Assembly: GCF_003234965.1 (NCBI RefSeq)
Contig: NZ_QKVK01000001.1
Span: 248,001 to 312,000 of the forward strand
DNA from: Aestuariivirga litoralis
Lineage (GTDB): Bacteria; Pseudomonadota; Alphaproteobacteria; Rhizobiales; Aestuariivirgaceae
Reading direction: 5' to 3'
DNA length: 64,000 nt
Shown: positions 1 to 64,000 of the stretch, piece by piece
Position numbering within the stretch: the first letter of the stretch is position 1
Layout: each line of letters starts with the position of its first letter
Made by a program: the position numbers and the translations under genes
Notes under the pieces: generated by a model
Databases searched by the model: none
Told to the model about the DNA's origin: nothing
What the model saw: only the letters and a program-made list of their open reading frames with translations

Positions 1-359
<359 letters not shown>

Positions 360-371
360 GCGCCGCCCATG

Positions 372-1814
372 CTACTGCCGGGCATAGATGTCCTCGTAGC
401 GGATGATGTCGTCCTCACCGAAATAGCTGCCGGTCTGCACCTCGATCAGCACCATGTTGGTGCCGCCGGGGTTCTCGAGGCGGTGCTTCTCGCCCAGGGG
501 GATGTAGACCGACTGGTTTTCGCTCACCAGGCTGACGGCCTCGCCCACGGTCACGCGGGCGGTGCCCTCGACGACGATCCAGTGTTCGGCGCGGTGGCGG
601 TGCGACTGCAGCGACAGCGCCGCCCCCGGCAGCACGACGATGCGCTTCACCTTGAAGCGGTCGCCGGTGGCCAGCGTCTCGAACCAGCCCCAGGGGCGCC
701 GGTCGCTGCGGAAGGCGGTGGCCTGCGCCACCTTCTGGGCCTTCATCGCCTCCACCGCGTCCTTGACGCGCTGCGCATCGGCCTTTCGCGCCACCAGCAC
801 GGCATCCGGCATGGCCACGGCGACGATGCCATCGAGGCCGATGCCGACGAGCTGCAGGCCTTCGTCCTCGGAGCGCAGCAGGCTGTCGCGGCAATCGAGC
901 GCCAGCACCGGCCCCTGCTGCACCACGTCCGTGCCGGCGCCGGCCCCCTCGCTCCAGATCGCGGCCCAGCCGCCGAGGTCGGTCCAGCCGCCGCCATAGG
1001 GAACTGCCCACAGCCCCGCGGCGCGCTCCATGATGGCATAGTCGATGGAGATCGCGTCCACCTCGTCCCATGCGGCAGGCGCCAGCCTGAGGAAGGTGAG
1101 GTCGGGCTTCGCCGCGTCGATGGCGCGCGTCACCGGCGGCAGCAGGCCGGGTGCGAGGCTGGCGAAGCTGCTGATCATCACGTCGCTGCGGAACAGGAAG
1201 ATGCCGGCATTCCACAGATGCCGCCCCGAGGCCACCATGGCGGTGGCGGCGGCGAGGCTGGGCTTCTCGACGAAACGGCTGAGCGGCACTGCGCTGCCGT
1301 CGGCCGGTGCGGAAGCAAGTTCCAGATAGCCATAGCCGGTTTCCGGTGTGTGCGGCGTGATGCCGAAGGTCACGATGCCGCCGGCCCTTGCCTGCCGGGC
1401 GCCTGCCGCAACGGCAAGCCGGAACGATGCGGGATCGGGCATGAGGTGGTCCGAGGGCGCCACCAGGATCAGCGTACCGGGGGCGCGCTGTTCGAGCCAC
1501 AACGTGGCGGCAAGCACCGCCGGGGCGGTATTGCGCGGCGCGGGCTCGATCAGCACGGCGGCCGGCGTGATGCCGATGGCCGAGAGCTGGTCACGCACCA
1601 CGAAGCGGAAATCGGCGGAGGTGACGACGACGGGCGCCGCGAAGCCCTCACCCGACAGCCTTCGTGCGGTCGCCTGAAACAGGCTCTCTTCTCCCACCAG
1701 GCGGGAGAATTGCTTTGGAAAGCTCTGCCGCGACACCGGCCAGAGCCGCGTCCCCGATCCGCCGCAGAGGATGACCGGATGAATGAGGCCGCTCGCCTGA
1801 CCTGCCACCATCAT
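372..1814 (-). CDS. manC: Mannose-1-phosphate guanylyltransferase / mannose-6-phosphate isomerase
   Basis: A 480-residue bifunctional enzyme of the CpsB/XanB/AlgA type. The N-terminal nucleotidyltransferase domain shows the signature CGGSGTRLWPVSR near residues 17-29, then FPKQF. It converts mannose-1-phosphate and GTP to GDP-mannose. The C-terminal cupin (about residues 355-475, with PWGWFE, SLQSHRHRAEHW and EKHRLENPG) is the type II phosphomannose isomerase. Full length for the family. Downstream on the same strand is the phosphomannomutase gene, so all steps from fructose-6-phosphate to GDP-mannose are together. The start could be either of two adjacent ATG codons (1814 or 1811). Confidence 0.93.
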   Translation of the reverse strand: MMVAGQASGLIHPVILCGGSGTRLWPVSRQSFPKQFSRLVGEESLFQATARRLSGEGFAAPVVVTSADFRFVVRDQLSAIGITPAAVLIEPAPRNTAPAVLAATLWLEQRAPGTLILVAPSDHLMPDPASFRLAVAAGARQARAGGIVTFGITPHTPETGYGYLELASAPADGSAVPLSRFVEKPSLAAATAMVASGRHLWNAGIFLFRSDVMISSFASLAPGLLPPVTRAIDAAKPDLTFLRLAPAAWDEVDAISIDYAIMERAAGLWAVPYGGGWTDLGGWAAIWSEGAGAGTDVVQQGPVLALDCRDSLLRSEDEGLQLVGIGLDGIVAVAMPDAVLVARKADAQRVKDAVEAMKAQKVAQATAFRSDRRPWGWFETLATGDRFKVKRIVVLPGAALSLQSHRHRAEHWIVVEGTARVTVGEAVSLVSENQSVYIPLGEKHRLENPGGTNMVLIEVQTGSYFGEDDIIRYEDIYARQ

Positions 1815-2151
1815 TGCTGATCATCTCCAAGTTGCAACCCTGCTGCCGGAGCCGCGATTCACCGGCACGTTGAGTGATAAGGGACGCGCTACCCTCAGGC
1901 AAGCCGAGGCAAACACGGTGTCTTGTGGCCATCGCCGAGCATGGCAGCCATGCAGGATGCATCCGCCATCAGGGATTGTTTTTTGTAACCCCCGCATGTT
2001 TTTCGGGATAAATTCGGATGAGACAAATTTCCGCCCAAGATTCCTTAGCAATATTGTACGGAAACAGTTACCTAGTATACTGCAATCGTTTCCGCTAATC
2101 GAGGACTCGTGCGCCGTGTCATCGACATCAAAGGGGAATAGGCAAATAACC
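1815..2151. promoter_or_regulatory. Divergent intergenic region with inverted repeats
   Basis: About 337 bp separate the divergent manC and winged-helix genes. The right half (about 1977-2100) is much richer in AT than its surroundings. It holds arms CGGAAAC (2059-2065) and GTTTCCG (2088-2094) enclosing the palindrome AGTATACT (2074-2081). This is a plausible operator for the regulator that follows. No convincing ORF or RNA gene was seen here. Confidence 0.35.
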
Positions 2152-2505
2152 GTGGACAAGAACCAGCTGATCTTCCGCATCAACCGGGTCGTCCGGGCGA
2201 TCGAGGCGACATCCGGACTGGATGAGCTCGACATCTCCGCGCGCGCCATCCTGAGCTTCATTGGCGAGGCCGAGACCGAGCAGCGCACGCTGAACGTGTC
2301 AGATGTGGTGAAGGGTCCGGGTTTCGGCACCGCCCCCACGGTCTATTCGCGTTTGGCCGAACTCGAGAAGGCCGGCTGGATCAAGTGCACGCCCGATCCG
2401 CGTGATGGCCGTGCCAAGCAGGTCCTGCTGACCGCGCTGGCCCGCCGCACCTATGCCAAGATGTCCAGCGAAGCCCAGAAGCTGGTGGCGGCTCAGCGCG
2501 CCTGA
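2152..2505 (+). CDS. Winged-helix (MarR-like) transcriptional regulator
   Basis: A 117-residue protein starting at GTG 2152. The frame is open further upstream, but that part is low in coding character, and AGGGGAA precedes the GTG at a rather long distance. Residues about 25-110 (LDISARAILSFIGE, then GTAPTVYSRLAELEKAGWI and DPRDGRAKQVLLTA) form a winged-helix fold with a recognition helix followed by a basic wing, as in MarR-like repressors. No ligand domain is present. Its position divergent from the GDP-mannose genes suggests a link to polysaccharide control, which is inference. An alternative start is GTG 2116. Confidence 0.7.
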   Translation: MDKNQLIFRINRVVRAIEATSGLDELDISARAILSFIGEAETEQRTLNVSDVVKGPGFGTAPTVYSRLAELEKAGWIKCTPDPRDGRAKQVLLTALARRTYAKMSSEAQKLVAAQRA

Positions 2506-2511
2506 CACCCC

Positions 2512-3066
2512 TCAGCCACTCCTCCTGCGCAGGATGCGCAGGGCGAGGAAGACGACGAGAACCGCCAGCAGCGTGCCGATGAAATCGCCGGCTGCCATGG
2601 CGGTCGTGTTGCTGGAAAAGCTTGGCCACGCCTCGAGGCCAAGCAGGCCGAACAGCACATTGTGCAGTACCGAGGACCCGAGTGCGACGCCGAGGCAGAT
2701 GAGCGGCAACCGCACCGCAGTGAGCTTCCTGAGCCCCCAGTCGACTCCCGTGGCCCACAGCGACGCACGCAGCGCGAGATAGGGGAAGAGGCCGCCGCAG
2801 GCTGCGACCAGGGCAATGATGCCGGGCTGCATGGTGTGAAATTCGCGGCCGGTGAGAACCAGCCCGCCGAGCCCGATGCCCACCACCGCCCAGATGCCGC
2901 CAATCAGGATGGCTATCAGCCTCACGCCGGACGGAATGAAGACGAGATCGATTCCAGGGGCATGACTGAACAGCGAGAGGAAGCGCTCCTGAAGCGCGAA
3001 GGCCGAAACCCACGCCACGCCGGACACCGCAACGATCAAGACGTTGACCTTCAGGTTTTCCGTCAA
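2512..3066 (-). CDS. Integral membrane protein, MASE1-like, function unknown
   Basis: About 184 residues with five or so hydrophobic segments (for example VNVLIVAVSGVAWVSAFALQ, LIAILIGGIWAVVGIGLGGL, LICLGVALGSSVLHNVLFGL and TLLAVLVVFLALRIL) and a short basic tail LRRRSG. The FIPSGVRLIA stretch before the second helix resembles membrane sensor domains of the MASE1 kind, but no output domain is attached. No ATG is in frame. TTG 3066 is preceded by GGGGAAAG at good distance and was chosen; TTG 3096 is possible. It is convergent with the winged-helix gene, 6 bp apart. Confidence 0.6.
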   Translation of the reverse strand: MTENLKVNVLIVAVSGVAWVSAFALQERFLSLFSHAPGIDLVFIPSGVRLIAILIGGIWAVVGIGLGGLVLTGREFHTMQPGIIALVAACGGLFPYLALRASLWATGVDWGLRKLTAVRLPLICLGVALGSSVLHNVLFGLLGLEAWPSFSSNTTAMAAGDFIGTLLAVLVVFLALRILRRRSG

Positions 3067-3246
3067 TGTGGGCGCTTTCCCCGGATACCCGGCCAAACCA
3101 ACGTCAGCATCATCATGGGCTGACTTCTAAAATCATTTTACGCTTCGGCAGGTCGACGGATCATAAAAAAATCTTTTCCATCTGGGCGGGTTGATTGGCG
3201 CCCTTGCAACCGCCGGCGGCGATGCCGGGCGCTGCCCGGAAGCGGC

Positions 3247-3289
3247 TTGACATGCACCCGACCTCTATCTATTAGTAATATCTAATATT
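3247..3289 (+). promoter_or_regulatory. Sigma-70-like promoter overlapped by AT-rich operator (box 1)
   Basis: TTGACA (3247-3252), a 17-bp spacer and TATTAG (3270-3275) make a good promoter. The -10 hexamer is one arm of the inverted repeat TATTAG-N6-CTAATA (3270-3287), so a repressor bound there would block polymerase. The 12-mer ATATCTAATATT at 3278-3289 recurs at 3571-3582. Such AT-rich palindromes resemble targets of ArsR-family persulfide sensors (BigR/SqrR/YgaV). That assignment rests on the downstream genes and is inferred. Confidence 0.65.
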
Positions 3290-3307
3290 AAGCGGAAGGA
3301 GTTTCCC

Positions 3308-3511
3308 ATGAACCTCGACAAGGCCGTTCTCGCCTTTGCCGGATGCGTGGTGCTGGTGTCGGTGGCCCTCGCGCACTTCGTTTCGCCCTGGTGGCTGCTG
3401 CTCACCGCCTTCGCAGGAGCCAACATGCTGCAGGCATCCTTCACCGGATTCTGCCCCGCGGCCATGATCTTCAAGAAGATCGGCTGCCGCTCCGGCGAAG
3501 CCTTCCGCTGA
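3308..3511 (+). CDS. DUF2892 / YgaP-like small membrane protein
   Basis: A 67-residue protein with two hydrophobic helices around a short loop (VLAFAGCVVLVSVALA and WWLLLTAFAGANMLQASF), then the CPAAMIFKKIGC tail typical of DUF2892. This is the domain fused to rhodanese in YgaP and found alone in sulfur and persulfide detoxification clusters. A strong GGAAGGAG precedes the ATG. It is the first gene of the efflux/SQR cluster, with its own operator copy before it and a second one after it. The biochemical role is unknown; a membrane partner in sulfane-sulfur handling is an inference. Confidence 0.75.
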   Translation: MNLDKAVLAFAGCVVLVSVALAHFVSPWWLLLTAFAGANMLQASFTGFCPAAMIFKKIGCRSGEAFR

Positions 3512-3542
3512 GGATTTCGCCCAAAGGCTGACCGCCCGGCGC

Positions 3543-3588
3543 TTGACTTTCGAACTCTCTAATATAAGATATATCTAATATTGAGAGT
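3543..3588 (+). promoter_or_regulatory. Second promoter with 22-bp near-perfect palindrome (box 2)
   Basis: TTGACT (3543-3548) is followed by an AT-rich palindrome at 3561-3582 whose core AGATATATCT (3567-3576) is perfect. It extends on both sides with a single mismatched pair. Outside it lie further arms ACTCTC (3554-3559) and GAGAGT (3583-3588). The right half shares ATATCTAATATT with box 1. It sits just upstream of the membrane-fusion gene, so the operon appears to be controlled at two points by the same repressor. The repressor gene is not in this window. Confidence 0.65.
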
Positions 3589-3605
3589 CCTCCGAAGGAG
3601 CGCCG

Positions 3606-4595
3606 ATGTTCAGGTCTCACGTCGTCCCGGCCCTGCTGGGCCTTGTCTCGTTCACCGCGCTGGCGGCGGCGGCCGAGGTTCCGGTCACGCTCACCGAACG
3701 GCCCGACCTCAAGGCCGTCTTCGGCCAGGTGGAAAGCCGTGACGTGGTTCCCGCCCGCGCCCGCATCGGCGGCACCGTCACCTCGCTCTCGGTGGAGGAA
3801 GGCTCCGCCGTGACGGCGGGCGACGTGATCGCCCTCGTGGTCGACGACAAGCTGGCCCTGCAGCTCGGCGCCATCGATGCCCGCATCAAGGCCATCAAGG
3901 CCCAGCTCGACAATGCCAAGACCGAGCTTGACCGCGCCTCGAAGCTGCTGGCCGGGGGCGTGGTTCCGAAGACCCGCGTCGACCTGCTGCAGACCCAGTT
4001 CGACGTCCTCACCAACCAGTTGACCGCGGCGGAGGCCGACCGCGCCGTGCTCGTGCAGCAGCAGAGCGAGGGCGAGGTCATCGCCCCTGCCCCCGGCCGC
4101 GTCCTCACCGTTCCGGTGACCAAGGGGTCCGTCATCATGCCGGGCGAGCCGGTCGCGCGCATCGCCGGCGGCGGCTATTTCCTGCGCCTGTCGCTGCCAG
4201 AGCGCCACGCCGGGCACATCAAGCCCGGCGACGAGGTGATCGTCGGCAGCCGCGGCATGACCGACCTCGGCAAGGATGCCCCGCTCGGCCAGGGCAAGGT
4301 GGTGAAGGTCTATCCCGAGATCGACAACGGCAATGTACTGGCCGATGTGGAGGTCGCTGACCTCGGCGACTTTTTCGTGGGCGAGCGCACGCGGGTGTGG
4401 ATTCCCGTCGCCATGCGCAGGGTCATCTCCGTTCCCGCCGCGGCCATCACCACCCGCGCCGGCGTGGATTACGTGAAGCTCGCCGAAGGCACCGACGTTC
4501 CGGTCATCATCGGCCAGCGCTTCGATGACAAGGGCATCCCCGCGGTGGAGATCCTCTCCGGCCTGAAGGACGGCGACACGGTGGTGACGCCATGA
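3606..4595 (+). CDS. RND efflux periplasmic adaptor (HlyD/MFP family)
   Basis: 329 residues. A signal peptide (about 1-23, ending AALAAAAE) leads into a barrel-sandwich/lipoyl half (RIGGTVTSLSVEEGSAVTAG), an alpha-helical hairpin (LGAIDARIKAIKAQLDNAK onward, about 95-145), and the second lipoyl half with the matching motif IAPAPGRVLTVPVTKGSVI. It links the inner-membrane RND pump to an outer-membrane channel. Its stop overlaps the start of the pump gene by ATGA. The start is preceded by GAAGGAG. The place behind persulfide-type operators and before an sqr gene suggests export of a sulfur-related or electrophilic compound; the substrate cannot be read from sequence. Confidence 0.88.
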   Translation: MFRSHVVPALLGLVSFTALAAAAEVPVTLTERPDLKAVFGQVESRDVVPARARIGGTVTSLSVEEGSAVTAGDVIALVVDDKLALQLGAIDARIKAIKAQLDNAKTELDRASKLLAGGVVPKTRVDLLQTQFDVLTNQLTAAEADRAVLVQQQSEGEVIAPAPGRVLTVPVTKGSVIMPGEPVARIAGGGYFLRLSLPERHAGHIKPGDEVIVGSRGMTDLGKDAPLGQGKVVKVYPEIDNGNVLADVEVADLGDFFVGERTRVWIPVAMRRVISVPAAAITTRAGVDYVKLAEGTDVPVIIGQRFDDKGIPAVEILSGLKDGDTVVTP

Positions 4596-7500
4596 AGGAG
4601 GCCCGGAACCTCGGCATCGCCGGGCGGCTGACGCGCAGCTTCATCCAGTCGCCGCTCACACCGCTCTTCCTGCTCGCGGCACTCGCCGTGGGCCTCGTGG
4701 CGCTGCTCACCCTGCCGCGCGAGGAGGAGCCGCAGATCTCCGTGCCCATGGTCGACATCATGGTCGAGGCCAATGGCCTCAAGGCGGAAGACGCGGTGAA
4801 GCTCGTCACCGAGCCGCTGGAGACCATCGTCAAGAGCATCGACGGCGTCGAGCATGTCTATTCGCAGACGCACGACGACAAGGTGATGGTCACCGCCCGC
4901 TTCCTCGTCGGCACCTCGTCGGACGCCGCCATCCTGCGCGTGCACGAGAAGCTGCGCGCCAACATGGACCGCATCCCGAAGGGCATTCCCGAACCCCTCA
5001 TCGTCGGCCGCGGCATCGACGACGTGGCGATCGTCGTGCTCACCCTGTCTCCCAAGCCTGAAGCCGCAGCGCGCTGGACGGCCAATGACGTGAGCCGCGT
5101 GACGCGCGAGCTGCAGGTGGAACTGGCCAAGCTCGACGACATCGGCCTCACCTACATCACCGGCAGCCAGCCGGAGGAAATCCGCATCGTGCCGGACCCC
5201 GAGAAGCTGTCGCTCTACGGCATCACGCTGCAGCAGCTCTCGGGCAAGATCGCCGCCGCCAACCGCTCCTTCGAAGCCGGCACGCTGAGGAACGACGGCA
5301 AGCAGATCGCCATCATGGGCGGGCAGACGCTGCAGTCGCCCGCCGACATCGCCAATATCCTGATCTCGGCGCGCGACGGCCGCCCGGTCTATGTGCGCGA
5401 CGTGGCCCTCGTGCTGCTCTCCACCGACTCGCGCGAGGTGCGTGCCGCCAATGTGGTGAAGACGGCGTCCGGCACCGCCACGCTGCCTGCCGTGTCGCTG
5501 GCCCTTGCCAAGCGCCCGGGCACCAACGCGGTGGTCATCGCCGAGCGCATCACCGAACGGCTGGAACAGCTCGAGGGCACGCTGATTCCGCAGGACCTCA
5601 CCGTCACCATCACCCGCAACTACGGCGAGACGGCCAACGAAAAGGCCAACGAGCTGCTGTTCCACTTAGGGCTTGCCACCATCTCGATCGTCATCCTGGT
5701 CGCCGTCGCCGTCGGCTGGCGCGAGGCCCTCGTGGTGGCGGTGGTCATCCCCACCACCATCCTGCTCACCCTCTTCGCCGCGCGCATCATGGGCTATACG
5801 CTGAACCGGGTGAGCCTCTTCGCGCTGATCTTCTCGATCGGCATCCTGGTCGATGACGCCATCGTGGTGATCGAGAACATCGCGCGGCACTGGGCCATGA
5901 AGGATGGCCGCTCCCGCGTCGACGCCGCGGTCGATGCCGTGGCGGAAGTCGGCAACCCCACCATCGTCGCCACCCTCACGGTGGTGGCGGCACTGCTTCC
6001 CATGCTCTTCGTCTCCGGCATGATGGGGCCTTACATGAGCCCCATCCCGTCGACGGCCTCAGCCGCCATGATCTTCTCCTTCTTCGTCGCCGTGATGGTG
6101 ACGCCCTGGCTGATGATCAAGTTCGGCGGCAAGCCCGGCGACCACGGCGAACACGAGGCAGCCGATGGCGGCATTCTCGGCCGCGCCTATGTGGCGGTGG
6201 CCCGCCCCATCATCAAGAGCAAGGCGCGCGCCTGGACCTTCCTCCTGCTGGTCGGCATTGCCACACTCGCCTCGCTGTCGCTGTTCTACACGCGCGACGT
6301 GACGGTGAAGCTCCTGCCCTTCGACAACAAGTCGGAGCTGCAGGTGGTGGCCGACCTGCCCGAGGGCTCCTCCGTCGAGGACACCGCGCGCGTTCTCGCC
6401 CAGGCCGCCGACGTGGCGCTGACGCTCCCTGAGGTGATATCGGTCCAGACCTATGCCGGGGAGCCTGCGCCCTTCAACTTCAACGGCCTCGTGCGGCACT
6501 ACTACATCCGCAACGCGCCGGAACTGGGCGACGTGCAGGTGACGCTTTCGGGCAAGTCGGAGCGCGACCGCTCCAGCCACGACATCGCGCTCGAGCTGCG
6601 CGAGAAGCTGAAGGCGCTGGCGCTTCCCGAAGGCACCGTCATCAAGGTGGTGGAGCCACCGCCGGGCCCGCCCGTGCTGGCAACGCTGCTCGCCGAAATC
6701 TATGGCCCCGATGCCGAAACCCGCCGCGCCACCGCCGAGAAGGTGCGCGAGGCCTTCAGGGCCGTGCCCTTCGTCGTCGACGTGGACGACAGCTTCGGCC
6801 AGCAGACGCCGCGCATCCGCATCGCCATCGACCAGGACAATCTGGAATACCAGAAGGTCGAGGAAGGCGATGTCTATGACACGCTGCAGGGCCTCTATGC
6901 CGACAACACGGTTGGCTACTCGCACCGCGGCGGCGGCCGCCAGCCCATTCCCATTACCGTGGGCCTGCCCAAGTCCGGCAAAGTCATCGACGAGCGCGCC
7001 CTCTCCACCCCGGTTCCCGCCAATGCGCTGCCCGGCGCCCGCGGCGTGGTCGAACTCGGTGACGTGGTAAGCGTGAAGAAGGAGCTCTCCTCCTTCCCGA
7101 TCTTCCGCCACAACGGCAAGCCCGCCGAGATGGTGACGGGCGAACTCGCCGGCGCCTTCGAGGCCCCCGTCTATGGCATGATCGAGGTGGGCCGCGCGCT
7201 GGACAGGCTCGACTGGACGGGCCTCACCAAGCCCGAGATCGCACTTCACGGCCAGCCCATCGACGAATCGAAGCCGGTCCTGCTGTGGGACGGCGAATGG
7301 GAGGTGACCTGGGTCACCTTCCGCGACATGGGCGGCGCCTTCATGGTGGCGCTGCTGGGGATCTACATCCTCGTCGTGGCGCAGTTCGGCTCCTTCAAGC
7401 TGCCGCTCGTCATCCTCACGCCCATCCCGCTGACGCTGATCGGCATCATGCTCGGCCACTGGCTGTTCCATGCGGCCTTCACTGCCACCTCGATGATCGG

Positions 7501-7822
7501 CTTCATCGCGCTTGCCGGCATCATCGTCAGGAACTCGATCCTGCTGGTCGATTTCGTGCGCCACGAGAGGAAGCCCGGAATGGACCTGCGCGAGGTGCTG
7601 CTGAAGGCCGGCGCCATCCGCTTCAAGCCCATCCTGCTCACCGCGCTTGCCGCCATGATCGGCGCAGCGGTGATCCTCACCGACCCGATCTTCCAGGGCC
7701 TCGCCATCTCGCTGCTCTTCGGGCTCGCGTCTTCGACACTGCTCACCGTGCTGGTGATCCCCGCCATCTACATCGTGCTGCGCTTTGCGCCAGCAGAGAA
7801 GGTCAAGAACGTGCCTGCATAA
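4592..7822 (+). CDS. RND-family efflux pump inner-membrane permease
   Basis: A 1076-residue transporter with the usual RND layout: an N-terminal helix (TPLFLLAALAVGLVALLTL), a large periplasmic loop, helices 2-6 (about 355-500), a second periplasmic loop, and helices 8-12 near the C terminus. The proton-relay pair Asp421-Asp422 sits in FSIGILVDDAIVVIENI. Proton influx drives export of the substrate through the adaptor. It overlaps the adaptor gene by 4 bp, and sqr follows after 27 bp. No outer-membrane channel gene is present, so a TolC-like protein encoded elsewhere must complete the pump. It belongs to the AcrB/hydrophobe-exporter side of the superfamily rather than the CusA metal side, judged by general similarity only. 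Confidence 0.9.
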   Translation: MKEARNLGIAGRLTRSFIQSPLTPLFLLAALAVGLVALLTLPREEEPQISVPMVDIMVEANGLKAEDAVKLVTEPLETIVKSIDGVEHVYSQTHDDKVMVTARFLVGTSSDAAILRVHEKLRANMDRIPKGIPEPLIVGRGIDDVAIVVLTLSPKPEAAARWTANDVSRVTRELQVELAKLDDIGLTYITGSQPEEIRIVPDPEKLSLYGITLQQLSGKIAAANRSFEAGTLRNDGKQIAIMGGQTLQSPADIANILISARDGRPVYVRDVALVLLSTDSREVRAANVVKTASGTATLPAVSLALAKRPGTNAVVIAERITERLEQLEGTLIPQDLTVTITRNYGETANEKANELLFHLGLATISIVILVAVAVGWREALVVAVVIPTTILLTLFAARIMGYTLNRVSLFALIFSIGILVDDAIVVIENIARHWAMKDGRSRVDAAVDAVAEVGNPTIVATLTVVAALLPMLFVSGMMGPYMSPIPSTASAAMIFSFFVAVMVTPWLMIKFGGKPGDHGEHEAADGGILGRAYVAVARPIIKSKARAWTFLLLVGIATLASLSLFYTRDVTVKLLPFDNKSELQVVADLPEGSSVEDTARVLAQAADVALTLPEVISVQTYAGEPAPFNFNGLVRHYYIRNAPELGDVQVTLSGKSERDRSSHDIALELREKLKALALPEGTVIKVVEPPPGPPVLATLLAEIYGPDAETRRATAEKVREAFRAVPFVVDVDDSFGQQTPRIRIAIDQDNLEYQKVEEGDVYDTLQGLYADNTVGYSHRGGGRQPIPITVGLPKSGKVIDERALSTPVPANALPGARGVVELGDVVSVKKELSSFPIFRHNGKPAEMVTGELAGAFEAPVYGMIEVGRALDRLDWTGLTKPEIALHGQPIDESKPVLLWDGEWEVTWVTFRDMGGAFMVALLGIYILVVAQFGSFKLPLVILTPIPLTLIGIMLGHWLFHAAFTATSMIGFIALAGIIVRNSILLVDFVRHERKPGMDLREVLLKAGAIRFKPILLTALAAMIGAAVILTDPIFQGLAISLLFGLASSTLLTVLVIPAIYIVLRFAPAEKVKNVPA

Positions 7823-7849
7823 ACAGCCATTCAATGGGAGTGAACTGAA

Positions 7850-9142
7850 ATGGCCCATATCGTCGTTCTCGGAGCCGGGCTTGCCGGCACCATCATGGCC
7901 TATGAGATGAAGGACCAGCTGCGCCCCGGCGACACGCTGACCGTCGTCACCAAGGAGCCGAAATACCACTTCGTGCCCTCCAACCCCTGGATCGCCGTGG
8001 GCTGGCGCAAGCCCGGCGACATCGAGGTGGAACTCGCCCCCGTGTTTGCCAAGAAGGGCATCGGCTTCAAGCCGGTGGCGGCGACGAAGCTCCACCCCGA
8101 GAGCAACACGCTGGACCTCGCCGACGGCACCTCCCTCACCTATGACTACCTGATCAACGCCACCGGACCGGAGCTTGCATTCGACGAGATCGAGGGCCTC
8201 GGGCCCGAGGGGCACACCCAGTCGGTCTGCCATGTCAGCCACGCCACCCGGGCGCATGAGGCCTTCGAGGCCTTCTGCAAGGATCCGAAGCCGATCATCG
8301 TGGGCGCCGTCCAGGGCGCCTCCTGCTTCGGCCCGGCCTATGAGTTCCTGTTCATCCTCGAAACCGAGCTGCGCCGCCGCAAGATCCGCGACCGCGTGCC
8401 GATGACCTTCGTCACCGCCGAGCCCTATATCGGACACCTCGGGCTCGATGGCGTGGGCGACACCAAGGGCCTGCTCGAGAGCGAGATGCGTTCGAAGCAC
8501 ATCAAGTGGGTGACCAGCGCCCGGGTGAAGAAGATCGACCCCGGCGTGATGACGGTCGAGGAAGTGGCGGACGACGGCAGCGTGAAGGCGACGAAGGAGC
8601 TGCCCTTCGGCTTCTCCATGATGCTCCCTGCCTTCCGCGGCATTCCGGCGATGCGCGGGCTCGAGGGCTTGTCCAACCCGCGCGGCTTCACGCTGATCGA
8701 CAAGTTCCAGCGCAACCCGAAATACCCGAACGTCTTCGCCGTCGGCGTCTGCGTGGCGATTGCGCCCGCGGCGGCGACACCCGTCGCCTGCGGCGTGCCC
8801 AAGACCGGCTTCATGATCGAATCCATGGTGACGGCCACCGCCCACAACATCGGCGCCCTGCTGCGCGGCCAGGAGCCGAAGGAGCAGGCCACGTGGAACG
8901 CCGTCTGCCTTGCCGACTTCGGTGACTCGGGCGTTGCCTTCGTCGCACAGCCGCAGATCCCGCCCCGCAACGTCAACTGGTCATCGTCGGGCAAGTGGGT
9001 GCATGGCGCCAAGATCGGCTTCGAGAAATACTTCCTGCGCAAGATCCGCAAGGGCACCAGCGAGACCTTCTACGAGAAGCTGGCACTCGACGTTCTCGGC
9101 ATCGCCAAGCTGAAGCAGACCGTCGAGGTAGGCCCCAACTAG
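7850..9142 (+). CDS. sqr: Sulfide:quinone oxidoreductase
   Basis: A 430-residue flavoprotein that oxidises sulfide to polysulfide or persulfide and reduces the quinone pool at the membrane. The FAD-binding motif GAGLAGTIMAYE is at residues 7-18. The three cysteines needed for catalysis in the Rhodobacter capsulatus enzyme (Cys127, Cys159, Cys353) fall at the same residue numbers here: SVCHVS, SCFGPAYEF and AVCLADFGD. This is strong evidence for a genuine SQR rather than a related NADH dehydrogenase or flavocytochrome. It is the last gene of the RND cluster and convergent with the next operon, the two stops overlapping by a few bases. Induction by sulfide or persulfide is inferred from the operators upstream. 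Confidence 0.92.
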   Translation: MAHIVVLGAGLAGTIMAYEMKDQLRPGDTLTVVTKEPKYHFVPSNPWIAVGWRKPGDIEVELAPVFAKKGIGFKPVAATKLHPESNTLDLADGTSLTYDYLINATGPELAFDEIEGLGPEGHTQSVCHVSHATRAHEAFEAFCKDPKPIIVGAVQGASCFGPAYEFLFILETELRRRKIRDRVPMTFVTAEPYIGHLGLDGVGDTKGLLESEMRSKHIKWVTSARVKKIDPGVMTVEEVADDGSVKATKELPFGFSMMLPAFRGIPAMRGLEGLSNPRGFTLIDKFQRNPKYPNVFAVGVCVAIAPAAATPVACGVPKTGFMIESMVTATAHNIGALLRGQEPKEQATWNAVCLADFGDSGVAFVAQPQIPPRNVNWSSSGKWVHGAKIGFEKYFLRKIRKGTSETFYEKLALDVLGIAKLKQTVEVGPN

Positions 9143-9894
9143 GCCACGGCCTGGGCGCCGGTGATCTCCACCAGCGAACCGCACATGAAGGGCGCCTCGT
9201 CGCTCGCCAGGAAGGCGACGAGCGCGGCCACCTCCTCCGGCTTGCCGATCCGCCCGAAGGGCACCAGCCTGTCGAGATCGGCGATGGTGCGGCCGGAGCG
9301 CTTGACGCCTGCCTCCAGCATCGGCGTGTGGATCTCGCCCGGGCAGACGGCATTCACGCGGATCCCGTGGGGCGCATAGTCGCGCGCCAGGTTCTGCGTG
9401 AAGCTCGCCACCGCCGCCTTGGACACGTTGTAGGCGATGTGGCCGGGTGCCGGATGGAGGCCCCATTGCGAGGCGGTATTGACGATGGCGCCGCCGCCCC
9501 GGTCCATCATCTGCGGGATCACGGCGCGGCAGAGGTGGAACATCGCGTCGATGTTCACCGCGAAGGTCTGGTCCCAGTCGTCTTCCGAAATGGCCATGAT
9601 GTTGCCGCGGCGGTTGATGCCGGCGTTGTTGACCAGCACGTCCACCGCGCCCTGCGCCGCCAGCGCCTGGCTCACCAGCGCATGGCATTCCGCCGCCTTC
9701 GCGATATCGGCTGCAATGCTCGACGCCCTGTGCCCGCCGGCGCGGATCGCGGCGGCCACCGCCTCGGCGCCCGCGGCATTGACGTCCGTTACCACCACAT
9801 GGGCGCCTTCCGACGCGAGCCGCGCCGCGATGGCCGAGCCAATGCCGCCACCGCCGCCCGTCACCAGCGCCACCTTGCCCTGAAACCTGTTCAT
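9139..9894 (-). CDS. Short-chain dehydrogenase/reductase (SDR)
   Basis: 251 residues from ATG 9894, which has AGGAGAAGG before it. Classical SDR features: TGGGGGIGSAIA (about 11-22) binding NAD(P), NNAGIN (about 86-91), and catalytic Ser and YNVSK with the usual spacing (NTASQWGLHPAPGHIAYNVSK). The motif VVTDVNAA suggests NAD preference because an acidic residue follows beta-2. It is the last gene of the hydroxyproline-type operon. The substrate is unknown; it may oxidise an alcohol or semialdehyde from that pathway, in a place where other clusters carry an aldehyde dehydrogenase. Confidence 0.85.
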   Translation of the reverse strand: MNRFQGKVALVTGGGGGIGSAIAARLASEGAHVVVTDVNAAGAEAVAAAIRAGGHRASSIAADIAKAAECHALVSQALAAQGAVDVLVNNAGINRRGNIMAISEDDWDQTFAVNIDAMFHLCRAVIPQMMDRGGGAIVNTASQWGLHPAPGHIAYNVSKAAVASFTQNLARDYAPHGIRVNAVCPGEIHTPMLEAGVKRSGRTIADLDRLVPFGRIGKPEEVAALVAFLASDEAPFMCGSLVEITGAQAVA

Positions 9895-9904
9895 CGCCTT
9901 CTCC

Positions 9905-10936
9905 TCAGCCCAGTTCGCCCACCTGCGGGCCCCATGTGTCCGAGAGTGCAAAGCCCCTCGGGAAGGGATCGTCCGGATCGATGCGCAGTTCCTCGCGGCC
10001 ATAGACCCAGGCCTCGCCGGTGATGCGCGGCAGCACGGCCCTGATGTTGCCAACGGCGGCCTCGCCGATGGCCTCGGCCCTGAAGGTGCCACCGATGATG
10101 GAGCGCGAGAGGCGCGCGTCACCCGTCTTCACCTCGCCCCGGGCATGCAGCACCGCGAGATTGGCGGACGATCCCGTGCCGCAGGGGCTGCGGTCGACGC
10201 GGCCGGGCTTCAGCGTGGTGCAGGTCCTCACCGCGCCGTCGGCATCGCGGTCGCGGAACATCACATAGGCGATCTCGTCGAGGCTCGCGATCTCCGGATG
10301 TGCCACCTTCACCTGCTCCTTCAGCAGCGCCTTGATCGCGATCCCGGCCTCGGCCAGGGCGCGGGCATTGTCAGGCACGATGGCGAGCCCGACCTGCGCC
10401 ACATCGACCAGGGCATAGAACACGCCGCCAAAGGCGATGTCGGCGCGGATGGTGCCCCACTTCGGCGTCTTCACCTGCGCATCGATGTCCAGCGCGAAGG
10501 CCGGCACGTTGTCGAGGCTCACGGAGAGGCAGCGCCCGCCCCTGCAGCGCGCCCGCGCCGTGATGAGGCCCGCGGCGGTGTCGAGCCTCACCACCGTCTC
10601 GGGCTCGACCATCCTCACCCGCCCCGATTCGAGCAGGGCCGTCACCACGCAGATGCAGTTCGAGCCTGACATCGGGTGCGCACGGTCGGCCTGCAGCACG
10701 ATGAAGCCCGCATCGGCATCGGGCCGCGTCGGCGGCAGAGCCAAGTTCACCGTCATCGCCACATGGGCGCGCGGCTCGAATGTCACGAAGCGGCGGAGCC
10801 GGTCGTCGACGGTGTTGATGTGGTTCATCTTGTCGAGGATGCTGGCGCCGGGGATCTCCGGGGCACCACCCACGATCACCTTGCCGATCTCGCCCTGGCA
10901 ATGCACCAGCAGCAGCTCGAGGCTGTTCTTCCACAT
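9905..10936 (-). CDS. Proline racemase family: hydroxyproline 2-epimerase or dehydratase
   Basis: 343 residues. ATG 10936 was preferred over GTG 10945 because AGGGAG lies 8 bp upstream. The two active-site loops are MSGSN with Ser90 and SPCGTG with Cys252. The family uses Cys/Cys, Ser/Cys or Cys/Thr pairs. A Ser/Cys pair points to a hydroxyproline epimerase-like two-base enzyme rather than the Cys/Thr trans-3-hydroxyproline dehydratase, but the call is not certain. The gene lies 12 bp after the FAD dehydrogenase stop in the same operon as a DapA-like lyase, which supports conversion of trans-4-hydroxy-L-proline to the cis-D isomer. Confidence 0.85.
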   Translation of the reverse strand: MWKNSLELLLVHCQGEIGKVIVGGAPEIPGASILDKMNHINTVDDRLRRFVTFEPRAHVAMTVNLALPPTRPDADAGFIVLQADRAHPMSGSNCICVVTALLESGRVRMVEPETVVRLDTAAGLITARARCRGGRCLSVSLDNVPAFALDIDAQVKTPKWGTIRADIAFGGVFYALVDVAQVGLAIVPDNARALAEAGIAIKALLKEQVKVAHPEIASLDEIAYVMFRDRDADGAVRTCTTLKPGRVDRSPCGTGSSANLAVLHARGEVKTGDARLSRSIIGGTFRAEAIGEAAVGNIRAVLPRITGEAWVYGREELRIDPDDPFPRGFALSDTWGPQVGELG

Positions 10937-10948
10937 GGGCCGCACTCC

Positions 10949-12181
10949 CTAGAATCGGTCGACGCGATAGGGCGTCATGTCGATGGGCGGTGGGGCGCCC
11001 GTGATGAGATCGGCCATCAGCCGCGCATTGGTGGCGGCATAGGTGAGGCCAAGATGGCCGTGGCCCGTTGCATAGAACAGGCCCCTCGTCTTCGCGGAGG
11101 CAGACATCACCGGCACCGTGTCCGGGAACGCCGGACGATGGCCCATCCATTCGGTGAAGTCCTCGCATTGCAGGTTCGGCAGCGCCTCCCGGGCGCGCTT
11201 CACCGTGATCTTCGAGCGGCGGTAATCCGGCGGCGCATCGATGCCCGCCATTTCCACCGTGCCGCCGACGCGGATGCCGCCCGCCGTCGGCGTGACCATG
11301 AAGGCGCGCGCCGGCCAGATGATGGAATGCGTCATCGTGATGCCGGGCTTCATGATCTGCGTGTGGTAGCCGCGCTCTGTCTCGAGCGGGATGGGCTCGC
11401 CCAGCATCCTGGCCAGCTTCGCCGAGTGCACGCCGGCTGCGACCACCACCTCGTCAGCCGCGATGCGCCGCCCGTCCTTCAGCAGCACGGCCCGCATGGC
11501 CTCGCCCCGCTCGAAACCCACCACCTCGCCCTGCTCGATGCGGCCGCCGAGTGCCGAGAAGCGCTCGGCCAGCTTCACCACCAGCTGGTAGGGATTGCGC
11601 ATCGAGCGGTTCTGCGGGAACAGCACGGCGAGCCCCACCGTGTCGGAGAGTTCCGGTTCCAGCGCCCGGATGGCCTGCCGCCCGATCACCTCATGCGGGA
11701 AGCCGAAGCGCTCGAGGATGTCGATGTGCTCCCGGTCGGCCCTGAACTCGGCCTCGTCGGTGTAGAGCGACAGGCAGCCGGCCTCCGACAGTTCGCCCGC
11801 GAGGCCCGTTTCCTTCAGCAGCGGGTCGAGATCGTCATATACGCGGGCACACAACGCTGCGCCTTGCGCTTCGAGTTCGCGAAGCTTCGCGGGCCGCGAG
11901 GCCGCGATGAAGCGCAGGAACCACGGCGTCAGCCTCGGCATATAGGCGGGGCGCACGCGCACCGGTCCCTCCGGGTCCATCAGCCAGCCCGGAATCTGCT
12001 TCCAGACCGATGGCCGCGACGCGGGCATGAACTCGGTCACGGCAATCGAGGCCATGTTGCCATAGGACGCGCCCCTGCCGGGCGCATCGCGCTCGATCAG
12101 CACCACGTCACGGCCACGCTTCTGCAGCTGATAGGCCAGCGTGGTGCCGATGATGCCGGCGCCGATGACGGCGGTGGCCAT
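10949..12181 (-). CDS. FAD-dependent D-amino acid (D-hydroxyproline) dehydrogenase, DadA family
   Basis: A 410-residue DAO/DadA-type oxidoreductase. The N-terminal Rossmann motif is AVIGAGIIGTTLAYQLQKRG (residues 4-23), followed by ERDAPGRGAS, and the C-terminal FAD motif includes YATGHGHLGLTYA. In hydroxyproline catabolism this family oxidises cis-4-hydroxy-D-proline to 1-pyrroline-4-hydroxy-2-carboxylate and passes electrons to the respiratory chain. The position between the epimerase and DapA-like genes matches that step. Generic D-amino acid dehydrogenase activity is the alternative. Confidence 0.85.
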   Translation of the reverse strand: MATAVIGAGIIGTTLAYQLQKRGRDVVLIERDAPGRGASYGNMASIAVTEFMPASRPSVWKQIPGWLMDPEGPVRVRPAYMPRLTPWFLRFIAASRPAKLRELEAQGAALCARVYDDLDPLLKETGLAGELSEAGCLSLYTDEAEFRADREHIDILERFGFPHEVIGRQAIRALEPELSDTVGLAVLFPQNRSMRNPYQLVVKLAERFSALGGRIEQGEVVGFERGEAMRAVLLKDGRRIAADEVVVAAGVHSAKLARMLGEPIPLETERGYHTQIMKPGITMTHSIIWPARAFMVTPTAGGIRVGGTVEMAGIDAPPDYRRSKITVKRAREALPNLQCEDFTEWMGHRPAFPDTVPVMSASAKTRGLFYATGHGHLGLTYAATNARLMADLITGAPPPIDMTPYRVDRF

Positions 12182-12189
12182 GGGCTGCG

Positions 12190-13077
12190 TTACCTCCAGC
12201 TGATGATGGGTTCCATGGCGGCGCGGAAGGCGGCCTTCTCCTCCGCCGTCAGGGGCCCCAGCGGCAACCGGCTCTCGCCCACCGGGATGCCCTGCAGCTC
12301 GCAGCCATATTTCACCTTCTGCACGAACTTGCCGGACTCAAGTTCCTTCATGGCCTGGAACAGGGTGGCCATCTGGGCCCGCGCCTTCTTCATGTCGCCG
12401 GACCGGAAGCTGCGGTCGAGGTCGCAGCAGGCCCTGGCCATGCAGTTGGCCGGCCCGCAGATCCAGCTGTCCGCGCCCCAGAACATGAAGTCGAGGGCCG
12501 CATCGTCCGAACCGGAGACCAGCTGCAGCCTTCCGTCATAGCGCGCGAAGATCTCGATCGCCCGCTGCAGCACGCCCGAACTTTCCTTGATGCCGATGAC
12601 GCGCGGATGATCCGCCAGCGCATCGAGCACCTCGAAGCCGATCTCCACCCCGTCCTTGGCGGGATAGCTGTAGAGCACGATGTTGACGTCGACCGCATCG
12701 AGCACCGCCCTGAAATGGGTGATCATCTCCGCCTGCGAGGGCTTGGTGTAGAAGGGCACGGCAAGCAGCACGGTGTCGTAGCCGATGTCCCTGGCCCGCC
12801 GGGTGTTGGCGATGACGCCCTTGGTGTGGGGCGCATTGGTGCCGGCGATCAGCGTTTCGCCGGGCCTCGCGAAATCCTTCACGAAGCGCAATACCTGATC
12901 GCGTTCCCCATCCGAGAGGAAGCTGTATTCGCCCGTCGAGCCGCAGGGCACCCAGCCGGTGACGCCCGCCGCGCGCAGCGTGGTCAGCAGCGCCTCGAAG
13001 GCCTTGAAGTCGACCTCTCCCGTCGCGTCGAACGGCGTCACCAGGGCGGGCATCACGCCCGACAGCTTCTTCTTCAT
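12190..13077 (-). CDS. DapA-family lyase, probable 1-pyrroline-4-hydroxy-2-carboxylate deaminase
   Basis: 295 residues of the dihydrodipicolinate synthase/N-acetylneuraminate lyase TIM barrel. Seen are GSTGEYSFLSDGERDQV (the CGSTGE loop), VLYSYPA with the catalytic tyrosine, and IGIKESSG with the Schiff-base lysine. The hydroxyproline pathway uses such an enzyme to deaminate 1-pyrroline-4-hydroxy-2-carboxylate to alpha-ketoglutarate semialdehyde. ATG 13077 was preferred to GTG 13080 and TTG 13089, with GGAG upstream. First gene of the minus-strand operon, divergent from the GntR regulator. True lysine-pathway DapA is less likely given the neighbours. Confidence 0.85.
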   Translation of the reverse strand: MKKKLSGVMPALVTPFDATGEVDFKAFEALLTTLRAAGVTGWVPCGSTGEYSFLSDGERDQVLRFVKDFARPGETLIAGTNAPHTKGVIANTRRARDIGYDTVLLAVPFYTKPSQAEMITHFRAVLDAVDVNIVLYSYPAKDGVEIGFEVLDALADHPRVIGIKESSGVLQRAIEIFARYDGRLQLVSGSDDAALDFMFWGADSWICGPANCMARACCDLDRSFRSGDMKKARAQMATLFQAMKELESGKFVQKVKYGCELQGIPVGESRLPLGPLTAEEKAAFRAAMEPIISWR

Positions 13078-13102
13078 CACCCTCTCCAAGGATCATCTTG
13101 CA

Positions 13103-13134
13103 TGTCGACTTATTGTCGACTATTTGTCGACAAA
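13103..13134. promoter_or_regulatory. Triple GTCGAC operator between the catabolic operon and gntR
   Basis: Three GTCGAC cores at 13104-13109, 13115-13120 and 13126-13131 are spaced exactly 11 bp, on one face of the helix. The last is the perfect palindrome TTTGTCGACAAA (13123-13134). FCD-type GntR regulators bind short palindromes of this kind, so this is the likely operator for the regulator just downstream, placed between the two divergent starts. Confidence 0.7.
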
Positions 13135-13158
13135 GTCAAGAGGCGAGGCGCGGGACCC

Positions 13159-13890
13159 ATGGCGAAGGCAGCGAAGAAGGCGGCGAAACCCCGCTCGGCG
13201 GGCTGGACAGGCGTCTATGAAACGCTGCGCCACGACATCCTGTCGCTGGCGCTGGCACCGGGCGAGCTGCTCGATGAAATGAGCCTGTCGCGCCGCTTCG
13301 GCTTCTCGCGCTCGCCGATCCGCGAGGCCCTGATCAGGCTCTCCTCCGATGGCCTTGTCGTCAACCTGCCCAACCGCACCACCATCGTCGCCCCGGTCGA
13401 CATCGCCCGCTTCCCGCAATATGTCGACGCGCTCGACCTGGCGCAGCGCATCAACACGCGCCTTGCCGCGGAACTGCGCACGGAAGCCGATATCAGGGAC
13501 ATCGAGGCCGCCCAGCAGGGCTTCATCGCTGCGGTGAAGTCGAAGGACCACCTTGCCATGTCGGAGGCCAACAAGCACTTCCACATGGCCATCGCGCGGG
13601 CGGGCAGGAACGCCTGGTTCGCCGCTTTCTACGAGAAGCTGCTCGACGAGGGACGCCGCATCCTGCACCTCCATTTCGACTACATCGAGCGCACCAATGA
13701 CGGCCGCCTCCTCACCGACGAGCATGAGGAGATGATCAAGGCCATCCGCGCCCGTGACGTCGCCCGTGCCGACCGGCTGGCGCATGATCACTCGCGCCAG
13801 TTCCGCGACCGCTTCCTCGATTTCCTGCGCGCCAACTACAGTTCCTCGATCGACCTCGATGCACCGGGGCCCTCCACCGCGCGCCGCTGA
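13159..13890 (+). CDS. GntR-family (FCD) transcriptional regulator
   Basis: 243 residues from ATG 13159. After a basic N-terminal tail (MAKAAKKAAK) comes a winged helix (YETLRHDILSLALAPGELL, then SRRFGFSRSPIREALIRLSSDGLV, about residues 20-80). An all-helical FCD ligand domain follows, with metal-binding histidines visible in HFHMAIA and HDHSRQFRDRFLDF. It is divergent from the hydroxyproline-type operon with a triple palindrome between them, so it is very probably that operon's local repressor. The frame is open far upstream but overlaps the opposite gene; the chosen start keeps the operator outside the coding region. Confidence 0.88.
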   Translation: MAKAAKKAAKPRSAGWTGVYETLRHDILSLALAPGELLDEMSLSRRFGFSRSPIREALIRLSSDGLVVNLPNRTTIVAPVDIARFPQYVDALDLAQRINTRLAAELRTEADIRDIEAAQQGFIAAVKSKDHLAMSEANKHFHMAIARAGRNAWFAAFYEKLLDEGRRILHLHFDYIERTNDGRLLTDEHEEMIKAIRARDVARADRLAHDHSRQFRDRFLDFLRANYSSSIDLDAPGPSTARR

Positions 13891-13893
13891 CAC

Positions 13894-13935
13894 TTGACGG
13901 GATTTCGACATCGTTATATCTCGTTGGATATAACG
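13894..13935 (+). promoter_or_regulatory. modA promoter with ModE-like molybdate operator
   Basis: TTGACG (13894-13899) is the likely -35. The inverted repeat CGTTATATC (13912-13920) and GATATAACG (13927-13935), with a 6-bp spacer, covers the -10 position. It closely matches the ModE operator pattern (CGTTATAT...ATAACG) known from enterobacterial modABC. Molybdate-loaded ModE would repress modA here. The spacing to the start (GAAGGAG, GTG 13954) is consistent. Confidence 0.75.
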
Positions 13936-13953
13936 AATCGAAGGAGACTGGAC

Positions 13954-14742
13954 GTGATCACGCGCCGGAACCTTGCCACGGGGCTCCTGGCTTCGGCCCT
14001 TGCCCTGGCGGCCTTGCTGCCAATGCCCGTTGGCGCCGCGGAGAAGGTGACGGTCTTTGCCGCCGCCAGCCTGAAGAACGCGCTGGACGAGGTGAGCGCA
14101 GCCTGGATGTCCAGCGCGGGCAAGGAAACCACCAATTCCTACGCGGCCAGTTCGGCCCTGGCCAAGCAGATCGAGTCCGGCGCTCCTGCCGACGTCTTCA
14201 TCTCGGCCGATCTCGACTGGATGAAATACCTGGCGGAGAGGAATCTGGTGGCGGCAGGCAGCGAGGTGCAGCTGCTGGGCAATGAACTGGTGCTGGTGGC
14301 CCCGGCCGGGTCCACCGCCACGGCCACCATCGCACCGGGCTTCGACCTTGCGGGCCTTCTGGCTGGCGGCAGGCTGGCGGTGGGCGACGTCAAGTCGGTG
14401 CCTGCCGGCAAATATGCCAAGGCGGCGCTGGAGAAGCTGGGCGTCTGGCCCAGTGTGGAGAACAGTCTCGCCCAGGCCGAGAACGTGCGCGCCGCGCTGA
14501 AGCTCGTCGCGGCCGGCGAGGCGCCGGCCGGCATCGTCTATCAGACCGATGCACGCGAGGACGACAAGGTGAAGGTGCTGGCCACCTTCCCGGCGGACAC
14601 ACACCCGCCCATCATCTATCCCGCCGCCCTCATGGCGGCTTCGCAGAATGCCGATGCGGCGGCCTTCGTGGCCTTCCTCCAGACGCCGGCCGCGCTGGAC
14701 ATCTTCCGGGCCCACGGCTTCACCATTCTCGCCGGCAAGTGA
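13954..14742 (+). CDS. modA: Molybdate ABC transporter substrate-binding protein
   Basis: 262 residues. GTG 13954 with AAGGAG 7 bp upstream starts a signal peptide (RRNLATGLLASALALAALLPMPVGAA). The mature protein begins EKVTVFAAASLKNALDEV. Typical ModA oxyanion-binding segments follow: AASS near residue 65, GAPADVFISAD and YQTDA. It captures molybdate (or tungstate) in the periplasm for a ModBC importer. No modB or modC follows; the next gene is on the other strand beyond a hairpin. A ModE-like box precedes it. Confidence 0.9.
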   Translation: MITRRNLATGLLASALALAALLPMPVGAAEKVTVFAAASLKNALDEVSAAWMSSAGKETTNSYAASSALAKQIESGAPADVFISADLDWMKYLAERNLVAAGSEVQLLGNELVLVAPAGSTATATIAPGFDLAGLLAGGRLAVGDVKSVPAGKYAKAALEKLGVWPSVENSLAQAENVRAALKLVAAGEAPAGIVYQTDAREDDKVKVLATFPADTHPPIIYPAALMAASQNADAAAFVAFLQTPAALDIFRAHGFTILAGK

Positions 14743-14750
14743 GCATGGCA

Positions 14751-14784
14751 AAAAAGCCCGCAGCACCTTGCGGCGCTGCGGGCT
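14751..14784 (-). terminator. Rho-independent terminator
   Basis: A perfect 10-bp stem AGCCCGCAGC (14755-14764) / GCTGCGGGCT (14775-14784) with a 10-nt loop. The A-run at 14750-14755 becomes a U-run only for minus-strand transcripts, so it ends the gene at 14826-15272. It may also slow readthrough from modA. Confidence 0.8.
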
Positions 14785-14825
14785 CAGATGGATGTCTTGC
14801 GGCTGAAGCTTACTGACTTACGAAA

Positions 14826-15272
14826 TCAATGGGCGCGGGCGGCGCGCAGCGGATGGGCAACACCTTCCACCGCAACGGCTTCGCCGGCGGCCTCGAGCAG
14901 CATGTCCTTCTTGCGCTGCAGGTCGACCTGCACGGTGATCAGCTTGGCGCGCAGCGTGTTGTTCTGCTCGGTGAGCAGGTTGACGATCCGGTCGAACTGG
15001 CGGATCTTTTCCTCACGGATGGCAACTTCCTCGGTCCGGCGGGTGCCGTCGGCGGCCATGCGATGGGACAGTTCCAGAATGTCGTTCTCGGTGGAGGAGG
15101 CGAGATACTCAGCCCCGAACCCCACGAGCAGGCTCACCAGCGTCAGCGCACCGGCAGCCGCCAGCATGGTGGAGTCTTCCGGCAGCGCCCACACGAAACC
15201 GGCGAGCGGCAGGCTGATCAGCAGCAGCGCCTTGCACATCATGCGAAGAACACGGCGTTTCGCGGCGGTCAT
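14826..15272 (-). CDS. Small membrane protein with coiled coil, unknown function
   Basis: 148 residues from ATG 15272, with GGAGGAAG 7 bp upstream. Two hydrophobic segments lie near the N terminus (MCKALLLISLPLAGFVWAL and MLAAAGALTLVSLLVGFG). A long helical region follows (RRTEEVAIREEKIRQFDRIV through LQRKKDMLLEAAGEAVA, about residues 75-135) that should form a coiled coil. It resembles no enzyme. It ends at a strong terminator, so it is probably transcribed alone. Confidence 0.65.
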   Translation of the reverse strand: MTAAKRRVLRMMCKALLLISLPLAGFVWALPEDSTMLAAAGALTLVSLLVGFGAEYLASSTENDILELSHRMAADGTRRTEEVAIREEKIRQFDRIVNLLTEQNNTLRAKLITVQVDLQRKKDMLLEAAGEAVAVEGVAHPLRAARAH

Positions 15273-15660
15273 GCTCAACTTCCTCCAGCAACCGCCACAC
15301 CGGGCGGGTGTGGCACAGCGCGCAGGTTTACCAGAAGGCGCACTCGGTAAGGTTACGTAGCAGTTTTACCATATGATTCAATACAATCCTTTTCACGACT
15401 TTGGCCGAGGATGCGTCGGATTGTCGCATGTACTGTAAACTCTGCCATAGCCAAGCAGTGCGTGATTCGCATGCCTTGGCCCTTCTTCTGGCCCAGCCAT
15501 GCACCCATCGCGCAGCTCATACACTCAGAATTGTGGAGGGCGCCCGTTCTGGCACCGTCCCTCCCGCAATGCGAGGCTTGTGGCCACGCCCGGCCGGTGC
15601 CTACTATCTCCCTGCATGCAAAGGAAAAAGTAACCTCTGCATGCGGCGCGGGGGTTGGCT
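15273..15660. other. Intergenic region, no gene recognised
   Basis: About 390 bp between divergent genes. An AT-richer patch lies around 15350-15400. Short frames crossing it have unlike composition and no ribosome-binding sites. No RNA gene or repeat was recognised. Confidence 0.4.
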
Positions 15661-16146
15661 ATGTCGAGTGCGTATAATTCGTCCAGCAGCGTGGTGTGGC
15701 TCCCGGCCGGCAGCGGCTTTCATTCTCCATCACGCCCCTCTGGCGACGCAGTCTACATGTTCGCCCTGCGCTTTGCCGGCCACCTGGCCTATTTCAAGCT
15801 TGCTTCCACGCTCCTGCTGCAACAGGGGCTGAGCAATGGCGGGGTGGTGGTGGCGACGGCGGCCTTCGCCCTGGGCTGCCTTGCTGCCTCACGGTGGATT
15901 GCCGGGCTGCGGCGGGTTGCCGCCGAACCTCCCCATCCGGCGGCCCTGCCGCTGCTCGGCGCCACCGCCGTCCTGATCGCGATGATGGTCATGGGCCCGG
16001 TGATCTCCACCCTCCTCCCGCGCCACCCGGAGCGCGCGCTCGAGCTCATGCCACTGATCCCCGCCTGGTTCGCCCTTCTGGCGCCCCCCTGCACCGGCTT
16101 CATCGCCGCCCAGATCCTCACGGCCCGCCGTCCCACCCGCACCTGA
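15661..16146 (+). CDS. Predicted small membrane protein
   Basis: 161 residues if started at ATG 15661, or 129 from ATG 15757 (FALRFAGHLAYFK). Three to four hydrophobic stretches are visible: NGGVVVATAAFALGCLAA, AALPLLGATAVLIAMMVMG, and MPLIPAWFALLAPPCTGFIA. No family is recognised. The first 30 residues are low-complexity and may not be coding. Codon use in the second half looks genuine. Confidence 0.45.
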   Translation: MSSAYNSSSSVVWLPAGSGFHSPSRPSGDAVYMFALRFAGHLAYFKLASTLLLQQGLSNGGVVVATAAFALGCLAASRWIAGLRRVAAEPPHPAALPLLGATAVLIAMMVMGPVISTLLPRHPERALELMPLIPAWFALLAPPCTGFIAAQILTARRPTRT

Positions 16147-16169
16147 CGGCGCACCCCGTCTCCAGACCG

Positions 16170-16199
16170 AAAAGCCGCCTGCCCATGGGGCAGACGGCT
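16170..16199 (-). terminator. Terminator of tRNA-Met
   Basis: Arms AGCCGCCTGCCC (16173-16184) and GGGCAGACGGCT (16188-16199) pair with one mismatch. The AAAA before the left arm gives a U-run on the minus strand, just beyond the 3' end of the minus-strand tRNA. Confidence 0.75.
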
Positions 16200-16207
16200 C
16201 TGGAAGA

Positions 16208-16284
16208 TGGTAGCGGGAGAGGGAGTTGAACCCCCGACCCCAGGATTATGATTCCCGTGCTCTAACCAACTGAGCTACCCCGCC
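16208..16284 (-). tRNA. tRNA-Met (anticodon CAT), elongator type
   Basis: The reverse strand folds as a complete 77-nt tRNA. The acceptor GGCGGGG pairs with TCCCGCT (two G-U pairs), the D arm is GCTC...GAGC, the anticodon loop ATCATAA has CAT at its centre, and the T arm is GGGGG...CCCTC. CCA is encoded. It begins G1 with the D-loop AGTTGGTTAGA, not like the initiator (C1-A72 mismatch, GGG/CCC anticodon stem). An Ile2 (lysidine) tRNA also has CAT, but the sequence resembles alphaproteobacterial elongator Met. Confidence 0.9.
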
Positions 16285-16321
16285 GAAGTGGCGCGGATAT
16301 AGGGCGGCGGCGGGCGGCAAG

Positions 16322-17143
16322 TCAAGCCGTGTGTTGGTCCTCCGGGCCATGGTCGTGGTCATGGTCGTGATCGGTGTCGCGGTCCTTCTGGATGAAGGTG
16401 CGGTAGATCGAGATGAACAGGAAATAGAGGCTCGCCGCGATCCACACCCAGAGCTGCACCGTCTCCACCTTGCCCCAGTTCGCCCGGTCCTTGGCCTGGA
16501 TTATGAGGGAGAGCGACATGGCCGCCCACAGCACCGTCATCGGCACGGTGATCTCGCGCCAGTGCTGCACGCGCAGCGGGTGCACGAACTTGATGGGGAT
16601 GAAGGTGAGGACGCAGAGGAAGGCGATGGTGATGATGTTGGTGAGCGGCCCCGTCTGCAGGATGAAGAAATACAGCACCACCACGTTCCAGATCGCCGGG
16701 AAGCCGACGAAGTAATAGTCGTCCGACTTCATGCCCACATTGGCGAAGGTGTAGCAGGACACCGCCATGATCGCCGCCGCCGAGATCAGGCTCCAGGTCT
16801 GGCCCGAGAAGAAGAAGTCGAGCGGCGTCATGTCGAACCAGTAGACCATGAGGGCCGGCACCGCGACATAGGTGAAGAAGTCGATGACGTTGTCGAGCGT
16901 GCGGCCGTCGACATTGGGCGTATATTCGAGGACCCGGGCCTTGCGGGCCAGCGTGCCGTCCACCCCGTCCACGAACAGGGCGAGGCCCAGCCACATGAAG
17001 GCCGCCACGGGGTCGTTCTTCAGCACCGAAACGAGTGCCAGGAAGCCGAGGACGATACCGCAGGTGGTGAAGGCATGGACCGCCCACGCGACACCCTTCT
17101 TCACATCGCGGTCGATGTTGGGGTGCAGGTTGATCTTGGCCAA
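16322..17143 (-). CDS. pcs: Phosphatidylcholine synthase
   Basis: 273 residues. The CDP-alcohol phosphotransferase motif is present with its metal-binding aspartates at Asp59, Asp62, Asp84 and Asp88 (FVDGVDGTLARK ... DGRTLDNVIDFF). About eight membrane helices follow. The longer gap inside the motif and segments such as KSDDYYFVGFPAIWN are typical of Pcs, which condenses CDP-diacylglycerol with choline to make phosphatidylcholine and is common in Rhizobiales. The start is TTG 17143 (GGGAG 10 bp upstream); no in-frame ATG is near. The C terminus ends in an unusual Asp/His run (DTDHDHDHDHD) that could bind metal. Confidence 0.92.
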   Translation of the reverse strand: MAKINLHPNIDRDVKKGVAWAVHAFTTCGIVLGFLALVSVLKNDPVAAFMWLGLALFVDGVDGTLARKARVLEYTPNVDGRTLDNVIDFFTYVAVPALMVYWFDMTPLDFFFSGQTWSLISAAAIMAVSCYTFANVGMKSDDYYFVGFPAIWNVVVLYFFILQTGPLTNIITIAFLCVLTFIPIKFVHPLRVQHWREITVPMTVLWAAMSLSLIIQAKDRANWGKVETVQLWVWIAASLYFLFISIYRTFIQKDRDTDHDHDHDHGPEDQHTA

Positions 17144-17261
17144 GGCACGGATTCTCCCATGTGAGACCCGACTATAGGAAAGCCGACTGCCGGAGGCAAA
17201 TGTCTAGCCCAGCGTGTGCGGTCACGGGCGTGTGCGGAAACGGCGGTGCGGAGGGGAGGTT

Positions 17262-18437
17262 TCAGCCGCGCGCGATGAATCCGCCGCCCAGCACCCGCTG
17301 GCCGGGCCCCTCACCGGCGTAAATGACGCAGGCCTGCCCCGGCGAGACGCCATATTCCCCGCCCCTGATGGTGACGACCGGCCGCTCGCCGTCCAGCCGG
17401 ATGTCGGCCGGCACCGGCGGCCGGGCCGAGCGGATCTTGGCGAAGACGGCCCGCGGCACCTCGGTCAGCGACTCGCCCAGCCAGTTAAGGTCGCCGACGC
17501 GAATGTCCTCCTGCCGCAGCGCCTCGCGCGGGCCGACGATGACGCGCTTCGCCTTCGCATCGATCTGCACCACGTAGAGCGGCTCCGCCCGGGCGATGCC
17601 GAGGCCCCGGCGCTGGCCGATGGTGTAATGGATGATGCCCTCGTGCCGCCCCAGCACCCGGCCATCGAGGTGCAGGATGTCGCCGGGCTCCACCCCCTCG
17701 GGCCGCAGCTTGCGGATGAGGGACGCATAATCGCCATCGGGCACGAAGCAGATGTCCTGGCTGTCGGGCTTGTCGGCCACCGCGAGGCCGAGATCGGCGG
17801 CAATCGCCCGCGTCTCCGCCTTGGTCAGCGTGCCCAAAGGAAAGCGCAGGTAGTCGAGCTGCGGCTGCGTGGTGGCGAAGAGGAAATAGCTCTGGTCGCG
17901 GGAGAGGTCGGCCGGCGTGAACATGTCGCGCCGTCCCGAGCCATCGCCGCGCGCCCGGCTCTCGACATAATGTCCCGTCGCCAGCACCGCGGCGTCGAGC
18001 TCCCGGGAGCGTGCGAGGAGGTCGGCGAACTTGACCGTGCGGTTGCAGGTCACACAGGGGATCGGCGTCTCGCCGGCGAGGTAACTCTCCACGAAATCGT
18101 CGATCACCGCTTCCCTGAAGCGCGATTCGAAGTCGAGCACGTAATGCGGAATGCCGATGGCGGCGGCGGCGCGCCGCGCGTCGTGGATGTCCTGGCCGGC
18201 ACAGCAGGCGCCCTTCCGGCGGATCGCTTGCGCATGGTCGTAAAGCTGCAGCGTGATGCCGACGACATCGAAACCCGCCTGCTTCAGCAGCGCCGCCGTC
18301 ACCGTCGAGTCGACCCCGCCCGACATGGCGCAGACCACGCGGATTCCCGCCGGGTCGCCTGCAAGGCCAACCGTTTCGCGCACGCCATCGATGAGGGCCT
18401 GACCGATCATGCCGCCTAGATGGGGGATGGCGCTCAT
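17262..18437 (-). CDS. mnmA: tRNA-specific 2-thiouridylase
   Basis: 391 residues from ATG 18437. The PP-loop SGGVDS is at residues 39-44. The catalytic cysteines lie in IPCVTCNR and in DSQDICFV, which form the transient disulfide. C-terminal domains with the [11 protein letters not shown] motif complete the enzyme. It thiolates U34 of Glu, Gln and Lys tRNAs. It is divergent from sciP, sharing a roughly 155-bp intergenic region. The N-terminal 30 residues before the PP-loop are longer than in E. coli, as usual in alphaproteobacteria. Confidence 0.95.
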
Positions 18438-18517
18438 AATGTAAACGGCTTCCGGTGCCCGGTTGTAGCGAAATGGGACCGCCGGAGTCCGCCCGTTTGG
18501 GAAATCTTCAGAACTAC

Positions 18518-18532
18518 TTAGGCGATTTTTAA
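18518..18532. promoter_or_regulatory. CtrA-type half-site pair upstream of sciP
   Basis: TTAG-N7-TTAA matches the CtrA consensus TTAA-N7-TTAA at 7 of 8 positions, with correct spacing. In Caulobacter sciP is a direct CtrA target, so this is a likely activation site. Confidence 0.65.
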
Positions 18533-18593
18533 GAGGCGGGGCATAGGCTTGGGGCCAGTGAGTAAGGTGCGTATCGAGTTGGTTGAGTCCTTC

Positions 18594-18872
18594 ATGAACG
18601 GTCAGTTGCGTTCCCGCGTCAATTACGTCATCGGCCCCGATGGCAGCCCGCTGACGGTTGCCGACCTGCCGCCCCCCGGCAATCAGCGCTGGGTGATCCG
18701 CCGCAAGGCGGAGGTGGTTGCGGCTGTCCGGGGTGGTTTGTTGAGTTTGGAAGAGGCGTGCGACCGCTACGTCTTGACCGTGGAAGAGTACCTCAGTTGG
18801 CAGCGGTCGATCGACCGCCACGGGCTCGCTGGCCTGCGGACCACCCGCATCCAGGATTACCGGGCGTCCTAA
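18594..18872 (+). CDS. sciP: SciP, inhibitor of CtrA-dependent transcription (DUF1153)
   Basis: 92 residues from ATG 18594; upstream GTG and TTG codons are in frame but extend beyond the usual family length. The conserved core [38 protein letters not shown] and [19 protein letters not shown] is a helix-turn-helix domain. In Caulobacter SciP binds CtrA at promoters and stops it recruiting RNA polymerase in swarmer cells. A CtrA-like site lies about 62 bp upstream and a strong terminator directly after, so it is monocistronic. Together with ctrA and chpT 5-7 kb away it makes a compact cell-cycle block. Confidence 0.93.
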
Positions 18873-18896
18873 GTCTCTGCAAAGAAGTTGAGTAGC

Positions 18897-18924
18897 GGGG
18901 CCGGAGCTTTCTCCGGCCCCTTTT
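18897..18924 (+). terminator. Rho-independent terminator after sciP
   Basis: A perfect stem GGGGCCGGAG / CTCCGGCCCC (18897-18906, 18911-18920) with loop CTTT, then TTTT. Confidence 0.9.
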
Positions 18925-18972
18925 CATTGTTGCAGCCCTTCCCATTGCACGCCGATGTGGCAGATTGCGGCG

Positions 18973-19575
18973 ATGAAGCTGCTTGTCCTCCACGCCCATC
19001 CGCGCCTTTCGACTTCCGTCGTCCAGCGCGCCATGCTGCACGCCCTCTCGGGGCTTGAAGGCGTCAGCCTCGTTGACCTCTATGCCGAATACCCCGCCAT
19101 GGACATCGACGTGGCGCGCGAGAAGCAGCGCCTCATCGACCATGACGTCATCATCCTGCAGCATCCCTTCTACTGGTACTCGAGCCCCGCCATCATCAAG
19201 GAGTGGCAGGACCTGGTGCTGGAGAATGGCTGGGCCTATGGCCCCGGCGGCACGAAGCTCGCCGGCCGCTTCCTGATGCAGGCCATCTCGACCGGCGGGC
19301 CGGAACAGGCCTACCACACGCAGGGCCGCAACCGCTTCGCGATCACCGAGCTGCTCGCCCCCTTCAACCAGACGGCCTATCTCTGCTCCATGGCCTATCT
19401 GGCGCCCTTCGTGATCCATGCGGGCCGCCGCATGTCCGCACCCGAACTCTCCACCGCCGCCGAACGCTACCGCGACCTCGTCGTCGGCCTGCGTGACGGC
19501 ACGATCAATCCGCTCTCCCGCCTCGCACCCGGCTACAAGCTGCCGCCGCATTTTCCGGAAGGGATCGTCCGATGA
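18973..19575 (+). CDS. KefF-like NAD(P)H:quinone oxidoreductase / potassium-efflux ancillary protein
   Basis: 200 residues from ATG 18973; an upstream in-frame start would add six residues. It is a flavodoxin-like fold: KLLVLHAHPRLSTSVVQRAM binds the FMN phosphate, and LQHPFYWYSSPAIIKEW and STGGPEQAYH are the KefF/NQO-type active-site segments. In E. coli KefF binds and activates the KefC potassium/proton antiporter and reduces quinones. Its stop overlaps the antiporter start by ATGA, which supports a functional pair answering electrophile stress. Confidence 0.88.
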   Translation: MKLLVLHAHPRLSTSVVQRAMLHALSGLEGVSLVDLYAEYPAMDIDVAREKQRLIDHDVIILQHPFYWYSSPAIIKEWQDLVLENGWAYGPGGTKLAGRFLMQAISTGGPEQAYHTQGRNRFAITELLAPFNQTAYLCSMAYLAPFVIHAGRRMSAPELSTAAERYRDLVVGLRDGTINPLSRLAPGYKLPPHFPEGIVR

Positions 19576-21434
19576 ACCCGCAGGACCTCCTTCTCGGCGC
19601 CTTCATCTATTTGGCCGCTGCCGTCATCGCCGCCCCCATCGCCACCAGGCTGGGGCTCGGCTCGGTGCTGGGCTATCTCGTCGCCGGCATGATCGTCGGT
19701 CCCTCGGTGCTGGGCCTCATCGGGCGCGAGGGGGCGGACGTCATGCATTTCGCCGAATTCGGCGTGGTGGTGATGCTCTTCCTCGTCGGCCTCGAGCTCC
19801 AGCCCTCGAAGCTGTGGGAGCTGCGCCGCCCGATCATCGGGCTGGGCGGCCTGCAGGTCGTCATCACCGCCGCGGTGATCGGCGGCGGCGCATTCCTGAT
19901 CGGCTTCGACTGGAAGGCCGCACTGGCGACGGGCCTCATCCTCGCCATGTCGTCGACGGCCATCGTGCTGCAGAGCCTGAACGAGCGCGGGCTGCTCAAG
20001 ACCACCGCCGGGCAATCCTGCTTCTCCGTGCTGCTGTTCCAGGACATTGCGGTGATCCCCATCCTCGCCTTCCTGCCGCTGCTAGCTGCAACCCAGGCGC
20101 ATGACGCGCATGGCGCGACTCTCATCGGCGACCTGCCGGGCTGGGCGCAGACCGTGGCGGTGCTGGGTGCCGTCGCCATCATCGTGCTCGCCGGCCGCTT
20201 CCTCACCAGGCCGCTCTTCCGCCTCGTGGCCGAGACCGGCATCCGCGAGGTCTTCGTCGGCCTCGCGCTGGTCATGGTGGTGGGCATCGCGCTGCTCATG
20301 CAGCTCGTGGGCCTCTCCGCCGCGCTGGGCACCTTCCTCGCGGGCGTGGTGCTGGCCGAGAGCGAATACCGCCACGAGCTCGAAATGGACCTCGAGCCCT
20401 TCAAGGGCCTGCTGCTTGCCGTCTTCTTCATCGCGGTGGGCGCGGGCATCAATTTCGGGCTCCTGCTCAGCCAGCCGCTGCTGATCCTGGGCCTCGTCCT
20501 CGGTTTCATCGCGGTCAAGCTCGCGGTGCTGTTCATCCTCGCCCGCCTCTTCGGCATGTGCACGCCCGATGCCTCGCGCTTCGCCTTCTCGCTGGCGCAG
20601 GGTGGCGAATTTGCCTTCGTGCTGATTTCCTTTGCCGCGGGCCTTGCCCTTCTCGACGCCGAGCAGGCGGGCCTGCTCGTCGCCGTCGTCGCCCTCTCCA
20701 TGGCCGCGGCCCCGCTGCTGATGATCTTCGACTCCAAGGTGGTGCAGCCCCGCTTCGATGGCGAGGGCACATCGCGCGCGGATGACAGGATCGAGGAGTC
20801 CGGCACAAGGGTGATCATCGCCGGCCACGGACGGTACGGCATGACGGTGGGCCGCCTCCTCTCCGCCAGCGGCATCCGCGCCGTGGTACTCGATCATGAT
20901 GCCGAGCAGATCGATGCGCTCAGGAAGTTCGGCTACAAGGTCTATTACGGCGACGCCTCGCGCCCCGACCTGCTCGAAGCAGCGGGGGCTGGCGAGGCGC
21001 AGGCCCTCGTCATCGCCATCGACGACAAGGAAAAGGCGCTGGAGATCGTCGAGACGGCGCGCCGCCACTTCCCGAAGCTCCGCATCCTCGCCCGCGCCTT
21101 CGACCGCGTGCATGCCTACCGGCTGTTCAACGCGGGTGTCGAGGATGTCTATCGCGAGGTCTTCGCCTCCTCCGTCGACATGGGCGAGCAATTGCTGGTG
21201 CGCCTCGGCGTCCACCCCTTCGAGGCTCACCGCGCCGCCAACCGCTTCAAATCCCACGACGAGAAGCTCATCCGCCGCGCGGCAAGGCACGTCGACGACA
21301 CCCAGCGCCTGATCGACCTCGCCCGGCAGGGCAGCGAGGAAATCGAGCGCGTGCTCGCCACCGACATGGGCGGCGTCCATGTTTCGCCCGACCACGGCTG
21401 GGAAGCGCCGGACGCGACGCGGGGGGAATCATAA
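19572..21434 (+). CDS. KefC/KefB-like glutathione-gated potassium/proton antiporter (CPA2)
   Basis: 620 residues. Residues 1-385 hold about 12-13 membrane helices of the CPA2 exchanger fold, including FLVGLELQPSKLWEL and SAALGTFLAGVVLAESEYRHE. A TrkA-N/RCK domain (about 405-520) starts RVIIAGHGRYGMTVGRLL and binds nucleotide or glutathione adducts. The C-terminal tail is helical and charged. It exports potassium when glutathione S-conjugates accumulate, protecting against electrophiles. It overlaps the KefF-like gene. KefB and KefC cannot be told apart here. Confidence 0.9.
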   Translation: MNPQDLLLGAFIYLAAAVIAAPIATRLGLGSVLGYLVAGMIVGPSVLGLIGREGADVMHFAEFGVVVMLFLVGLELQPSKLWELRRPIIGLGGLQVVITAAVIGGGAFLIGFDWKAALATGLILAMSSTAIVLQSLNERGLLKTTAGQSCFSVLLFQDIAVIPILAFLPLLAATQAHDAHGATLIGDLPGWAQTVAVLGAVAIIVLAGRFLTRPLFRLVAETGIREVFVGLALVMVVGIALLMQLVGLSAALGTFLAGVVLAESEYRHELEMDLEPFKGLLLAVFFIAVGAGINFGLLLSQPLLILGLVLGFIAVKLAVLFILARLFGMCTPDASRFAFSLAQGGEFAFVLISFAAGLALLDAEQAGLLVAVVALSMAAAPLLMIFDSKVVQPRFDGEGTSRADDRIEESGTRVIIAGHGRYGMTVGRLLSASGIRAVVLDHDAEQIDALRKFGYKVYYGDASRPDLLEAAGAGEAQALVIAIDDKEKALEIVETARRHFPKLRILARAFDRVHAYRLFNAGVEDVYREVFASSVDMGEQLLVRLGVHPFEAHRAANRFKSHDEKLIRRAARHVDDTQRLIDLARQGSEEIERVLATDMGGVHVSPDHGWEAPDATRGES

Positions 21435-21443
21435 ATGCCGACC

Positions 21444-21525
21444 GTCATCCCGGCGAAAGCCGGGACCCCGCTTTCTTTCCTCATAAGCGGATGCAAAGCT
21501 AGGCCCCGGCTTTCGCCGGGGTGAC
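21444..21525. repeat. REP-like inverted repeat pair
   Basis: Two 21-22 bp units face each other: 21444-21464 contains CCCGGCGAAAGCCGGG, and 21504-21525 is its inverted copy with one base change, also ending in GTGAC. Each unit is itself a hairpin. This is the form of dispersed palindromic elements in alphaproteobacterial intergenic DNA. It lies just after the antiporter stop and may stabilise or terminate the transcript. Confidence 0.8.
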
Positions 21526-21597
21526 GGCCGCTACAGGGGGATGCATCCCCCCGCGCCCTGCGCTAAAAGCCCGCCATCGCATTTCGAGAAAGCCCCG

Positions 21598-22539
21598 ATG
21601 GCCGACAACATCCACGACGTCCAGATCGACCCCCGCAACCTGAACATCCTCATCTCCGTCAACGGCACGCTCACGCCGCGCGCGGAGGCCATGGTCTCCG
21701 TCTTCGACTCCGGCTTCATCCTGGGCGATGGCGTGTGGGAGGGGCTTCGCATGGTGAAGGGCGGCGTGCCCTTCCTGCGCGAGCACATCGAGCGGCTCTA
21801 TGAGGGGGCCAAGGCCATCTTCATGGACATCGGGCTCACACCGGACGAACTGGTGAAGCGCCTCTTCGACTGCCTCGATGCCAACAGGATGGAAGACGGC
21901 GTCCACATCCGCCTCATGGTCACCCGCGGCGTGAAGGCCACCCCCTACCAGGACCCGCGCGTGACGATCGGCAAGCCCACCATCGTCATCATCCCCGAAT
22001 ACAAGACACCGAACCCGGAGAAGAGCGCCAAGGGCCTGTCGCTCCACACCGTCAATGTGCGGCGCGGCTATCCGGACGTGCAGGACCAGAAGCTCAACTC
22101 GCATTCCAAGCTCAACTGCATCACCGCCTGCATCCAGGCCGCCAATGCCGGTGCCGACGAGGCGCTGATGCTCGACCCGCACGGCTTCGTCGCCACCTGC
22201 AACTCCACCCATTTCTTCATCGTGCGGCGCGGCGAGCTGTGGACCTCGACGGGGCAATACTGCATCCCCGGCATCACGCGCGGCAACATGATCAGGCTCG
22301 CGAAGGACCTCGGCATCCCGGTCTTCGAGAAGCCCTTCTCGCTCTATGACGTCTATGGCGCCGACGAGGCCTTCGTCACCGGCACCTTCGCCGGCCTCAT
22401 CCCGGTGCGCGTCATCGACGGCCGCCCGGTGCGCAATCCTCTGTCCACGGAGGACTGGTCGGGTGCGGGGCCCGTCTCGCGCCGCCTGTCCGAGGCCTAC
22501 AAGGCGCTCTGCGTGAAGGACGCGCGGAGGAGCCTCTGA
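21598..22539 (+). CDS. Class IV (branched-chain/D-amino acid type) aminotransferase
   Basis: 313 residues from ATG 21598. It is a PLP fold type IV enzyme: SVFDSGFILGDGVWEGLRMVKG near the N terminus, RLMVTRG, the region NSHSKLNCITACIQA with the likely PLP lysine, and EALMLDPHGFVATCNSTHFFIV. BCAT, D-alanine transaminase and aminodeoxychorismate lyase share this fold. The motifs fit an ilvE-like group but are not decisive. A sulfotransferase-like gene follows after 2 bp, and such pairing suggests a joint, uncharacterised pathway. Confidence 0.85.
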   Translation: MADNIHDVQIDPRNLNILISVNGTLTPRAEAMVSVFDSGFILGDGVWEGLRMVKGGVPFLREHIERLYEGAKAIFMDIGLTPDELVKRLFDCLDANRMEDGVHIRLMVTRGVKATPYQDPRVTIGKPTIVIIPEYKTPNPEKSAKGLSLHTVNVRRGYPDVQDQKLNSHSKLNCITACIQAANAGADEALMLDPHGFVATCNSTHFFIVRRGELWTSTGQYCIPGITRGNMIRLAKDLGIPVFEKPFSLYDVYGADEAFVTGTFAGLIPVRVIDGRPVRNPLSTEDWSGAGPVSRRLSEAYKALCVKDARRSL

Positions 22540-22541
22540 GC

Positions 22542-23258
22542 ATGAGCACCAACATCGCCATGTGGTCGGGCCCGCGCAACATCTCGACCGCCATGATGTA
22601 TTCCTTCGGCAACAGGCCGGATTGCGTCGCCTGGGACGAGCCCTTCTACGCCTTCTCGCTGGTCCACCACGGCAACGACCACCCGATGCGGGACGAGATC
22701 ATCGCCGCGGACGAGTCCGACTGGGACAGGCTCGTCGCCAGGTGCACGGCCCCCGCGGCAAGGCCCGTCTTCTACCAGAAGCACATGACCCACCACATGC
22801 TGAGGGGCTGGGACCGAAGCTGGATCAGGGGCCTCACCAACGCCTTCCTCATCCGCGCGCCGGAGCGGGTGCTGACGAGCTATACGAAGAAGTGGTCAGA
22901 CGTCACGCTGCGCGACATCGGCTTTGTCGAGCAGGCGGAGATCTTTGACATGGTGGCCGATCACCTGGGGTCCGCGCCGCCGGTGGTCGACACCGACGAT
23001 ATCCTCATCAACCCGCGCGCCACCCTCACCCGCCTGTGCGAGGCTTGCGGCATTCCCTTCGACGAGGCGATGCTGTCTTGGCCCTCCGGCCCCAAGCCCT
23101 TCGACGGCGTCTGGGCCCCGCACTGGTACAATGCCGTTTGGGCGTCGACGAGCTTCGGCGCGCCGCCGCCCGAACCGCCGCCGCTGCCCGCGCATCTCCA
23201 GAAGATCGCGGATGAGGCGCGGCCCTATTACGAGCGGCTGCGGCAGTACAAGCTGTAA
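22542..23258 (+). CDS. Sulfotransferase-like P-loop protein
   Basis: 238 residues. The N-terminal WSGPRNISTAMMYSF (about 8-22) resembles the 5'-phosphosulfate loop of PAPS sulfotransferases, and FLIRAPERVLTSYTKKW is the matching 3'-phosphate segment. The protein is short for a full sulfotransferase and may act on a small molecule, or use another phosphate donor. It starts 2 bp after the aminotransferase stop, so the two are cotranscribed. Confidence 0.75.
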   Translation: MSTNIAMWSGPRNISTAMMYSFGNRPDCVAWDEPFYAFSLVHHGNDHPMRDEIIAADESDWDRLVARCTAPAARPVFYQKHMTHHMLRGWDRSWIRGLTNAFLIRAPERVLTSYTKKWSDVTLRDIGFVEQAEIFDMVADHLGSAPPVVDTDDILINPRATLTRLCEACGIPFDEAMLSWPSGPKPFDGVWAPHWYNAVWASTSFGAPPPEPPPLPAHLQKIADEARPYYERLRQYKL

Positions 23259-23270
23259 CGCCCCGAGCTC

Positions 23271-23345
23271 ATCATGCCCGGGCTCGTCCCGGGCATCCTC
23301 TATGGCACGCGCAAAAAAGATCGCCGGGACAAGCCCGGCGATGAT
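23271..23345. repeat. BIME-like pair of palindromic repeats
   Basis: Two 27-bp hairpin units lie in inverted orientation: 23271-23297 on the plus strand and 23319-23345 on the minus strand. Each has a stem around CCGGGCT/CGTCCCGG-type arms. They differ at five positions, four of which are paired stem changes (GC to CG in both arms), and one is in the loop. A short A-run at 23313-23318 lies between. This is a transcribed, structure-conserved intergenic repeat. Confidence 0.8.
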
Positions 23346-23369
23346 GTGTCTCTATGATCTCGCGGCGTA

Positions 23370-23750
23370 TCACCGCATCGCGGCGGCGACCTGCAGTGGC
23401 ATGGCGGCGCCGAAGCCCATGGCGTCCTTCTCCGCCAGCATCTCGGCGCGGCGCAGTTCCTGCTCCTCGTTGGCGAGGTGCAGCTGCGCCTCGCCCAGCT
23501 GGTCCTTCAGCTCGCCGATCGAGCGCAGCAGGTTGTCGCGCCGCGCGCGCGCCGACTTGGCGGAGAGCGAATAGTTGAAATGGCTGGGGTCGGAAACGCC
23601 AGTGCGGCTTTCCTCGAACTTCACCTGGGCATCGAGATCGTCGAACTTCCGGGTGAAGTCCTGGATCATGAACTCGATGTCGGCAACCTGGCGCCGCTTT
23701 TCCTCGGTGCGGAATCGGTGCAGCCGGAGGAGCGTTTCGCGTGAACGCAT
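23370..23750 (-). CDS. FliJ-like flagellar export chaperone
   Basis: 126 residues, almost entirely helical. MRSRETLLRLHRFRTEEKRRQV opens it, and charged heptads run to about residue 110 (LLRSIGELKDQLGEAQLHLANEEQELRRAEML). This length and pattern match FliJ, the coiled-coil protein that works with the FliI ATPase in flagellar export. In other Rhizobiales a fliJ-type gene is divergent from ctrA, as here. No other flagellar gene is in the window. The name is not certain from sequence alone. Confidence 0.7.
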   Translation of the reverse strand: MRSRETLLRLHRFRTEEKRRQVADIEFMIQDFTRKFDDLDAQVKFEESRTGVSDPSHFNYSLSAKSARARRDNLLRSIGELKDQLGEAQLHLANEEQELRRAEMLAEKDAMGFGAAMPLQVAAAMR

Positions 23751-23810
23751 GATGGACCCCTTACTCTACTCACAACACTCTGGGCGACGCCCAAAGCGCC
23801 CCCTTCCCAC

Positions 23811-24143
23811 GATTCGCCGAATCAACTACGCAAGAGATTCCGGCAGTCGTGCTGTCACATGATGACCCGGGTAAGCTTAAGGGGCGGTTACCGGACAGTC
23901 GTGCCGGTCCACAGGGGTTTTGGCGCTGTCGCGCTGCTGTTGGCATCAAGATGTAGCGGTCATGGGGAATCGGCCCCTACATCTCGGTTAACGAGTCAAC
24001 AGGAATCTGCGGTGGGATTAGGGTTTGTTAACCTTTCCCGTCTTATCTTGAGCAGCATCGTTAACGGTTAGTTGTGCGCCAAGGCCCGGTCAGGCCGCGC
24101 AAACCGGAATGCCCCGGCAGGGGCTGGGGACCATAGGGGATTC
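23811..24143 (+). promoter_or_regulatory. ctrA promoter region with CtrA site and five GANTC sites
   Basis: The 396-bp gap before ctrA contains TTAA-N7-TTAC at 23877-23891 (7 of 8 to the CtrA consensus). It also has five CcrM methylation sites GANTC at 23811, 23819, 23836, 23993 and 24139, and three GTTAAC words (23987, 24027, 24060). In Caulobacter the ctrA P1 promoter is tuned by a GANTC site and by CtrA itself; the same logic is likely here. The fliJ-like gene is transcribed away from the same region. Confidence 0.65.
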
Positions 24144-24146
24144 GAG

Positions 24147-24857
<711 letters not shown>

Positions 24858-24876
24858 GTTACACGCTCATTGCACG

Positions 24877-24903
24877 AAAGGCCGCCCGGTGGGCGGCCTT
24901 TTC
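24877..24903. terminator. Bidirectional terminator between ctrA and chpT
   Basis: An 11-bp stem AAAGGCCGCCC / GGGCGGCCTTT (24877-24887, 24891-24901) with a GGT loop and a short T-run. A-run and T-run on opposite sides allow use by both converging genes. Confidence 0.85.
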
Positions 24904-24939
24904 GCTATCGGGCTGGCCTGATCGCGAAGCGCCGGGCCC

Positions 24940-25581
24940 TCAGGCCGCCTTCACCAGCACGTCCGCCCCGTCCATGTCCATCGCCAGCGACAGCCCGGCG
25001 GAGCGCGCCAGCTGCTTGGCGTAGTAGGGCTGCACCAGGCGCGCGTCGAGTGCGGTGAGTTCGGTCGTGCCCGCCAGCACGCCGGAGATCGGCTCCGGCA
25101 CCTTGGCGCGGTCGCCCGCGGCACGCGCCGTGAAGGTGTCACCCTCGACGGTGACGGTGACGAGCCCGCCGCGCGGGATCCCCGCCATCGCCATCAGCAT
25201 CATGTTGAGGACGAGCTTCACCTGCTGCTTCGGGCGGTTCTCACGCGGGGCGTTCCACTCGAGCTTCACCTTTTCGTCGCCGACGAAGGCCTTGGCGATC
25301 TCTCCCGCCTCGCCCATGTCGATCAGCGCGCCGGCGGAGCCCGCGGCACCGAAGGCGATGCGGCAGAACTTCAGCTTGGCGGCGGCCGTCTTGGCGGAAC
25401 TGCGCACCATGTCCAGCGCCGTTTCCTTGGTTTCGGCATCCATCTCCGGGTCGTCGATCAGCTCGAGGCCATTGGCGATGGCGCCCACCGGCGAAATCAC
25501 GTCATGGCAGACGCGGCTGCACAGCAGCGCGGCCAGGTCGAGGTCGGAGAGTTTCGCGTCCACGGGGGCGAGGTCGGACAT
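24940..25581 (-). CDS. chpT: Histidine phosphotransferase ChpT
   Basis: 213 residues from ATG 25581. The DHp-like helix LAALLCSRVCHDVISPVGAI carries the phosphorylatable His26. The rest is a degenerate ATPase-like domain (NMMLMAMAGIPRGG, LDARLVQPYYAKQLARSAGL) that docks receivers but does not bind ATP. ChpT passes phosphate from CckA to CtrA and CpdR. It lies convergent with ctrA, an arrangement consistent with dedicated partners. An upstream in-frame start adds 15 residues but lacks a ribosome-binding site as good as AAGGAA before 25581. Confidence 0.9.
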   Translation of the reverse strand: MSDLAPVDAKLSDLDLAALLCSRVCHDVISPVGAIANGLELIDDPEMDAETKETALDMVRSSAKTAAAKLKFCRIAFGAAGSAGALIDMGEAGEIAKAFVGDEKVKLEWNAPRENRPKQQVKLVLNMMLMAMAGIPRGGLVTVTVEGDTFTARAAGDRAKVPEPISGVLAGTTELTALDARLVQPYYAKQLARSAGLSLAMDMDGADVLVKAA

Positions 25582-25709
25582 GGCGGTTCCTTGGAGAGCG
25601 GGTGATTCGTGTGACTGTTGTACCACCGGGCCTTAAATATTTCCGCATTGACGGCCCGGCATTTCGCGACCATGAAACGCCCAAATTTCGCGCCGGAGTG
25701 CTCCTTTCG

Positions 25710-26489
25710 ATGACCCGCCTTCCCTCCCCCCTGATGCAGTCCCTCATCGACCTGTCGATCCGCGCCGGAGCCGAGATCATGGCGATCTATGCCACCGATT
25801 TTTCCGCCAAGGAGAAGGGCGACCTGACGCCGGTGACGGAAGCCGACGAGGCGGCGGAACGCATCATCCTCACCGGCCTGTCGCGCATCGACGGCTCCAT
25901 TCCCGTGATCTCCGAGGAGGCGGCCTCTGCCGGCCGGATCCCGGAGGTTTCAACCAGGTTCTTCCTCGTCGACCCGCTCGACGGCACCAAGGAATTCATC
26001 TCGAAGAACGGCGAGTTCACCGTCAACATCGCGCTCGTCGAACATGGCGAACCGGTGGCGGGCGTGGTCTACGCCCCGGCGCTCAAGCGCATCTTCTGGG
26101 GCGAGAAGGGCGTGGGCGCCGCCCACGGCAAGGTCGAGAACGAGGTTGCCGGCCACTGGCATCCGCTCGGCGTGCGTGCGCTGCCGGCCGACGGGGCAAC
26201 CGTGGTGGCCTCGCGCTCCCACCGTGACCAGGCCACCGAGGACTGGCTGAAGAAGGTCAAGGTCAAGTCGCTGTGCTCGGCTGGTTCCTCGCTCAAGTTC
26301 TGCCTCGTCGCTGCGGCGGAAGCCGATCTCTACCCGCGCTTCGGCCGCACCATGGAGTGGGACACGGCGGCCGGCCACGCCGTGCTGCTGGCGGCGGGCG
26401 GCAAGGTGCTCACCGTCGAGGGCCCGGCGCTGACCTATGGCAAGCGGGCGCGCGGCTACGACAATCCGGGCTTCATCGCCAGCGCGTAA
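25710..26489 (+). CDS. cysQ: 3'(2'),5'-bisphosphate nucleotidase
   Basis: 259 residues of the inositol monophosphatase superfamily. Metal-binding motifs are TPVTEADEAAERII, VISEEAA, FLVDPLDGTKEFI and EWDTAAGHAVLLAAGG. The longer DGTKEFISKNGEFTVNIALVE signature is typical of CysQ, which removes 3'-phosphoadenosine phosphate made during sulfate assimilation or by sulfotransferases. ATG 25710 has GGAG 12 bp upstream. It is transcribed away from chpT. Confidence 0.92.
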   Translation: MTRLPSPLMQSLIDLSIRAGAEIMAIYATDFSAKEKGDLTPVTEADEAAERIILTGLSRIDGSIPVISEEAASAGRIPEVSTRFFLVDPLDGTKEFISKNGEFTVNIALVEHGEPVAGVVYAPALKRIFWGEKGVGAAHGKVENEVAGHWHPLGVRALPADGATVVASRSHRDQATEDWLKKVKVKSLCSAGSSLKFCLVAAAEADLYPRFGRTMEWDTAAGHAVLLAAGGKVLTVEGPALTYGKRARGYDNPGFIASA

Positions 26490-26505
26490 AAGGCGCTCGT
26501 TTGGC

Positions 26506-26520
26506 TTGAGGAAGCGTTAA
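26506..26520. promoter_or_regulatory. CtrA-type half-site pair upstream of eipA
   Basis: TTGA-N7-TTAA matches TTAA-N7-TTAA at 7 of 8 positions, about 108 bp before the eipA start. In Brucella eipA transcription is directly controlled by CtrA, which fits. Confidence 0.6.
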
Positions 26521-26627
26521 CCAACGCGCAAGCCCCCGCTGTTACTCTGCGCGCCATGAGGGGTGCTGCCATCGGCCTGCCACGGGCTGCTGGCATCATC
26601 TCGGTGTCAATTGCGTTGAGGAGTCCC

Positions 26628-27224
26628 ATGCTCAAGAAGTCCCTGATCATCACGCTGGCGCTCGGCCTCGCGGCCGCGGCCCCGCTTCCCGCGCTGTCCC
26701 AGACCACCGGTTCGGTGTCCAAGGCGCAACAGACCTCGAGCGACACCTTCACGCCGGACGAAATCGTCACCGCCGGCCACCAGTTCTTCGGCAAGACCTC
26801 GCGGGACCTGGCGCGCGCCGTCGAATCGGTTTTCGAGAAGCAGGGCCAGCCCACGGCCTACATCGTGGGCGAGGAAATGGCCGGCTCCTTCGTCGGCGGC
26901 CTGCGCTATGGCGAAGGCACCATCTACTACAAGACGGGCGAGAAGCAGCGCATCTACTGGCAGGGCCCCTCCGTCGGCTTCGATTTCGGCGGCAACGGCT
27001 CGCGCAGCCTGGTGCTGGTCTATAATTCGCACAGCCCCTCGGACCTCTACACCCGCTTCGGCGGCGTCGAGGGCTCGGCCTATTTCATCGGCGGCCTGGG
27101 GGTCAATTTCCAGCAGCAGGGCGACATCGTTCTGGCTCCCATCCGCACCGGCGTGGGGGCGCGCCTCGGCGCCAATGTCGGCTACCTGAAGTATTCGAAG
27201 AAGCCGAACTGGAACCCCTTCTGA
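26628..27224 (+). CDS. eipA: EipA-family periplasmic envelope-integrity protein (DUF1134)
   Basis: 198 residues from ATG 26628, with GAGGAG upstream. The signal peptide is MLKKSLIITLALGLAAAAPLP with cleavage near ALSQ. The DUF1134 domain follows: FTPDEIVTAGHQFFGKTSRDLARAV, then GEGTIYYKTGEKQRIYWQGPS, GFDFGGNGSRSLVLVYN and GVGARLGANVGYLKYS. Brucella EipA folds as a small beta-barrel and is needed for envelope stress resistance; its gene is activated by CtrA. A CtrA-like site lies upstream here. The only doubt is the functional transfer between genera. Confidence 0.9.
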   Translation: MLKKSLIITLALGLAAAAPLPALSQTTGSVSKAQQTSSDTFTPDEIVTAGHQFFGKTSRDLARAVESVFEKQGQPTAYIVGEEMAGSFVGGLRYGEGTIYYKTGEKQRIYWQGPSVGFDFGGNGSRSLVLVYNSHSPSDLYTRFGGVEGSAYFIGGLGVNFQQQGDIVLAPIRTGVGARLGANVGYLKYSKKPNWNPF

Positions 27225-27356
27225 CCTCCGCGCGTTAGCCGCCACTGCGGTGGCCGGCCATGCTCCGGCCACCTTTCGCGGGTTACGGCAATCCTCGCCG
27301 CAGGCTGGCATTCTGCCAGGCGATTGGCTACTGTAGGCTGAGTGCCGGAGGGGGCT

Positions 27357-28163
27357 ATGTCTCAGACCGAGACGATATTGCTGATCGTGCTGGGGTTCTC
27401 GCTGGCGAGCCTCATCGCGCTGTTCATGGCGCGCGGACTGTGGACGGCCGCGGTGAAGGTCGGCGCGCGCCGCATGCAGCGCCAGGTGCCCTCCTCCCTC
27501 GTCGGGCTGCAGACCGAGCGTGACCGGCTGCGCGCCGAATATGCCATGCTGTCGCAGCGCCTGGGCGCCCGGCTCGAAACCGCCAAGCTGCAGATGGCGG
27601 AGCACATGGCGGAGGTCAGCCGCCATCGCAATCGCCTTCACGAGCTGGAAGCGCTGGAAATGAACCGCGGCGCCGAGAATCGCCGCCTCGCCGTCCGTGT
27701 CCATGAGCTGGAACAGGCCTTGAACCATGCCCGCCTGCAGGAAGACATGCTGCGGCGGGACCTTGCCGCGCGGGATGAGGCGCTGGCCCATGCCACCCGT
27801 GCCCACCAGCCCCACAGGCCGGCACCCGACGCGCCGCACGTGACGTCCCCGCCGCCGGCCGATGATGCGGAGGCCCGCCTGCGCCAGCGCATCGACCGCC
27901 TCACCGAGCTGGCCAAGGCGCCGCCGCCCGAAGATCTCGTCATCCACGCCCCGCCCCCGCCGGAGGATCCGCTGGTGGCCGAAAAGCTGGCGGAGGCCGA
28001 GCGCGAGACGGCCGACCTGACCCGCGACCTCGAGCGCCTCGACGCCGAATGGCAGCAGCGCCTTGCCGAGGCCAACATCGCGGAATCGGAAGCTGACGCG
28101 AACGTCATCTCGCTCTCCAACCGCATCCGTGAGCTCAAGAAGAGCCTTGGGCAAGCGTCCTGA
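27357..28163 (+). CDS. Single-pass membrane protein with long coiled coil, unknown function
   Basis: 268 residues from ATG 27357 (CGGAGGGG upstream). One N-terminal helix, TILLIVLGFSLASLIALFM, anchors the protein. Residues about 45-150 and 215-265 are charged heptad-rich coiled coils (LQTERDRLRAEYAMLSQRL, ELKKSL at the end), joined by a proline-rich linker (HQPHRPAPDAPHVTSPPPAD and PPPPEDP). Possibly a structural or cell-division scaffold. No enzymatic motif. It precedes bchE by 75 bp but is separated from it by regulatory sites. Confidence 0.7.
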   Translation: MSQTETILLIVLGFSLASLIALFMARGLWTAAVKVGARRMQRQVPSSLVGLQTERDRLRAEYAMLSQRLGARLETAKLQMAEHMAEVSRHRNRLHELEALEMNRGAENRRLAVRVHELEQALNHARLQEDMLRRDLAARDEALAHATRAHQPHRPAPDAPHVTSPPPADDAEARLRQRIDRLTELAKAPPPEDLVIHAPPPPEDPLVAEKLAEAERETADLTRDLERLDAEWQQRLAEANIAESEADANVISLSNRIRELKKSLGQAS

Positions 28164-28167
28164 AAGT

Positions 28168-28201
28168 TTGACCCGGATCAAAGTGTCAGCCTGAACTGAC
28201 G
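28168..28201 (+). promoter_or_regulatory. FNR-type box and PpsR/CrtJ-like box before bchE
   Basis: TTGAC-CCGG-ATCAA (28168-28181) matches the FNR/FnrL consensus TTGAT-N4-ATCAA at 9 of 10 positions. Directly after it, TGTC-N10-GACG (28184-28201) matches the PpsR/CrtJ pattern TGTC-N10-GACA at 7 of 8. In Rhodobacter bchE is activated by FnrL under low oxygen, and photosynthesis genes are repressed by PpsR in air. The pair therefore predicts oxygen control of bchE-bchJ. Confidence 0.7.
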
Positions 28202-28238
28202 TATAGCCTCCCTGACAGCTGATACAGGGAGACCGGCC

Positions 28239-29834
28239 ATGCGCATCCTTCTGCTCCACCCGAATTACCACTCTGGCGGCGCTGAAATCGCGGGCAACTG
28301 GCCCCCGGCCTGGGTGGCCTATCTGGCCGGCGCACTGAAGAAGGCGGGCTACCCCGACCTCCGCTTCGTCGATGCCATGACCAATGACCTCTCCGAGGAC
28401 CAGATCCGGGCGATCCTGCGGGAAGAGAAGCCGGACGTCATCGGCTGCACCGCCATCACGCCGTCCATCTACAAGGCCGAGCGCCTGCTCGAGATCGCCA
28501 AGGAAGAGCATCCCGATGCGGTAACCGTGCTCGGCGGCATCCACGCCACCTTCATGTACAACCAGGTTCTGGGCGAGGCGCCGTGGATCGACGCCATCGT
28601 GCGGGGCGAGGGCGAGGAGATTATCGTCAACCTCGTCAAAGCCATCGACGAGAAGCGCTGGCCCGAATGCCGGAAGGAGATCAGGGGCATCGCCTATCGC
28701 GACGGCTCCGACGTCATCGCCACGGTGGCTGCCCCCACGGTGAAGGACCTCGACGGCATCAACCCTGACTGGTCGGTGCTCGAATGGGAGAAATACATCT
28801 ACATACCCATGGGCAAGCGTGTCGCCATCCCCAACATGGCGCGCGGCTGCCCCTTCACCTGCTCCTTCTGCTCGCAGTGGAAGTTCTGGCGCGACTATCG
28901 CATCCGCGACCCGAAGAAGGTGGTCGACGAGATCGAGACACTGATGCGCGAGCATGATGTCGGCTTCTTCATCCTCGCCGACGAGGAGCCCACCATCAAC
29001 AAGAAGAAGTTCGTCGCCTTCTGCGAGGAGCTGATCAGGCGCGACCTCAAGATCCTGTGGGGCATCAACACCCGCGTCACCGACATCCTGCGCGACGAGG
29101 CGCTGCTGCCGCTCTATCGCAAGGCTGGCCTCATCCACGTTTCGCTGGGCACCGAGGCCGCGGCGCAATTGCAGCTCGACCGCTTCAACAAGGAAACCAC
29201 CGTCGCCCAGAACAAGAAGGCCATCGAGCTCCTGCGCAATGCCGGCATCGTGGTCGAGGCCCAGTTCATCGTCGGCCTCGAGAACGAGACGCGCGAAACG
29301 CTGGAAGAAACCTACCGCATGGCGCAGGACTGGAAGCCTGACCTCGCCAACTGGTCGATGTTCACGCCCTGGCCCTTCTCGGACCTGTTCCGTGACTTGG
29401 GCGACAAGGTCGAGGTCTTCGACTACGACAAGTATAATTTCGTGACGCCCATCATGAAGCCCGACGCCATGGACCGCGCCGAGCTCTTGGACCGCGTGAT
29501 GCACAATTACCGCCGCTTCTACATGAAGAAGGCGCTCTTCTCCTACCCGTGGGCGGGCTCCGGCGAGCGCCGCCGCTATCTCCTGGGCTGCCTCAAGGCC
29601 TTCCTGAAGTCAGGCTTCGAACGCAAGTTCTATGACCTCGGCCGCGTCAACTACTGGGGCAAGAAGGACACGGTGGACTTCGCCTTCGACCGCACCCGCC
29701 AGCGCGCCGACATGAGCAAGGTCGAATGGCAGACCACGCACAACCGCAAGTCCAACAAGCAGGTCGGCCAGGAAGCCGCCGAAGCCATGGCCTGCGGCGG
29801 CGGCAAGGAGCAGATGGAAGACGCGATGCAATGA
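28239..29834 (+). CDS. bchE: Anaerobic Mg-protoporphyrin IX monomethyl ester oxidative cyclase
   Basis: 531 residues. An N-terminal B12-binding domain ([20 protein letters not shown], then VLGGIHATF) is followed by a radical-SAM domain with the cluster-binding Cys204, Cys208 and Cys211 in [20 protein letters not shown]. Length, the WKFWRDYR segment and the paired bchJ point to BchE, which forms the isocyclic ring of bacteriochlorophyll without oxygen. Its stop overlaps the bchJ start by ATGA. An FNR-type box lies 57 bp upstream. Other radical-SAM/B12 proteins of this class are an alternative, but much less likely with bchJ attached. Confidence 0.9.
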
Positions 29835-30427
29835 GCGATGCGGCCCACACGGGCCGGATCGGCCCGAACGCGGTGATCCGCCTCGCCGAGGCGCTCGATG
29901 CGCTCGAGAGCAAGGCAGTGACGAGAAGGCTCTTCATCGCTGCCGATCTCGAGGCCTATGTGCACACGCCACCGCAGGCCATGGTGCCGGAGGATGACGT
30001 CACCCTCCTCCACCGCCAACTCCGCCACGAGCTCAGCGCGACGCGCGCTGCCTCCGTCTCATGGCTCGCGGGCCAGCGCACCGCCGACTACCTGCTTGCG
30101 AACCGCATCCCGAAGCCGGTGCAGCGCCTTCTGAAGCTGCTGCCGGCGCGTTTCGCCGCCTTCATCCTGCTCAAGGCGATCGGCGCCCATGCCTGGACCT
30201 TCGCGGGCACCAGCCGCTTCACCTGGTCGATGAGCCGCCCCATCACGCTCACCTTCGAGAACTGTCCCCTCTGCCGCGGCGGGCAGGCGACGGCGCCCTG
30301 CTGCAGCTACTATGCAGCGACATTCGAGAGATTGTTCCGTGAACTGATCAGCGCGGAGACGGATGTGCACGAGACGGAGTGCATTGCAGCGGGTGGTGCG
30401 GCGTGCAGATTCGAGATAGCATTCTGA
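29831..30427 (+). CDS. bchJ: BchJ, 4-vinyl reductase (V4R) domain protein
   Basis: 198 residues from ATG 29831, overlapping the bchE stop. The C-terminal V4R domain has [34 protein letters not shown] and [16 protein letters not shown], with clustered cysteines typical of this family. BchJ supports bacteriochlorophyll synthesis, possibly by delivering chlorophyllide intermediates; the main 8-vinyl reductase is usually BciA or BciB. No other photosynthesis gene is in the window. Confidence 0.87.
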
Positions 30428-30451
30428 CTCGCTGAACGACCCCCAACCCTA

Positions 30452-30470
30452 CCTCCCCACACGGGGGAGG
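30452..30470. terminator. GC-rich hairpin between convergent genes
   Basis: CCTCCCC (30452-30458) pairs with GGGGAGG (30464-30470). No T-run follows on either strand, so it is a stabilising hairpin or a weak terminator between bchJ and the opposite gene. Confidence 0.4.
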
Positions 30471-30494
30471 CGAATGAATCGGCGTCTCTATGGC

Positions 30495-32111
30495 CTATTC
30501 CGTCATCCAGCCGGGCATGCGGTTGGCCTGCACGATGTTGCTCTCCTCGTCGTTGCGGCCTTTCCGCACGAAGACGATGTTGTGATAGAAGTGAAGCCCT
30601 GAGATGTTGAGGTCACAATAGGTGGGCTCATAGCCCGGCGCATGGACCTCGCGCCAGTTCAGCCCGTCGACGAGGTTCTTGAAGAACTCCATCATCGACA
30701 GCCGGCGCGAGCCCGCGGTGTCCAGTGCGCCGAACTTCGCCCAGTTCGCGGTCTGGGTATCCTCCACCACATACCAGCCGCCCTCCTTCAGGAAGGGAAA
30801 CAGCATCATGAAGGTGGCGGTCACATGCTCGCTGCGGTGGCTGCCGTCGTCGATGATGATGTCGAAACCGCCCTCGCCCACGGCCTCGATCAGGCGCGCC
30901 AGCACGCGCGGATCCGCCTGTGACCCCTGGAACACCCGGATGCGCTCCTCGCTAATGTGCTTGGGGTGATAGTCGAGCCCGAAGACCTCGCCCTGCGGAA
31001 AATAGTCCCGCCACATGCGCAGCGAGGCGCCGCCCGCATGCGGGTCCTCATAACCGCCGATGCCGATCTCCAGCAGCTTCAGCGGCGTGCTGCGCAACGG
31101 CGCGAAGTGGCTGTGGTAAAGTGCGGTGTAGCTATGGCCGGCGTTCTTGTCGGACCCATGCAGAAGCGCCAGCCGCGACAGCTCGTCCTGCTCACCCGCC
31201 GCCTGGTCCATCATGAAGCTCCTGTCGAGGTTGCGCACGAAGCGCTGCTTGCCGAAGCGCGCCGCCTCGAAGGCGAAGCTCGAGCCCGGCGTTCCGGTGA
31301 TCACCGGGCAGCGCGAAATATAGAGGAAGTCCACGAAGGCGCGCAGGTGGTCCGGCATCCCCGGCTGGCGCAGGCCGCCATAGTCCACCGTGCGGCCGCC
31401 CGCTGCCGTGATGGCTGCCGCCACCCGCCCGGCTGCCTCCGCCTCGTCGCTGAACACTGCAATGGGGCCACGGCCGTGCAGCGCCGCTGCCCAGTGGCAC
31501 AGCGCGTCGAGCGCCTGGTTGCTTTCGGGGCTGTACTGCAACAGGTCACCGCGCCGCACCGTCAGCGCCACGGCAGCGGCGGGCACCGACTCTGCCAGCG
31601 CCCGGAAGGCCGCCCGCGGCCGCAGCAGCGCATAGGCCTCCGACATCAGGGCATTCCAGTCCGGCTCGCTCGCGGCGCCGCCCAGATCTTGGCTCAGCCG
31701 CTCGGCCATGCTGGTTTCGAGCAGCACCACGGGCGCCGCGCAGCGGGCCACCATGTCGGCCAGCGGCACGCCGCCTTGGGGGTTCTGCGGCAGCAGCAGC
31801 CACAGGCGCTGCGCGCTGGATTGCACCGCATGCCAGCCATCGCCCGGCACCCATTCGCTGAAGCAGGCAGAGATCGACCGCATGTCGTCCGGCATTGCTG
31901 CCGGCAACGCGCGGCAGGGCTCGAACAGGTCTTCGAAGCCGATCCGCTGCAGGGCATTCACGTTGGGGCGCGGGTCATTGGGCTCGCCGGGCGTCCAGCA
32001 GTGCAGGCAGCGCCGGCCGGTCTGCCGCGCCAGCACTATGGCCGCCGCAACCGCGCGCAGCCTGTTCCCCAGCCCCGCCTGGGGGGAAATGATCAGCAAC
32101 CGCTCACTCAA
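30495..32111 (-). CDS. Fusion: fucosyltransferase-like N-terminal domain plus SAM methyltransferase
   Basis: 538 residues from TTG 32111 (AGGAG 6 bp upstream). Residues about 1-300 begin LIISPQAGLGNRLRAVAAAIVLA and contain ALTVRRGDLLQYS and PVITGTPGSSFAFEAARFG, the pattern of nucleotide-sugar glycosyltransferases of the NodZ/GT-B type. Residues about 315-525 are a class I methyltransferase: LALLHGSDKNAGHSYTALYH, KLLEIGIGGYEDPHAGGASL, GLDYHPK and FDIIIDDGSH, as in the mycinamicin/macrolide O-methyltransferase family. A sugar could be transferred and methylated by one chain. The boundary near DQAAGEQDELSR shows no frameshift. Acceptor unknown. Confidence 0.75.
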   Translation of the reverse strand: MSERLLIISPQAGLGNRLRAVAAAIVLARQTGRRCLHCWTPGEPNDPRPNVNALQRIGFEDLFEPCRALPAAMPDDMRSISACFSEWVPGDGWHAVQSSAQRLWLLLPQNPQGGVPLADMVARCAAPVVLLETSMAERLSQDLGGAASEPDWNALMSEAYALLRPRAAFRALAESVPAAAVALTVRRGDLLQYSPESNQALDALCHWAAALHGRGPIAVFSDEAEAAGRVAAAITAAGGRTVDYGGLRQPGMPDHLRAFVDFLYISRCPVITGTPGSSFAFEAARFGKQRFVRNLDRSFMMDQAAGEQDELSRLALLHGSDKNAGHSYTALYHSHFAPLRSTPLKLLEIGIGGYEDPHAGGASLRMWRDYFPQGEVFGLDYHPKHISEERIRVFQGSQADPRVLARLIEAVGEGGFDIIIDDGSHRSEHVTATFMMLFPFLKEGGWYVVEDTQTANWAKFGALDTAGSRRLSMMEFFKNLVDGLNWREVHAPGYEPTYCDLNISGLHFYHNIVFVRKGRNDEESNIVQANRMPGWMTE

Positions 32112-32253
32112 GGCCCACTCCTGCCATTGCCTTCTTCCCTATGCGGAAATCGATTAATTTTTGCGATAGACGGCCGTGGGCCGTGCCGGCCGTCATGCCG
32201 TCTTGCCGCCCTTCGCCGCCCGTCTATGATCGCGCCCTCCAGGAGGACCGACC

Positions 32254-33978
32254 ATGGACAAGCCCACCTTCGACAAGTCGAAGCTGCCCAGCCGCCACGT
32301 CAGCGTCGGGCCGGAACGCGCACCCCACCGCTCCTACTACTACGCCATGGGCCTCACCGCCCAACAGATCGGCCAGCCCTTCGTCGGCGTCGCCTCCTGC
32401 TGGAACGAGGCCGCCCCCTGCAACATCGCGCTGATGCGCCAGGCCCAGGCCGTGAAGAAGGGGGTGGCCGCCGCTCACGGCACCCCGCGCGAGTTCTGCA
32501 CCATCACGGTAACGGACGGCATCGCCATGGGCCACCAGGGCATGAAGGCCTCCCTCGTCTCGCGTGAGGTGATCGCGGACTCGGTCGAGCTCACCATGCG
32601 CGGCCATTGTTATGATGGGCTGGTCGGCCTTGCCGGCTGCGACAAGTCGCTCCCCGGCATGATGATGGCCATGGTGCGGCTGAACTGCCCGTCGATCTTC
32701 ATCTATGGCGGCTCCATCCTGCCGGGCATCTTCCGTGGCCGCCAGGTGACGATCCAGGACATGTTCGAGGCCGTGGGCAAGCATTCCGCCGGCCTGATGT
32801 CGGACGAGGACCTGGCCGAGATCGAGAAGGTCGCCTGCCCCTCCGCCGGCTCCTGCGGCGGCCAGTTCACCGCCAACACCATGGCCACCGTGGCCGAGGC
32901 GATCGGCCTCGCCCTGCCCTATTCCTGCGGCGCCCCTGCCCCCTACGAGGTGCGCGACACCTTCTGCTACACGGCGGGCGAAAAGGTGATGGAGCTCATC
33001 GCCCGCAACATCCGCCCGCGCGACATCGTGACCAGGAAGGCGCTGGAGAATGCCGCGACCGTCGTCGCCGCCTCCGGCGGCTCCACCAATGCCGCCCTGC
33101 ACTTGCCCGCCATCGCCCACGAGGCAGGGATCAAGTTCGACCTCTTCGACGTCGCCGAGATCTTCAGGCGCACCCCCTATATTGCCGACCTGAAGCCCGG
33201 CGGGCGTTATGTCGCGAAGGACCTGTTCGAGGCGGGCGGCATCCCGCTGCTGATGAAGACCCTGCTCGATTACGGCTTCCTCCATGGCGACTGCCTCACC
33301 GTCACCGGCCGCACCATGGCGGAGAACATGGCGGCGGTGAAGTGGAACCCCGACCAGGACGTGATCCGCCCCGCCGACAATCCCTTCACCGCCACCGGCG
33401 GCGTGGTGGGGCTGAAGGGCAACCTGGCGCCGGAGGGCGCCATCGTGAAGGTTGCGGGCATGACGAACCTGCGCTTCTCAGGCCCCGCCCGCTGCTTCGA
33501 CAATGAGGAGGCCTGCTTCGACGCGGTGTCGAGGAAGCAGTACAGGGAAGGCGAGGTGCTGGTCATCCGCTATGAAGGCCCGCGCGGCGGCCCGGGCATG
33601 CGCGAGATGCTGGCCACCACCGCCGCCCTCTATGGCCAGGGCATGGGCGACAAGGTGGCGCTCATCACCGATGGCCGCTTCTCCGGCGCCACGCGCGGCT
33701 TCTGCATCGGCCACGTGGGGCCGGAGGCGCAGCTCGGCGGCCCCATCGGCCTGCTGAAGGACGGCGACATCATCACCATCGATGCGGTGGATGGCATCCT
33801 CTCCTGCAACGTGTCGGAGGCGGAGTTCGCCGAGCGCCGCAAGGCCTGGGCCCCGCATCCCCACGGCTACAATTCCGGCACGCTGTGGAAATATGCCCAG
33901 CAGGTCGGTCCCGCCGTCAACGGCGCCGTCACCCATCCCGGCGGCGCCGCGGAGACGATGACCTACGCCGATGTGTGA
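32254..33978 (+). CDS. ilvD: Dihydroxy-acid dehydratase
   Basis: 574 residues. Iron-sulfur ligand cysteines are Cys49 (ASCWNEAAPCN), Cys129 (GLAGCDKSLPGMMMAM) and Cys201 (PSAGSCGGQFTANTMA). C-terminal motifs GPRGGPGM and LITDGRFSGATRG complete the IlvD/Edd family picture. It dehydrates dihydroxy-isovalerate or dihydroxy-methylvalerate in branched-chain amino acid synthesis. Full length. A strong AGGAGG lies before ATG 32254. It stands alone, with no other ilv or leu gene nearby. A sugar-acid dehydratase is possible but less likely. Confidence 0.92.
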   Translation: MDKPTFDKSKLPSRHVSVGPERAPHRSYYYAMGLTAQQIGQPFVGVASCWNEAAPCNIALMRQAQAVKKGVAAAHGTPREFCTITVTDGIAMGHQGMKASLVSREVIADSVELTMRGHCYDGLVGLAGCDKSLPGMMMAMVRLNCPSIFIYGGSILPGIFRGRQVTIQDMFEAVGKHSAGLMSDEDLAEIEKVACPSAGSCGGQFTANTMATVAEAIGLALPYSCGAPAPYEVRDTFCYTAGEKVMELIARNIRPRDIVTRKALENAATVVAASGGSTNAALHLPAIAHEAGIKFDLFDVAEIFRRTPYIADLKPGGRYVAKDLFEAGGIPLLMKTLLDYGFLHGDCLTVTGRTMAENMAAVKWNPDQDVIRPADNPFTATGGVVGLKGNLAPEGAIVKVAGMTNLRFSGPARCFDNEEACFDAVSRKQYREGEVLVIRYEGPRGGPGMREMLATTAALYGQGMGDKVALITDGRFSGATRGFCIGHVGPEAQLGGPIGLLKDGDIITIDAVDGILSCNVSEAEFAERRKAWAPHPHGYNSGTLWKYAQQVGPAVNGAVTHPGGAAETMTYADV

Positions 33979-34159
33979 GCAAGGCGCCCGGTCCTGGCAG
34001 CAGGCGCAATACGGGCGCTGGATTTGTTGGGAAATTTTTCACCATGTCAATCAGCAGCAGGCACGAGCCGCTGACATAGCATAATTTAGGAAAAAAGTCA
34101 AGAGAAAAGCCGAGAGGGAAGGAATTTTTCCCTTCGGCAGGTTTCGCCCTGCAGCGTGG

Positions 34160-34549
34160 CTAGGGCGCCGCGCGCGGCGTGAAGCTGGCCAGCACCGCGC
34201 CGCCCGCATCCAGCAGTTTCAGCCGGCCGTCCTTGAGGCTCATGGCCCGCACCTTGGCCAGCATGGCGAAGAAGGCCTGCTCCTGCTCGAACCCGTCGAG
34301 ACAGGCCATCTGGGTGGCCGCCAGCGGTGAGAAGCTCAGCTTCGCCCCTGACAGCTTGTAGCTGCCCTTGAAGCGGTTGCAGCCGCCGAGGCCCGCCACC
34401 CGCCCCGCCTCAAAGCGCAGATAGGGCGCCCGCTTGCCGCTCGCCCCGGCCAGCACCCAGTCCACCCCCGTGAAACCCTCCGGCTGTGCCCTTCCAGGCC
34501 CAGCGAGAACACCCAGCAGCAAAGCGGAAAGAACGAGACGCCGGTGCAT
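34160..34549 (-). CDS. Secreted META/HslJ-domain protein
   Basis: 129 residues from ATG 34549, which has a perfect AGGAGG. The signal peptide is RRLVLSALLLGVLAGPGRA. The META domain shows DWVLAGASGKRAPYLRFEAGRVAGLGGCNRFKGSYKL and a second segment LAATQMACLDGFEQEQAFFAML. Such heat-shock-type HslJ proteins are periplasmic or outer-membrane and linked to envelope or antibiotic stress. The two cysteines could form a disulfide. Confidence 0.8.
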   Translation of the reverse strand: MHRRLVLSALLLGVLAGPGRAQPEGFTGVDWVLAGASGKRAPYLRFEAGRVAGLGGCNRFKGSYKLSGAKLSFSPLAATQMACLDGFEQEQAFFAMLAKVRAMSLKDGRLKLLDAGGAVLASFTPRAAP

Positions 34550-34631
34550 GTGAACCTCCTGGCCATGCGATGCGGAACAGGCAGGGTGAGCGACAATTGA
34601 GATCAATCCAAGGCGGCAGGCGAGCCCCAGG

Positions 34632-35261
34632 TCAGGCCGCGGCAGACCCCCTCACCAGCGCGATGTCGCAGAACATGTCGGGCTGGAAGGCGAAGGCGAA
34701 GATCTTCCAGTTGTGATTGACGCAGAGGTCGTTCACCACGGGCACGATGCCATACTTATATCCGCTGAGGTCCATCATCGTATAGTCGTTGAAGATCAGA
34801 ACCCCGTCCTCGGCCAGGCAGTTCACCGCCACGTCCGCGTCACGCTTGACGCCCGGATAGGAATGGTCCCCGTCAACATAGATCATGTCATACTGGACCT
34901 TCGCATTCTTCAGATTGGACGAGCTGTCGCCCGGAATGGCCCTCAGCACGCCCGCCTTGATCGCGGATTCGAAGCGCTCGTTGAAGAACTCGAGGTGGGT
35001 CTTGCCCTTCAGGATGTCGGCGCAGCTCACGCCGTTCATCCGCTGGCTGTCGGTGAGCTTGAAGATGTCATAGGCGTCGAAATGCGAAGGATCGAGTTCT
35101 TGCAGCAGAAACTTTGTAAAATCCCCGAAGGCGATTCCCACCTCGGCAATGCGCTTGCCCTTCAGCCGTTCGCTCAGCGACTTGATGAGATGATAGCGGC
35201 TGGCGAACAGCCTCGCGTCCTTCAGTACATCGCTGTCCCGAATCGGCAAGGGACGTTCCAT
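34632..35261 (-). CDS. Class I SAM-dependent methyltransferase
   Basis: 209 residues from ATG 35261 (GGGGAG 8 bp upstream). The SAM-binding glycine loop is IAEVGIAFGDFTKFLL, with the acidic residue after beta-2 in FDAYDIFKL, then MIYVDGDHSYPGVKRDADVA and EDGVLIFNDYT, as in Methyltransf_24 proteins acting on sugars, lipids or phenolics. It shares the general class with the C-terminal half of the fusion protein at 30495-32111, but is a different subfamily. Substrate unknown. Confidence 0.8.
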   Translation of the reverse strand: MERPLPIRDSDVLKDARLFASRYHLIKSLSERLKGKRIAEVGIAFGDFTKFLLQELDPSHFDAYDIFKLTDSQRMNGVSCADILKGKTHLEFFNERFESAIKAGVLRAIPGDSSSNLKNAKVQYDMIYVDGDHSYPGVKRDADVAVNCLAEDGVLIFNDYTMMDLSGYKYGIVPVVNDLCVNHNWKIFAFAFQPDMFCDIALVRGSAAA

Positions 35262-35370
35262 GCTTTTTCTCCCCACATAAGTAAGACATAAGGACTACAA
35301 CTCAACTCCGCCGCTTTGCAACACATGAATTGGCCGCAGGGTCCTGCCCGCCATGTCTGCTGCCGGAGGC

Positions 35371-36651
35371 CTATACGTCGGCCTTGGCCTGCGTGGTCAA
35401 TGTGGATGCCTCATCGCGCATCACGTGCAGAAGCACCAGCGCCGCCCCCGCGGCGAGCAGCGCCAGGATCACCAGCAGCGCTGCCCTTTCGCCCTGGAGC
35501 GTGCTGATCAGCGCGAAGAGGGCGGGCCCCAGGGCGGCCGCGAGGCGGCCCGCCACGGTGGCGAGCGCGAAGAAGGCCGGGGCGCTCCCGGGCGGAACGC
35601 CCTCCGCCAGGAAGCCGCGCAGGGCGGAGGCCGTGGCCCCCACGCAGCAGCCGATGACGGCCACCGTCGCCACTGGCATCCAGCTGCCCGAGCCGAAGGC
35701 CATCAGCAGCAGGACGAACCCCCAGGCCGCCAGCAGGATGGCCATGGGCACGCTGCGCGACCAGTTGGTCATCAGCAGGTTCCAGCCGATGGTGGAGGGC
35801 ACCGAGATCACATGTACCAGCAGCAGAAGCCACAGGAGGTCCGGCAGCGTCTGGCCGAAGCGCGAGGCGAGGATGGGCGCGGTGAAGGTGATGACCACCG
35901 AAATCGCCAGATGCACCAGCATGGTACCGCCCAGCAGCACAAAGAGCCCGCGGTGCTGCCGCCACTGGCCGACGACGGCGATGACACCGGACAGGCGGGG
36001 CCCGCCCACGCCCTCGCCCAGCGCCGCGAAGCCCGCCCGCCGCATCAGCGTCAGCGCGATCACGAAAAAGGCGGCGCTGAGGATGGCCAGCACGGCGAAG
36101 CAGTCCTCGAGAAGCGCAGGCGACTGGGGCTGGCCCCGCACCAGCAGCAGCAGTATGGCGATGGCCAACACGCCCCCCAGATAGCCCACGGCCCAGCCGA
36201 AACCGGAGAGCCTCTGGCGCAGGGCCTGCGGCAGCAGGTCCGGCAGGAAGGATTCGTAGATGCTGGTGGCCGCGAAATAGAAGCTCTGCGCCGCGACATA
36301 GGCGACGGCGGCGGCCGCCAGCGTGGAACTCACCGGCCAGGCCAGCGCGGCGATGGACAGCACGAGGCCTGCCGTGGCGGCGTTGAGCAGCTTCAGGCGT
36401 GGCATGCGCGCCGAGAGCGCCGCGGCGGCCAGCGCCGCAACACTGCTCGCCAGGATGGCAAGGGCCGCCAGAATACCCCAGGCGGCGGTGGGATTGGCCA
36501 AATCCGCCATGCGTTGCTGGAAATAGAGCGGCAGCAACACCGCCGGGGCGACACCGAAATAGATCGAACTGGCCACGTCATAGCCAGCCCAGGTGAGGGT
36601 GCGCCGGTCAAGCCAGCCCGCACCAGCCGATCCGCCAGGCTTTCCTGCCAT
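35371..36651 (-). CDS. MFS transporter, UMF1/Atg22-like
   Basis: 426 residues with 12 predicted helices. It opens TWAGYDVASSIYFGVAPAVLLPLYF, as in the UMF1 group where WAxYDxANSxY is the hallmark. SFYFAATSIYESFLPDLLPQALRQRLSGFGWAVGYLGG is the conserved loop between helices 4 and 5. Fungal relatives export amino acids from vacuoles; bacterial members are uncharacterised. It lies alone on the minus strand. Confidence 0.8.
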   Translation of the reverse strand: MAGKPGGSAGAGWLDRRTLTWAGYDVASSIYFGVAPAVLLPLYFQQRMADLANPTAAWGILAALAILASSVAALAAAALSARMPRLKLLNAATAGLVLSIAALAWPVSSTLAAAAVAYVAAQSFYFAATSIYESFLPDLLPQALRQRLSGFGWAVGYLGGVLAIAILLLLVRGQPQSPALLEDCFAVLAILSAAFFVIALTLMRRAGFAALGEGVGGPRLSGVIAVVGQWRQHRGLFVLLGGTMLVHLAISVVITFTAPILASRFGQTLPDLLWLLLLVHVISVPSTIGWNLLMTNWSRSVPMAILLAAWGFVLLLMAFGSGSWMPVATVAVIGCCVGATASALRGFLAEGVPPGSAPAFFALATVAGRLAAALGPALFALISTLQGERAALLVILALLAAGAALVLLHVMRDEASTLTTQAKADV

Positions 36652-36890
36652 GTGAGCCTCGTTTCCCCGCCCCGAATTTCACATGAATTGTATCGCATGA
36701 GGCATTTCGGCGGCCTGCCTGCCACTATGCTGCCGCCAACACCCGTCAGGGGGTTGTAACAACCCGCAACACGCTGCGGAAGAGGTTTCTTGGCAGGCCT
36801 CCGCAGTTCGCAACTTGAACACGTGAATACGTTTGTCCTAGGGTCATTGGGTCCCGGGGCCGACGGCCCTCGAAACGAATGGGAGACGAC

Positions 36891-38465
36891 ATGCACAAGA
36901 CCTTCCTGAAGCGCCTGCTGACCGGGCCGCTTCTGCTCTCGGCCGCCGCGGTGATCGCACTGGGGACGGCGTCCGCCCCCCTCCGCGCCCAGACGGACCC
37001 CGTGCCCGAGGCCGCCCAGGCCGAGGTCGCCGAGGCGCCGCTGCCGCTGTCGCCCGAGGAACTCGACATCCTCGTCGCCCGCATCGCACTCTACCCGGAT
37101 GAGCTGGTGGCGCTGATCTCGGCCGCCTCGCTCTACCCCCTGCAGATCGTCGAGGCCGAGCGCTTCCTCGAGGATTCGAAGACCCGGAAGGACCTGAAGC
37201 CCAAGGCCAGCTGGGACGGCAGCGTCATCTCGCTGCTGAACTATCCCGAGCTCGTCAAGATGATGGCCGACGACCTCGACTGGACGCAGCTTTTCGGCCA
37301 GTCGATCGTCAACCAGCAGGAAGACGTTCTCAACGCCATCCAGCAGCTGCGCGAGCAGGCGGTGGCCAACGGCGTGATCAAGACCAACGACAAGGTCAAG
37401 GTGACGGAGGAGACCGACAGCAACACCGGCCGCCAGAACATCATCATCGAACCGGCCAGCTCCGAGGTCATCTACGTGCCGCAGTACCAGCCCGAGATGC
37501 TCTACGAGCCGGGCTACGCCTACCAGCCGGTCTCCTATTACCCGCAGCCCTACCCCTATTACTGGAACCCGGCGGCCACCTTCTTCGCCGGCGCGGTGAC
37601 CGGCGCCATCTGGACCGCGGCGGTCGACTGGGACAACGGCTTCTGGGGCTGGAACTGGAACAACAACCACCACCACGGCAACTGGGGCAACGACGTCAAC
37701 ATCAACTGCAACCGCTGCATCATCGGCAGCGACTTCAACGGCAACATCAACATCAATGACGTCGACTGGCGCAAGGTCGACCGCTCGAAGATCAAGTTCG
37801 ACAACAACCAGTTCAACAAGATCAGCAACACCAACATCCGCAACGAGTTCAAGAAGAACGACCTCACCAACATCAGCGGCAACAACAAGCTGGGCAACAA
37901 CAGGCCGGGCAACAAGGGCAACCTGCAGCGTCCCGCCACGCTGCCCGCCACGGGCGGCATGCAGACCAAGGACATCCGCAAGAGCACGCTCGAGGGCCTG
38001 AACAAGAAGCCCACCGCGGGCTTCAAGCCGACCGACAAGATGGCCCGCCCCGGCAACGGCAATGGCGGCAACCTGGGCAATGCCGGCAACGCCGGAAACC
38101 TCGGCAATGGCGGCAACCTGAAGCCCGGCAATGGCGGGGGCAACCTCGGCGACGTGGCGCGGCCCGACAAGATGGCAAAGCCCAATCTCGACCGGCCGGT
38201 TGGCAAGCCGCGCCCGGCGGCCACGCCGGATACACGGCCCAAGACCCCTTCGCCCATGGGCGAGGTGAAGCGCGGTCGTGACGCCAAGGCGCAGGGCAAC
38301 CGCGGCAACAAGTCGATGGGCGGTGGCGGCATCAACCGACCTGACTTCAACCCCGGCGGTGGCGGAGGTGGCGGCAAGAAGATGGGCGGCGGCGGCGGCG
38401 GCAAGAAGTTCATTCCGCCCAAGGGCAAGGGCGGCGGCGGCGGTGGCCGCGGACGGCGGCGCTGA
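36891..38465 (+). CDS. DUF3300 exported protein with Asn/Gly-rich tail
   Basis: 524 residues from ATG 36891 (GGGAG upstream; ATG 36879 would destroy the spacing). The signal peptide ends near APLRAQ. The DUF3300 domain (about 45-255) has ELDILVARIALYPDELVALI, SLYPLQIVEAERFL and VIYVPQYQPEMLYEPG. After about residue 255 the composition changes to Asn-rich, then to Gly-rich repeats (NGNGGNLGNAGNAGN) and a Gly/Lys/Arg-rich C terminus that could bind nucleic acid or polysaccharide. The DUF2950 gene follows after 25 bp, a recurrent pairing. Function unknown. Confidence 0.85.
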   Translation: MHKTFLKRLLTGPLLLSAAAVIALGTASAPLRAQTDPVPEAAQAEVAEAPLPLSPEELDILVARIALYPDELVALISAASLYPLQIVEAERFLEDSKTRKDLKPKASWDGSVISLLNYPELVKMMADDLDWTQLFGQSIVNQQEDVLNAIQQLREQAVANGVIKTNDKVKVTEETDSNTGRQNIIIEPASSEVIYVPQYQPEMLYEPGYAYQPVSYYPQPYPYYWNPAATFFAGAVTGAIWTAAVDWDNGFWGWNWNNNHHHGNWGNDVNINCNRCIIGSDFNGNININDVDWRKVDRSKIKFDNNQFNKISNTNIRNEFKKNDLTNISGNNKLGNNRPGNKGNLQRPATLPATGGMQTKDIRKSTLEGLNKKPTAGFKPTDKMARPGNGNGGNLGNAGNAGNLGNGGNLKPGNGGGNLGDVARPDKMAKPNLDRPVGKPRPAATPDTRPKTPSPMGEVKRGRDAKAQGNRGNKSMGGGGINRPDFNPGGGGGGGKKMGGGGGGKKFIPPKGKGGGGGGRGRRR

Positions 38466-38490
38466 GCAACCAGGCAGAAAGGACAGGATC

Positions 38491-39432
38491 ATGATTTCGA
38501 GAACCCTCGTTTCCACACTTCTGCTTGGCGCCGCGCTGGTCTTCGGCCCGCTGGCCGCAGCAACGCCCGCACTGGCCATCAGCGATGAGCTGCAGGCCTA
38601 TGTCGGCCCCGAGCCTACCTTGTTCGACACGCCGGAAGCGGCCATCGCTGCCTTCAAGGACGTGATGGCCAAGGGCGACATCACCGCCATTTCGACGCTT
38701 CTCGGCCTCGATGCCACGAAGGTGGAGAAGGCCGATGGCATCGCCGACTCGGTGAAGGACATCCAGGAAGCCGCCGCCGAAGGAATCTCGGTCGAGGAGG
38801 AAGAGGACCAGCGCGTGCTCGACCTCGGCAAGGAGCTCTGGCCCTTCCCCTTCCCCATCGTGAAGGGTGAGGACGGGAAGTGGGCCTTCGACACCGTGGC
38901 CGGGCTGGAGGAGATCGTCATCCGCCGCATCGGCGAGAACGAGCTTCATGCCATCGACACCATGCGCCTCTATGTCCAGGCGCAGCAGGACTACGCGACG
39001 GAGGACCGCGACGCTGACGGCGTGCTCGAATTCGCACAGAAGCTGATCAGCGGCGAAGGCCTCACCGACGGCCTCTACTGGCCCGCAGAGCAAGGCGACG
39101 GCGAGAGCCCGGTTGGCCCCAGCATCGACATGGCCGCCCTCGACAAGGCGAAGGCCGGCGACGGTTACTTCGGCTACAAGTTCCGCATCATGAAGCGGCA
39201 GGGCGACAACGTTGCGGGCGGTGCCCACGACTATGTGGTCAACGGCAACATGATCAACGGCTTCGCGCTCATCGCCTGGCCAGCCGTCTATGGCGAAACC
39301 GGCGTCTCGACCTTCGTCGTGAACCAGGCCGGCGTCGTCTACGAGCGCGACTTCGGGCCGGACACGGCCAACATCGTGCCGAAGATCCTGACCTTCAACC
39401 CCAGCGACAAGTGGGACTTGGTGGAAGACTGA
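38491..39432 (+). CDS. DUF2950 exported protein
   Basis: 313 residues from ATG 38491. The signal peptide is RTLVSTLLLGAALVFGPLAAATPALA. The DUF2950 domain includes FDTPEAAIAAFKDVMAKGD, WAFDTVAGLEEIVIRRIGENELHAIDTMRLYV, DGYFGYKFRIMKRQGDNVAGGAHDY and GFALIAWPAVYGETGVSTF. Usual length for the family. Cotranscribed with DUF3300 and closed by a strong terminator, so the two make a two-gene exported unit. Role unknown; such pairs are often near envelope genes. Confidence 0.85.
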   Translation: MISRTLVSTLLLGAALVFGPLAAATPALAISDELQAYVGPEPTLFDTPEAAIAAFKDVMAKGDITAISTLLGLDATKVEKADGIADSVKDIQEAAAEGISVEEEEDQRVLDLGKELWPFPFPIVKGEDGKWAFDTVAGLEEIVIRRIGENELHAIDTMRLYVQAQQDYATEDRDADGVLEFAQKLISGEGLTDGLYWPAEQGDGESPVGPSIDMAALDKAKAGDGYFGYKFRIMKRQGDNVAGGAHDYVVNGNMINGFALIAWPAVYGETGVSTFVVNQAGVVYERDFGPDTANIVPKILTFNPSDKWDLVED

Positions 39433-39463
39433 TCGGGCCTCGCACCGGACGATCCAGACCGAA

Positions 39464-39497
39464 GCGCCCGGCGGGGAACCCCGCCGGGCGCTTTTGC
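39464..39497 (+). terminator. Rho-independent terminator after DUF2950 gene
   Basis: A perfect 13-bp stem GCGCCCGGCGGGG / CCCCGCCGGGCGC (39464-39476, 39479-39491), extended by AA/TT, a two-base AA loop, then TTTT. Confidence 0.92.
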
Positions 39498-39622
39498 TTT
39501 GCATGAACAGCTGTTCAGCTTTGCTGCCGCGTCACCTGCCGAGCCGTGAAAATCCAGCATTCGCCGGAACTTCCCGCGCGCTTGCGGAATTCAGCCTGCG
39601 GAAATCCTACGGAGGTGAAACC

Positions 39623-39985
39623 ATGTTGAAGTCACTCTTGATCGCCGGCAGCGTGGCCATCAGCGCCCTTGCGATGGCCAGTGGAGCGGATGCCAGGGCC
39701 CGTGTGGGAATTTACTTCGGCGTCCCGTTCTACGATTACCAGGTGGGCCCGGGCTGGCGCTATTACGACGGCTACGGCTGGTACGATTACGGGCGCTACG
39801 GAACCTTCCGCAAGCGCGGCATGAGCTGCGGCGAGGCGCGCCGCCTCGTCGACCGCTCGGGCTATGACCGCGTGCGCACCGTCGAATGCAGCGGCCGCAC
39901 CTACACTTTCCGCGCCCTCAACCGGAAGGGACGGCTGGTGACGGTCTACGTCAATTCGCGCACCGGCGGGCTGTGGCGCGGCTAA
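39623..39985 (+). CDS. Small secreted Tyr-rich protein
   Basis: 120 residues from ATG 39623, which has a near-perfect GGAGGTGA. The signal peptide is LKSLLIAGSVAISALAMASGADA. The mature part has a Tyr/Gly-rich stretch (GWRYYDGYGWYDYGRYG), then MSCGEARRLVDRSGYDRVRTVECSGRTYTFRALNRKGR, with two cysteines likely to pair. It resembles short periplasmic proteins common in Rhizobiales (PepSY-like or BA14k-like by style). No firm family assignment. Confidence 0.75.
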   Translation: MLKSLLIAGSVAISALAMASGADARARVGIYFGVPFYDYQVGPGWRYYDGYGWYDYGRYGTFRKRGMSCGEARRLVDRSGYDRVRTVECSGRTYTFRALNRKGRLVTVYVNSRTGGLWRG

Positions 39986-40021
39986 GGAACCGCCGCACCA
40001 GCCAAGCCTTGAACCCGCCCC

Positions 40022-40048
40022 GGGGCCGGTCTTCGGACCGGCCCCTTT
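40022..40048 (+). terminator. Rho-independent terminator with TTCG tetraloop
   Basis: Stem GGGGCCGGTC / GACCGGCCCC (40022-40031, 40036-40045), loop TTCG, then TTT. Confidence 0.88.
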
Positions 40049-40227
40049 CGTGACGTCGCACAATCCGGACGTGCAGAGGGGTGGCCTGGTTCCAGCTTCG
40101 TCAACCATGAGGAAAGCTTGAGACTTGAGAGAAGGTTGAGGCAGATCAAGGATCACCCCCCGCCGTTGCCGTAGATGTACTTATAGGGAGCTTTAGATAA
40201 CAGAGTTCTGATTAGTGGAGACGGCAC

Positions 40228-40425
40228 ATGTTGGACCTTCTTACCGCATTTGAGGACTTCGCCCCGGAGATGGAGGTGAAGGAGCCGTCGATCGACCGCG
40301 AGTTCATCACCGATTTCCTGCTTCCCTATTTCCACGACCTGCCGCGCGAGCAGCTTGCCGCCAAGGTGGCGGAGATCATCTCCATGGAACAGGTGCGCCA
40401 GGCCTCCGCCCTGTGGTTGCGCTGA
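40228..40425 (+). CDS. Small acidic protein, unknown function
   Basis: 65 residues, acidic at the start (AFEDFAPEMEVKEPSIDREFITDFLLPYF) and ending LAAKVAEIISMEQVRQASALWLR. TGGAGA lies before the ATG. No signal peptide or membrane helix. It has the length and composition of a genuine small helical protein. Family not recognised. Confidence 0.6.
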   Translation: MLDLLTAFEDFAPEMEVKEPSIDREFITDFLLPYFHDLPREQLAAKVAEIISMEQVRQASALWLR

Positions 40426-40810
40426 CCCCACGCGTCGGACCTTCACATTCCTGTTGCACGACGCGGCCAGTATCCCATCGTCCGCTCATGTCCCATCCCC
40501 ATCGAGCGGTTTCTAGCCCCGAACTTGCTGAGCGCCCTGCGTATCTGCGGCGCTCAGTCTTCCGGGCTCATCCGTCACCTTCCGCATGTTCGGCAATCCG
40601 GGAGCACGCGGCGTCCGGGCAATTTTCAGCTTGCTGACGAATTCCCTTGCAATGGTGGAAGTCGCCACCTATATCGGGATCATCGAATTTTGGCCTGATG
40701 GCTCAGCCTCGCCTGCTTGATGCGGCGATACTTCCCCTCTCTTCCAGAACATCGGTGATCGGACCTGCAATACCGCGGGCTGGTCTTCTCTATTCTATCA
40801 AGGATCTACT
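40426..40810 (+). promoter_or_regulatory. Long upstream region of the cold-shock gene
   Basis: 385 bp without a credible ORF precede the cold-shock gene. Bacterial csp genes often carry long structured 5' leaders that control translation at low temperature. That may apply here, but I did not identify a defined promoter or fold. Confidence 0.35.
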
Positions 40811-41020
40811 GTGCAAACAGGTACTGTTAAGTGGTTCAACGCCCAGAAGGGCTTCGGCTTCATCGAACCGACCTCGGGCGGCACGGATGTGTTCGTTCAC
40901 ATCAGCGCTGTCGAGCGCGCCGGCATGACCGGCCTCAATGAAGGCCAGAAGATCTCGTTCGAGATCGTGACCGACAAGCGCAACGGCAAGTCGTCCGCAG
41001 ACCGTCTCCAGGCGGCCTGA
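40811..41020 (+). CDS. cspA: Cold-shock protein, CspA family
   Basis: 69 residues starting at GTG 40811 with AAGGA upstream. It is a complete cold-shock domain with RNP1 KGFGFIEP and RNP2 DVFVHISAV, after the usual [11 protein letters not shown] start. It binds single-stranded RNA and DNA and melts structure. The GTG start and a long leader are common for this family. A terminator and rpsU follow. Which cspA paralogue it is cannot be told. Confidence 0.95.
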
Positions 41021-41089
41021 TCATATCCAGAGCCTTCTATTCCCGCGAGCCACGGATGTACTGGTGGCGGGAGTGAAGGAATTCGAGGA

Positions 41090-41120
41090 GCGCCGGTGTC
41101 CGCACCGGCGCATTCTTTTT
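41090..41120 (+). terminator. Terminator between cspA and rpsU
   Basis: A perfect 9-bp stem GCGCCGGTG / CACCGGCGC (41090-41098, 41103-41111), loop TCCG, then ATTCTTTTT. It stands only 22 bp before the rpsU start, so it may act as an attenuator. Confidence 0.88.
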
Positions 41121-41142
41121 ATCGAGACACAGGAGGCAAACC

Positions 41143-41430
41143 ATGAAGATCTTCGTCAAGGACAACAACGTCGACCAGGCCCTGCGCTTCCTCAAGAAGA
41201 AGATGCAGCGCGAAGGCCTGCTGCGTGAGATGAAGGCACATACCTTCTACGAGAAGCCCTCGGAGAAACGCGTTCGCGAGAAGGCCGAGGCCGTGCGCCG
41301 CGCCCGCAAGCTGGCCCGCAAGAAGGCACAGCGCGAAGGCCTGATTCCCATGCCGAAGCCGAAGCCCCGTCCGGTTCGCCCGTCCAACCCCTTCGCCGCC
41401 TCTGCCGCCCCCAAGACACCCGCCGCCTGA
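41143..41430 (+). CDS. rpsU: Ribosomal protein bS21
   Basis: 95 residues. [33 protein letters not shown] is the bS21 core, then basic helices ([25 protein letters not shown]) and a Pro/Ala-rich alphaproteobacterial extension. AGGAGG precedes the ATG. It is placed after cspA behind a terminator, an arrangement seen in other alphaproteobacteria. bS21 affects mRNA choice at initiation, so co-control with a cold-shock protein is plausible. Confidence 0.95.
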
Positions 41431-41453
41431 GCCTGCCCCGCGGGACCCCGTGT

Positions 41454-41474
41454 CCGGAAAATTCATTTTTCCGG
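41454..41474. terminator. Hairpin after rpsU
   Basis: CCGGAAAA (41454-41461) and TTTTCCGG (41467-41474) form an 8-bp stem with a 5-nt loop. There is no T-run after the stem beyond the stem Ts, so it is a weak terminator. Confidence 0.45.
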
Positions 41475-41523
41475 GCGCGGCGACGCTGCTATTTTGGCGG
41501 CGTACCGAGCAGGAGATGTAGCG

Positions 41524-41847
41524 ATGCGGATCATGACTGCAATGCTGTTGGCCGGCGTGGCGCTTGTTGCCCAGGCCGGCGCTGCCATGGCCGATGGCAC
41601 CATCGATGTCGACAAGCTTGCCGCCCAGGCGGCCCCCGTGCTGCCGCCGGGAACACGGCTGATGGTCATTTCCAAAACAGCCCAGCCGGAGGTTCCGGGC
41701 CTCCCGCTGTCCACCAAGGACCTGAACCGCATGGGCCCCAACGCCACCACCATCCGCATCCTGCCCGCAACCGGCGAAGCAGGCGATGGCTCGGTGTCGT
41801 GGTCGGGCTATACCCGCACCGGCGTGATCTATCAGGGATCGAAGTAG
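41524..41847 (+). CDS. Small exported protein, unknown function
   Basis: 107 residues from ATG 41524 (AGGAGA upstream). The signal peptide is MTAMLLAGVALVAQAGAAMA. The mature part begins DGTIDVDKLAAQAAPVLPPGTRLMVISKT and ends YTRTGVIYQGSK; no cysteine, no known domain. It is convergent with the amidohydrolase gene, 13 bp apart. Confidence 0.65.
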   Translation: MRIMTAMLLAGVALVAQAGAAMADGTIDVDKLAAQAAPVLPPGTRLMVISKTAQPEVPGLPLSTKDLNRMGPNATTIRILPATGEAGDGSVSWSGYTRTGVIYQGSK

Positions 41848-41860
41848 TTCGCCGGACAGT

Positions 41861-43567
41861 TCATGGCCGGCGATAGACGACGAGCCCACCGACAATCGTC
41901 TGCACTGCCTTCACGTCCGCGATCTGATCGGGCGGGATGGCAAAGATATCGGCCGACAGGACCGTCATGTCCGCGAGCTTGCCCGGGCTGATGGTGCCGC
42001 GCGAGGCGCCTTCGCCGATCGACCTCGCGGGCCAGATCGTCCACATCCGCACCGCGTCCTCGACACTCACGGCCTCCTGCGGCTCGAAAACGCCCGCGTC
42101 TGATTCCCGCGTCACCACCGCCTGCATGGCCTTGAAGGGGTCGACATTGCCGAGATAGAGACCGGTCATGTCGGTGCTCGCGGCCGGTTCGAGGCCGGCC
42201 TCGATCATGGTGCGGAACCTGAAGCCGGTCTTTGCCAGATCCGCTCCCATGTTCTCCACGTCGGCCTTCACCAGCTCGGTGAGCCAGATCGGCTGGACGG
42301 AGATGGCAAGCTGATCCTTCTTCAGCGCCTGCGCCCGCATCAGCTGCGTGTCATTCATCTGAAAGACGCCGAAATGCTCGATGCGCCGCAGGATCGGCGA
42401 GGGATCTGCCTTGATCGACCGCTCATAGGCCGTGAGGCAGATGTCCATCGCGGCGTCTCCGGCGCAGTGGAGCATGGCAAGGCGGTGGCTGGCATGCGCC
42501 CGATCGACGAAGGCATCGGCCGTCTCCTGCGGGGTTACCAGCGTGCCGTGTCCGCCTGCGGGATCCGTGTCGAAGTGGCCCTGGTAGGGTTCGCTCATGA
42601 AGCCGGTGCGGCAGTCGTTTTCGCCGTCGACCCAGGCCTTGATGCCAAGGAACTTGAAGGCGTCGGGATCAGCCTGCTTCGGCATGTCGAGAATCGAGAG
42701 ATCATCCGGCAGGCCCGCACCGTCCGGCGCCGCCCAGACCGACACGCTGTAGCGGATATTAGCAGGCTTGCCCGCGGCACTCACCTGCTGCAGCACCGGC
42801 ACGGCCTTGAGTGGCGTGATGGCCAGCATGGAGGTGAAGCCGTTCTGGTTCCACAGCGCGGGGATGCCCTCGGCGTAATAGCCGGCAATCTCGCCCGGCG
42901 CCGGAGAGCCCGGAATGTCGGCGAAGCCGTCGGTGATGACGCCGGTGGGATTGCCCTCGGCATCGACCAGCACGGCGCCGCCATGCGGCAGACGCAGCGT
43001 TCCCTTCTTCACGCCGAGTGCGGCAAGGGCCTTGCTGTTGGCCACTGCCATGTGTGCGCCATTAGCGAGGATCACCGGATTGTCCGGGGCGGCGGCATCA
43101 AGCTCCGCCCGGGTCGGAATCCGCTTCTCGGCAAACTTGTTCTCCGAGGCGGAAACGCAGGCGACATAGATCCAGTCGCCCGGCTTGCTGGACGCCACGC
43201 GCGCCGACAGATTCTGCAGGGCGACCGCAACCGAGGGAATCTCCGGATAGCGCGCGTCAACCCAGTCGCTCTTCATCCACAGCGTTTCGAGCGGATGGGT
43301 ATGCGCATCGATGAGTCCGGGCACCACGCGGCGGCCGCCAAGGTCGATGACCTCCGTCGCCGGTCCCTTATAGGCGGCGATGTCGGCCTCGGTGCCAACC
43401 GCCAGGAAACGCCCGCCCGCCACCGCCACGGCCTCTGCCGCTGGCTGCGCCTGCTCAAGCGTGGTGAAATTGCCGTTCAGGAAGATGACGTCCGCAGGTT
43501 CCGCGGCCAGCCCGGGACCGGGCAGAAGCATCACGGCCAGGATGGCCAGAAAACCATGGTTTCGCAT
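41861..43567 (-). CDS. Exported YtcJ-type amidohydrolase (paralogue 1)
   Basis: 568 residues from ATG 43567 with GGAGG upstream. A Sec signal peptide (FLAILAVMLLPGPGLAAEP) is followed by the composite beta-sandwich/TIM-barrel of the Amidohydro_3 group. Metal ligands lie in DAHTHPLETLW, and later HCAGDAAMD and RIEHFG. Such enzymes hydrolyse N-acyl or imide bonds of small molecules; substrates are mostly unknown. Two relatives lie at 53902-55803 and 56045-57826. A TPP-enzyme gene follows upstream on the same strand, about 165 bp away. Confidence 0.87.
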   Translation of the reverse strand: MRNHGFLAILAVMLLPGPGLAAEPADVIFLNGNFTTLEQAQPAAEAVAVAGGRFLAVGTEADIAAYKGPATEVIDLGGRRVVPGLIDAHTHPLETLWMKSDWVDARYPEIPSVAVALQNLSARVASSKPGDWIYVACVSASENKFAEKRIPTRAELDAAAPDNPVILANGAHMAVANSKALAALGVKKGTLRLPHGGAVLVDAEGNPTGVITDGFADIPGSPAPGEIAGYYAEGIPALWNQNGFTSMLAITPLKAVPVLQQVSAAGKPANIRYSVSVWAAPDGAGLPDDLSILDMPKQADPDAFKFLGIKAWVDGENDCRTGFMSEPYQGHFDTDPAGGHGTLVTPQETADAFVDRAHASHRLAMLHCAGDAAMDICLTAYERSIKADPSPILRRIEHFGVFQMNDTQLMRAQALKKDQLAISVQPIWLTELVKADVENMGADLAKTGFRFRTMIEAGLEPAASTDMTGLYLGNVDPFKAMQAVVTRESDAGVFEPQEAVSVEDAVRMWTIWPARSIGEGASRGTISPGKLADMTVLSADIFAIPPDQIADVKAVQTIVGGLVVYRRP

Positions 43568-43732
43568 CGTGTCGCCCTCCACCGGAACTGCACCCGACGA
43601 TGCAGCCGCGGCACCACCCTAACGCGTGAGGCGACGGGTGACTTAATCTGCATCAAATCAGCCTGCAGAAGTGCATGCCCCGCGCAACCTGCGTTATGAC
43701 GAGGCGCGCACCTGCCCGGGCAGCGGGAGGAT

Positions 43733-45337
43733 TCAGCGGTTCTTCTGGACGTAGTCTTCCAGCGCCCGCCATTCCGCCGTGATCGGCAACTGGCATTCGA
43801 TGAGCTGCGGCCCCTTCGAACCGAGCGCTGCCTTGAACCTCGCATGGAAGTCTTCCGCGCTGCTGGCGCGGCTGGCCGGGACACCGAGGCCCGTGGCGAT
43901 GCTCACCCAGTCAAGTGTCGGGTCGCCGAGCGAGGTCAGCGCCATCATCCGGCTGTTGGCTGCACCATCGCGCACCCGGGCGAGTTCGAGATCGAGAATC
44001 GAATAGGCATCGTTCTTGAGAAGCACGATCACCACGTCCGCCCTCTCGCGCGCCATCGACCACAGCGCCTGCACCGTATACATGCCGCTGCCATCGGCCT
44101 GCAGGTGGACGACCTTGCGCGCCGGGCAGGCAATGGCCGCGCCCAGCGCCATGGGAAGGCCGCCGCCAATGGCGCCGCCATTGAGCGGGTTGAGATAGTC
44201 ATGGGGCGCGGCCTGCTTCGTCGCCTCGATGATGGCCATTCCATTGGTGGCGGCCTCGTCGACGAGGATGGCATTCTCCGGCATCAGCAGGGCCAGGCTC
44301 TGCCCGATGCTGCCGGCCGTGAGGGCGCCCTTCGGCGCCTCGCCCGCAGCCCGGCCATTGCGCGGGACCTTGGCACCCGCGGCAGCCAATTCCTGCGACA
44401 GCCGCGCCAGCGCATCATCCATGTCCTCGCTGACCGAGGCCATGGTGAACAGCGCGCAATCGGCAGGAGTCTTGTACATCGGCTTGTTGCGATAGGCGAA
44501 GGTCGCCACGGGGAACGCCGCGCCCACGAAGACCAGCTGCTCGAAGCCCGAGAGGAACTTCACGCCCATCTCGAATTCATAGGGAATGGTCTCGATCACC
44601 GGGCGGCCCGCGCCGCGCGCCAGATAGCGCGAGGCGAAGGTTTCGGCGAGCAGGCTGGCGCCGGTCGCCGCCGCGATCTCCGCCGCCGTCTCGAGTGCCG
44701 CGCCATGCAGCGCGCGATTGCCGAGCACCAGCCCGGTCTTCCTGCCGTTCTTCAGCATCGCCGCGGCGGTTGCGACGGCTTCGCCCGCAACGCGCGGGAG
44801 CCCCTGGGCTTCGGGCATGGCGGGCGGCGGGTTGGCCTCGTCCCAATGGCGGTTCGTGGGCGCCACGATGGTGCAGAGCTTGCCGGTCTTGGCCAGCGCT
44901 GCAGCCTGGGCGCCGAGTTCGCCCAGCTCCGAGGCGCTGCGCGCCTCCGCCGACCAGTGCGAGACGACCCGCGTGAAGTCGGTGATGCGGCCGTTGATGA
45001 GCTCGTGCTCGGGAAAGTTCGGCTGGTGGTAGGAGGCATTGGCCCCCACCACATTCACAAGCGGCGTGTTGGCCCGCCCCGCATTGTGCAGCATGGCAAT
45101 GCCATTCGCAAAACCGCTCGCCACATGCAGCAGTGTGAAGGCGGGCATGCCCGTCATGCGGCCATAGCCGTCGGCGGCGCCCGTCACCACATCCTCCTGC
45201 AGGCACAGCACGGCGCGCACCTTGTCATTCCTGCCGATCTCGTAGACCAGCTGCATTTCCGAGGTGCCGGGATTGGCGAAGCAGGTGGTGAGCCCTGCAT
45301 CGACGAGAGCCTTGAAGAGGGATTGCGCGCCGTTCAT
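43733..45337 (-). CDS. Thiamine-diphosphate enzyme, acetolactate synthase/benzoylformate decarboxylase-like
   Basis: 534 residues from ATG 45337 (AGGAGC upstream). Three-domain TPP fold: the catalytic glutamate is Glu48 in LCLQEDVVTGAADGYGR, a middle domain includes GLVLGNRALHG, and the TPP/Mg motif is LQADGSGMYTVQALWSMARERADVVIVLLKND. The NPLNGGAIGGGLPMALGAA stretch is typical of 2-oxoacid decarboxylases and large-subunit AHAS relatives. No small subunit nearby, so a decarboxylase or carboligase of a catabolic route is more likely than isoleucine/valine synthesis. The lipase gene ends 19 bp away on the same strand. Confidence 0.85.
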   Translation of the reverse strand: MNGAQSLFKALVDAGLTTCFANPGTSEMQLVYEIGRNDKVRAVLCLQEDVVTGAADGYGRMTGMPAFTLLHVASGFANGIAMLHNAGRANTPLVNVVGANASYHQPNFPEHELINGRITDFTRVVSHWSAEARSASELGELGAQAAALAKTGKLCTIVAPTNRHWDEANPPPAMPEAQGLPRVAGEAVATAAAMLKNGRKTGLVLGNRALHGAALETAAEIAAATGASLLAETFASRYLARGAGRPVIETIPYEFEMGVKFLSGFEQLVFVGAAFPVATFAYRNKPMYKTPADCALFTMASVSEDMDDALARLSQELAAAGAKVPRNGRAAGEAPKGALTAGSIGQSLALLMPENAILVDEAATNGMAIIEATKQAAPHDYLNPLNGGAIGGGLPMALGAAIACPARKVVHLQADGSGMYTVQALWSMARERADVVIVLLKNDAYSILDLELARVRDGAANSRMMALTSLGDPTLDWVSIATGLGVPASRASSAEDFHARFKAALGSKGPQLIECQLPITAEWRALEDYVQKNR

Positions 45338-45356
45338 CTGGAATGCTCCTGAAAAG

Positions 45357-46676
45357 TTATTTCTGCACCTGCTCGGCGGCACAGCCGTCCGGGGCCGGCG
45401 TTCCGGCCAGCCGTTCGGCGATCCACGGCAGATAGAGCGGCTGCGAGGCTGCCGGCGTGGCGAAATGGGTGAGGTCACCCTTCAGCTGCACGCGGGTGAC
45501 GTTGCCGCCCAGCTGGCACATGCGCTCGCGATAGGCCTTGTGCATGGCGGGCGGCACGACCACGTCCTTCGTGCCCCAGAAGATGATGACGGGAACGATC
45601 GGCTTCACATCCGGCCCGGCGCTGTCGATCAGCGTCTGCGCCCAGAGCCTGGCATTGGCCGGATCGGGCCGCAGCAGGCTGGTGAACTGGTCGCCATAGC
45701 TGTAGGTGATCGAGTCGGATGCGGCATGAACGCATTTGTTGCCCATGATCTCGTCGATGAACGCCGCGCCCTCGTCGGTGAACACGTCCGTCAGCTTCAG
45801 CCTGTCGGGATAGGCCGCCTGCTCGGCCCACAGCGTCATTGCGAGATGGTTGAAGTTGTTCACGCTGTTCGAGAAGGCCTTGGCGGTGCCCGCCATCACG
45901 GCTGCCGCACTCTCGTCGGTCAGGGGTGCGGAAGGGGCAAGCGCGCGGAAATACTCCGGCGCCATGGCCACCGCGCCGACGAGCTTCACGCCATCGAAGG
46001 CGGTGCCCTGGCGCGCCAGGTAATCGGGCATGCTCGCGGCGGTGATTGCTGCGGCCGCCCCCTGGGACCAGCCATAGATCACGGCCTGGGGGCCTGCGCC
46101 CGTCTCTTTCATCGCGCCGGCGGCGCGGATGGCGTCGATCGAGTCGCGCGCCTGGGTTTCGGCCAGTGCATATTGGTGCCTGCCCCCGCCGCCGAGGCCC
46201 TGATAGTCGGTCGCCACCACGACGTAGCCCGCCGTGATGAATTCGGCGAGAGCCGGAACGCCATAATCCGTCCAGGAATTGCCGGAAGGCAGGAAGTACT
46301 CGTTGAGCGGCGCCGCGGGGTCGACCACCTGCGAAGGCCCGCAACTCTGCGCCGTGCCGGTGGTGCCATGGGCCCAGGACATGACCGGGCGGCCACCCGC
46401 GGGTGCCGGGCCGACCGGCGCGATGACCAGTGCGGTCGCAATCGTCGGCTTGTCCGCCATGTCGGAGGAGATATAGGCGATGCGCCAGGCCCGGGCTCCG
46501 GAAATGGTGGTGGTCACCGCCTCCTGCGCGATCACCTGGCCCAGCTTGCCATCGGGCTTCATGGCCGCTACGGCGGCGTAGAAGGGTGCGACTGGCGGCG
46601 CGGCCTGAAGCGGCGGCGCCACGGTGATGGCGGCGACGAGGGCAAGACAGCCAAGTGTGCGCTTTGCAAGGGTCAT
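45357..46676 (-). CDS. Secreted alpha/beta hydrolase, LIP-type secretory lipase
   Basis: 439 residues from ATG 46676 (GGAGA upstream). Signal peptide RTLGCLALVAAITVAPPLQA. The nucleophile Ser204 is in YGWSQGAAAA. The acid is in FWGTKDVVVPPAMHKAY, and the base histidine is probably in LTHFATPAA. MSWAHGTTGTAQSC is the oxyanion-hole HGT loop typical of this family (PF03583). It hydrolyses ester bonds of lipids or other esters outside the cytoplasm. It precedes the TPP-enzyme gene in the same direction. Confidence 0.85.
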   Translation of the reverse strand: MTLAKRTLGCLALVAAITVAPPLQAAPPVAPFYAAVAAMKPDGKLGQVIAQEAVTTTISGARAWRIAYISSDMADKPTIATALVIAPVGPAPAGGRPVMSWAHGTTGTAQSCGPSQVVDPAAPLNEYFLPSGNSWTDYGVPALAEFITAGYVVVATDYQGLGGGGRHQYALAETQARDSIDAIRAAGAMKETGAGPQAVIYGWSQGAAAAITAASMPDYLARQGTAFDGVKLVGAVAMAPEYFRALAPSAPLTDESAAAVMAGTAKAFSNSVNNFNHLAMTLWAEQAAYPDRLKLTDVFTDEGAAFIDEIMGNKCVHAASDSITYSYGDQFTSLLRPDPANARLWAQTLIDSAGPDVKPIVPVIIFWGTKDVVVPPAMHKAYRERMCQLGGNVTRVQLKGDLTHFATPAASQPLYLPWIAERLAGTPAPDGCAAEQVQK

Positions 46677-46965
46677 CTCTTTGTCTCCACCGGCAGGGCA
46701 TCGGCTGCCGAAACTGCAACTTGCATGGATTGTGTCATCATTCAATTTGCAGAAAACACCTAGTCGATCGCGGGGCGCGGCCCGCTCCGGAGGCATGTTC
46801 GCGCCATGGCGGCACGCGGCTGCCTGGCATTGTTGTGATCTTCCACCCCTGCCTGCTTGACAGGGATGGGGGTCCGGGCGAGGTGCTGAACCGGTGGACA
46901 CCACTGCCGACACGGGCAAAATGCGGCGCGTGGTGACCGACCTGGGCAACAAGGGGGAATTTGCA

Positions 46966-48075
46966 ATGATACGATCTGTCGGCCGGACCGTCCCGGCCTT
47001 GCTGATGCTGGCGGCCGTGACCATCGCGCCGCCGCAGGTCCGCGGCGCTGACATTCCATCCGAACCCGGCAGCGCAGCAGCGTCCCCCGCCGCTGCCTCG
47101 GCGCTGAAGCCCGCCGCCTGCACCCTGATCGACACCGATTTCGACATCGACGACATGATGGCGATCCCCCTCGTCATCGGCAGCAGCTACGTTGCGGCGA
47201 TCATCACCAGCGAGGGCTATACCCTGCCCGCCGACGGCGCCGGCGCTCTGGCGCGCCTCATCGCGGAGCCGGGGCAGCGACAGATTCCGGTGATCATCGG
47301 TGCCTCGAGCCATCTGCCGGACAGCACCATCCGGGCCGACTGGGGCCAGTTCGTGCTCGACTACCGCGACATGATGGGCAACGCCTTCGCGCTGCTGTCG
47401 GCCGACCTGCCGCCCGCGGCACAGTCCGCAACCGATTACGTGATAGAGGTGGCGCAGGCGGTGGCGGAGTGCGATTCCATCGACATTCTCGTCATCGGCA
47501 CCTTCACCTCCTTCATCCATTACAGCCCGGCCATCCGGCCCAGGATCAAGAACGTGGTGATCATGGGCATGCCGCTGCGCGGCGACCCGACGCAGCGGCC
47601 TGGCAACTTCTCGTTCAACTGCGAATATGACATGACCGCCTGCGAGACGGCCTTCGACAGGCAATTGCCGGGGCTCTCGCACTTTTTCGTCGATCCGCCG
47701 CGCAGCAGCTTCGACACCGATCCCGTTGGCCACCAGGACACGGTCTATGGGCCGACCCTGGCGATGGTGCAGGGCCTTGCGCCGCAGGGTCTGCCAAATG
47801 CCCTGCGACAGGCGCTCACCGGCACCGTGCGCGATGGATCGCTGGGGCCGGCGGTGAAGGGGGCTGACTATTGGGCGATCGACTGCTGCTTCCGGGCCGG
47901 CGGCAAGTCGCTGCTGTGGGACCAGTCGGCGGCACTGTTCCTCGCCCACCCGGACGCCTTCCACAGGGTTGGAGGTCACTACGAGCCCAACGTGACGGCC
48001 GAGGCATTGCGCGCCCTGTGGACCCGCGCCACGAATGCGTCGGTCAACTATGTCGAGGAGCCCCGCAGCCCCTAG
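46966..48075 (+). CDS. Exported nucleoside hydrolase-like protein
   Basis: 369 residues from ATG 46966 (AGGGGGAA upstream). Signal peptide GRTVPALLMLAAVTIAPPQVRGA. The calcium-binding motif of nucleoside hydrolases is present as LIDTDFDIDDMMAIPLVIG (normal form DxDxxxDD). VIGTFTSFIHY and NVVIMGMPLRGDP match later strands. The family cleaves the N-glycosidic bond of nucleosides. Export is unusual for the family but known. The 290-bp gap to the divergent lipase probably holds promoters for both. Confidence 0.75.
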   Translation: MIRSVGRTVPALLMLAAVTIAPPQVRGADIPSEPGSAAASPAAASALKPAACTLIDTDFDIDDMMAIPLVIGSSYVAAIITSEGYTLPADGAGALARLIAEPGQRQIPVIIGASSHLPDSTIRADWGQFVLDYRDMMGNAFALLSADLPPAAQSATDYVIEVAQAVAECDSIDILVIGTFTSFIHYSPAIRPRIKNVVIMGMPLRGDPTQRPGNFSFNCEYDMTACETAFDRQLPGLSHFFVDPPRSSFDTDPVGHQDTVYGPTLAMVQGLAPQGLPNALRQALTGTVRDGSLGPAVKGADYWAIDCCFRAGGKSLLWDQSAALFLAHPDAFHRVGGHYEPNVTAEALRALWTRATNASVNYVEEPRSP

Positions 48076-48113
48076 GAAGGCGGCCCCGTGGCACGCCGTC
48101 GATCAGGCCAGCC

Positions 48114-48752
48114 TCACCAGCGCAGCATCCTCCGGCCGGCCAGCGCCCCGACGAGGCCGAGCGCCAGGATGCCGACGGGATACCATGCCAGGACGAAGAG
48201 AGGCGAATCGTCGGGGCAGTTGGCGGCATAGAAGGTTGCGCCCACTCCCCCCGCGAAAAGGCCTACCAGGAAGCCGCTGAGCATGGGACGCGTGGTCGCC
48301 CCCTGCCGCAGCGCCCATAAACCGATTGCCAAGGGTGCCAGGCCGAAAGCGGGAACCAGGGCGAGGCAGTGCCACCAGTTGGTGCCCACCGCCGCCACGC
48401 CCCAGGTGGATGCCGGAAGCAAGGCGAGTTCCACGGCCGCTGCCGCGAGCAGGATGGCGGGTGCGGCGAAGATCGTCCAGAACGGCGCCTGTTCGAGGCC
48501 TTCGGGATAGATGGCGCGGCGCAGCAGCAGGAAGGCCGTGGCCGCCAGCGTCAGGGTGACAGCGAACTTCATGTCGAAGCGCCAGGTCGCGACGGCGGCG
48601 GCGAAGTCCGGCCGCGGCCCGAAACTCAGCATCATCGCGGCCCCCGCGAGGAGGCATGAGGCGGCTGCCGCCAACCCAAGCCGCAACGCCGGTGATGAGC
48701 GCTGCGCCGGCGTATCGGCCGCGAGGCGGGAGATCAGCTGGTCGGTCTTCAT
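48114..48752 (-). CDS. nrsF: NrsF-type membrane anti-sigma factor (DUF1109)
   Basis: 212 residues with six hydrophobic helices. MKTDQLISRLAADTPAQ is the cytoplasmic N terminus. The two family-conserved cysteines are Cys129 (WWHCLALVPAFGL) and Cys179 (AANCPDDSPLF), close to the positions reported for Caulobacter NrsF, where they matter for metal sensing. It overlaps the ECF sigma gene by ATGA and is expected to hold that sigma inactive at the membrane until copper or chromate stress. Confidence 0.88.
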   Translation of the reverse strand: MKTDQLISRLAADTPAQRSSPALRLGLAAAASCLLAGAAMMLSFGPRPDFAAAVATWRFDMKFAVTLTLAATAFLLLRRAIYPEGLEQAPFWTIFAAPAILLAAAAVELALLPASTWGVAAVGTNWWHCLALVPAFGLAPLAIGLWALRQGATTRPMLSGFLVGLFAGGVGATFYAANCPDDSPLFVLAWYPVGILALGLVGALAGRRMLRW

Positions 48753-49300
48753 GCCGGGCGCCCGAAGCGCTGGGCAATGGCGCTGAGGCCGCGGTGGAAG
48801 GCGACGCGCACCGCCGTCTCCTTCATCTCCAGAGCGGCGGCCGTTTCCTTGATCGTGCGGCCCTCGAGGGCGATCGACGACACGACCCGCTGCTGGCCGC
48901 CGCTCAGTGTTCCCACTGCCATTTCCATGTGCTGCGTCTCCTCCATCAAGCGTCCCGTCTCGTCCGGCCCGGCCAGCACCTCGGCAAAATCCTCGATCGG
49001 CACTTCGACCCTCACCCCTCGCCTGCGGCAGGCATCTATCGCCTTGTAGCGGGCAATGGTGAAGAGCCACGGCAGGATCGGCTCCTCAATACGCCACGTA
49101 TGGCGTTTCAGATGCACCGCCAGCAATGTTTCCTGCACGACATCCTCGGTGCCGGAGGCGAGCATGGATCCAAATCGGCGGGTCACGGCGCGGCGCGTCA
49201 GGTTCGCGGCGCGGCGCAGAAACGATGTATAGGCCGCCTCGTCACCGCTCAGCGCGGCGCGCATCAGCTCTGCCATCGCGCGATCCTCTTCCGAGGCCAT
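48749..49300 (-). CDS. sigF: ECF RNA polymerase sigma factor, SigF type
   Basis: 183 residues from ATG 49300. Region 2 is LMRAALSGDEAAYTSFLRR to VQETLLAVHLKRHTW and PWLFTIARYKAIDACRRRG. Region 4 is LSGGQQRVVSSIALEGRTIKETAAALEMKETAVRVAFHRGLSAI. The promoter motif GTAACA-N16-CGAA lies directly upstream on its own strand, and again before the divergent bufferin genes, so it should activate both. The nrsF overlap and DUF2282 target identify the SigF group. A longer upstream start is possible but would cover the promoter. Confidence 0.9.
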   Translation of the reverse strand: MASEEDRAMAELMRAALSGDEAAYTSFLRRAANLTRRAVTRRFGSMLASGTEDVVQETLLAVHLKRHTWRIEEPILPWLFTIARYKAIDACRRRGVRVEVPIEDFAEVLAGPDETGRLMEETQHMEMAVGTLSGGQQRVVSSIALEGRTIKETAAALEMKETAVRVAFHRGLSAIAQRFGRPA

Positions 49301-49310
49301 TCCACAGTCT

Positions 49311-49336
49311 TTCGTCACGAACGGGGGATTTGTTAC
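49311..49336 (-). promoter_or_regulatory. ECF (SigF-type) promoter of sigF-nrsF
   Basis: On the minus strand GTAACA (49331-49336), a 16-bp spacer and CGAA (49311-49314). Same elements and same spacer as the promoter facing the bufferin genes. Confidence 0.8.
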
Positions 49337-49400
49337 ACGGCACCTTCCGCCTGACAAGCCGATGCAATCGCTCACACGTGATCACGGCTGCGTGTGGCCT

Positions 49401-49426
49401 GTAACAATCCCCACGCCGGAGCCGAA
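49401..49426 (+). promoter_or_regulatory. ECF (SigF-type) promoter of the bufferin operon
   Basis: GTAACA (49401-49406), a 16-bp spacer and CGAA (49423-49426), about 50 bp before the first start codon. It matches the GTAAC-N16-CGAA pattern described for Caulobacter SigF targets. Confidence 0.8.
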
Positions 49427-49476
49427 CTTCTCCACGTCGGGCCACTGATGCTCGTCGTTCCAGAGAGGAAACCACC

Positions 49477-49740
49477 ATGAACAATCTGCTCATCGCGTCT
49501 GCCGTTGCCGCCGCACTGGCCCTTCCCGCCGTCGCCGCCGCGCAGGCAGGTCCGACACCGGCCCCGTCCTATGCCGCCGAAAAGTGCTTCGGCATCGCCA
49601 AGGCCGGCGCGAACGATTGCGCCTCGATGACCGGCACGCATTCCTGCGCCGGCATGTCGAAGGTCGACGCCGATCCCAATGAGTGGGTCTATGTGCCGGC
49701 CGGCTATTGCAGCCGCATCGTCGGTGGCCAGACCAAGTGA
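49477..49740 (+). CDS. bufA1: Bufferin-type precursor peptide (DUF2282, BufA1)
   Basis: 87 residues with signal peptide [21 protein letters not shown]. The core has four conserved cysteines: Cys37 ([14 protein letters not shown]), Cys48, Cys57 (GTHSCAG) and Cys78 (PAGYCSR). Bufferins are periplasmic ribosomal peptides whose cysteines are modified by the DUF692 enzyme and bind copper. The gene is the first of an operon behind a SigF-type promoter; its modifying enzyme follows. Confidence 0.9.
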
Positions 49741-49794
49741 CGCGCCACGGCGGGGCGGCCCCCGGGCCGTCCCCCGTTCCCCCGGGAGATCGCA

Positions 49795-50655
49795 ATGACC
49801 AAGCCATTTTCGTTCCGGCAGGCAGGCGTCGGCCTTCGGCTCGAGCATCTCGCCAAGGTGCTGCGCGACAGGCCGGCCGCCGCATGGTTCGAGGTTCACC
49901 CCGAGAACGTCCTCGCCAACCCTCATGCCGCGGAAATGCTGGCGGAGATTGCCGCCCTATATCCGCTGTCAATCCACAGTGTCGGCATCTCGGCGGGAAG
50001 TGCGAGCGGTCTCGACCGCACTCACCTCGCGCGGGTGCGCGGCCTCGTCACGCGCCTCGACCCCGTGCTGCTGTCGGGCCATCTCGCATGGTCCACGCAT
50101 GACGGTGAATACCTCAACGACCTTCTGCCGCTGCCCTATCACGCCCAGTCGCTGGACGTGATCTGCCGCCACATTGCCGAGATTCAGGATGCGCTCGGCA
50201 TGGTGTTCCACCTCGAGAACCCGTCCAACTATCTCGGCTTCGCGGAGTCCACCATGACCGAAACCGCCTTTCTCACCGAGGTCGTGAAGCGTACCGGATG
50301 CCGGCTGCTCTGCGACGTGTCCAACATCCATGTCAGTGCACACAACATGGGCTACGACGCCCGCCGCTATGTCGACGAACTGCCGGGCGAGGCGATCGGG
50401 GAGTTTCATCTCGGGGGCTTCGAACTGGAAACGGAGCCGGGCGGGACGAGCGTCATCATCGACACCCATGCCCGCCCCATCGCCACCGAGGCCTGGGACC
50501 TTTACGCCTATGCCATCCACCGCTTCGGACCGCGCCCGACGTTGATCGAATGGGACAGCGCCCTCCCCGCCATGGATGTGCTTCTGGCGGAGGCGGCCAA
50601 GGCCGACCGGATCGCTGAACAGGTTCTCGTGGACCGCCATGCCCTCGCTGTTTGA
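49795..50655 (+). CDS. bufB: DUF692 multinuclear non-heme iron oxidase (BufB)
   Basis: 286 residues, TIM-barrel. Candidate iron ligands are visible in WFEVHPENV, HSVGIS, LSGHLAWS, HLENPSNYLGF, CDVSNIHVSAHNMG and EFHLGGF. MNIO enzymes of this family (as in methanobactin synthesis) modify cysteines of the partner peptide with oxygen. Spacing of 54 bp from bufA1 and a 17-bp overlap with bufC support one operon. GGGAG precedes the ATG. Confidence 0.92.
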   Translation: MTKPFSFRQAGVGLRLEHLAKVLRDRPAAAWFEVHPENVLANPHAAEMLAEIAALYPLSIHSVGISAGSASGLDRTHLARVRGLVTRLDPVLLSGHLAWSTHDGEYLNDLLPLPYHAQSLDVICRHIAEIQDALGMVFHLENPSNYLGFAESTMTETAFLTEVVKRTGCRLLCDVSNIHVSAHNMGYDARRYVDELPGEAIGEFHLGGFELETEPGGTSVIIDTHARPIATEAWDLYAYAIHRFGPRPTLIEWDSALPAMDVLLAEAAKADRIAEQVLVDRHALAV

Positions 50656-51415
50656 GATGCAGGCGGGCTTCCGCGCCGCAATCGCCGGAGACGCTCCTGC
50701 CCCCCTTCTCGGCAGGCTGCATGCGCCCGCCAGCGTTGCCGGCCGGATGGAGATCTACCGCCGCCATCATCGTGAGAGTTTCCGCCGCCACCTGCGCGGC
50801 CGCTATCCCACTCTTGAGTGGCTGCTCGGAACCGATCGACTGCTGGAGCTGGCGGACCTGACGCTGCAGCGGTCACCGCCCCGCGCGCCCAGCATGGCCG
50901 AATATGGCGCTGCCTTGATCGAGACCCTCCGCAGCTGCGGCGATGACCTTCCGCCCTATGCCGCCGATGTTGGGCGCATGGATTGGCACCTCGGCTGTCT
51001 CTCCGTGTCGCTCGAGCATCAGCCGATGGCACTCGTCACACTGGCCGGCATCGACACGCTCCACCTGCCCCGGCTGCGCTTCACGCTGCAGCCCGGACTG
51101 GTCTTCATCCAGTCCGCCTGGCCGGTGGATGAATTGCTCCGCCTTCGCCTGCAGGACATCCTGCCGGACCGGTTCACCTTTGAGCCGTGCGAGACGCATC
51201 TGCAATTGCGGGGAGCACGCGGGGCATTCTCGCTGAACCGACTCGAACCGGACGTCTTCCAGTTCCGTGCAGGCCTCGCCGCCGGATGCAGCCTCGCAGA
51301 CGCCGCCACACGGGGCACGCAGGCGAAACCCGGTTTCGATCTTTCAACCGCACTTGCCACGCTCTTCGCCGAGGGGCTGGTCATTGCCCATTCAGGAGAA
51401 AACGTCGATGTCTGA
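50639..51415 (+). CDS. bufC: DUF2063 RiPP recognition partner (BufC)
   Basis: 258 residues from ATG 50639. The N-terminal DUF2063 domain (about 5-100) has LFEMQAGFRAAIAG, RMEIYRRHHRESFRRHLRGRYPTLEWLLG and PPRAPSMAEYGAALIE. The C-terminal part is beta-rich. Such proteins deliver the precursor peptide to the DUF692 enzyme. It overlaps bufB by 17 bp and doxX by 8 bp, indicating translational coupling. Confidence 0.9.
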   Translation: MPSLFEMQAGFRAAIAGDAPAPLLGRLHAPASVAGRMEIYRRHHRESFRRHLRGRYPTLEWLLGTDRLLELADLTLQRSPPRAPSMAEYGAALIETLRSCGDDLPPYAADVGRMDWHLGCLSVSLEHQPMALVTLAGIDTLHLPRLRFTLQPGLVFIQSAWPVDELLRLRLQDILPDRFTFEPCETHLQLRGARGAFSLNRLEPDVFQFRAGLAAGCSLADAATRGTQAKPGFDLSTALATLFAEGLVIAHSGENVDV

Positions 51416-51884
51416 CATCACCCATCCGGCTCCTGCCGGAATGACCTTGCGCGCACGCTTCCTTGCCTTGCGGGCGCTGTTCGAACGCGTGCCGCTGTCA
51501 CTCATCCTGCTCGCCATGCGCATTGCCATGGGTTTCGTGTTCTTCAATGCCGGGCTGCTCAAGCTTCGCTCGTTCGATTTCGCGGTGCAGCTCTTTGCCA
51601 ATGAATATCGCCTGCCGCTGCTGCCGCCCGAACTCGCGGCGCGGCTCGCCATGACGGTGGAACTCGGAGCACCGCTGTTTCTCTTCGCAGGGCTTGCCAC
51701 AAGGCTGGCGACCTTGCCGCTGCTTGGCATGACACTGGTCATCGTCACCCTCGTCTACCCCGCGTCATGGGTGGAGAGCCTGCTCTGGGCAAGCGTGCTG
51801 GTGATGATCCTGACGCGTGGCCCCGGCGTCATCTCGCTCGACCATCTCATCGAGCGCTGGTTCTCGGCGCGCGGCCAGGTCTAG
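51408..51884 (+). CDS. DoxX-family membrane protein
   Basis: 158 residues with four helices: LILLAMRIAMGFVFFNAGLLKL, LAARLAMTVELGAPLFLFAGL, LATLPLLGMTLVIVTLVYPA and LLWASVLVMILTRG. Typical DoxX, which ends many bufferin operons and may link the pathway to respiratory electron flow. It overlaps bufC by 8 bp; its stop overlaps the convergent chrA stop. Confidence 0.87.
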   Translation: MSDITHPAPAGMTLRARFLALRALFERVPLSLILLAMRIAMGFVFFNAGLLKLRSFDFAVQLFANEYRLPLLPPELAARLAMTVELGAPLFLFAGLATRLATLPLLGMTLVIVTLVYPASWVESLLWASVLVMILTRGPGVISLDHLIERWFSARGQV

Positions 51885-53065
51885 GCAAGCGACAACAGGG
51901 CTCCACCCGCGGCGAGGCCGAGGACCACGCTCCACGGCGGCATGCGCCACATGGTCAGCAGCACGAAGCCCAGCAGGGCCAGGGCGAAGTCTGCGGCGGT
52001 GTGGATCGCACTGGTCCACACGGGATTGTAGAGGGCCGCGCCCAGAACACCCACCACGGCGGCGTTGGCCCCCCGCATGGCGGCCTGGGCCAGTGGCCGC
52101 GAGCGGAAGGCGTCCCAGAACGGCAGGACGCCCACCACCAGCAACAGCCCCGGCAGGAACACGGCCACCAGCGCGATCGCCGCACCCGCGAGGCCGGATG
52201 GCTGCGGCCCCATCACTGCGCCGAGATAGGCAGCGAAGGTGAAGAGCGGCCCGGGAACGGCCTGCGCCGCGCCATAGCCGGCGAGGAAGGCATCGCCCGA
52301 CACCCATCCGGGCTGGACCACCGCGGTCTCCAGCAGTGGCAGAACGACATGACCCCCGCCGAACACCAGTGCGCCCGCCCGGTAGAAAGCGTCGAACAGC
52401 GCCACGCCCTGCAGCGGGAGGATGCTCTCCAGAAGCGGCAGCCCGACGAGCAGCAACGCGAACAGGACCAGCGCCAGCCAGCCGACGAAGCTCGGCACCC
52501 CGGAATTGATGTGCCCGACCACGCTCACCGGCAGCTTTCGGCAGAGCCAAAGTCCCATCAAACCGCCGGTGACGATGGCGGCAACCTGCCCCACCGAACC
52601 GCCGACGAAGACGACAAAGAACACCGCCAGCAGCGCGATCCCGGCGCGGTCGCGATCGGGCGTCAGCGCCTGCGCCATGCCCCAGACGGCCTGGGCCACC
52701 ACGGCCACTGCGACGAGCTTGAGGCCATGCAGCACGCCGGACCCGATGCCGGACCCGAACCAGCTTGCGCCAGAGGCAAACAGGATCAGCAGCAGGGCCG
52801 AGGGCAGCGTGAAGGCCGACCATGCCGCAAGCCCACCCAATGCCCCGGCGCGCAGCAGACCGAGCGAGAAGCCGACCTGGCTCGAGGCGGGGCCCGGCAG
52901 GAACTGGCAGAGCGCGACGAGGTCGGCATAGCCCGCCTCGTCGATCCACTTGCGGCGCACGACCAGCTCGTCGCGGAAATAGCCGAGATGCGCAACGGGG
53001 CCGCCGAAGGAGGTGAGACCAAGCTTCAGGAAGGCCAGGAATACTTCGCGGGCCGAGCCTCCCAT
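51881..53065 (-). CDS. chrA: Chromate transporter ChrA
   Basis: 394 residues in two homologous halves, each opening with the CHR motif: FLKLGLTSFGGPVAHLGYFRDELV in the first and GALVFGGGHVVLPLLE in the second; LPGPASSQVGFSLG and VPGPLFTFAAYLG are the paired proline loops. About 10-12 helices. It exports chromate. It begins directly at the stop of a Crp/Fnr gene on the same strand and is convergent with the bufferin operon, next to a sigma system that in Caulobacter responds to chromate and copper. Confidence 0.92.
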   Translation of the reverse strand: MGGSAREVFLAFLKLGLTSFGGPVAHLGYFRDELVVRRKWIDEAGYADLVALCQFLPGPASSQVGFSLGLLRAGALGGLAAWSAFTLPSALLLILFASGASWFGSGIGSGVLHGLKLVAVAVVAQAVWGMAQALTPDRDRAGIALLAVFFVVFVGGSVGQVAAIVTGGLMGLWLCRKLPVSVVGHINSGVPSFVGWLALVLFALLLVGLPLLESILPLQGVALFDAFYRAGALVFGGGHVVLPLLETAVVQPGWVSGDAFLAGYGAAQAVPGPLFTFAAYLGAVMGPQPSGLAGAAIALVAVFLPGLLLVVGVLPFWDAFRSRPLAQAAMRGANAAVVGVLGAALYNPVWTSAIHTAADFALALLGFVLLTMWRMPPWSVVLGLAAGGALLSLA

Positions 53066-53761
53066 TCACGTCACTCCCTGCGCGAACATCACCAGGGCAC
53101 TTCGGTTCAGCACCATGATCCGGCTGTAGGATACGGAGATCCAGCCCCTGGCCTGCAGGCGCTGCAACTCCCTGTTCACCACCTGGCGTCCGACCGATGC
53201 CATTTCGCCGAGCTGCGACTGGGTGAGGATGACCTCAACAGCTGCATGCCCCGGGTCTTCGTCTATGCCGGGCGTGACGCGCAGCAGCGCCCCCGCGATG
53301 CGGCGGGCATGGTTCTGGACCAGCAGGTTCTCGATGATGGTGATGGCCGCATCCATGCCATACTCCCCGACCGAGAGGACCGCACGCTGGTGGAGAAGCG
53401 AAGCCGCGGCAATTTCCTGGAGAGCCAGCAGCGGCACATGCAGCAGCCACGTGGTTTCTGTGGGGCTGAAGGAGAGGACCCGCCGACGTCCGCGGATCAG
53501 CGGACCATAACCGAACCAGACGCCGCGCCGGCCGATGTGGGCAAGTCTCAGGCCATCCGGCTCGGTCGGCAGATAGATGCCGATGCCCCCCGATACAACG
53601 CCGCAGATGCCGCCTGCTTCGTCACCCGCATGGAACACGAAGTCCCCGGCGTCGTGCTTGACGAGGCGGGCCCGCTGCAGGACCGCCGCGCGGGCTTCCT
53701 CAGGCTGCTCCGAGAGCCAGCCGCGTTGCAGTATGAGGCGCTCAGCCGCTACCCGATCCAT
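53066..53761 (-). CDS. Crp/Fnr-family transcriptional regulator
   Basis: 231 residues from ATG 53761. A cyclic-nucleotide-type beta-roll (LVKHDAGDFVFHAGDEAGGICGVVSGGIGIYL) is followed by a dimer helix and a C-terminal winged helix with LTQSQLGEMASVGRQVVNRELQRLQARGWI. FNR-type N-terminal cysteines are absent, so it is not a classic oxygen sensor. chrA follows with no gap, so it probably controls chrA or is coexpressed with it. The palindrome at 53805-53822 lies just upstream. Confidence 0.87.
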   Translation of the reverse strand: MDRVAAERLILQRGWLSEQPEEARAAVLQRARLVKHDAGDFVFHAGDEAGGICGVVSGGIGIYLPTEPDGLRLAHIGRRGVWFGYGPLIRGRRRVLSFSPTETTWLLHVPLLALQEIAAASLLHQRAVLSVGEYGMDAAITIIENLLVQNHARRIAGALLRVTPGIDEDPGHAAVEVILTQSQLGEMASVGRQVVNRELQRLQARGWISVSYSRIMVLNRSALVMFAQGVT

Positions 53762-53804
53762 GTTTGCCCCCAGACATCGCCCATGTGATGCCATCGGGCC
53801 GTAT

Positions 53805-53822
53805 TTGTCGCAAGCGCGACAA
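53805..53822. promoter_or_regulatory. 18-bp inverted repeat, candidate Crp/Fnr operator
   Basis: TTGTCGC-AAGC-GCGACAA, perfect 7-bp arms with a 4-bp spacer, 44 bp before the regulator start and about 80 bp before the divergent amidohydrolase. It has the dyad size of Crp/Fnr targets. Confidence 0.6.
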
Positions 53823-53901
53823 TTCAAGGCCGGCATTCACGTTACTGTCCCCGTGGCGTTGCACCCGCGACGGCCCTGAGCGGCTCTGCAGGAAAGGAAC
53901 C

Positions 53902-55803
53902 ATGACCATGACCAGATTGACCCGCCGCAGGCTCGTCGGCGCAGGCCTGGCCGGGCTCCCGGCGATGGCGGTGTCGAGCCATGCCCTGGCCCTGACCGAG
54001 TCCCTCACCGACATCGGCGGGAGCATGGTCGAGGCGCCGTTGGCCACCATCTTCACAGCACGTGAGATCGTCACCCTCGATCCGGCCCGCCCGTTGGCCC
54101 AGGCCGTGGCGGTGGTGAACGGCCGCATCCTGTGGACCGGAAGCCTCGACGAGGTGAAAGCCATACTCGGTAGCCAGCCCTACACGATCGACCGCAGCTT
54201 CGAGGACCGCGTGGTGGTTCCCGGCTTCGTCGCCCAGCACGACCATCCGGTGCTCGCCGCCCTCACCATGTCCTCCGTCATCCTGTCGATCGAGGACTGG
54301 GTTCTGCCGGGCGGCACGGTGCCCGCCGTGAAGGACAAGGCGGACTTCATGGACCGGCTCGGCAAGGCCGTGGATGCCTGGACCGACGATGGCCGCGCGC
54401 TGCTGACCTGGGGCTATCACCCGGACTTCTATGGCCCCCTGACGAGGGCGGACCTCGACGGCATCAGCACGACGAAGCCCATCATCGTCTGGTGCCGTTC
54501 CTGTCACGAGATGATCTTCAACACGGCCCTGCTGCAGCGTGCCGGTATCACGGAAGCCGTTGTCGGGAGCTTTCCGGCAACGGCCAGGGAACAGTCCAAC
54601 CTCGACGACGCGCAGTTCTGGGAGCAAGGGCTATTTGCCGTGATGCCAAAGATTGCTCACTACGCCGCATCGCCGGCGCGGCTGCAGGCCGGTCTCGAAC
54701 TCACGCGCGACTACATGCACGCCAAGGGCATCACCATCGGGAACGAACCGGGCGGCATTCTGGCGAAGCCGGTGCAGGACGCGGTGAATGCCGTGTTCTC
54801 AAGCCCCGACATGCCGTTTCGCTGGTCCTTCATGGTCGATGCGAAGAGCATGGTGGCCGCCTATGCCGAGGATCAACAGGTGCTTGCCGAAACCGAGAAG
54901 CTCGCTTCGTGGTACGGCGGCATGACCAGCCTTGCGCCGCGGCAGGCCAAGCTCTTTGCCGATGGTGCGATCTACTCGCAGCTCATGCAGGTGCGCCAGC
55001 CCTATCTCGACGGCCACAAGGGCGCCTGGATGATGGACGAAGCCGCCTTCGACCGCGCCTTCCGCATCTACTGGGACGCGGGCTACCAGATCCACATCCA
55101 CGTCAACGGCGATGCAGGATTGGACCGTGTTCTTGGCACGCTCGAAACGAACTTGCGCCGCAACCCGCGCTACGACCACCGCACCGTGCTGGTCCATTTT
55201 GCGGTCAGCGACCCGGACCAGGTCGCGCGCATCAAGGCGCTCGGCGCCATCGTCAGCGGCAACCCCTATTATGTCACGGCCCTTGCCGACCAGTATGCCA
55301 AGGTCGGCCTCGGGCCCGAGCGCGCTGACGACATGGTGCGCCTGGGCGATCTCGACCGCGCCGGCATCCGCTGGTCGCTGCACTCCGACATGCCCATGGC
55401 GCCGTGCGATCCGCTGTTCCTCATGTGGTGCGCGGTGAACCGCCTCACCGCATCGGGCCGCGTTGCCGCGCCGGATCAACGCACCACGGTCGAGAAGGCC
55501 TTGCGCGGCGTCACCATCGAGGCCGCATATTCGCTGAAGCTCGAGGACGAGATCGGCACCATCTCGCCCGGCAAGCGCGCCAACCTCACCATCCTGTCGG
55601 AAAACCCGTTGGCGGCGGATCCGGCAAAGCTGAAGGACATCGCCGTATGGGGCACCGTGATGGAGGGCCGTGTCCTGCCGGCGGGGAGCGGACAAAAAAA
55701 GGCCATGCTCGACCGGCCTTCAGGCGCAACGGAGGACCGTGAGCTGGCCTTCGCCGAAGCCGCGATCGGGCATGCCTTCAAGGTTTCGCACGGGCCCGAG
55801 TGA
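53902..55803 (+). CDS. Exported YtcJ-type amidohydrolase (paralogue 2)
   Basis: 633 residues from ATG 53902 (AGGAAAGGAA upstream). A twin-arginine-like signal peptide (TRRRLVGAGLAGLPAMAVSSHALA) precedes the Amidohydro_3 fold. Metal motif AQHDHPVLAAL, then HIHVNGDAGLDRVL, LVHFAV and LHSDMPMAPCDP. Longer than the other two paralogues. The extension ends in MLDRPSGATEDRELAFAEAAIGHAFKVSHGPE. Substrate unknown. Divergent from the Crp/Fnr gene across a shared operator-like palindrome. Confidence 0.87.
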   Translation: MTMTRLTRRRLVGAGLAGLPAMAVSSHALALTESLTDIGGSMVEAPLATIFTAREIVTLDPARPLAQAVAVVNGRILWTGSLDEVKAILGSQPYTIDRSFEDRVVVPGFVAQHDHPVLAALTMSSVILSIEDWVLPGGTVPAVKDKADFMDRLGKAVDAWTDDGRALLTWGYHPDFYGPLTRADLDGISTTKPIIVWCRSCHEMIFNTALLQRAGITEAVVGSFPATAREQSNLDDAQFWEQGLFAVMPKIAHYAASPARLQAGLELTRDYMHAKGITIGNEPGGILAKPVQDAVNAVFSSPDMPFRWSFMVDAKSMVAAYAEDQQVLAETEKLASWYGGMTSLAPRQAKLFADGAIYSQLMQVRQPYLDGHKGAWMMDEAAFDRAFRIYWDAGYQIHIHVNGDAGLDRVLGTLETNLRRNPRYDHRTVLVHFAVSDPDQVARIKALGAIVSGNPYYVTALADQYAKVGLGPERADDMVRLGDLDRAGIRWSLHSDMPMAPCDPLFLMWCAVNRLTASGRVAAPDQRTTVEKALRGVTIEAAYSLKLEDEIGTISPGKRANLTILSENPLAADPAKLKDIAVWGTVMEGRVLPAGSGQKKAMLDRPSGATEDRELAFAEAAIGHAFKVSHGPE

Positions 55804-56044
55804 AAGCCCCGCCGCTGGAGAAACTGCCTGCGTTCCGCGGTGGCGACGACCTGCTCCGGGAGACGATTGAATTGGCTGCGGTGAAAAGTGGCGCACCCTG
55901 CGGCATAAATCATGCTCCTCGCACGCAGGCCGCGTCTTGGTGCGCGGATGGATTGCAGGGCATGGGGAAAATACTGATTCAGTTTACCTCTGGTTGATTT
56001 ATCGTGGCCGAGAACTGGTAATCCGCCGCAAGAGATATGCCTCC

Positions 56045-57826
56045 ATGTGCCGCTATTGTGTCTCCGACCTCTACCTCGCCGATGAACTGTTCGAACATGG
56101 AAGCGCGCACCTGTTCGGCAGACCGCAGTTCATGCCGAGCCGGAGAGATTTCCTTGCGCTGTCGGGTGCCACGGCGTCACTCCCGCTGATCGGACTCTCC
56201 GCTCCCGCGTTCGCCCAAGGATCAACCGCAGATGTCATCTTCACCAACGGCACGGTGGTCACCCTTCCGGGTCGTGATCCCGTGGCGGCACTCGCCATCG
56301 GCCAGGGCAAGGTTCTGGCGGCTGGCAGCAGCGAAGACATCATGGGGCTCAGGAGCACAGACACGGAAATCATCGATCTGGCAGGCCGCACGCTTCTTCC
56401 CGGCCTGCTGGATTCGCATCACCACACGGTGATGGCCGCGCTCGTCTTCGAGTTGCTGAATGATGTGGGATACAGCGTCTACCCGACCCGGCAGGAACTG
56501 ATCGCAGGCCTGCGCGCCATTGCCGCCAGGACGCCGCCGGGACAGTGGGTGAGCGGCGCCAAGTTCGATAACCTCCTGCAGGGCGGCGACCTCAGCAGGC
56601 AGGAACTCGATTCCGTGTCGACCGAACACCCCATCTTCATCTGGTACGTCAACTCGCACGACGCCTGCGTCAACAGCATGGCCTACGAGGTGGCCAAGAT
56701 TCCGCCCGACATCGGTCCGCTTCCTGCCAACGGCCGCTTCGGCCGCGATGCCAGCGGGCAGTACAATGGATTGATCTACGAGGAATCGGCGCTGCTCAAG
56801 TTCGCGCCCTTCTTTCTCCCCAAGATCACGCCAGAGATTGGCGCAAAGTCCCTCACCGATTACCTGAAGGCCGTGGCGGCCACAGGCACGACCTTCGTGC
56901 ATGAGCCTGGCACGCTGCGCGCCGAGTGGATCGAGCCCTTCGCGAAGCTCTCGGGTGGCCTTTCTTGCCGGACCAGCGCCAGCGTCATGTATACCGACCT
57001 CAAGGCGCTCGCACCCTACAAGGGACTTGGCCTCGGCCCCAAGGCCGCGCAGTTCCCGAACGCCACCTTCTCGCTCTATGCGGTCAAGATCGTCGCCGAC
57101 GGCTCGCCGCAGACCGAGACGGCGGCCTATACTGAGCCCTTCCTCAACAGCACCAACAAGGGCAAGCCGAACTTCACACCGGAACAACTGAAGGAGATGG
57201 TGGCCGCCATCAAGGACTTCGGCATGCCGGTCATCATCCATTGCAGCGGCGACTACACGGTGGACATCGCACTCGATGCCATCGAGGCGGCCTATGGCAG
57301 TTCGACGGCGCTCGGCATCAACCGCATCGAGCACTCGACCTTCACCCGCGCCGACCAGTACAAGCGCATGAAGTCGCTCAACGTCGAGCCTACCTTTTTG
57401 ATGAACTGCGTGCGTTTCTACGGCAAGGCCTACCGCGAGCAGATCTTCGGGCCGGAGCGTACCAATTTCTCCGATGCCGCCGGCACCTGTATCAAGGAGG
57501 GCATCAACTTCAGCCTCCATACCGATGCGCCCTGCTCGCCGGTCGGTCCGCTGACGCTGGTGGAAACGGCCATCACGCGCCGCTGCATCATCGACGATTC
57601 GATCATCGGGGCGGACCAGGCGATCACGCTCGACCAGGCGCTGCGTGCCGTCACCATCGATGCCGCACGCCAGATCGGCATGGAAGACCGCCTTGGATCG
57701 CTTGATCCCGGCAAGGAAGCAGACATCACGATCCTCGAGGACAACCCCTACAAGGTCGATCCGGCGAGGATCGGCAAGATCAAGGTGTCCGAGACCTGGG
57801 TCGCGGGCAAGCAGCGCTATTCTTGA
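56045..57826 (+). CDS. Exported YtcJ-type amidohydrolase with CxxC N-terminal extension (paralogue 3)
   Basis: 593 residues if started at ATG 56045. The short extension MCRYCVSDLYLADELFEHG carries a CxxC pair before the twin-arginine signal MPSRRDFLALSGATASLPLIGLSAPAFAQG (second start candidate ATG 56132). Metal motif DSHHHTVMAAL, then IIHCSGDYTVDIAL, RIEHSTF and LHTDAPCSPVGP. Neither start has a strong ribosome-binding site. The paralogue at 53902-55803 lies about 240 bp upstream in the same direction, and a penicillin-acylase-like gene follows. Confidence 0.82.
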   Translation: MCRYCVSDLYLADELFEHGSAHLFGRPQFMPSRRDFLALSGATASLPLIGLSAPAFAQGSTADVIFTNGTVVTLPGRDPVAALAIGQGKVLAAGSSEDIMGLRSTDTEIIDLAGRTLLPGLLDSHHHTVMAALVFELLNDVGYSVYPTRQELIAGLRAIAARTPPGQWVSGAKFDNLLQGGDLSRQELDSVSTEHPIFIWYVNSHDACVNSMAYEVAKIPPDIGPLPANGRFGRDASGQYNGLIYEESALLKFAPFFLPKITPEIGAKSLTDYLKAVAATGTTFVHEPGTLRAEWIEPFAKLSGGLSCRTSASVMYTDLKALAPYKGLGLGPKAAQFPNATFSLYAVKIVADGSPQTETAAYTEPFLNSTNKGKPNFTPEQLKEMVAAIKDFGMPVIIHCSGDYTVDIALDAIEAAYGSSTALGINRIEHSTFTRADQYKRMKSLNVEPTFLMNCVRFYGKAYREQIFGPERTNFSDAAGTCIKEGINFSLHTDAPCSPVGPLTLVETAITRRCIIDDSIIGADQAITLDQALRAVTIDAARQIGMEDRLGSLDPGKEADITILEDNPYKVDPARIGKIKVSETWVAGKQRYS

Positions 57827-58063
57827 CCGAGCTGGGGAAAGGCTGTCGGGCCCCGCGGGATGACGCTGATGAACGGGTGCTTTTGACAAGCCTCTGACTC
57901 GGCGGATCCCGGCCCCCGCGCACCTGCGCGCTGCTTGACAGCTTGCAGTTGCTTCCCGCATCCTGCAACCCAGCGACGTATTTCGAAGGCATGCCGTCAG
58001 GCCTCGGCTCTCGGAGCTTGGCGTTGCGCCCCGTGTTGCCGTCTTTCAATCAAGGATCATCTC

Positions 58064-59113
58064 ATGAAGAAGCGCCTTGCCCTCGCCCTGCTTGTCTCAT
58101 GCTCCCTGATCGGACCGGCCGTCTCCGAGGCCTGCACAAGGGCCGTCTACTTCGGTCTCGAGGGGCAGACCGTGACGGGCCGGACCATGGACTGGTTCAA
58201 GGCCGACATGCACACCAACATCTGGCTCTATCCGCGCGGGCTCGAGCGCAACAGCAACACGCGCGCGCCATTCAACTGGAAGAGCAAGTACGGCAGCATC
58301 GTCACCACGATTTATGAAGGCGCGGCCGCCGACGGCATGAACGAGAAGGGCCTGGTGGCCAACCTGCTCTACCTTCCCGAATCCAAGCATCCTCCGGCGA
58401 ATGCCGGAGACAATCGGCCGACGCTGCCGAATTCGGCCTGGGTGCAATATGCCCTCGACAACTATGCCACCACGGCGGAGGCTGTCGAAGGCCTGCGCAA
58501 GGAAGAGTTCCGCATCGTTCCCATCCAGGCACCGACCGGAGAGCCGGGCACGGTCCATCTGTCGATCTCGGATGCCTCGGGCGACTCGGCGATTTTCGAA
58601 TACCTCGACGGCAAGCTCACCATCCACCACGGCAAGGAATACCAGGTGATGACCAACTCACCGCCCTTCGACCAGCAACTGAGCCTGAACCAGTACTGGA
58701 AGACGATCGGCGGATCGACCATGCTGCCGGGCACCAACCGCGCCGCGGATCGCTTCGTGCGCGCCTCCTACTACATCAATGAGGCCACCCAGACCGCGGA
58801 CCCGCGCACCGCCGTGGCGGCGGTGTTCAGCGTCATGCGCAATGTCAGCGTGCCCATCGGCATCAAGATTCCCGGCCAACCAAACATTGCCGACACGCTG
58901 TGGCTGACGGTCTCGGACCACAAGAACAGGGTCTATTATTACCAGAGCACCAACAGCCCCGGCATCATCTGGGCCAAGCTCGGAGCACTCGACTTATCGG
59001 AAGGCTCCGGTCCGCGCCGACTGACGCTCGACGGATTTCCGGACACGGCCGGAGACCAGACCCAGAACTTCAAGCCCACAGAGCTTTTCAAGTTCATGGC
59101 GCCGGATCAATAG
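58064..59113 (+). CDS. Choloylglycine hydrolase/penicillin V acylase family enzyme
   Basis: 349 residues from ATG 58064. Signal peptide KKRLALALLVSCSLIGPAVSEA, cleaved so that Cys24 (CTRAVYFG) becomes the N-terminal nucleophile, as in Ntn hydrolases. Then TGRTMDWFKAD, SKYGSIVTTIYEGAAADGMNEKGL (substrate loop) and NSPPFDQQL, all expected for linear amide hydrolases. The family cleaves penicillin V, conjugated bile salts or N-acyl homoserine lactones; exported Gram-negative members often quench acyl-homoserine lactones. A decayed relative lies on the minus strand near 60.4 kb. Confidence 0.9.
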   Translation: MKKRLALALLVSCSLIGPAVSEACTRAVYFGLEGQTVTGRTMDWFKADMHTNIWLYPRGLERNSNTRAPFNWKSKYGSIVTTIYEGAAADGMNEKGLVANLLYLPESKHPPANAGDNRPTLPNSAWVQYALDNYATTAEAVEGLRKEEFRIVPIQAPTGEPGTVHLSISDASGDSAIFEYLDGKLTIHHGKEYQVMTNSPPFDQQLSLNQYWKTIGGSTMLPGTNRAADRFVRASYYINEATQTADPRTAVAAVFSVMRNVSVPIGIKIPGQPNIADTLWLTVSDHKNRVYYYQSTNSPGIIWAKLGALDLSEGSGPRRLTLDGFPDTAGDQTQNFKPTELFKFMAPDQ

Positions 59114-59226
59114 GCCGCCAGGGACGAGTGGCGCTCGCTGCAGCCCGCACCGCGCTCTTGCGGTTCATGTCTTGTCGGCATTCGGCGGCGGCCGTGCCAC
59201 CCTTTCTATGACTCGCGAAGGATCGG

Positions 59227-60234
59227 TCAGATTTCGTCGCGGATCAGGGGCGTTGTGGAACAATGGATGCCGCCGCCATTCAGCTGCATTGCTGCATAGG
59301 GCAGCACGGTCCACCGGACGCCGTGAGCGGCAAGGCTGTCGAGGGTCCGGTTGGTTGCGCCCTCGGGCATAATCAGCTCGCCGGGCGCCACGGCCAGTGA
59401 ATTTATGATCCACTTGTTGTCGGCCGGCGTGATCTCGATGGTGCGTATCCTCAGGTCCTTCAGCTTCTCCAGGAAGGAGAAGGGCAGCCCGAAGGGATCG
59501 ACCAGCGCCAGGTCACGATCGATCATCAGGAATGACCCGTCGATGTGGATGTCGTAGCCGACGAGGTCTATGGCGAGCAGTTCCACCCCCTGTCGCCTGA
59601 GGACCTCCGCGACCTGTTCGGCGCCTTCCCGGTTGACGCGAATGCCGCAGCCGATCACGGCGGTTTTCGGATTGATCCAGGCGAAGCTGCCACCCTCCAT
59701 CAGGGCGGAACCCGACAAGGTTCGTAGAATGGGAATGCCAAGCCTGGCGAGCGTTCGCGTGACTGCAAGTTCCTCTCCGCGCCGGATGCGCGTGCCCATC
59801 CGGCAGACAATGGCGCCGCCCTTGACCATGATCAGCGGATCGCGCGTATAGCAGGACTTCAGCCGCCCGCCATCGACACCGTCAACGAAATGAACCTCGA
59901 CCCCCCGGGCCTTCAGCGCGGCCACGAAGGCATCGTGCTGCTCCTGCATCTCGGAGAGGGGCGGCACGCTGTCGCTCTGGAAATACCAGCCCTTCTCCAG
60001 GTCGCCAAAGGAACCGATGCTCTCGATGCGCTTCGCCGGATCGACGACCGCCATCTCGGGCCCGGGGCGGTGCATGAGAATGGAGCGGATCGCACCGACG
60101 TCGTTGTCCACGCCCCAGGCGCGGCCCCAGTGACGAACGAGCTCGTCCCGGCTCTCGAAGGGTGGGTCGCCTGGCGTGGCGAACATTCGAACGGTTTCGT
60201 TGTAGATCCAGCCAGGCGGTGCGCTGTCTGTCAT
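59227..60234 (-). CDS. Amidinotransferase-fold hydrolase (arginine deiminase/DDAH-like)
   Basis: 335 residues from ATG 60234 (GGGAG upstream; ATG 60258 is possible). Catalytic Cys325 is in NGGGIHCSTTPLI, with acidic and histidine partners in LMEGGSFAWI and DIHIDGSFLMIDRDL, as in the guanidino-group modifying superfamily. The CYTRDPLIMVKGGAIVCRMG stretch is typical of glycine amidinotransferase and DDAH relatives. It likely hydrolyses a guanidine or ureido compound; the substrate is undetermined. Confidence 0.82.
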   Translation of the reverse strand: MTDSAPPGWIYNETVRMFATPGDPPFESRDELVRHWGRAWGVDNDVGAIRSILMHRPGPEMAVVDPAKRIESIGSFGDLEKGWYFQSDSVPPLSEMQEQHDAFVAALKARGVEVHFVDGVDGGRLKSCYTRDPLIMVKGGAIVCRMGTRIRRGEELAVTRTLARLGIPILRTLSGSALMEGGSFAWINPKTAVIGCGIRVNREGAEQVAEVLRRQGVELLAIDLVGYDIHIDGSFLMIDRDLALVDPFGLPFSFLEKLKDLRIRTIEITPADNKWIINSLAVAPGELIMPEGATNRTLDSLAAHGVRWTVLPYAAMQLNGGGIHCSTTPLIRDEI

Positions 60235-60344
60235 CTTGGCCACTCCCCGCGCCTTCATCTCTCAGGCGAAGGGCTCAAAAACTTGCAGTTTCCAGGTCTG
60301 CTGGCAACACCGAACTTCGAGACATGGGAATTGCCTTGCTGTCA

Positions 60345-60552
60345 GCCGTGCGGCGCAATCCACTTGTAGATCGACGCGATTTGTAGATCGTCGCGATGAC
60401 CGAGCCGTGCTTCGAGGTCCAGACGATCGAGCCGGTGTCCACGCCGCCATCGCGTTTCAAGCCCGCCGGGAACGCCCAAGGGTCGGTGACGGCCTCCTCC
60501 GCCCAGTCCGTCGTCCGGCCGATGAGGTGACGGCGGAGAGGTAGGCGGCGGA
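60345..60552 (-). pseudogene. Remnant of a second choloylglycine hydrolase-like gene
   Basis: On the minus strand GRTTDWAEEA (60503-60520 encodes GRTTDW), PWAFPAGLKRDGG and VWTSKHGSVIATIY align with the intact enzyme's TGRTMDW, LYPRGLER and WKSKYGSIVTTIY. Frameshifts flank it: one upstream between AAYLSA and LIGRT, one downstream at a 17-bp tandem duplication. No cysteine is seen where the nucleophile should be. Only about 65 codons remain recognisable. Confidence 0.75.
60364..60397. repeat. 17-bp tandem duplication inside the pseudogene
   Basis: TTGTAGATCGACGCGAT (60364-60380) is followed directly by a copy with one change (60381-60397). Seventeen is not a multiple of three, so the duplication shifts the frame of the remnant gene. 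Confidence 0.9.
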
Positions 60553-60706
60553 CCCCTGAATTCAGCGCGACCCGGGTGCAAGGGCGCTTCCCCTCAGTCG
60601 ATCCCCGACTTGATTCACGTCAAGATGGAAAATCGGATCATCGCCCCTAATCCGCGGAAACCCGAATTCGGGGCAGATTTCCATTGGCGAAGAAGGATGC
60701 CGGACC

Positions 60707-61132
60707 ATGATCTCCAAGCGCACATTCCTGAAGTCCGGGGCAGCCACACTTGCCGGCTTCGTGATCGGTGTTCCATCTGCGAGCGCCGAGTGGCGCCAGG
60801 GGCGGCCGGGCCTCATGTCAGTCCAGGAGATTGCCGAGGCGGCCTACATCTACGGCCTGCCCATCGTCATGAATTATGGTGCCATGTTCGAACTCGTCAT
60901 CGACAAGGCGTCGAGCCAATTCCGCGCGCCATTCAACACGCTCTACAGCGAGGCACGGGTGTTCACCTACGAGGACACCGCCATCGTCACGCCGAACAGT
61001 GATACGCCCTATTCGCTGCTGTGGACCGACTTGCGCACCGAGCCCATGGTGATCTCGATTCCCGACATCGACCCGAAGCGCTATTTCTCGGTGCAGCGCG
61101 GAGTGCAGTTTCCAATGAATTCCTACACTTAA
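60707..61132 (+). pseudogene. Truncated DUF1254 exported protein
   Basis: 141 residues: signal peptide (SKRTFLKSGAATLAGFVIGVPSASA), then MSVQEIAEAAYIYGLPIVMNYGAMF, TIVTPNSDTPYSLLWTDLRTEPMVISIPDID and RYFSVQ, the conserved start of DUF1254. Full family members have about 400-450 residues. After RYFSVQ the reading changes to unrelated RGVQFPMNSYT and stops, 5 bp before the encoded CCA end of tRNA-Glu. About two thirds of the gene is missing. The 472 bp before it hold only the choloylglycine hydrolase remnant. Confidence 0.85.
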
Positions 61133-61137
61133 GCTGT

Positions 61138-61212
61138 TGGCGCTCCCTGCGGGAATCGAACCCGCCTTTGCAACGTGAGAGGCTGCCGTCCTAACCGATA
61201 GACGAAGGGAGC
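61138..61212 (-). tRNA. tRNA-Glu (anticodon CTC)
   Basis: The minus strand folds as a 75-nt tRNA: acceptor GCTCCCT with AGGGAGC, D arm GTC...GAC, anticodon stem GCAGC/GTTGC with loop CTCTCAC (anticodon CTC), T arm GCGGG...CCCGC with TTCGATT, discriminator G and encoded CCA. The D-loop sequence TATCGGTTAGGAC is typical of Glu. Its 3' end faces the truncated DUF1254 gene. Confidence 0.93.
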
Positions 61213-61264
61213 TCTCCGAGGAATGGGCACCCTATATAGGGGCTCTTCCGCCAGTGCAAGCCCC

Positions 61265-61600
61265 TCAGGGGCCGGCCGAAATGCGGGAGATGACGGCGTT
61301 CTTCCGCACGTCCACCACGATCACCTCGCGGCCGGTGTTGATCACCAGGCTGTTGCCGTCGAGTGCCGCCGAGCGGATGTCGGCGCCGGCGGGGAGGCCG
61401 AGATTCAGCACCTGCGGCGGCGGTTCGGGCCTGGGCGGGGCCTTGTGGTTGGCCTTCCAGATGATCCCCACGATCAGCGTCACGAGAAGCAGCACGAAGA
61501 TGACGCCCATGATATAGACCAGCCGCAGCAGGCGGCGGGTGCCGGGGGGCAGTTCCATCGGCGCCGCTTCGCTCGTCTGCAGGGGATCGGATTCGTTCAT
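61265..61600 (-). CDS. Single-pass membrane protein (DUF6476-like)
   Basis: 111 residues from ATG 61600 (GAAGG upstream, inside the opposite gene). A membrane helix LVYIMGVIFVLLLVTLIVGIIW lies near residues 28-50; a Pro-rich linker (KAPPRPEPPP) and a small beta-rich domain follow (LNLGLPAGADIRSAALDGNSLVINTG...VVDVR). It resembles the small proteins commonly encoded divergent from rluD in alphaproteobacteria. Function unknown. Confidence 0.75.
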   Translation of the reverse strand: MNESDPLQTSEAAPMELPPGTRRLLRLVYIMGVIFVLLLVTLIVGIIWKANHKAPPRPEPPPQVLNLGLPAGADIRSAALDGNSLVINTGREVIVVDVRKNAVISRISAGP

Positions 61601-62597
61601 GTCAGTGCCTTCACAACGCCTCGAAACCAGTGCCGCCGCGGCGGACCGCCTCGACAAGGCGCTGGCCGCCGCCTTTCCCGACGTGAGCCGGGCGCGGTTC
61701 CAGGCCCTTATCGCGGAAGGGGCGGTGTCTGTCGAGGGCGCCACGGTGACCGAGGCCCGCCACAAGGTGAAACCGGGCGATCAGCTTCGCGTTGTCCTTC
61801 CGGAAGCAGCGCCGGCGCTCCCCCAGGCGGAGGAGATGGCGCTGCCAATCGTTTTTGAAGACGAGGACCTGATCGTGATCGACAAGCCCGCCGGACTGGT
61901 GGTCCACCCGGGTGCGGGCAACGAGACCGGCACGCTGGTGAATGCGCTCATCGCCCATTGCGGCGACAGCCTGTCGGGGATCGGCGGGGTGAGGCGCCCC
62001 GGCATCGTGCACCGCCTCGACAAGGATACCAGCGGCCTCCTCGTCGTCGCCAAGAATGACAGGGCCCACCACGGCCTGTCCGACCAGTTCGCCGCCCATG
62101 GCCGCGACGGGCGCCTGGAGCGGAGCTACCTCGCCCTCGTCTGGGGCGTGCCGGAGCGCCGCCAGGGCACGATTTCGGCGGCGATCGACCGATCCACCGC
62201 CAACCGCCAGAAGATGGCAGTGTCGCGCAGCGCCAATGCCCGCGAGGCGGTGACCCATTATGAGGTTCTCGAGGTGCTGGGAACTCCGCCCGTGGCCAGC
62301 CTCGTGCGCTGCGTGCTGGAAACCGGCCGCACCCACCAGATCCGCGTCCACATGGCCCATATCGGGCACCCGCTGCTGGGTGACGGGGTCTATGGATCCG
62401 GCTTCCGGACCTCGGCGAAGAAGCTGTCGGACGACGCAAGGAACGCGCTTAATGCCTTGAATCGTCAGGCCCTTCACGCCACCACCCTGGGCTTCGAGCA
62501 CCCCCGGACGGGCCGCCAGCTGCAGTTCGACAGCCCCGCACCGGAAGATTTTGCAATGCTGCTGGCCGCCCTGCGCTTGAACAACACGCAAGCGTGA
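61599..62597 (+). CDS. rluD: RluA-family 23S rRNA pseudouridine synthase (RluD-like)
   Basis: 332 residues. An S4 RNA-binding domain (RLDKALAAAFPDVSRARFQALIAEGAVSVEG) is followed by the catalytic domain with the HRLDKDTSGLLVVAKN motif, where the aspartate attacks uridine, and RTHQIRVHMAHIGHPLLGD. RluD modifies helix 69 of 23S rRNA. rpoH follows in the same direction, a common alphaproteobacterial order. Its ATG overlaps the start codon of the opposite gene by two bases. Confidence 0.93.
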   Translation: MSVPSQRLETSAAAADRLDKALAAAFPDVSRARFQALIAEGAVSVEGATVTEARHKVKPGDQLRVVLPEAAPALPQAEEMALPIVFEDEDLIVIDKPAGLVVHPGAGNETGTLVNALIAHCGDSLSGIGGVRRPGIVHRLDKDTSGLLVVAKNDRAHHGLSDQFAAHGRDGRLERSYLALVWGVPERRQGTISAAIDRSTANRQKMAVSRSANAREAVTHYEVLEVLGTPPVASLVRCVLETGRTHQIRVHMAHIGHPLLGDGVYGSGFRTSAKKLSDDARNALNALNRQALHATTLGFEHPRTGRQLQFDSPAPEDFAMLLAALRLNNTQA

Positions 62598-62677
62598 CTA
62601 TCTGTAACTGCTCCAGTGTCGTATTTTCTGCGTAATTGTCCGTTAAGAACAGCACTCAGACAGGAAAGGCTTTGAAC

Positions 62678-63583
62678 ATGGCAAAGACCACGTCCCTCCC
62701 CGCCATCGCCTCGGGTGAAGCCGGTCTGCAGCGCTATCTGCAGGAAATCCGCAACTTCCCGATGCTCCAGCCGGACGAGGAATACATGCTCGCCAAGCGC
62801 TGGAAGGAACACGGCGACAGCCGCGCCGCCGAGAAGCTCATCACCTCGCACCTCCGCCTGGTGGCCAAGATCGCCATGGGCTACCGCGGCTATGGCCTGC
62901 CCATCGGCGAGGTCATCTCCGAGGGCAATGTTGGCCTCATGCAGGCCGTGAAGAAGTTCGAGCCGGACAAGGGCTTCCGCCTTGCCACCTACGCCATGTG
63001 GTGGATCAAGGCGTCGATTCAAGAGTTTGTTTTGCGGTCCTGGTCGCTCGTGAAGATGGGTACCACGGCAAACCAGAAGAAGCTGTTCTTCAACCTGCGC
63101 AAGGTGAAGAGCCAGATCGAGGCCATGCAGGACGGCGACCTGCGCCCCGACCAGGTGGAACTGATTGCCAAGAAACTGGGCGTCACCGAAGAGGACGTCG
63201 TGTCGATGAACCGCCGCCTCGGCGGCGACACCTCGCTCAATGCCACCATCCGCGAGGATGGCGAGGGCGAATGGCAGGACTGGCTGGTGGATGAATCCGA
63301 CAACCAGGAGGAAATGCTCGTCCAGTCGGAGGAGCAGTCGATGCGCCATGGCCTGCTGCAGGATGCGATGGAGAAACTCACCGACCGCGAGCGCCGCGTC
63401 TTCGAGGCGCGCCGCCTGCAGGACGATCCGGCGACGCTGGAAGACCTGAGCCAGGAGTTCGGCGTCTCGCGCGAGCGCATCCGGCAGATCGAGGTGCGCG
63501 CCTTCGAGAAGGTTCAGAAGGCTGTGAAGAACGCCTCCCAGCGCCTGCTCGGACCCAAGACGCTTCCAGCCCCGACGGCGTGA
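62678..63583 (+). CDS. rpoH: Heat-shock RNA polymerase sigma factor sigma-32
   Basis: 301 residues from ATG 62678. Region 2: EKLITSHLRLVAKIAMGYRGYGLPIGEVISEGNVGLMQAVKKFEP and RLATYAMWWIKASIQEFVLRSWSLVK. The RpoH box begins Gln133 (QKKLFFNLRK). Region 4: LTDRERRVFEARR and TLEDLSQEFGVSRERIRQIEVRAFEKVQ. It directs heat-shock and protein-folding genes. The gene follows rluD with an 80-bp gap. Confidence 0.96.
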   Translation: MAKTTSLPAIASGEAGLQRYLQEIRNFPMLQPDEEYMLAKRWKEHGDSRAAEKLITSHLRLVAKIAMGYRGYGLPIGEVISEGNVGLMQAVKKFEPDKGFRLATYAMWWIKASIQEFVLRSWSLVKMGTTANQKKLFFNLRKVKSQIEAMQDGDLRPDQVELIAKKLGVTEEDVVSMNRRLGGDTSLNATIREDGEGEWQDWLVDESDNQEEMLVQSEEQSMRHGLLQDAMEKLTDRERRVFEARRLQDDPATLEDLSQEFGVSRERIRQIEVRAFEKVQKAVKNASQRLLGPKTLPAPTA

Positions 63584-63723
63584 GCGCGCCCTCCGGCGCC
63601 CTCACCGCTGGACGTTCCAGACAGCGCATCACATTGATCGATGAGGCAGACGTACGCTTCGACGCCCGTGGTGCGTGGAATGTCGTCGCTGCCATCCGGA
63701 TGACGCATCCAGACTGGGGTCAC

Positions 63724-63783
63724 ACTATTTTTTTGCGGAAAACTTCTTCCATAAAAATGGAATGCATGTTAACGTAGCGTTAT
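63724..63783 (+). promoter_or_regulatory. AT-rich control region with palindrome and CtrA-like site
   Basis: Markedly AT-rich against its surroundings. TTCCAT-AAAA-ATGGAA (63747-63762) is a perfect inverted repeat. TTAA-N7-TTAT (63769-63783) matches the CtrA pattern at 7 of 8. Both lie 33-70 bp before the last start codon. Confidence 0.5.
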
Positions 63784-63815
63784 TCTCCAATTCAGTCTGA
63801 CATGAGGTGCCTGAA

Positions 63816-64000
63816 ATGAAGGTTCCGAATTCGACTGGTCCCGCGCTGACGATCAGCCGGGGGCAGATGCGCGAACGGCTGGCGTCTCTGATGAAGCGAA
63901 TCGAGGAGGTTCCCGACATGAGAGAGCAGTTCCTGCTCGATCCGGCGGGAACCCTCGCCGAGGAGGTCACGGGAGCTTGCGCGAGCCGGCATCAAATTTC
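63816..64000 (+). CDS. N-terminal part of a small leader-like protein (cut by window end)
   Basis: The frame from ATG 63816 (GAGGTG 7 bp upstream) is open to the end of the window, 61 codons. It is helical and charged: ISRGQMRERLASLMKRIEEV, then MREQFLLDPAGTLAEEVTG. The F-x-x-DP-x-x-x-LA stretch resembles leader regions of nitrile-hydratase-type RiPP precursors, but the rest is outside the window. It may equally be an ordinary small helical protein. Confidence 0.55.
   Translation, partial: MKVPNSTGPALTISRGQMRERLASLMKRIEEVPDMREQFLLDPAGTLAEEVTGACASRHQI

Follow-up and report, generated by a model that had tools for sequence, protein, structure and literature searches.

Our analysis indicates that the window, a stretch of 64,000 nucleotides from Aestuariivirga litoralis, very probably carries a Buf1 bufferin locus under the control of the ECF16 sigma factor SigF and the anti-sigma factor NrsF, and the explanation offered here as a whole is held with the same high confidence. 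Profile matches, orthologous loci and the published promoters of relatives all lend good support to the identification of SigF-NrsF and of a complete Buf1 operon with matched SigF promoters. The group name ECF16 is taken from the accessible part of PMC6180224. The interpretation given by a first-pass annotation of this DNA is partly supported, being right in kind for a system that was already known. Papers of 2012 and 2018 had already described the same divergent locus and promoters, and sigma and NrsF genes were reported in Buf1 clusters in 2025; the novelty that the annotation implied therefore does not stand.

Results

Six frames make up the locus, all intact and each above its Pfam cut-off, which bears out the earlier description of a full-length operon with all its partners. 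On the minus strand lies sigF (48749-49300, 183 aa), an ECF sigma factor gene with Pfam sigma70 r2 and r4_2 matches. SigF scored 205 bits against NF009165 (cut-off 198) and is 52% identical to the Sinorhizobium meliloti sigma factor from the same kind of locus. The adjoining anti-sigma factor gene, nrsF (48114-48752, minus strand, 212 aa), overlaps sigF by 4 nt and matches PF06532 at 172.7 bits (cut-off 26.8); such a pairing of an ECF sigma gene with a PF06532 gene is of the ECF16 type. Against NCBIfam NF042994, NrsF scored 115.6 bits, under the equivalog cut-off of 300. Its cysteines are Cys33, Cys129 and Cys179, so the two conserved cysteines that the annotation had named (129 and 179) are indeed kept. 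In a comparison of 117 NrsF matches that counts the protein of the window itself, a cysteine occupies position 129 in 112 and position 179 in 113.

On the plus strand, bufA (49477-49740, 87 aa) encodes the Buf1 bufferin precursor and matches PF10048 at 91.6 bits (cut-off 22.4). At E <= 0.001 the genome has no other DUF2282 match. BufA has the four cysteines expected of a Buf1 precursor and previously attributed to it (Cys37, Cys48, Cys57 and Cys78), and its N-terminus, judged by eye, is hydrophobic and typical of a Sec signal. A candidate ribosome-binding site, AGAGAGGA, can be read at 49462-49469 (plus strand). Next on the same strand are bufB (49795-50655, 286 aa), bufC (50639-51415, 258 aa) and doxX (51408-51884, 158 aa), with overlaps of 17 nt between bufB and bufC and 8 nt between bufC and doxX. 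BufB, the MNIO (DUF692) bufferin maturase, scored 306.7 bits against PF05114 and 327.4 bits against NF050167 MNIO_BufB (cut-off 310), and the MNIO positions are kept in its alignment with solved DUF692/MbnB proteins. BufC is the DUF2063 partner protein; its PF09836 match (47.5 bits, cut-off 27.2) covers residues 6-95, the N-terminal part only. DoxX, a DoxX-family membrane protein, matches PF07681 at 59.8 bits (cut-off 23.6) and the HvfX family at 55.8 bits, under the NCBIfam cut-off of 80.

The start codons of sigF (ATG at 49300) and bufA (ATG at 49477) are separated by a gap of 176 nt in which the SigF-type promoter GTAACA-N16-CGAA was found twice by pattern search. One copy faces sigF (49311-49336, minus strand) and the other bufA (49401-49426, plus strand), exactly where the first-pass annotation had put them. 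That annotation had also called the elements and spacer identical; this holds for the hexamer, the CGAA and the 16-nt spacer length, whereas the spacer sequences differ. The bufA-facing CGAA lies 50 nt from the ATG. On the other side the distance is only 10 nt, so the sigF mRNA is probably almost leaderless. A GTAAC-type -35 element, a spacer of about 16 nt and a CGAA -10 element before both sigF and the target operon are what is seen with SigF-NrsF (ECF16) promoters. When GTAACAN{14,18}CGAA was searched throughout the window, these two sites, on opposite strands of the gap, were the only matches (0.08 expected), and a count of two was reached by none of 100 dinucleotide-preserving shuffles.

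The promoter pair is conserved in related loci. Among the 40 loci with sigF and a divergent bufA, the window's included, the bufA-facing motif is present in 37 and the sigF-facing motif in 27; the strict motif is absent from the latter position in 13. Spacers were of 15 or 16 nt only, although 8-25 nt were tried, and in mononucleotide-shuffled regions the rate of the motif on the bufA-facing strand was 0.0005. Of the 117 SigF loci, some of which are short, 77 showed no divergent bufA, so the link of SigF-NrsF with bufferins is not universal.

The annotation had proposed scanning the genome for further SigF promoters. A looser form of the motif, GTAACN17CGAA, occurs six times in the 4.23-Mb genome and its reversed control 15 times; by itself the motif thus shows no genome-wide enrichment. 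Four of the six sites lie outside the gap: two within predicted genes, one (GTAACT) preceding a Bax1-I family gene by 40 nt, and one 70 nt upstream of a gene for a 95-aa secreted Cys/Met-rich protein. Because the total falls below the control, none of these four is claimed as a regulon member. The longer pattern TGTAACAN16CGAA has three sites in the genome, two in the gap and one before the 95-aa gene, with none for the reversed control. Over 61 genomes it has 13 sites in 10 genomes versus about 54 for the control (counted by hand from the table) and is thus not enriched in general.

The 95-aa gene was considered as a SigF target and not accepted. Its ortholog in the relative G001 is 68% identical, and the upstream region there (77% alike) keeps both promoter elements, with 7 of 16 spacer bases different; yet in G001 no close SigF (best 27% identity), NrsF or DUF2282 match was found. 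More distant homologs had no upstream motif; in G008, which has SigF, this covers one of two homologs, the other having 55 nt of upstream sequence. With a site in a genome without SigF and homologs without the motif, SigF control of the 95-aa gene is unproven. The relaxed motif was absent up to 350 nt from the starts of 11 other sigma genes, one of which (L145) was scanned from a misplaced start.

Discussion

The six genes have direct counterparts in Caulobacter crescentus, where CC3252-CC3257 comprise the sigF operon and, apart from it, a DUF2282-DUF692-DUF2063-DoxX unit (available parts of PMC3511200, PMC8224329). According to the same parts of these sources, NrsF Cys131 and Cys181, the counterparts of Cys129 and Cys179, matter, and the CC3254 promoter requires SigF and its own -35 element. 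The N16 spacer and CGAA are common to both species; in contrast, the -35 consensus is GTAACC in C. crescentus and GTAACA in the window. The C. crescentus regulon also includes a second DUF2282-DUF692-DUF2063 operon and the msrPQ/yedY gene, whereas bufA is alone in the window's genome.

In S. meliloti, the RpoE7-EcfR7 (ECF16) pair faces a divergent four-gene operon, SMb20530-SMb20527, with DUF692 and DUF2063 proteins among its listed members, and the tabulated promoters are GTAACA-N16-CGAA (SMb20530) and GTAACA-N15-CGAA (rpoE7) (PMC6180224, in the part available). The sigF-facing spacer is thus 15 nt there and 16 nt in the window, and the two S. meliloti promoters lie farther apart. We recovered the same two promoters from the S. 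meliloti R14 pSymB record, together with sigma, DUF2282, DUF692 and DoxX genes in a gene table that is incomplete and lists neither DUF2063 nor NrsF. The Buf1 clusters surveyed in 2025 likewise combine a four-Cys DUF2282 precursor, MNIO, DUF2063 and DoxX with sigma and NrsF genes nearby; in the features compared with the accessible part of that survey, no difference from the window was found (PMC12452194).

Based on work on these relatives, we predict that the membrane anti-sigma factor NrsF, which has two conserved cysteines, keeps SigF bound until metal stress inactivates it, copper being the best-supported signal. Released SigF would then transcribe from both divergent promoters, one boosting sigF-nrsF and the other bufA-bufB-bufC-doxX. 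BufB and BufC would turn the two central BufA cysteines into copper-binding thiooxazoles, and the peptide would leave via Sec and bind excess periplasmic copper. Cys-derived thiooxazoles are borne by Buf1 of C. vibrioides. In C. crescentus, copper induces the SigF regulon and raises all six genes, including sigF and nrsF, and a sigF::Tn5 mutant is copper-sensitive (PMC3511200, PMC8224329, in part). The first-pass annotation held that the matched promoters show an autoregulated pair. The SigF-NrsF identity and the promoters stand, while autoregulation would be a prediction from relatives: in the available parts of the C. crescentus papers it is weak under chromate or cadmium, and the sigF promoter is not exclusively SigF-dependent.

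The gene system could be as described and the signal be something other than copper, either another thiol-reactive stress (chromate, cadmium or an oxidant) acting on NrsF or a different metal bound by the bufferin. We regard this as unlikely. C. crescentus SigF-dependent genes do respond to chromium and cadmium as well, and likely bufferin roles beyond copper were described in the 2025 survey (PMC12452194, in part). Nevertheless, in C. crescentus loss of sigF harms growth with copper and not with chromate or cadmium, and neither thiol-depleting diamide nor peroxides induce the regulon (PMC3511200, PMC8224329, as far as available). A chromate efflux transporter gene, chrA (51881-53065), adjoins doxX, which could point to chromate. 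It was rejected as a member of the system: it is encoded on the opposite strand, no further SigF-type site of the window is close to it, and tblastn gave no chrA match in 121 related loci, of which only the 80 named ones, whose flanks reach at most 4 kb, could show one. Even with copper as the preferred signal, a metal response in A. litoralis is not guaranteed, given that S. meliloti reporter fusions with the same GTAACA type were silent to H2O2, CdCl2 and K2CrO4, copper not being among the agents listed in the available part of PMC6180224.

A silent or decaying locus is very improbable: NrsF is patchy, being found in 7 of 37 genomes examined of the same genus, but here all frames, the cysteines, the MNIO positions and both promoters are kept. 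That the two motifs match by chance and that other promoters drive the operons is scarcely credible, since, despite the low genome-wide counts here and in four relatives (4, 12, 5 and 5 sites of GTAACN17CGAA versus 17, 46, 41 and 7 for the control), the motifs sit at exact positions and orientations in the gap, are conserved with fixed spacing, and match the published S. meliloti promoters (PMC6180224, in part).

The last -35 base tends to agree between the two promoters of one locus and is associated with SigF residue 165: Lys occurs with C in 20/20 and Arg with A or G in 43/43. The base was taken from the sigF-facing promoter where present and otherwise from its partner; of 82 non-redundant rows, 19 without a usable base were dropped. 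S. meliloti has Arg at this position. On the tree one Lys/Arg switch suffices (support 100/98) and further residues divide the proteins in the same way; the association is therefore not independent evidence. Among the titles listed in a search of the ECF16, promoter and NrsF literature, which was not aimed at the split, none deals with it. We consider it possible, though rather doubtful, that SigF of this clade reads GTAAC(A/G) and that of the Caulobacter-like clade GTAACC, that Lys-to-Arg at residue 165 (region 4 helix) is the switch between two mutually insulated promoter languages, and that the regulon includes the 95-aa protein as a further periplasmic metal binder, all taken together.

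In conclusion, the window holds one more clean, complete copy of an arrangement already studied in Caulobacter and Sinorhizobium, and its use is comparative, alongside related loci. The last -35 base shared within loci points to a testable difference in promoter specificity between SigF groups.

Results and discussion

Our analysis has shown that GTAACA-N16-CGAA lies twice in the sigF-bufA gap, at 49311-49336 (-) facing sigF and at 49401-49426 (+) facing bufA, as the first-pass annotation had claimed. The start codons are indeed 176 nt apart (49301-49476), and the "identical spacer" described there is identical in length (16 nt) but not in sequence. No further GTAACA/CGAA match was found anywhere in the window with spacers of 14-18 nt; chance alone would give 0.08 matches, and two occurred in 0 of 100 shuffles. 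The sigF ATG lies only 10 nt from its -10 element (49300-49314, -), so its mRNA is probably near-leaderless; bufA has a likely ribosome-binding site. In 14 loci in which the strict motif faces sigF, the first start codon comes 8-22 nt after it.

The genes on the two sides are nrsF (48114-48752, -), sigF (48749-49300, -), bufA (49477-49740, +), bufB (49795-50655, +), bufC (50639-51415, +) and doxX (51408-51884, +), with overlaps of 4 nt (nrsF/sigF), 17 nt (bufB/bufC) and 8 nt (bufC/doxX). All six products gave Pfam matches above cut-off (NrsF, two sigma-70 domains, DUF2282, MbnB_TglH_ChrH, DUF2063 and DoxX). By NCBIfam, the DUF692 protein is MNIO_BufB (327.4 bits; cut-off 310), NrsF and DoxX fall under their equivalog cut-offs (115.6 vs 300 and 55.8 vs 80 bits), and BufA and BufC had no match. 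The four-cysteine BufA peptide (Cys37, 48, 57 and 78) and the conserved NrsF Cys129 and Cys179 were borne out, with a further Cys33 in NrsF. BufB can be aligned with solved DUF692 and MbnB proteins, and His61, His96, Glu141, Asp174, Asn177, His205, Asp223, His225 and Glu252 are identical in the alignments shown that cover them; residues of this kind are presumably metal ligands.

From the other strand, a chromate efflux transporter gene (51881-53065, -; TIGR00937, 320.7 bits) runs 4 nt into doxX; a Crp/Fnr-like gene lies upstream of it. The transporter gene was not found by tblastn in the other SigF loci examined, of which 80, with up to 4 kb of flank, could show a match.

Promoter conservation was examined in 121 loci: 41 NrsF loci, including the window's own (12 from a first search, 29 more from the best matches of a second), and the best 80 of 375 SigF relatives. 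Four (L017, L018, L019 and L041) were left out as having no SigF match on the right strand. A divergent bufA was present in 40 of the remaining 117 (tblastn or four-cysteine pattern), and the strict motif (GTAAC-type -35, CGAA -10) faced bufA in 37, sigF in 27, both in 25 and neither in 1. Only 15- and 16-nt spacers matched among the 8-25 nt tested (facing bufA, in 2 and 35 loci; facing sigF, where the region scanned was slightly wider, in 7 and 21). When these regions were mononucleotide-shuffled 2000 times, the motif arose on the bufA-facing strand at a frequency of 0.0005. In the same-genus genome G005, a DUF2282 match about 6.5 kb from nrsF has its own correctly oriented GTAACA-N15-CGAA 180 nt upstream. 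Taken together, the conservation, fixed spacing and G005 site are strong sequence-based evidence that SigF reads both promoters. One locus (L043, genome G170) is rearranged: bufA-bufB follow nrsF in the same orientation, and GTAACC-N16-CGAA lies between nrsF and bufA.

NrsF was found in 7/37 examined genomes of the genus and 12/61 relatives overall, compared with DUF2282 in 32 of the same 61; bufferins in these relatives are therefore often present without the SigF-NrsF switch. In the SigF tree, the window protein joins that of genome G035, then Jiella, and same-genus G005 and G008 join Mesorhizobium camelthorni and Sinorhizobium. This split suggests horizontal movement.

Genome-wide, TGTAACA-N16-CGAA occurs at three sites. 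The third lies 70 nt ahead of a gene that encodes a 95-aa protein (L006:1597-1884; contig C21, 12211-12495 without stop) with a signal-like N-terminus, four cysteines in the remainder and many methionines, for which there was no Pfam family above cut-off and no NCBIfam match. Its ortholog in the related genome G001 keeps both promoter elements, and no close SigF, NrsF or DUF2282 was found there. Either another sigma factor reads this site, or SigF was lost from G001, or the site is coincidental. GTAACT-N16-CGAA also lies 40 nt upstream of the ATG of a Bax1-I family membrane protein gene (L005:738-1460), probably by chance.

C. crescentus CC3252 (NrsF), CC3253 (SigF) and CC3254-CC3257 (DUF2282, DUF692, DUF2063, DoxX) form a gene set equal to ours, with a search consensus of GTAACC-N16-CGAA (PMC3511200). 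There, the CC3254 promoter requires SigF as well as an intact -35 element, whereas the sigF promoter is SigF-responsive but not exclusively SigF-dependent. NrsF Cys131 and Cys181 are important, and autoregulation of the sigF operon was only weak with chromate or cadmium present (PMC3511200). Copper induces sigF, nrsF and the operon in the four tabulated conditions (two values significant by a laxer test only). A sigF::Tn5 strain is sensitive to copper, which sets this metal apart from chromate and cadmium (PMC8224329). RpoE7 overproduction in S. meliloti raises ecfR7 and divergent SMb20530-SMb20527; the promoter table gives GTAACA-N16-CGAA and GTAACA-N15-CGAA, and H2O2, Cd and chromate elicited no response from the reporters (PMC6180224). 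We found both promoters again in an S. meliloti pSymB record, whose incomplete gene table lists sigma, DUF2282, DUF692 and DoxX genes. The anti-sigma gene downstream of the sigma gene is missing from that table (S. meliloti R14 pSymB, L199:5000-5900); NrsF-like residues are split over two reading frames, and the gene may be broken in that record.

The last base of the -35 hexamer (base 6) was equal at both promoters in 28 of 35 non-redundant two-promoter loci, with or without bufA (11.5 expected by shuffling; 0/20000 shuffles reached 28). Mismatches were A vs G (L058, L064, L090, L025), A and T (L010), and C and G (L120, L008). SigF residue 165 (window numbering), which we take to lie within the recognition helix of region 4, is Arg in 43/43 labelled A/G loci and Lys in 20/20 C loci. 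S. meliloti has Arg and A/A, as in the A/G group; C. crescentus has GTAACC (PMC3511200). Since one change at residue 165 suffices in the SigF tree and other residues track the same split, we only hypothesize that it is linked to base 6 preference.

In conclusion, the first-pass annotation recognized this locus correctly from raw sequence, and the locus is complete and represents a known system in its ordinary form. Buf1 clusters occur with sigma and NrsF genes, and the C. vibrioides bufferin carries thiooxazole groups (PMC12452194). By analogy with the studied relatives, we infer that autoregulation, a copper signal and peptide modification would also apply in A. litoralis.
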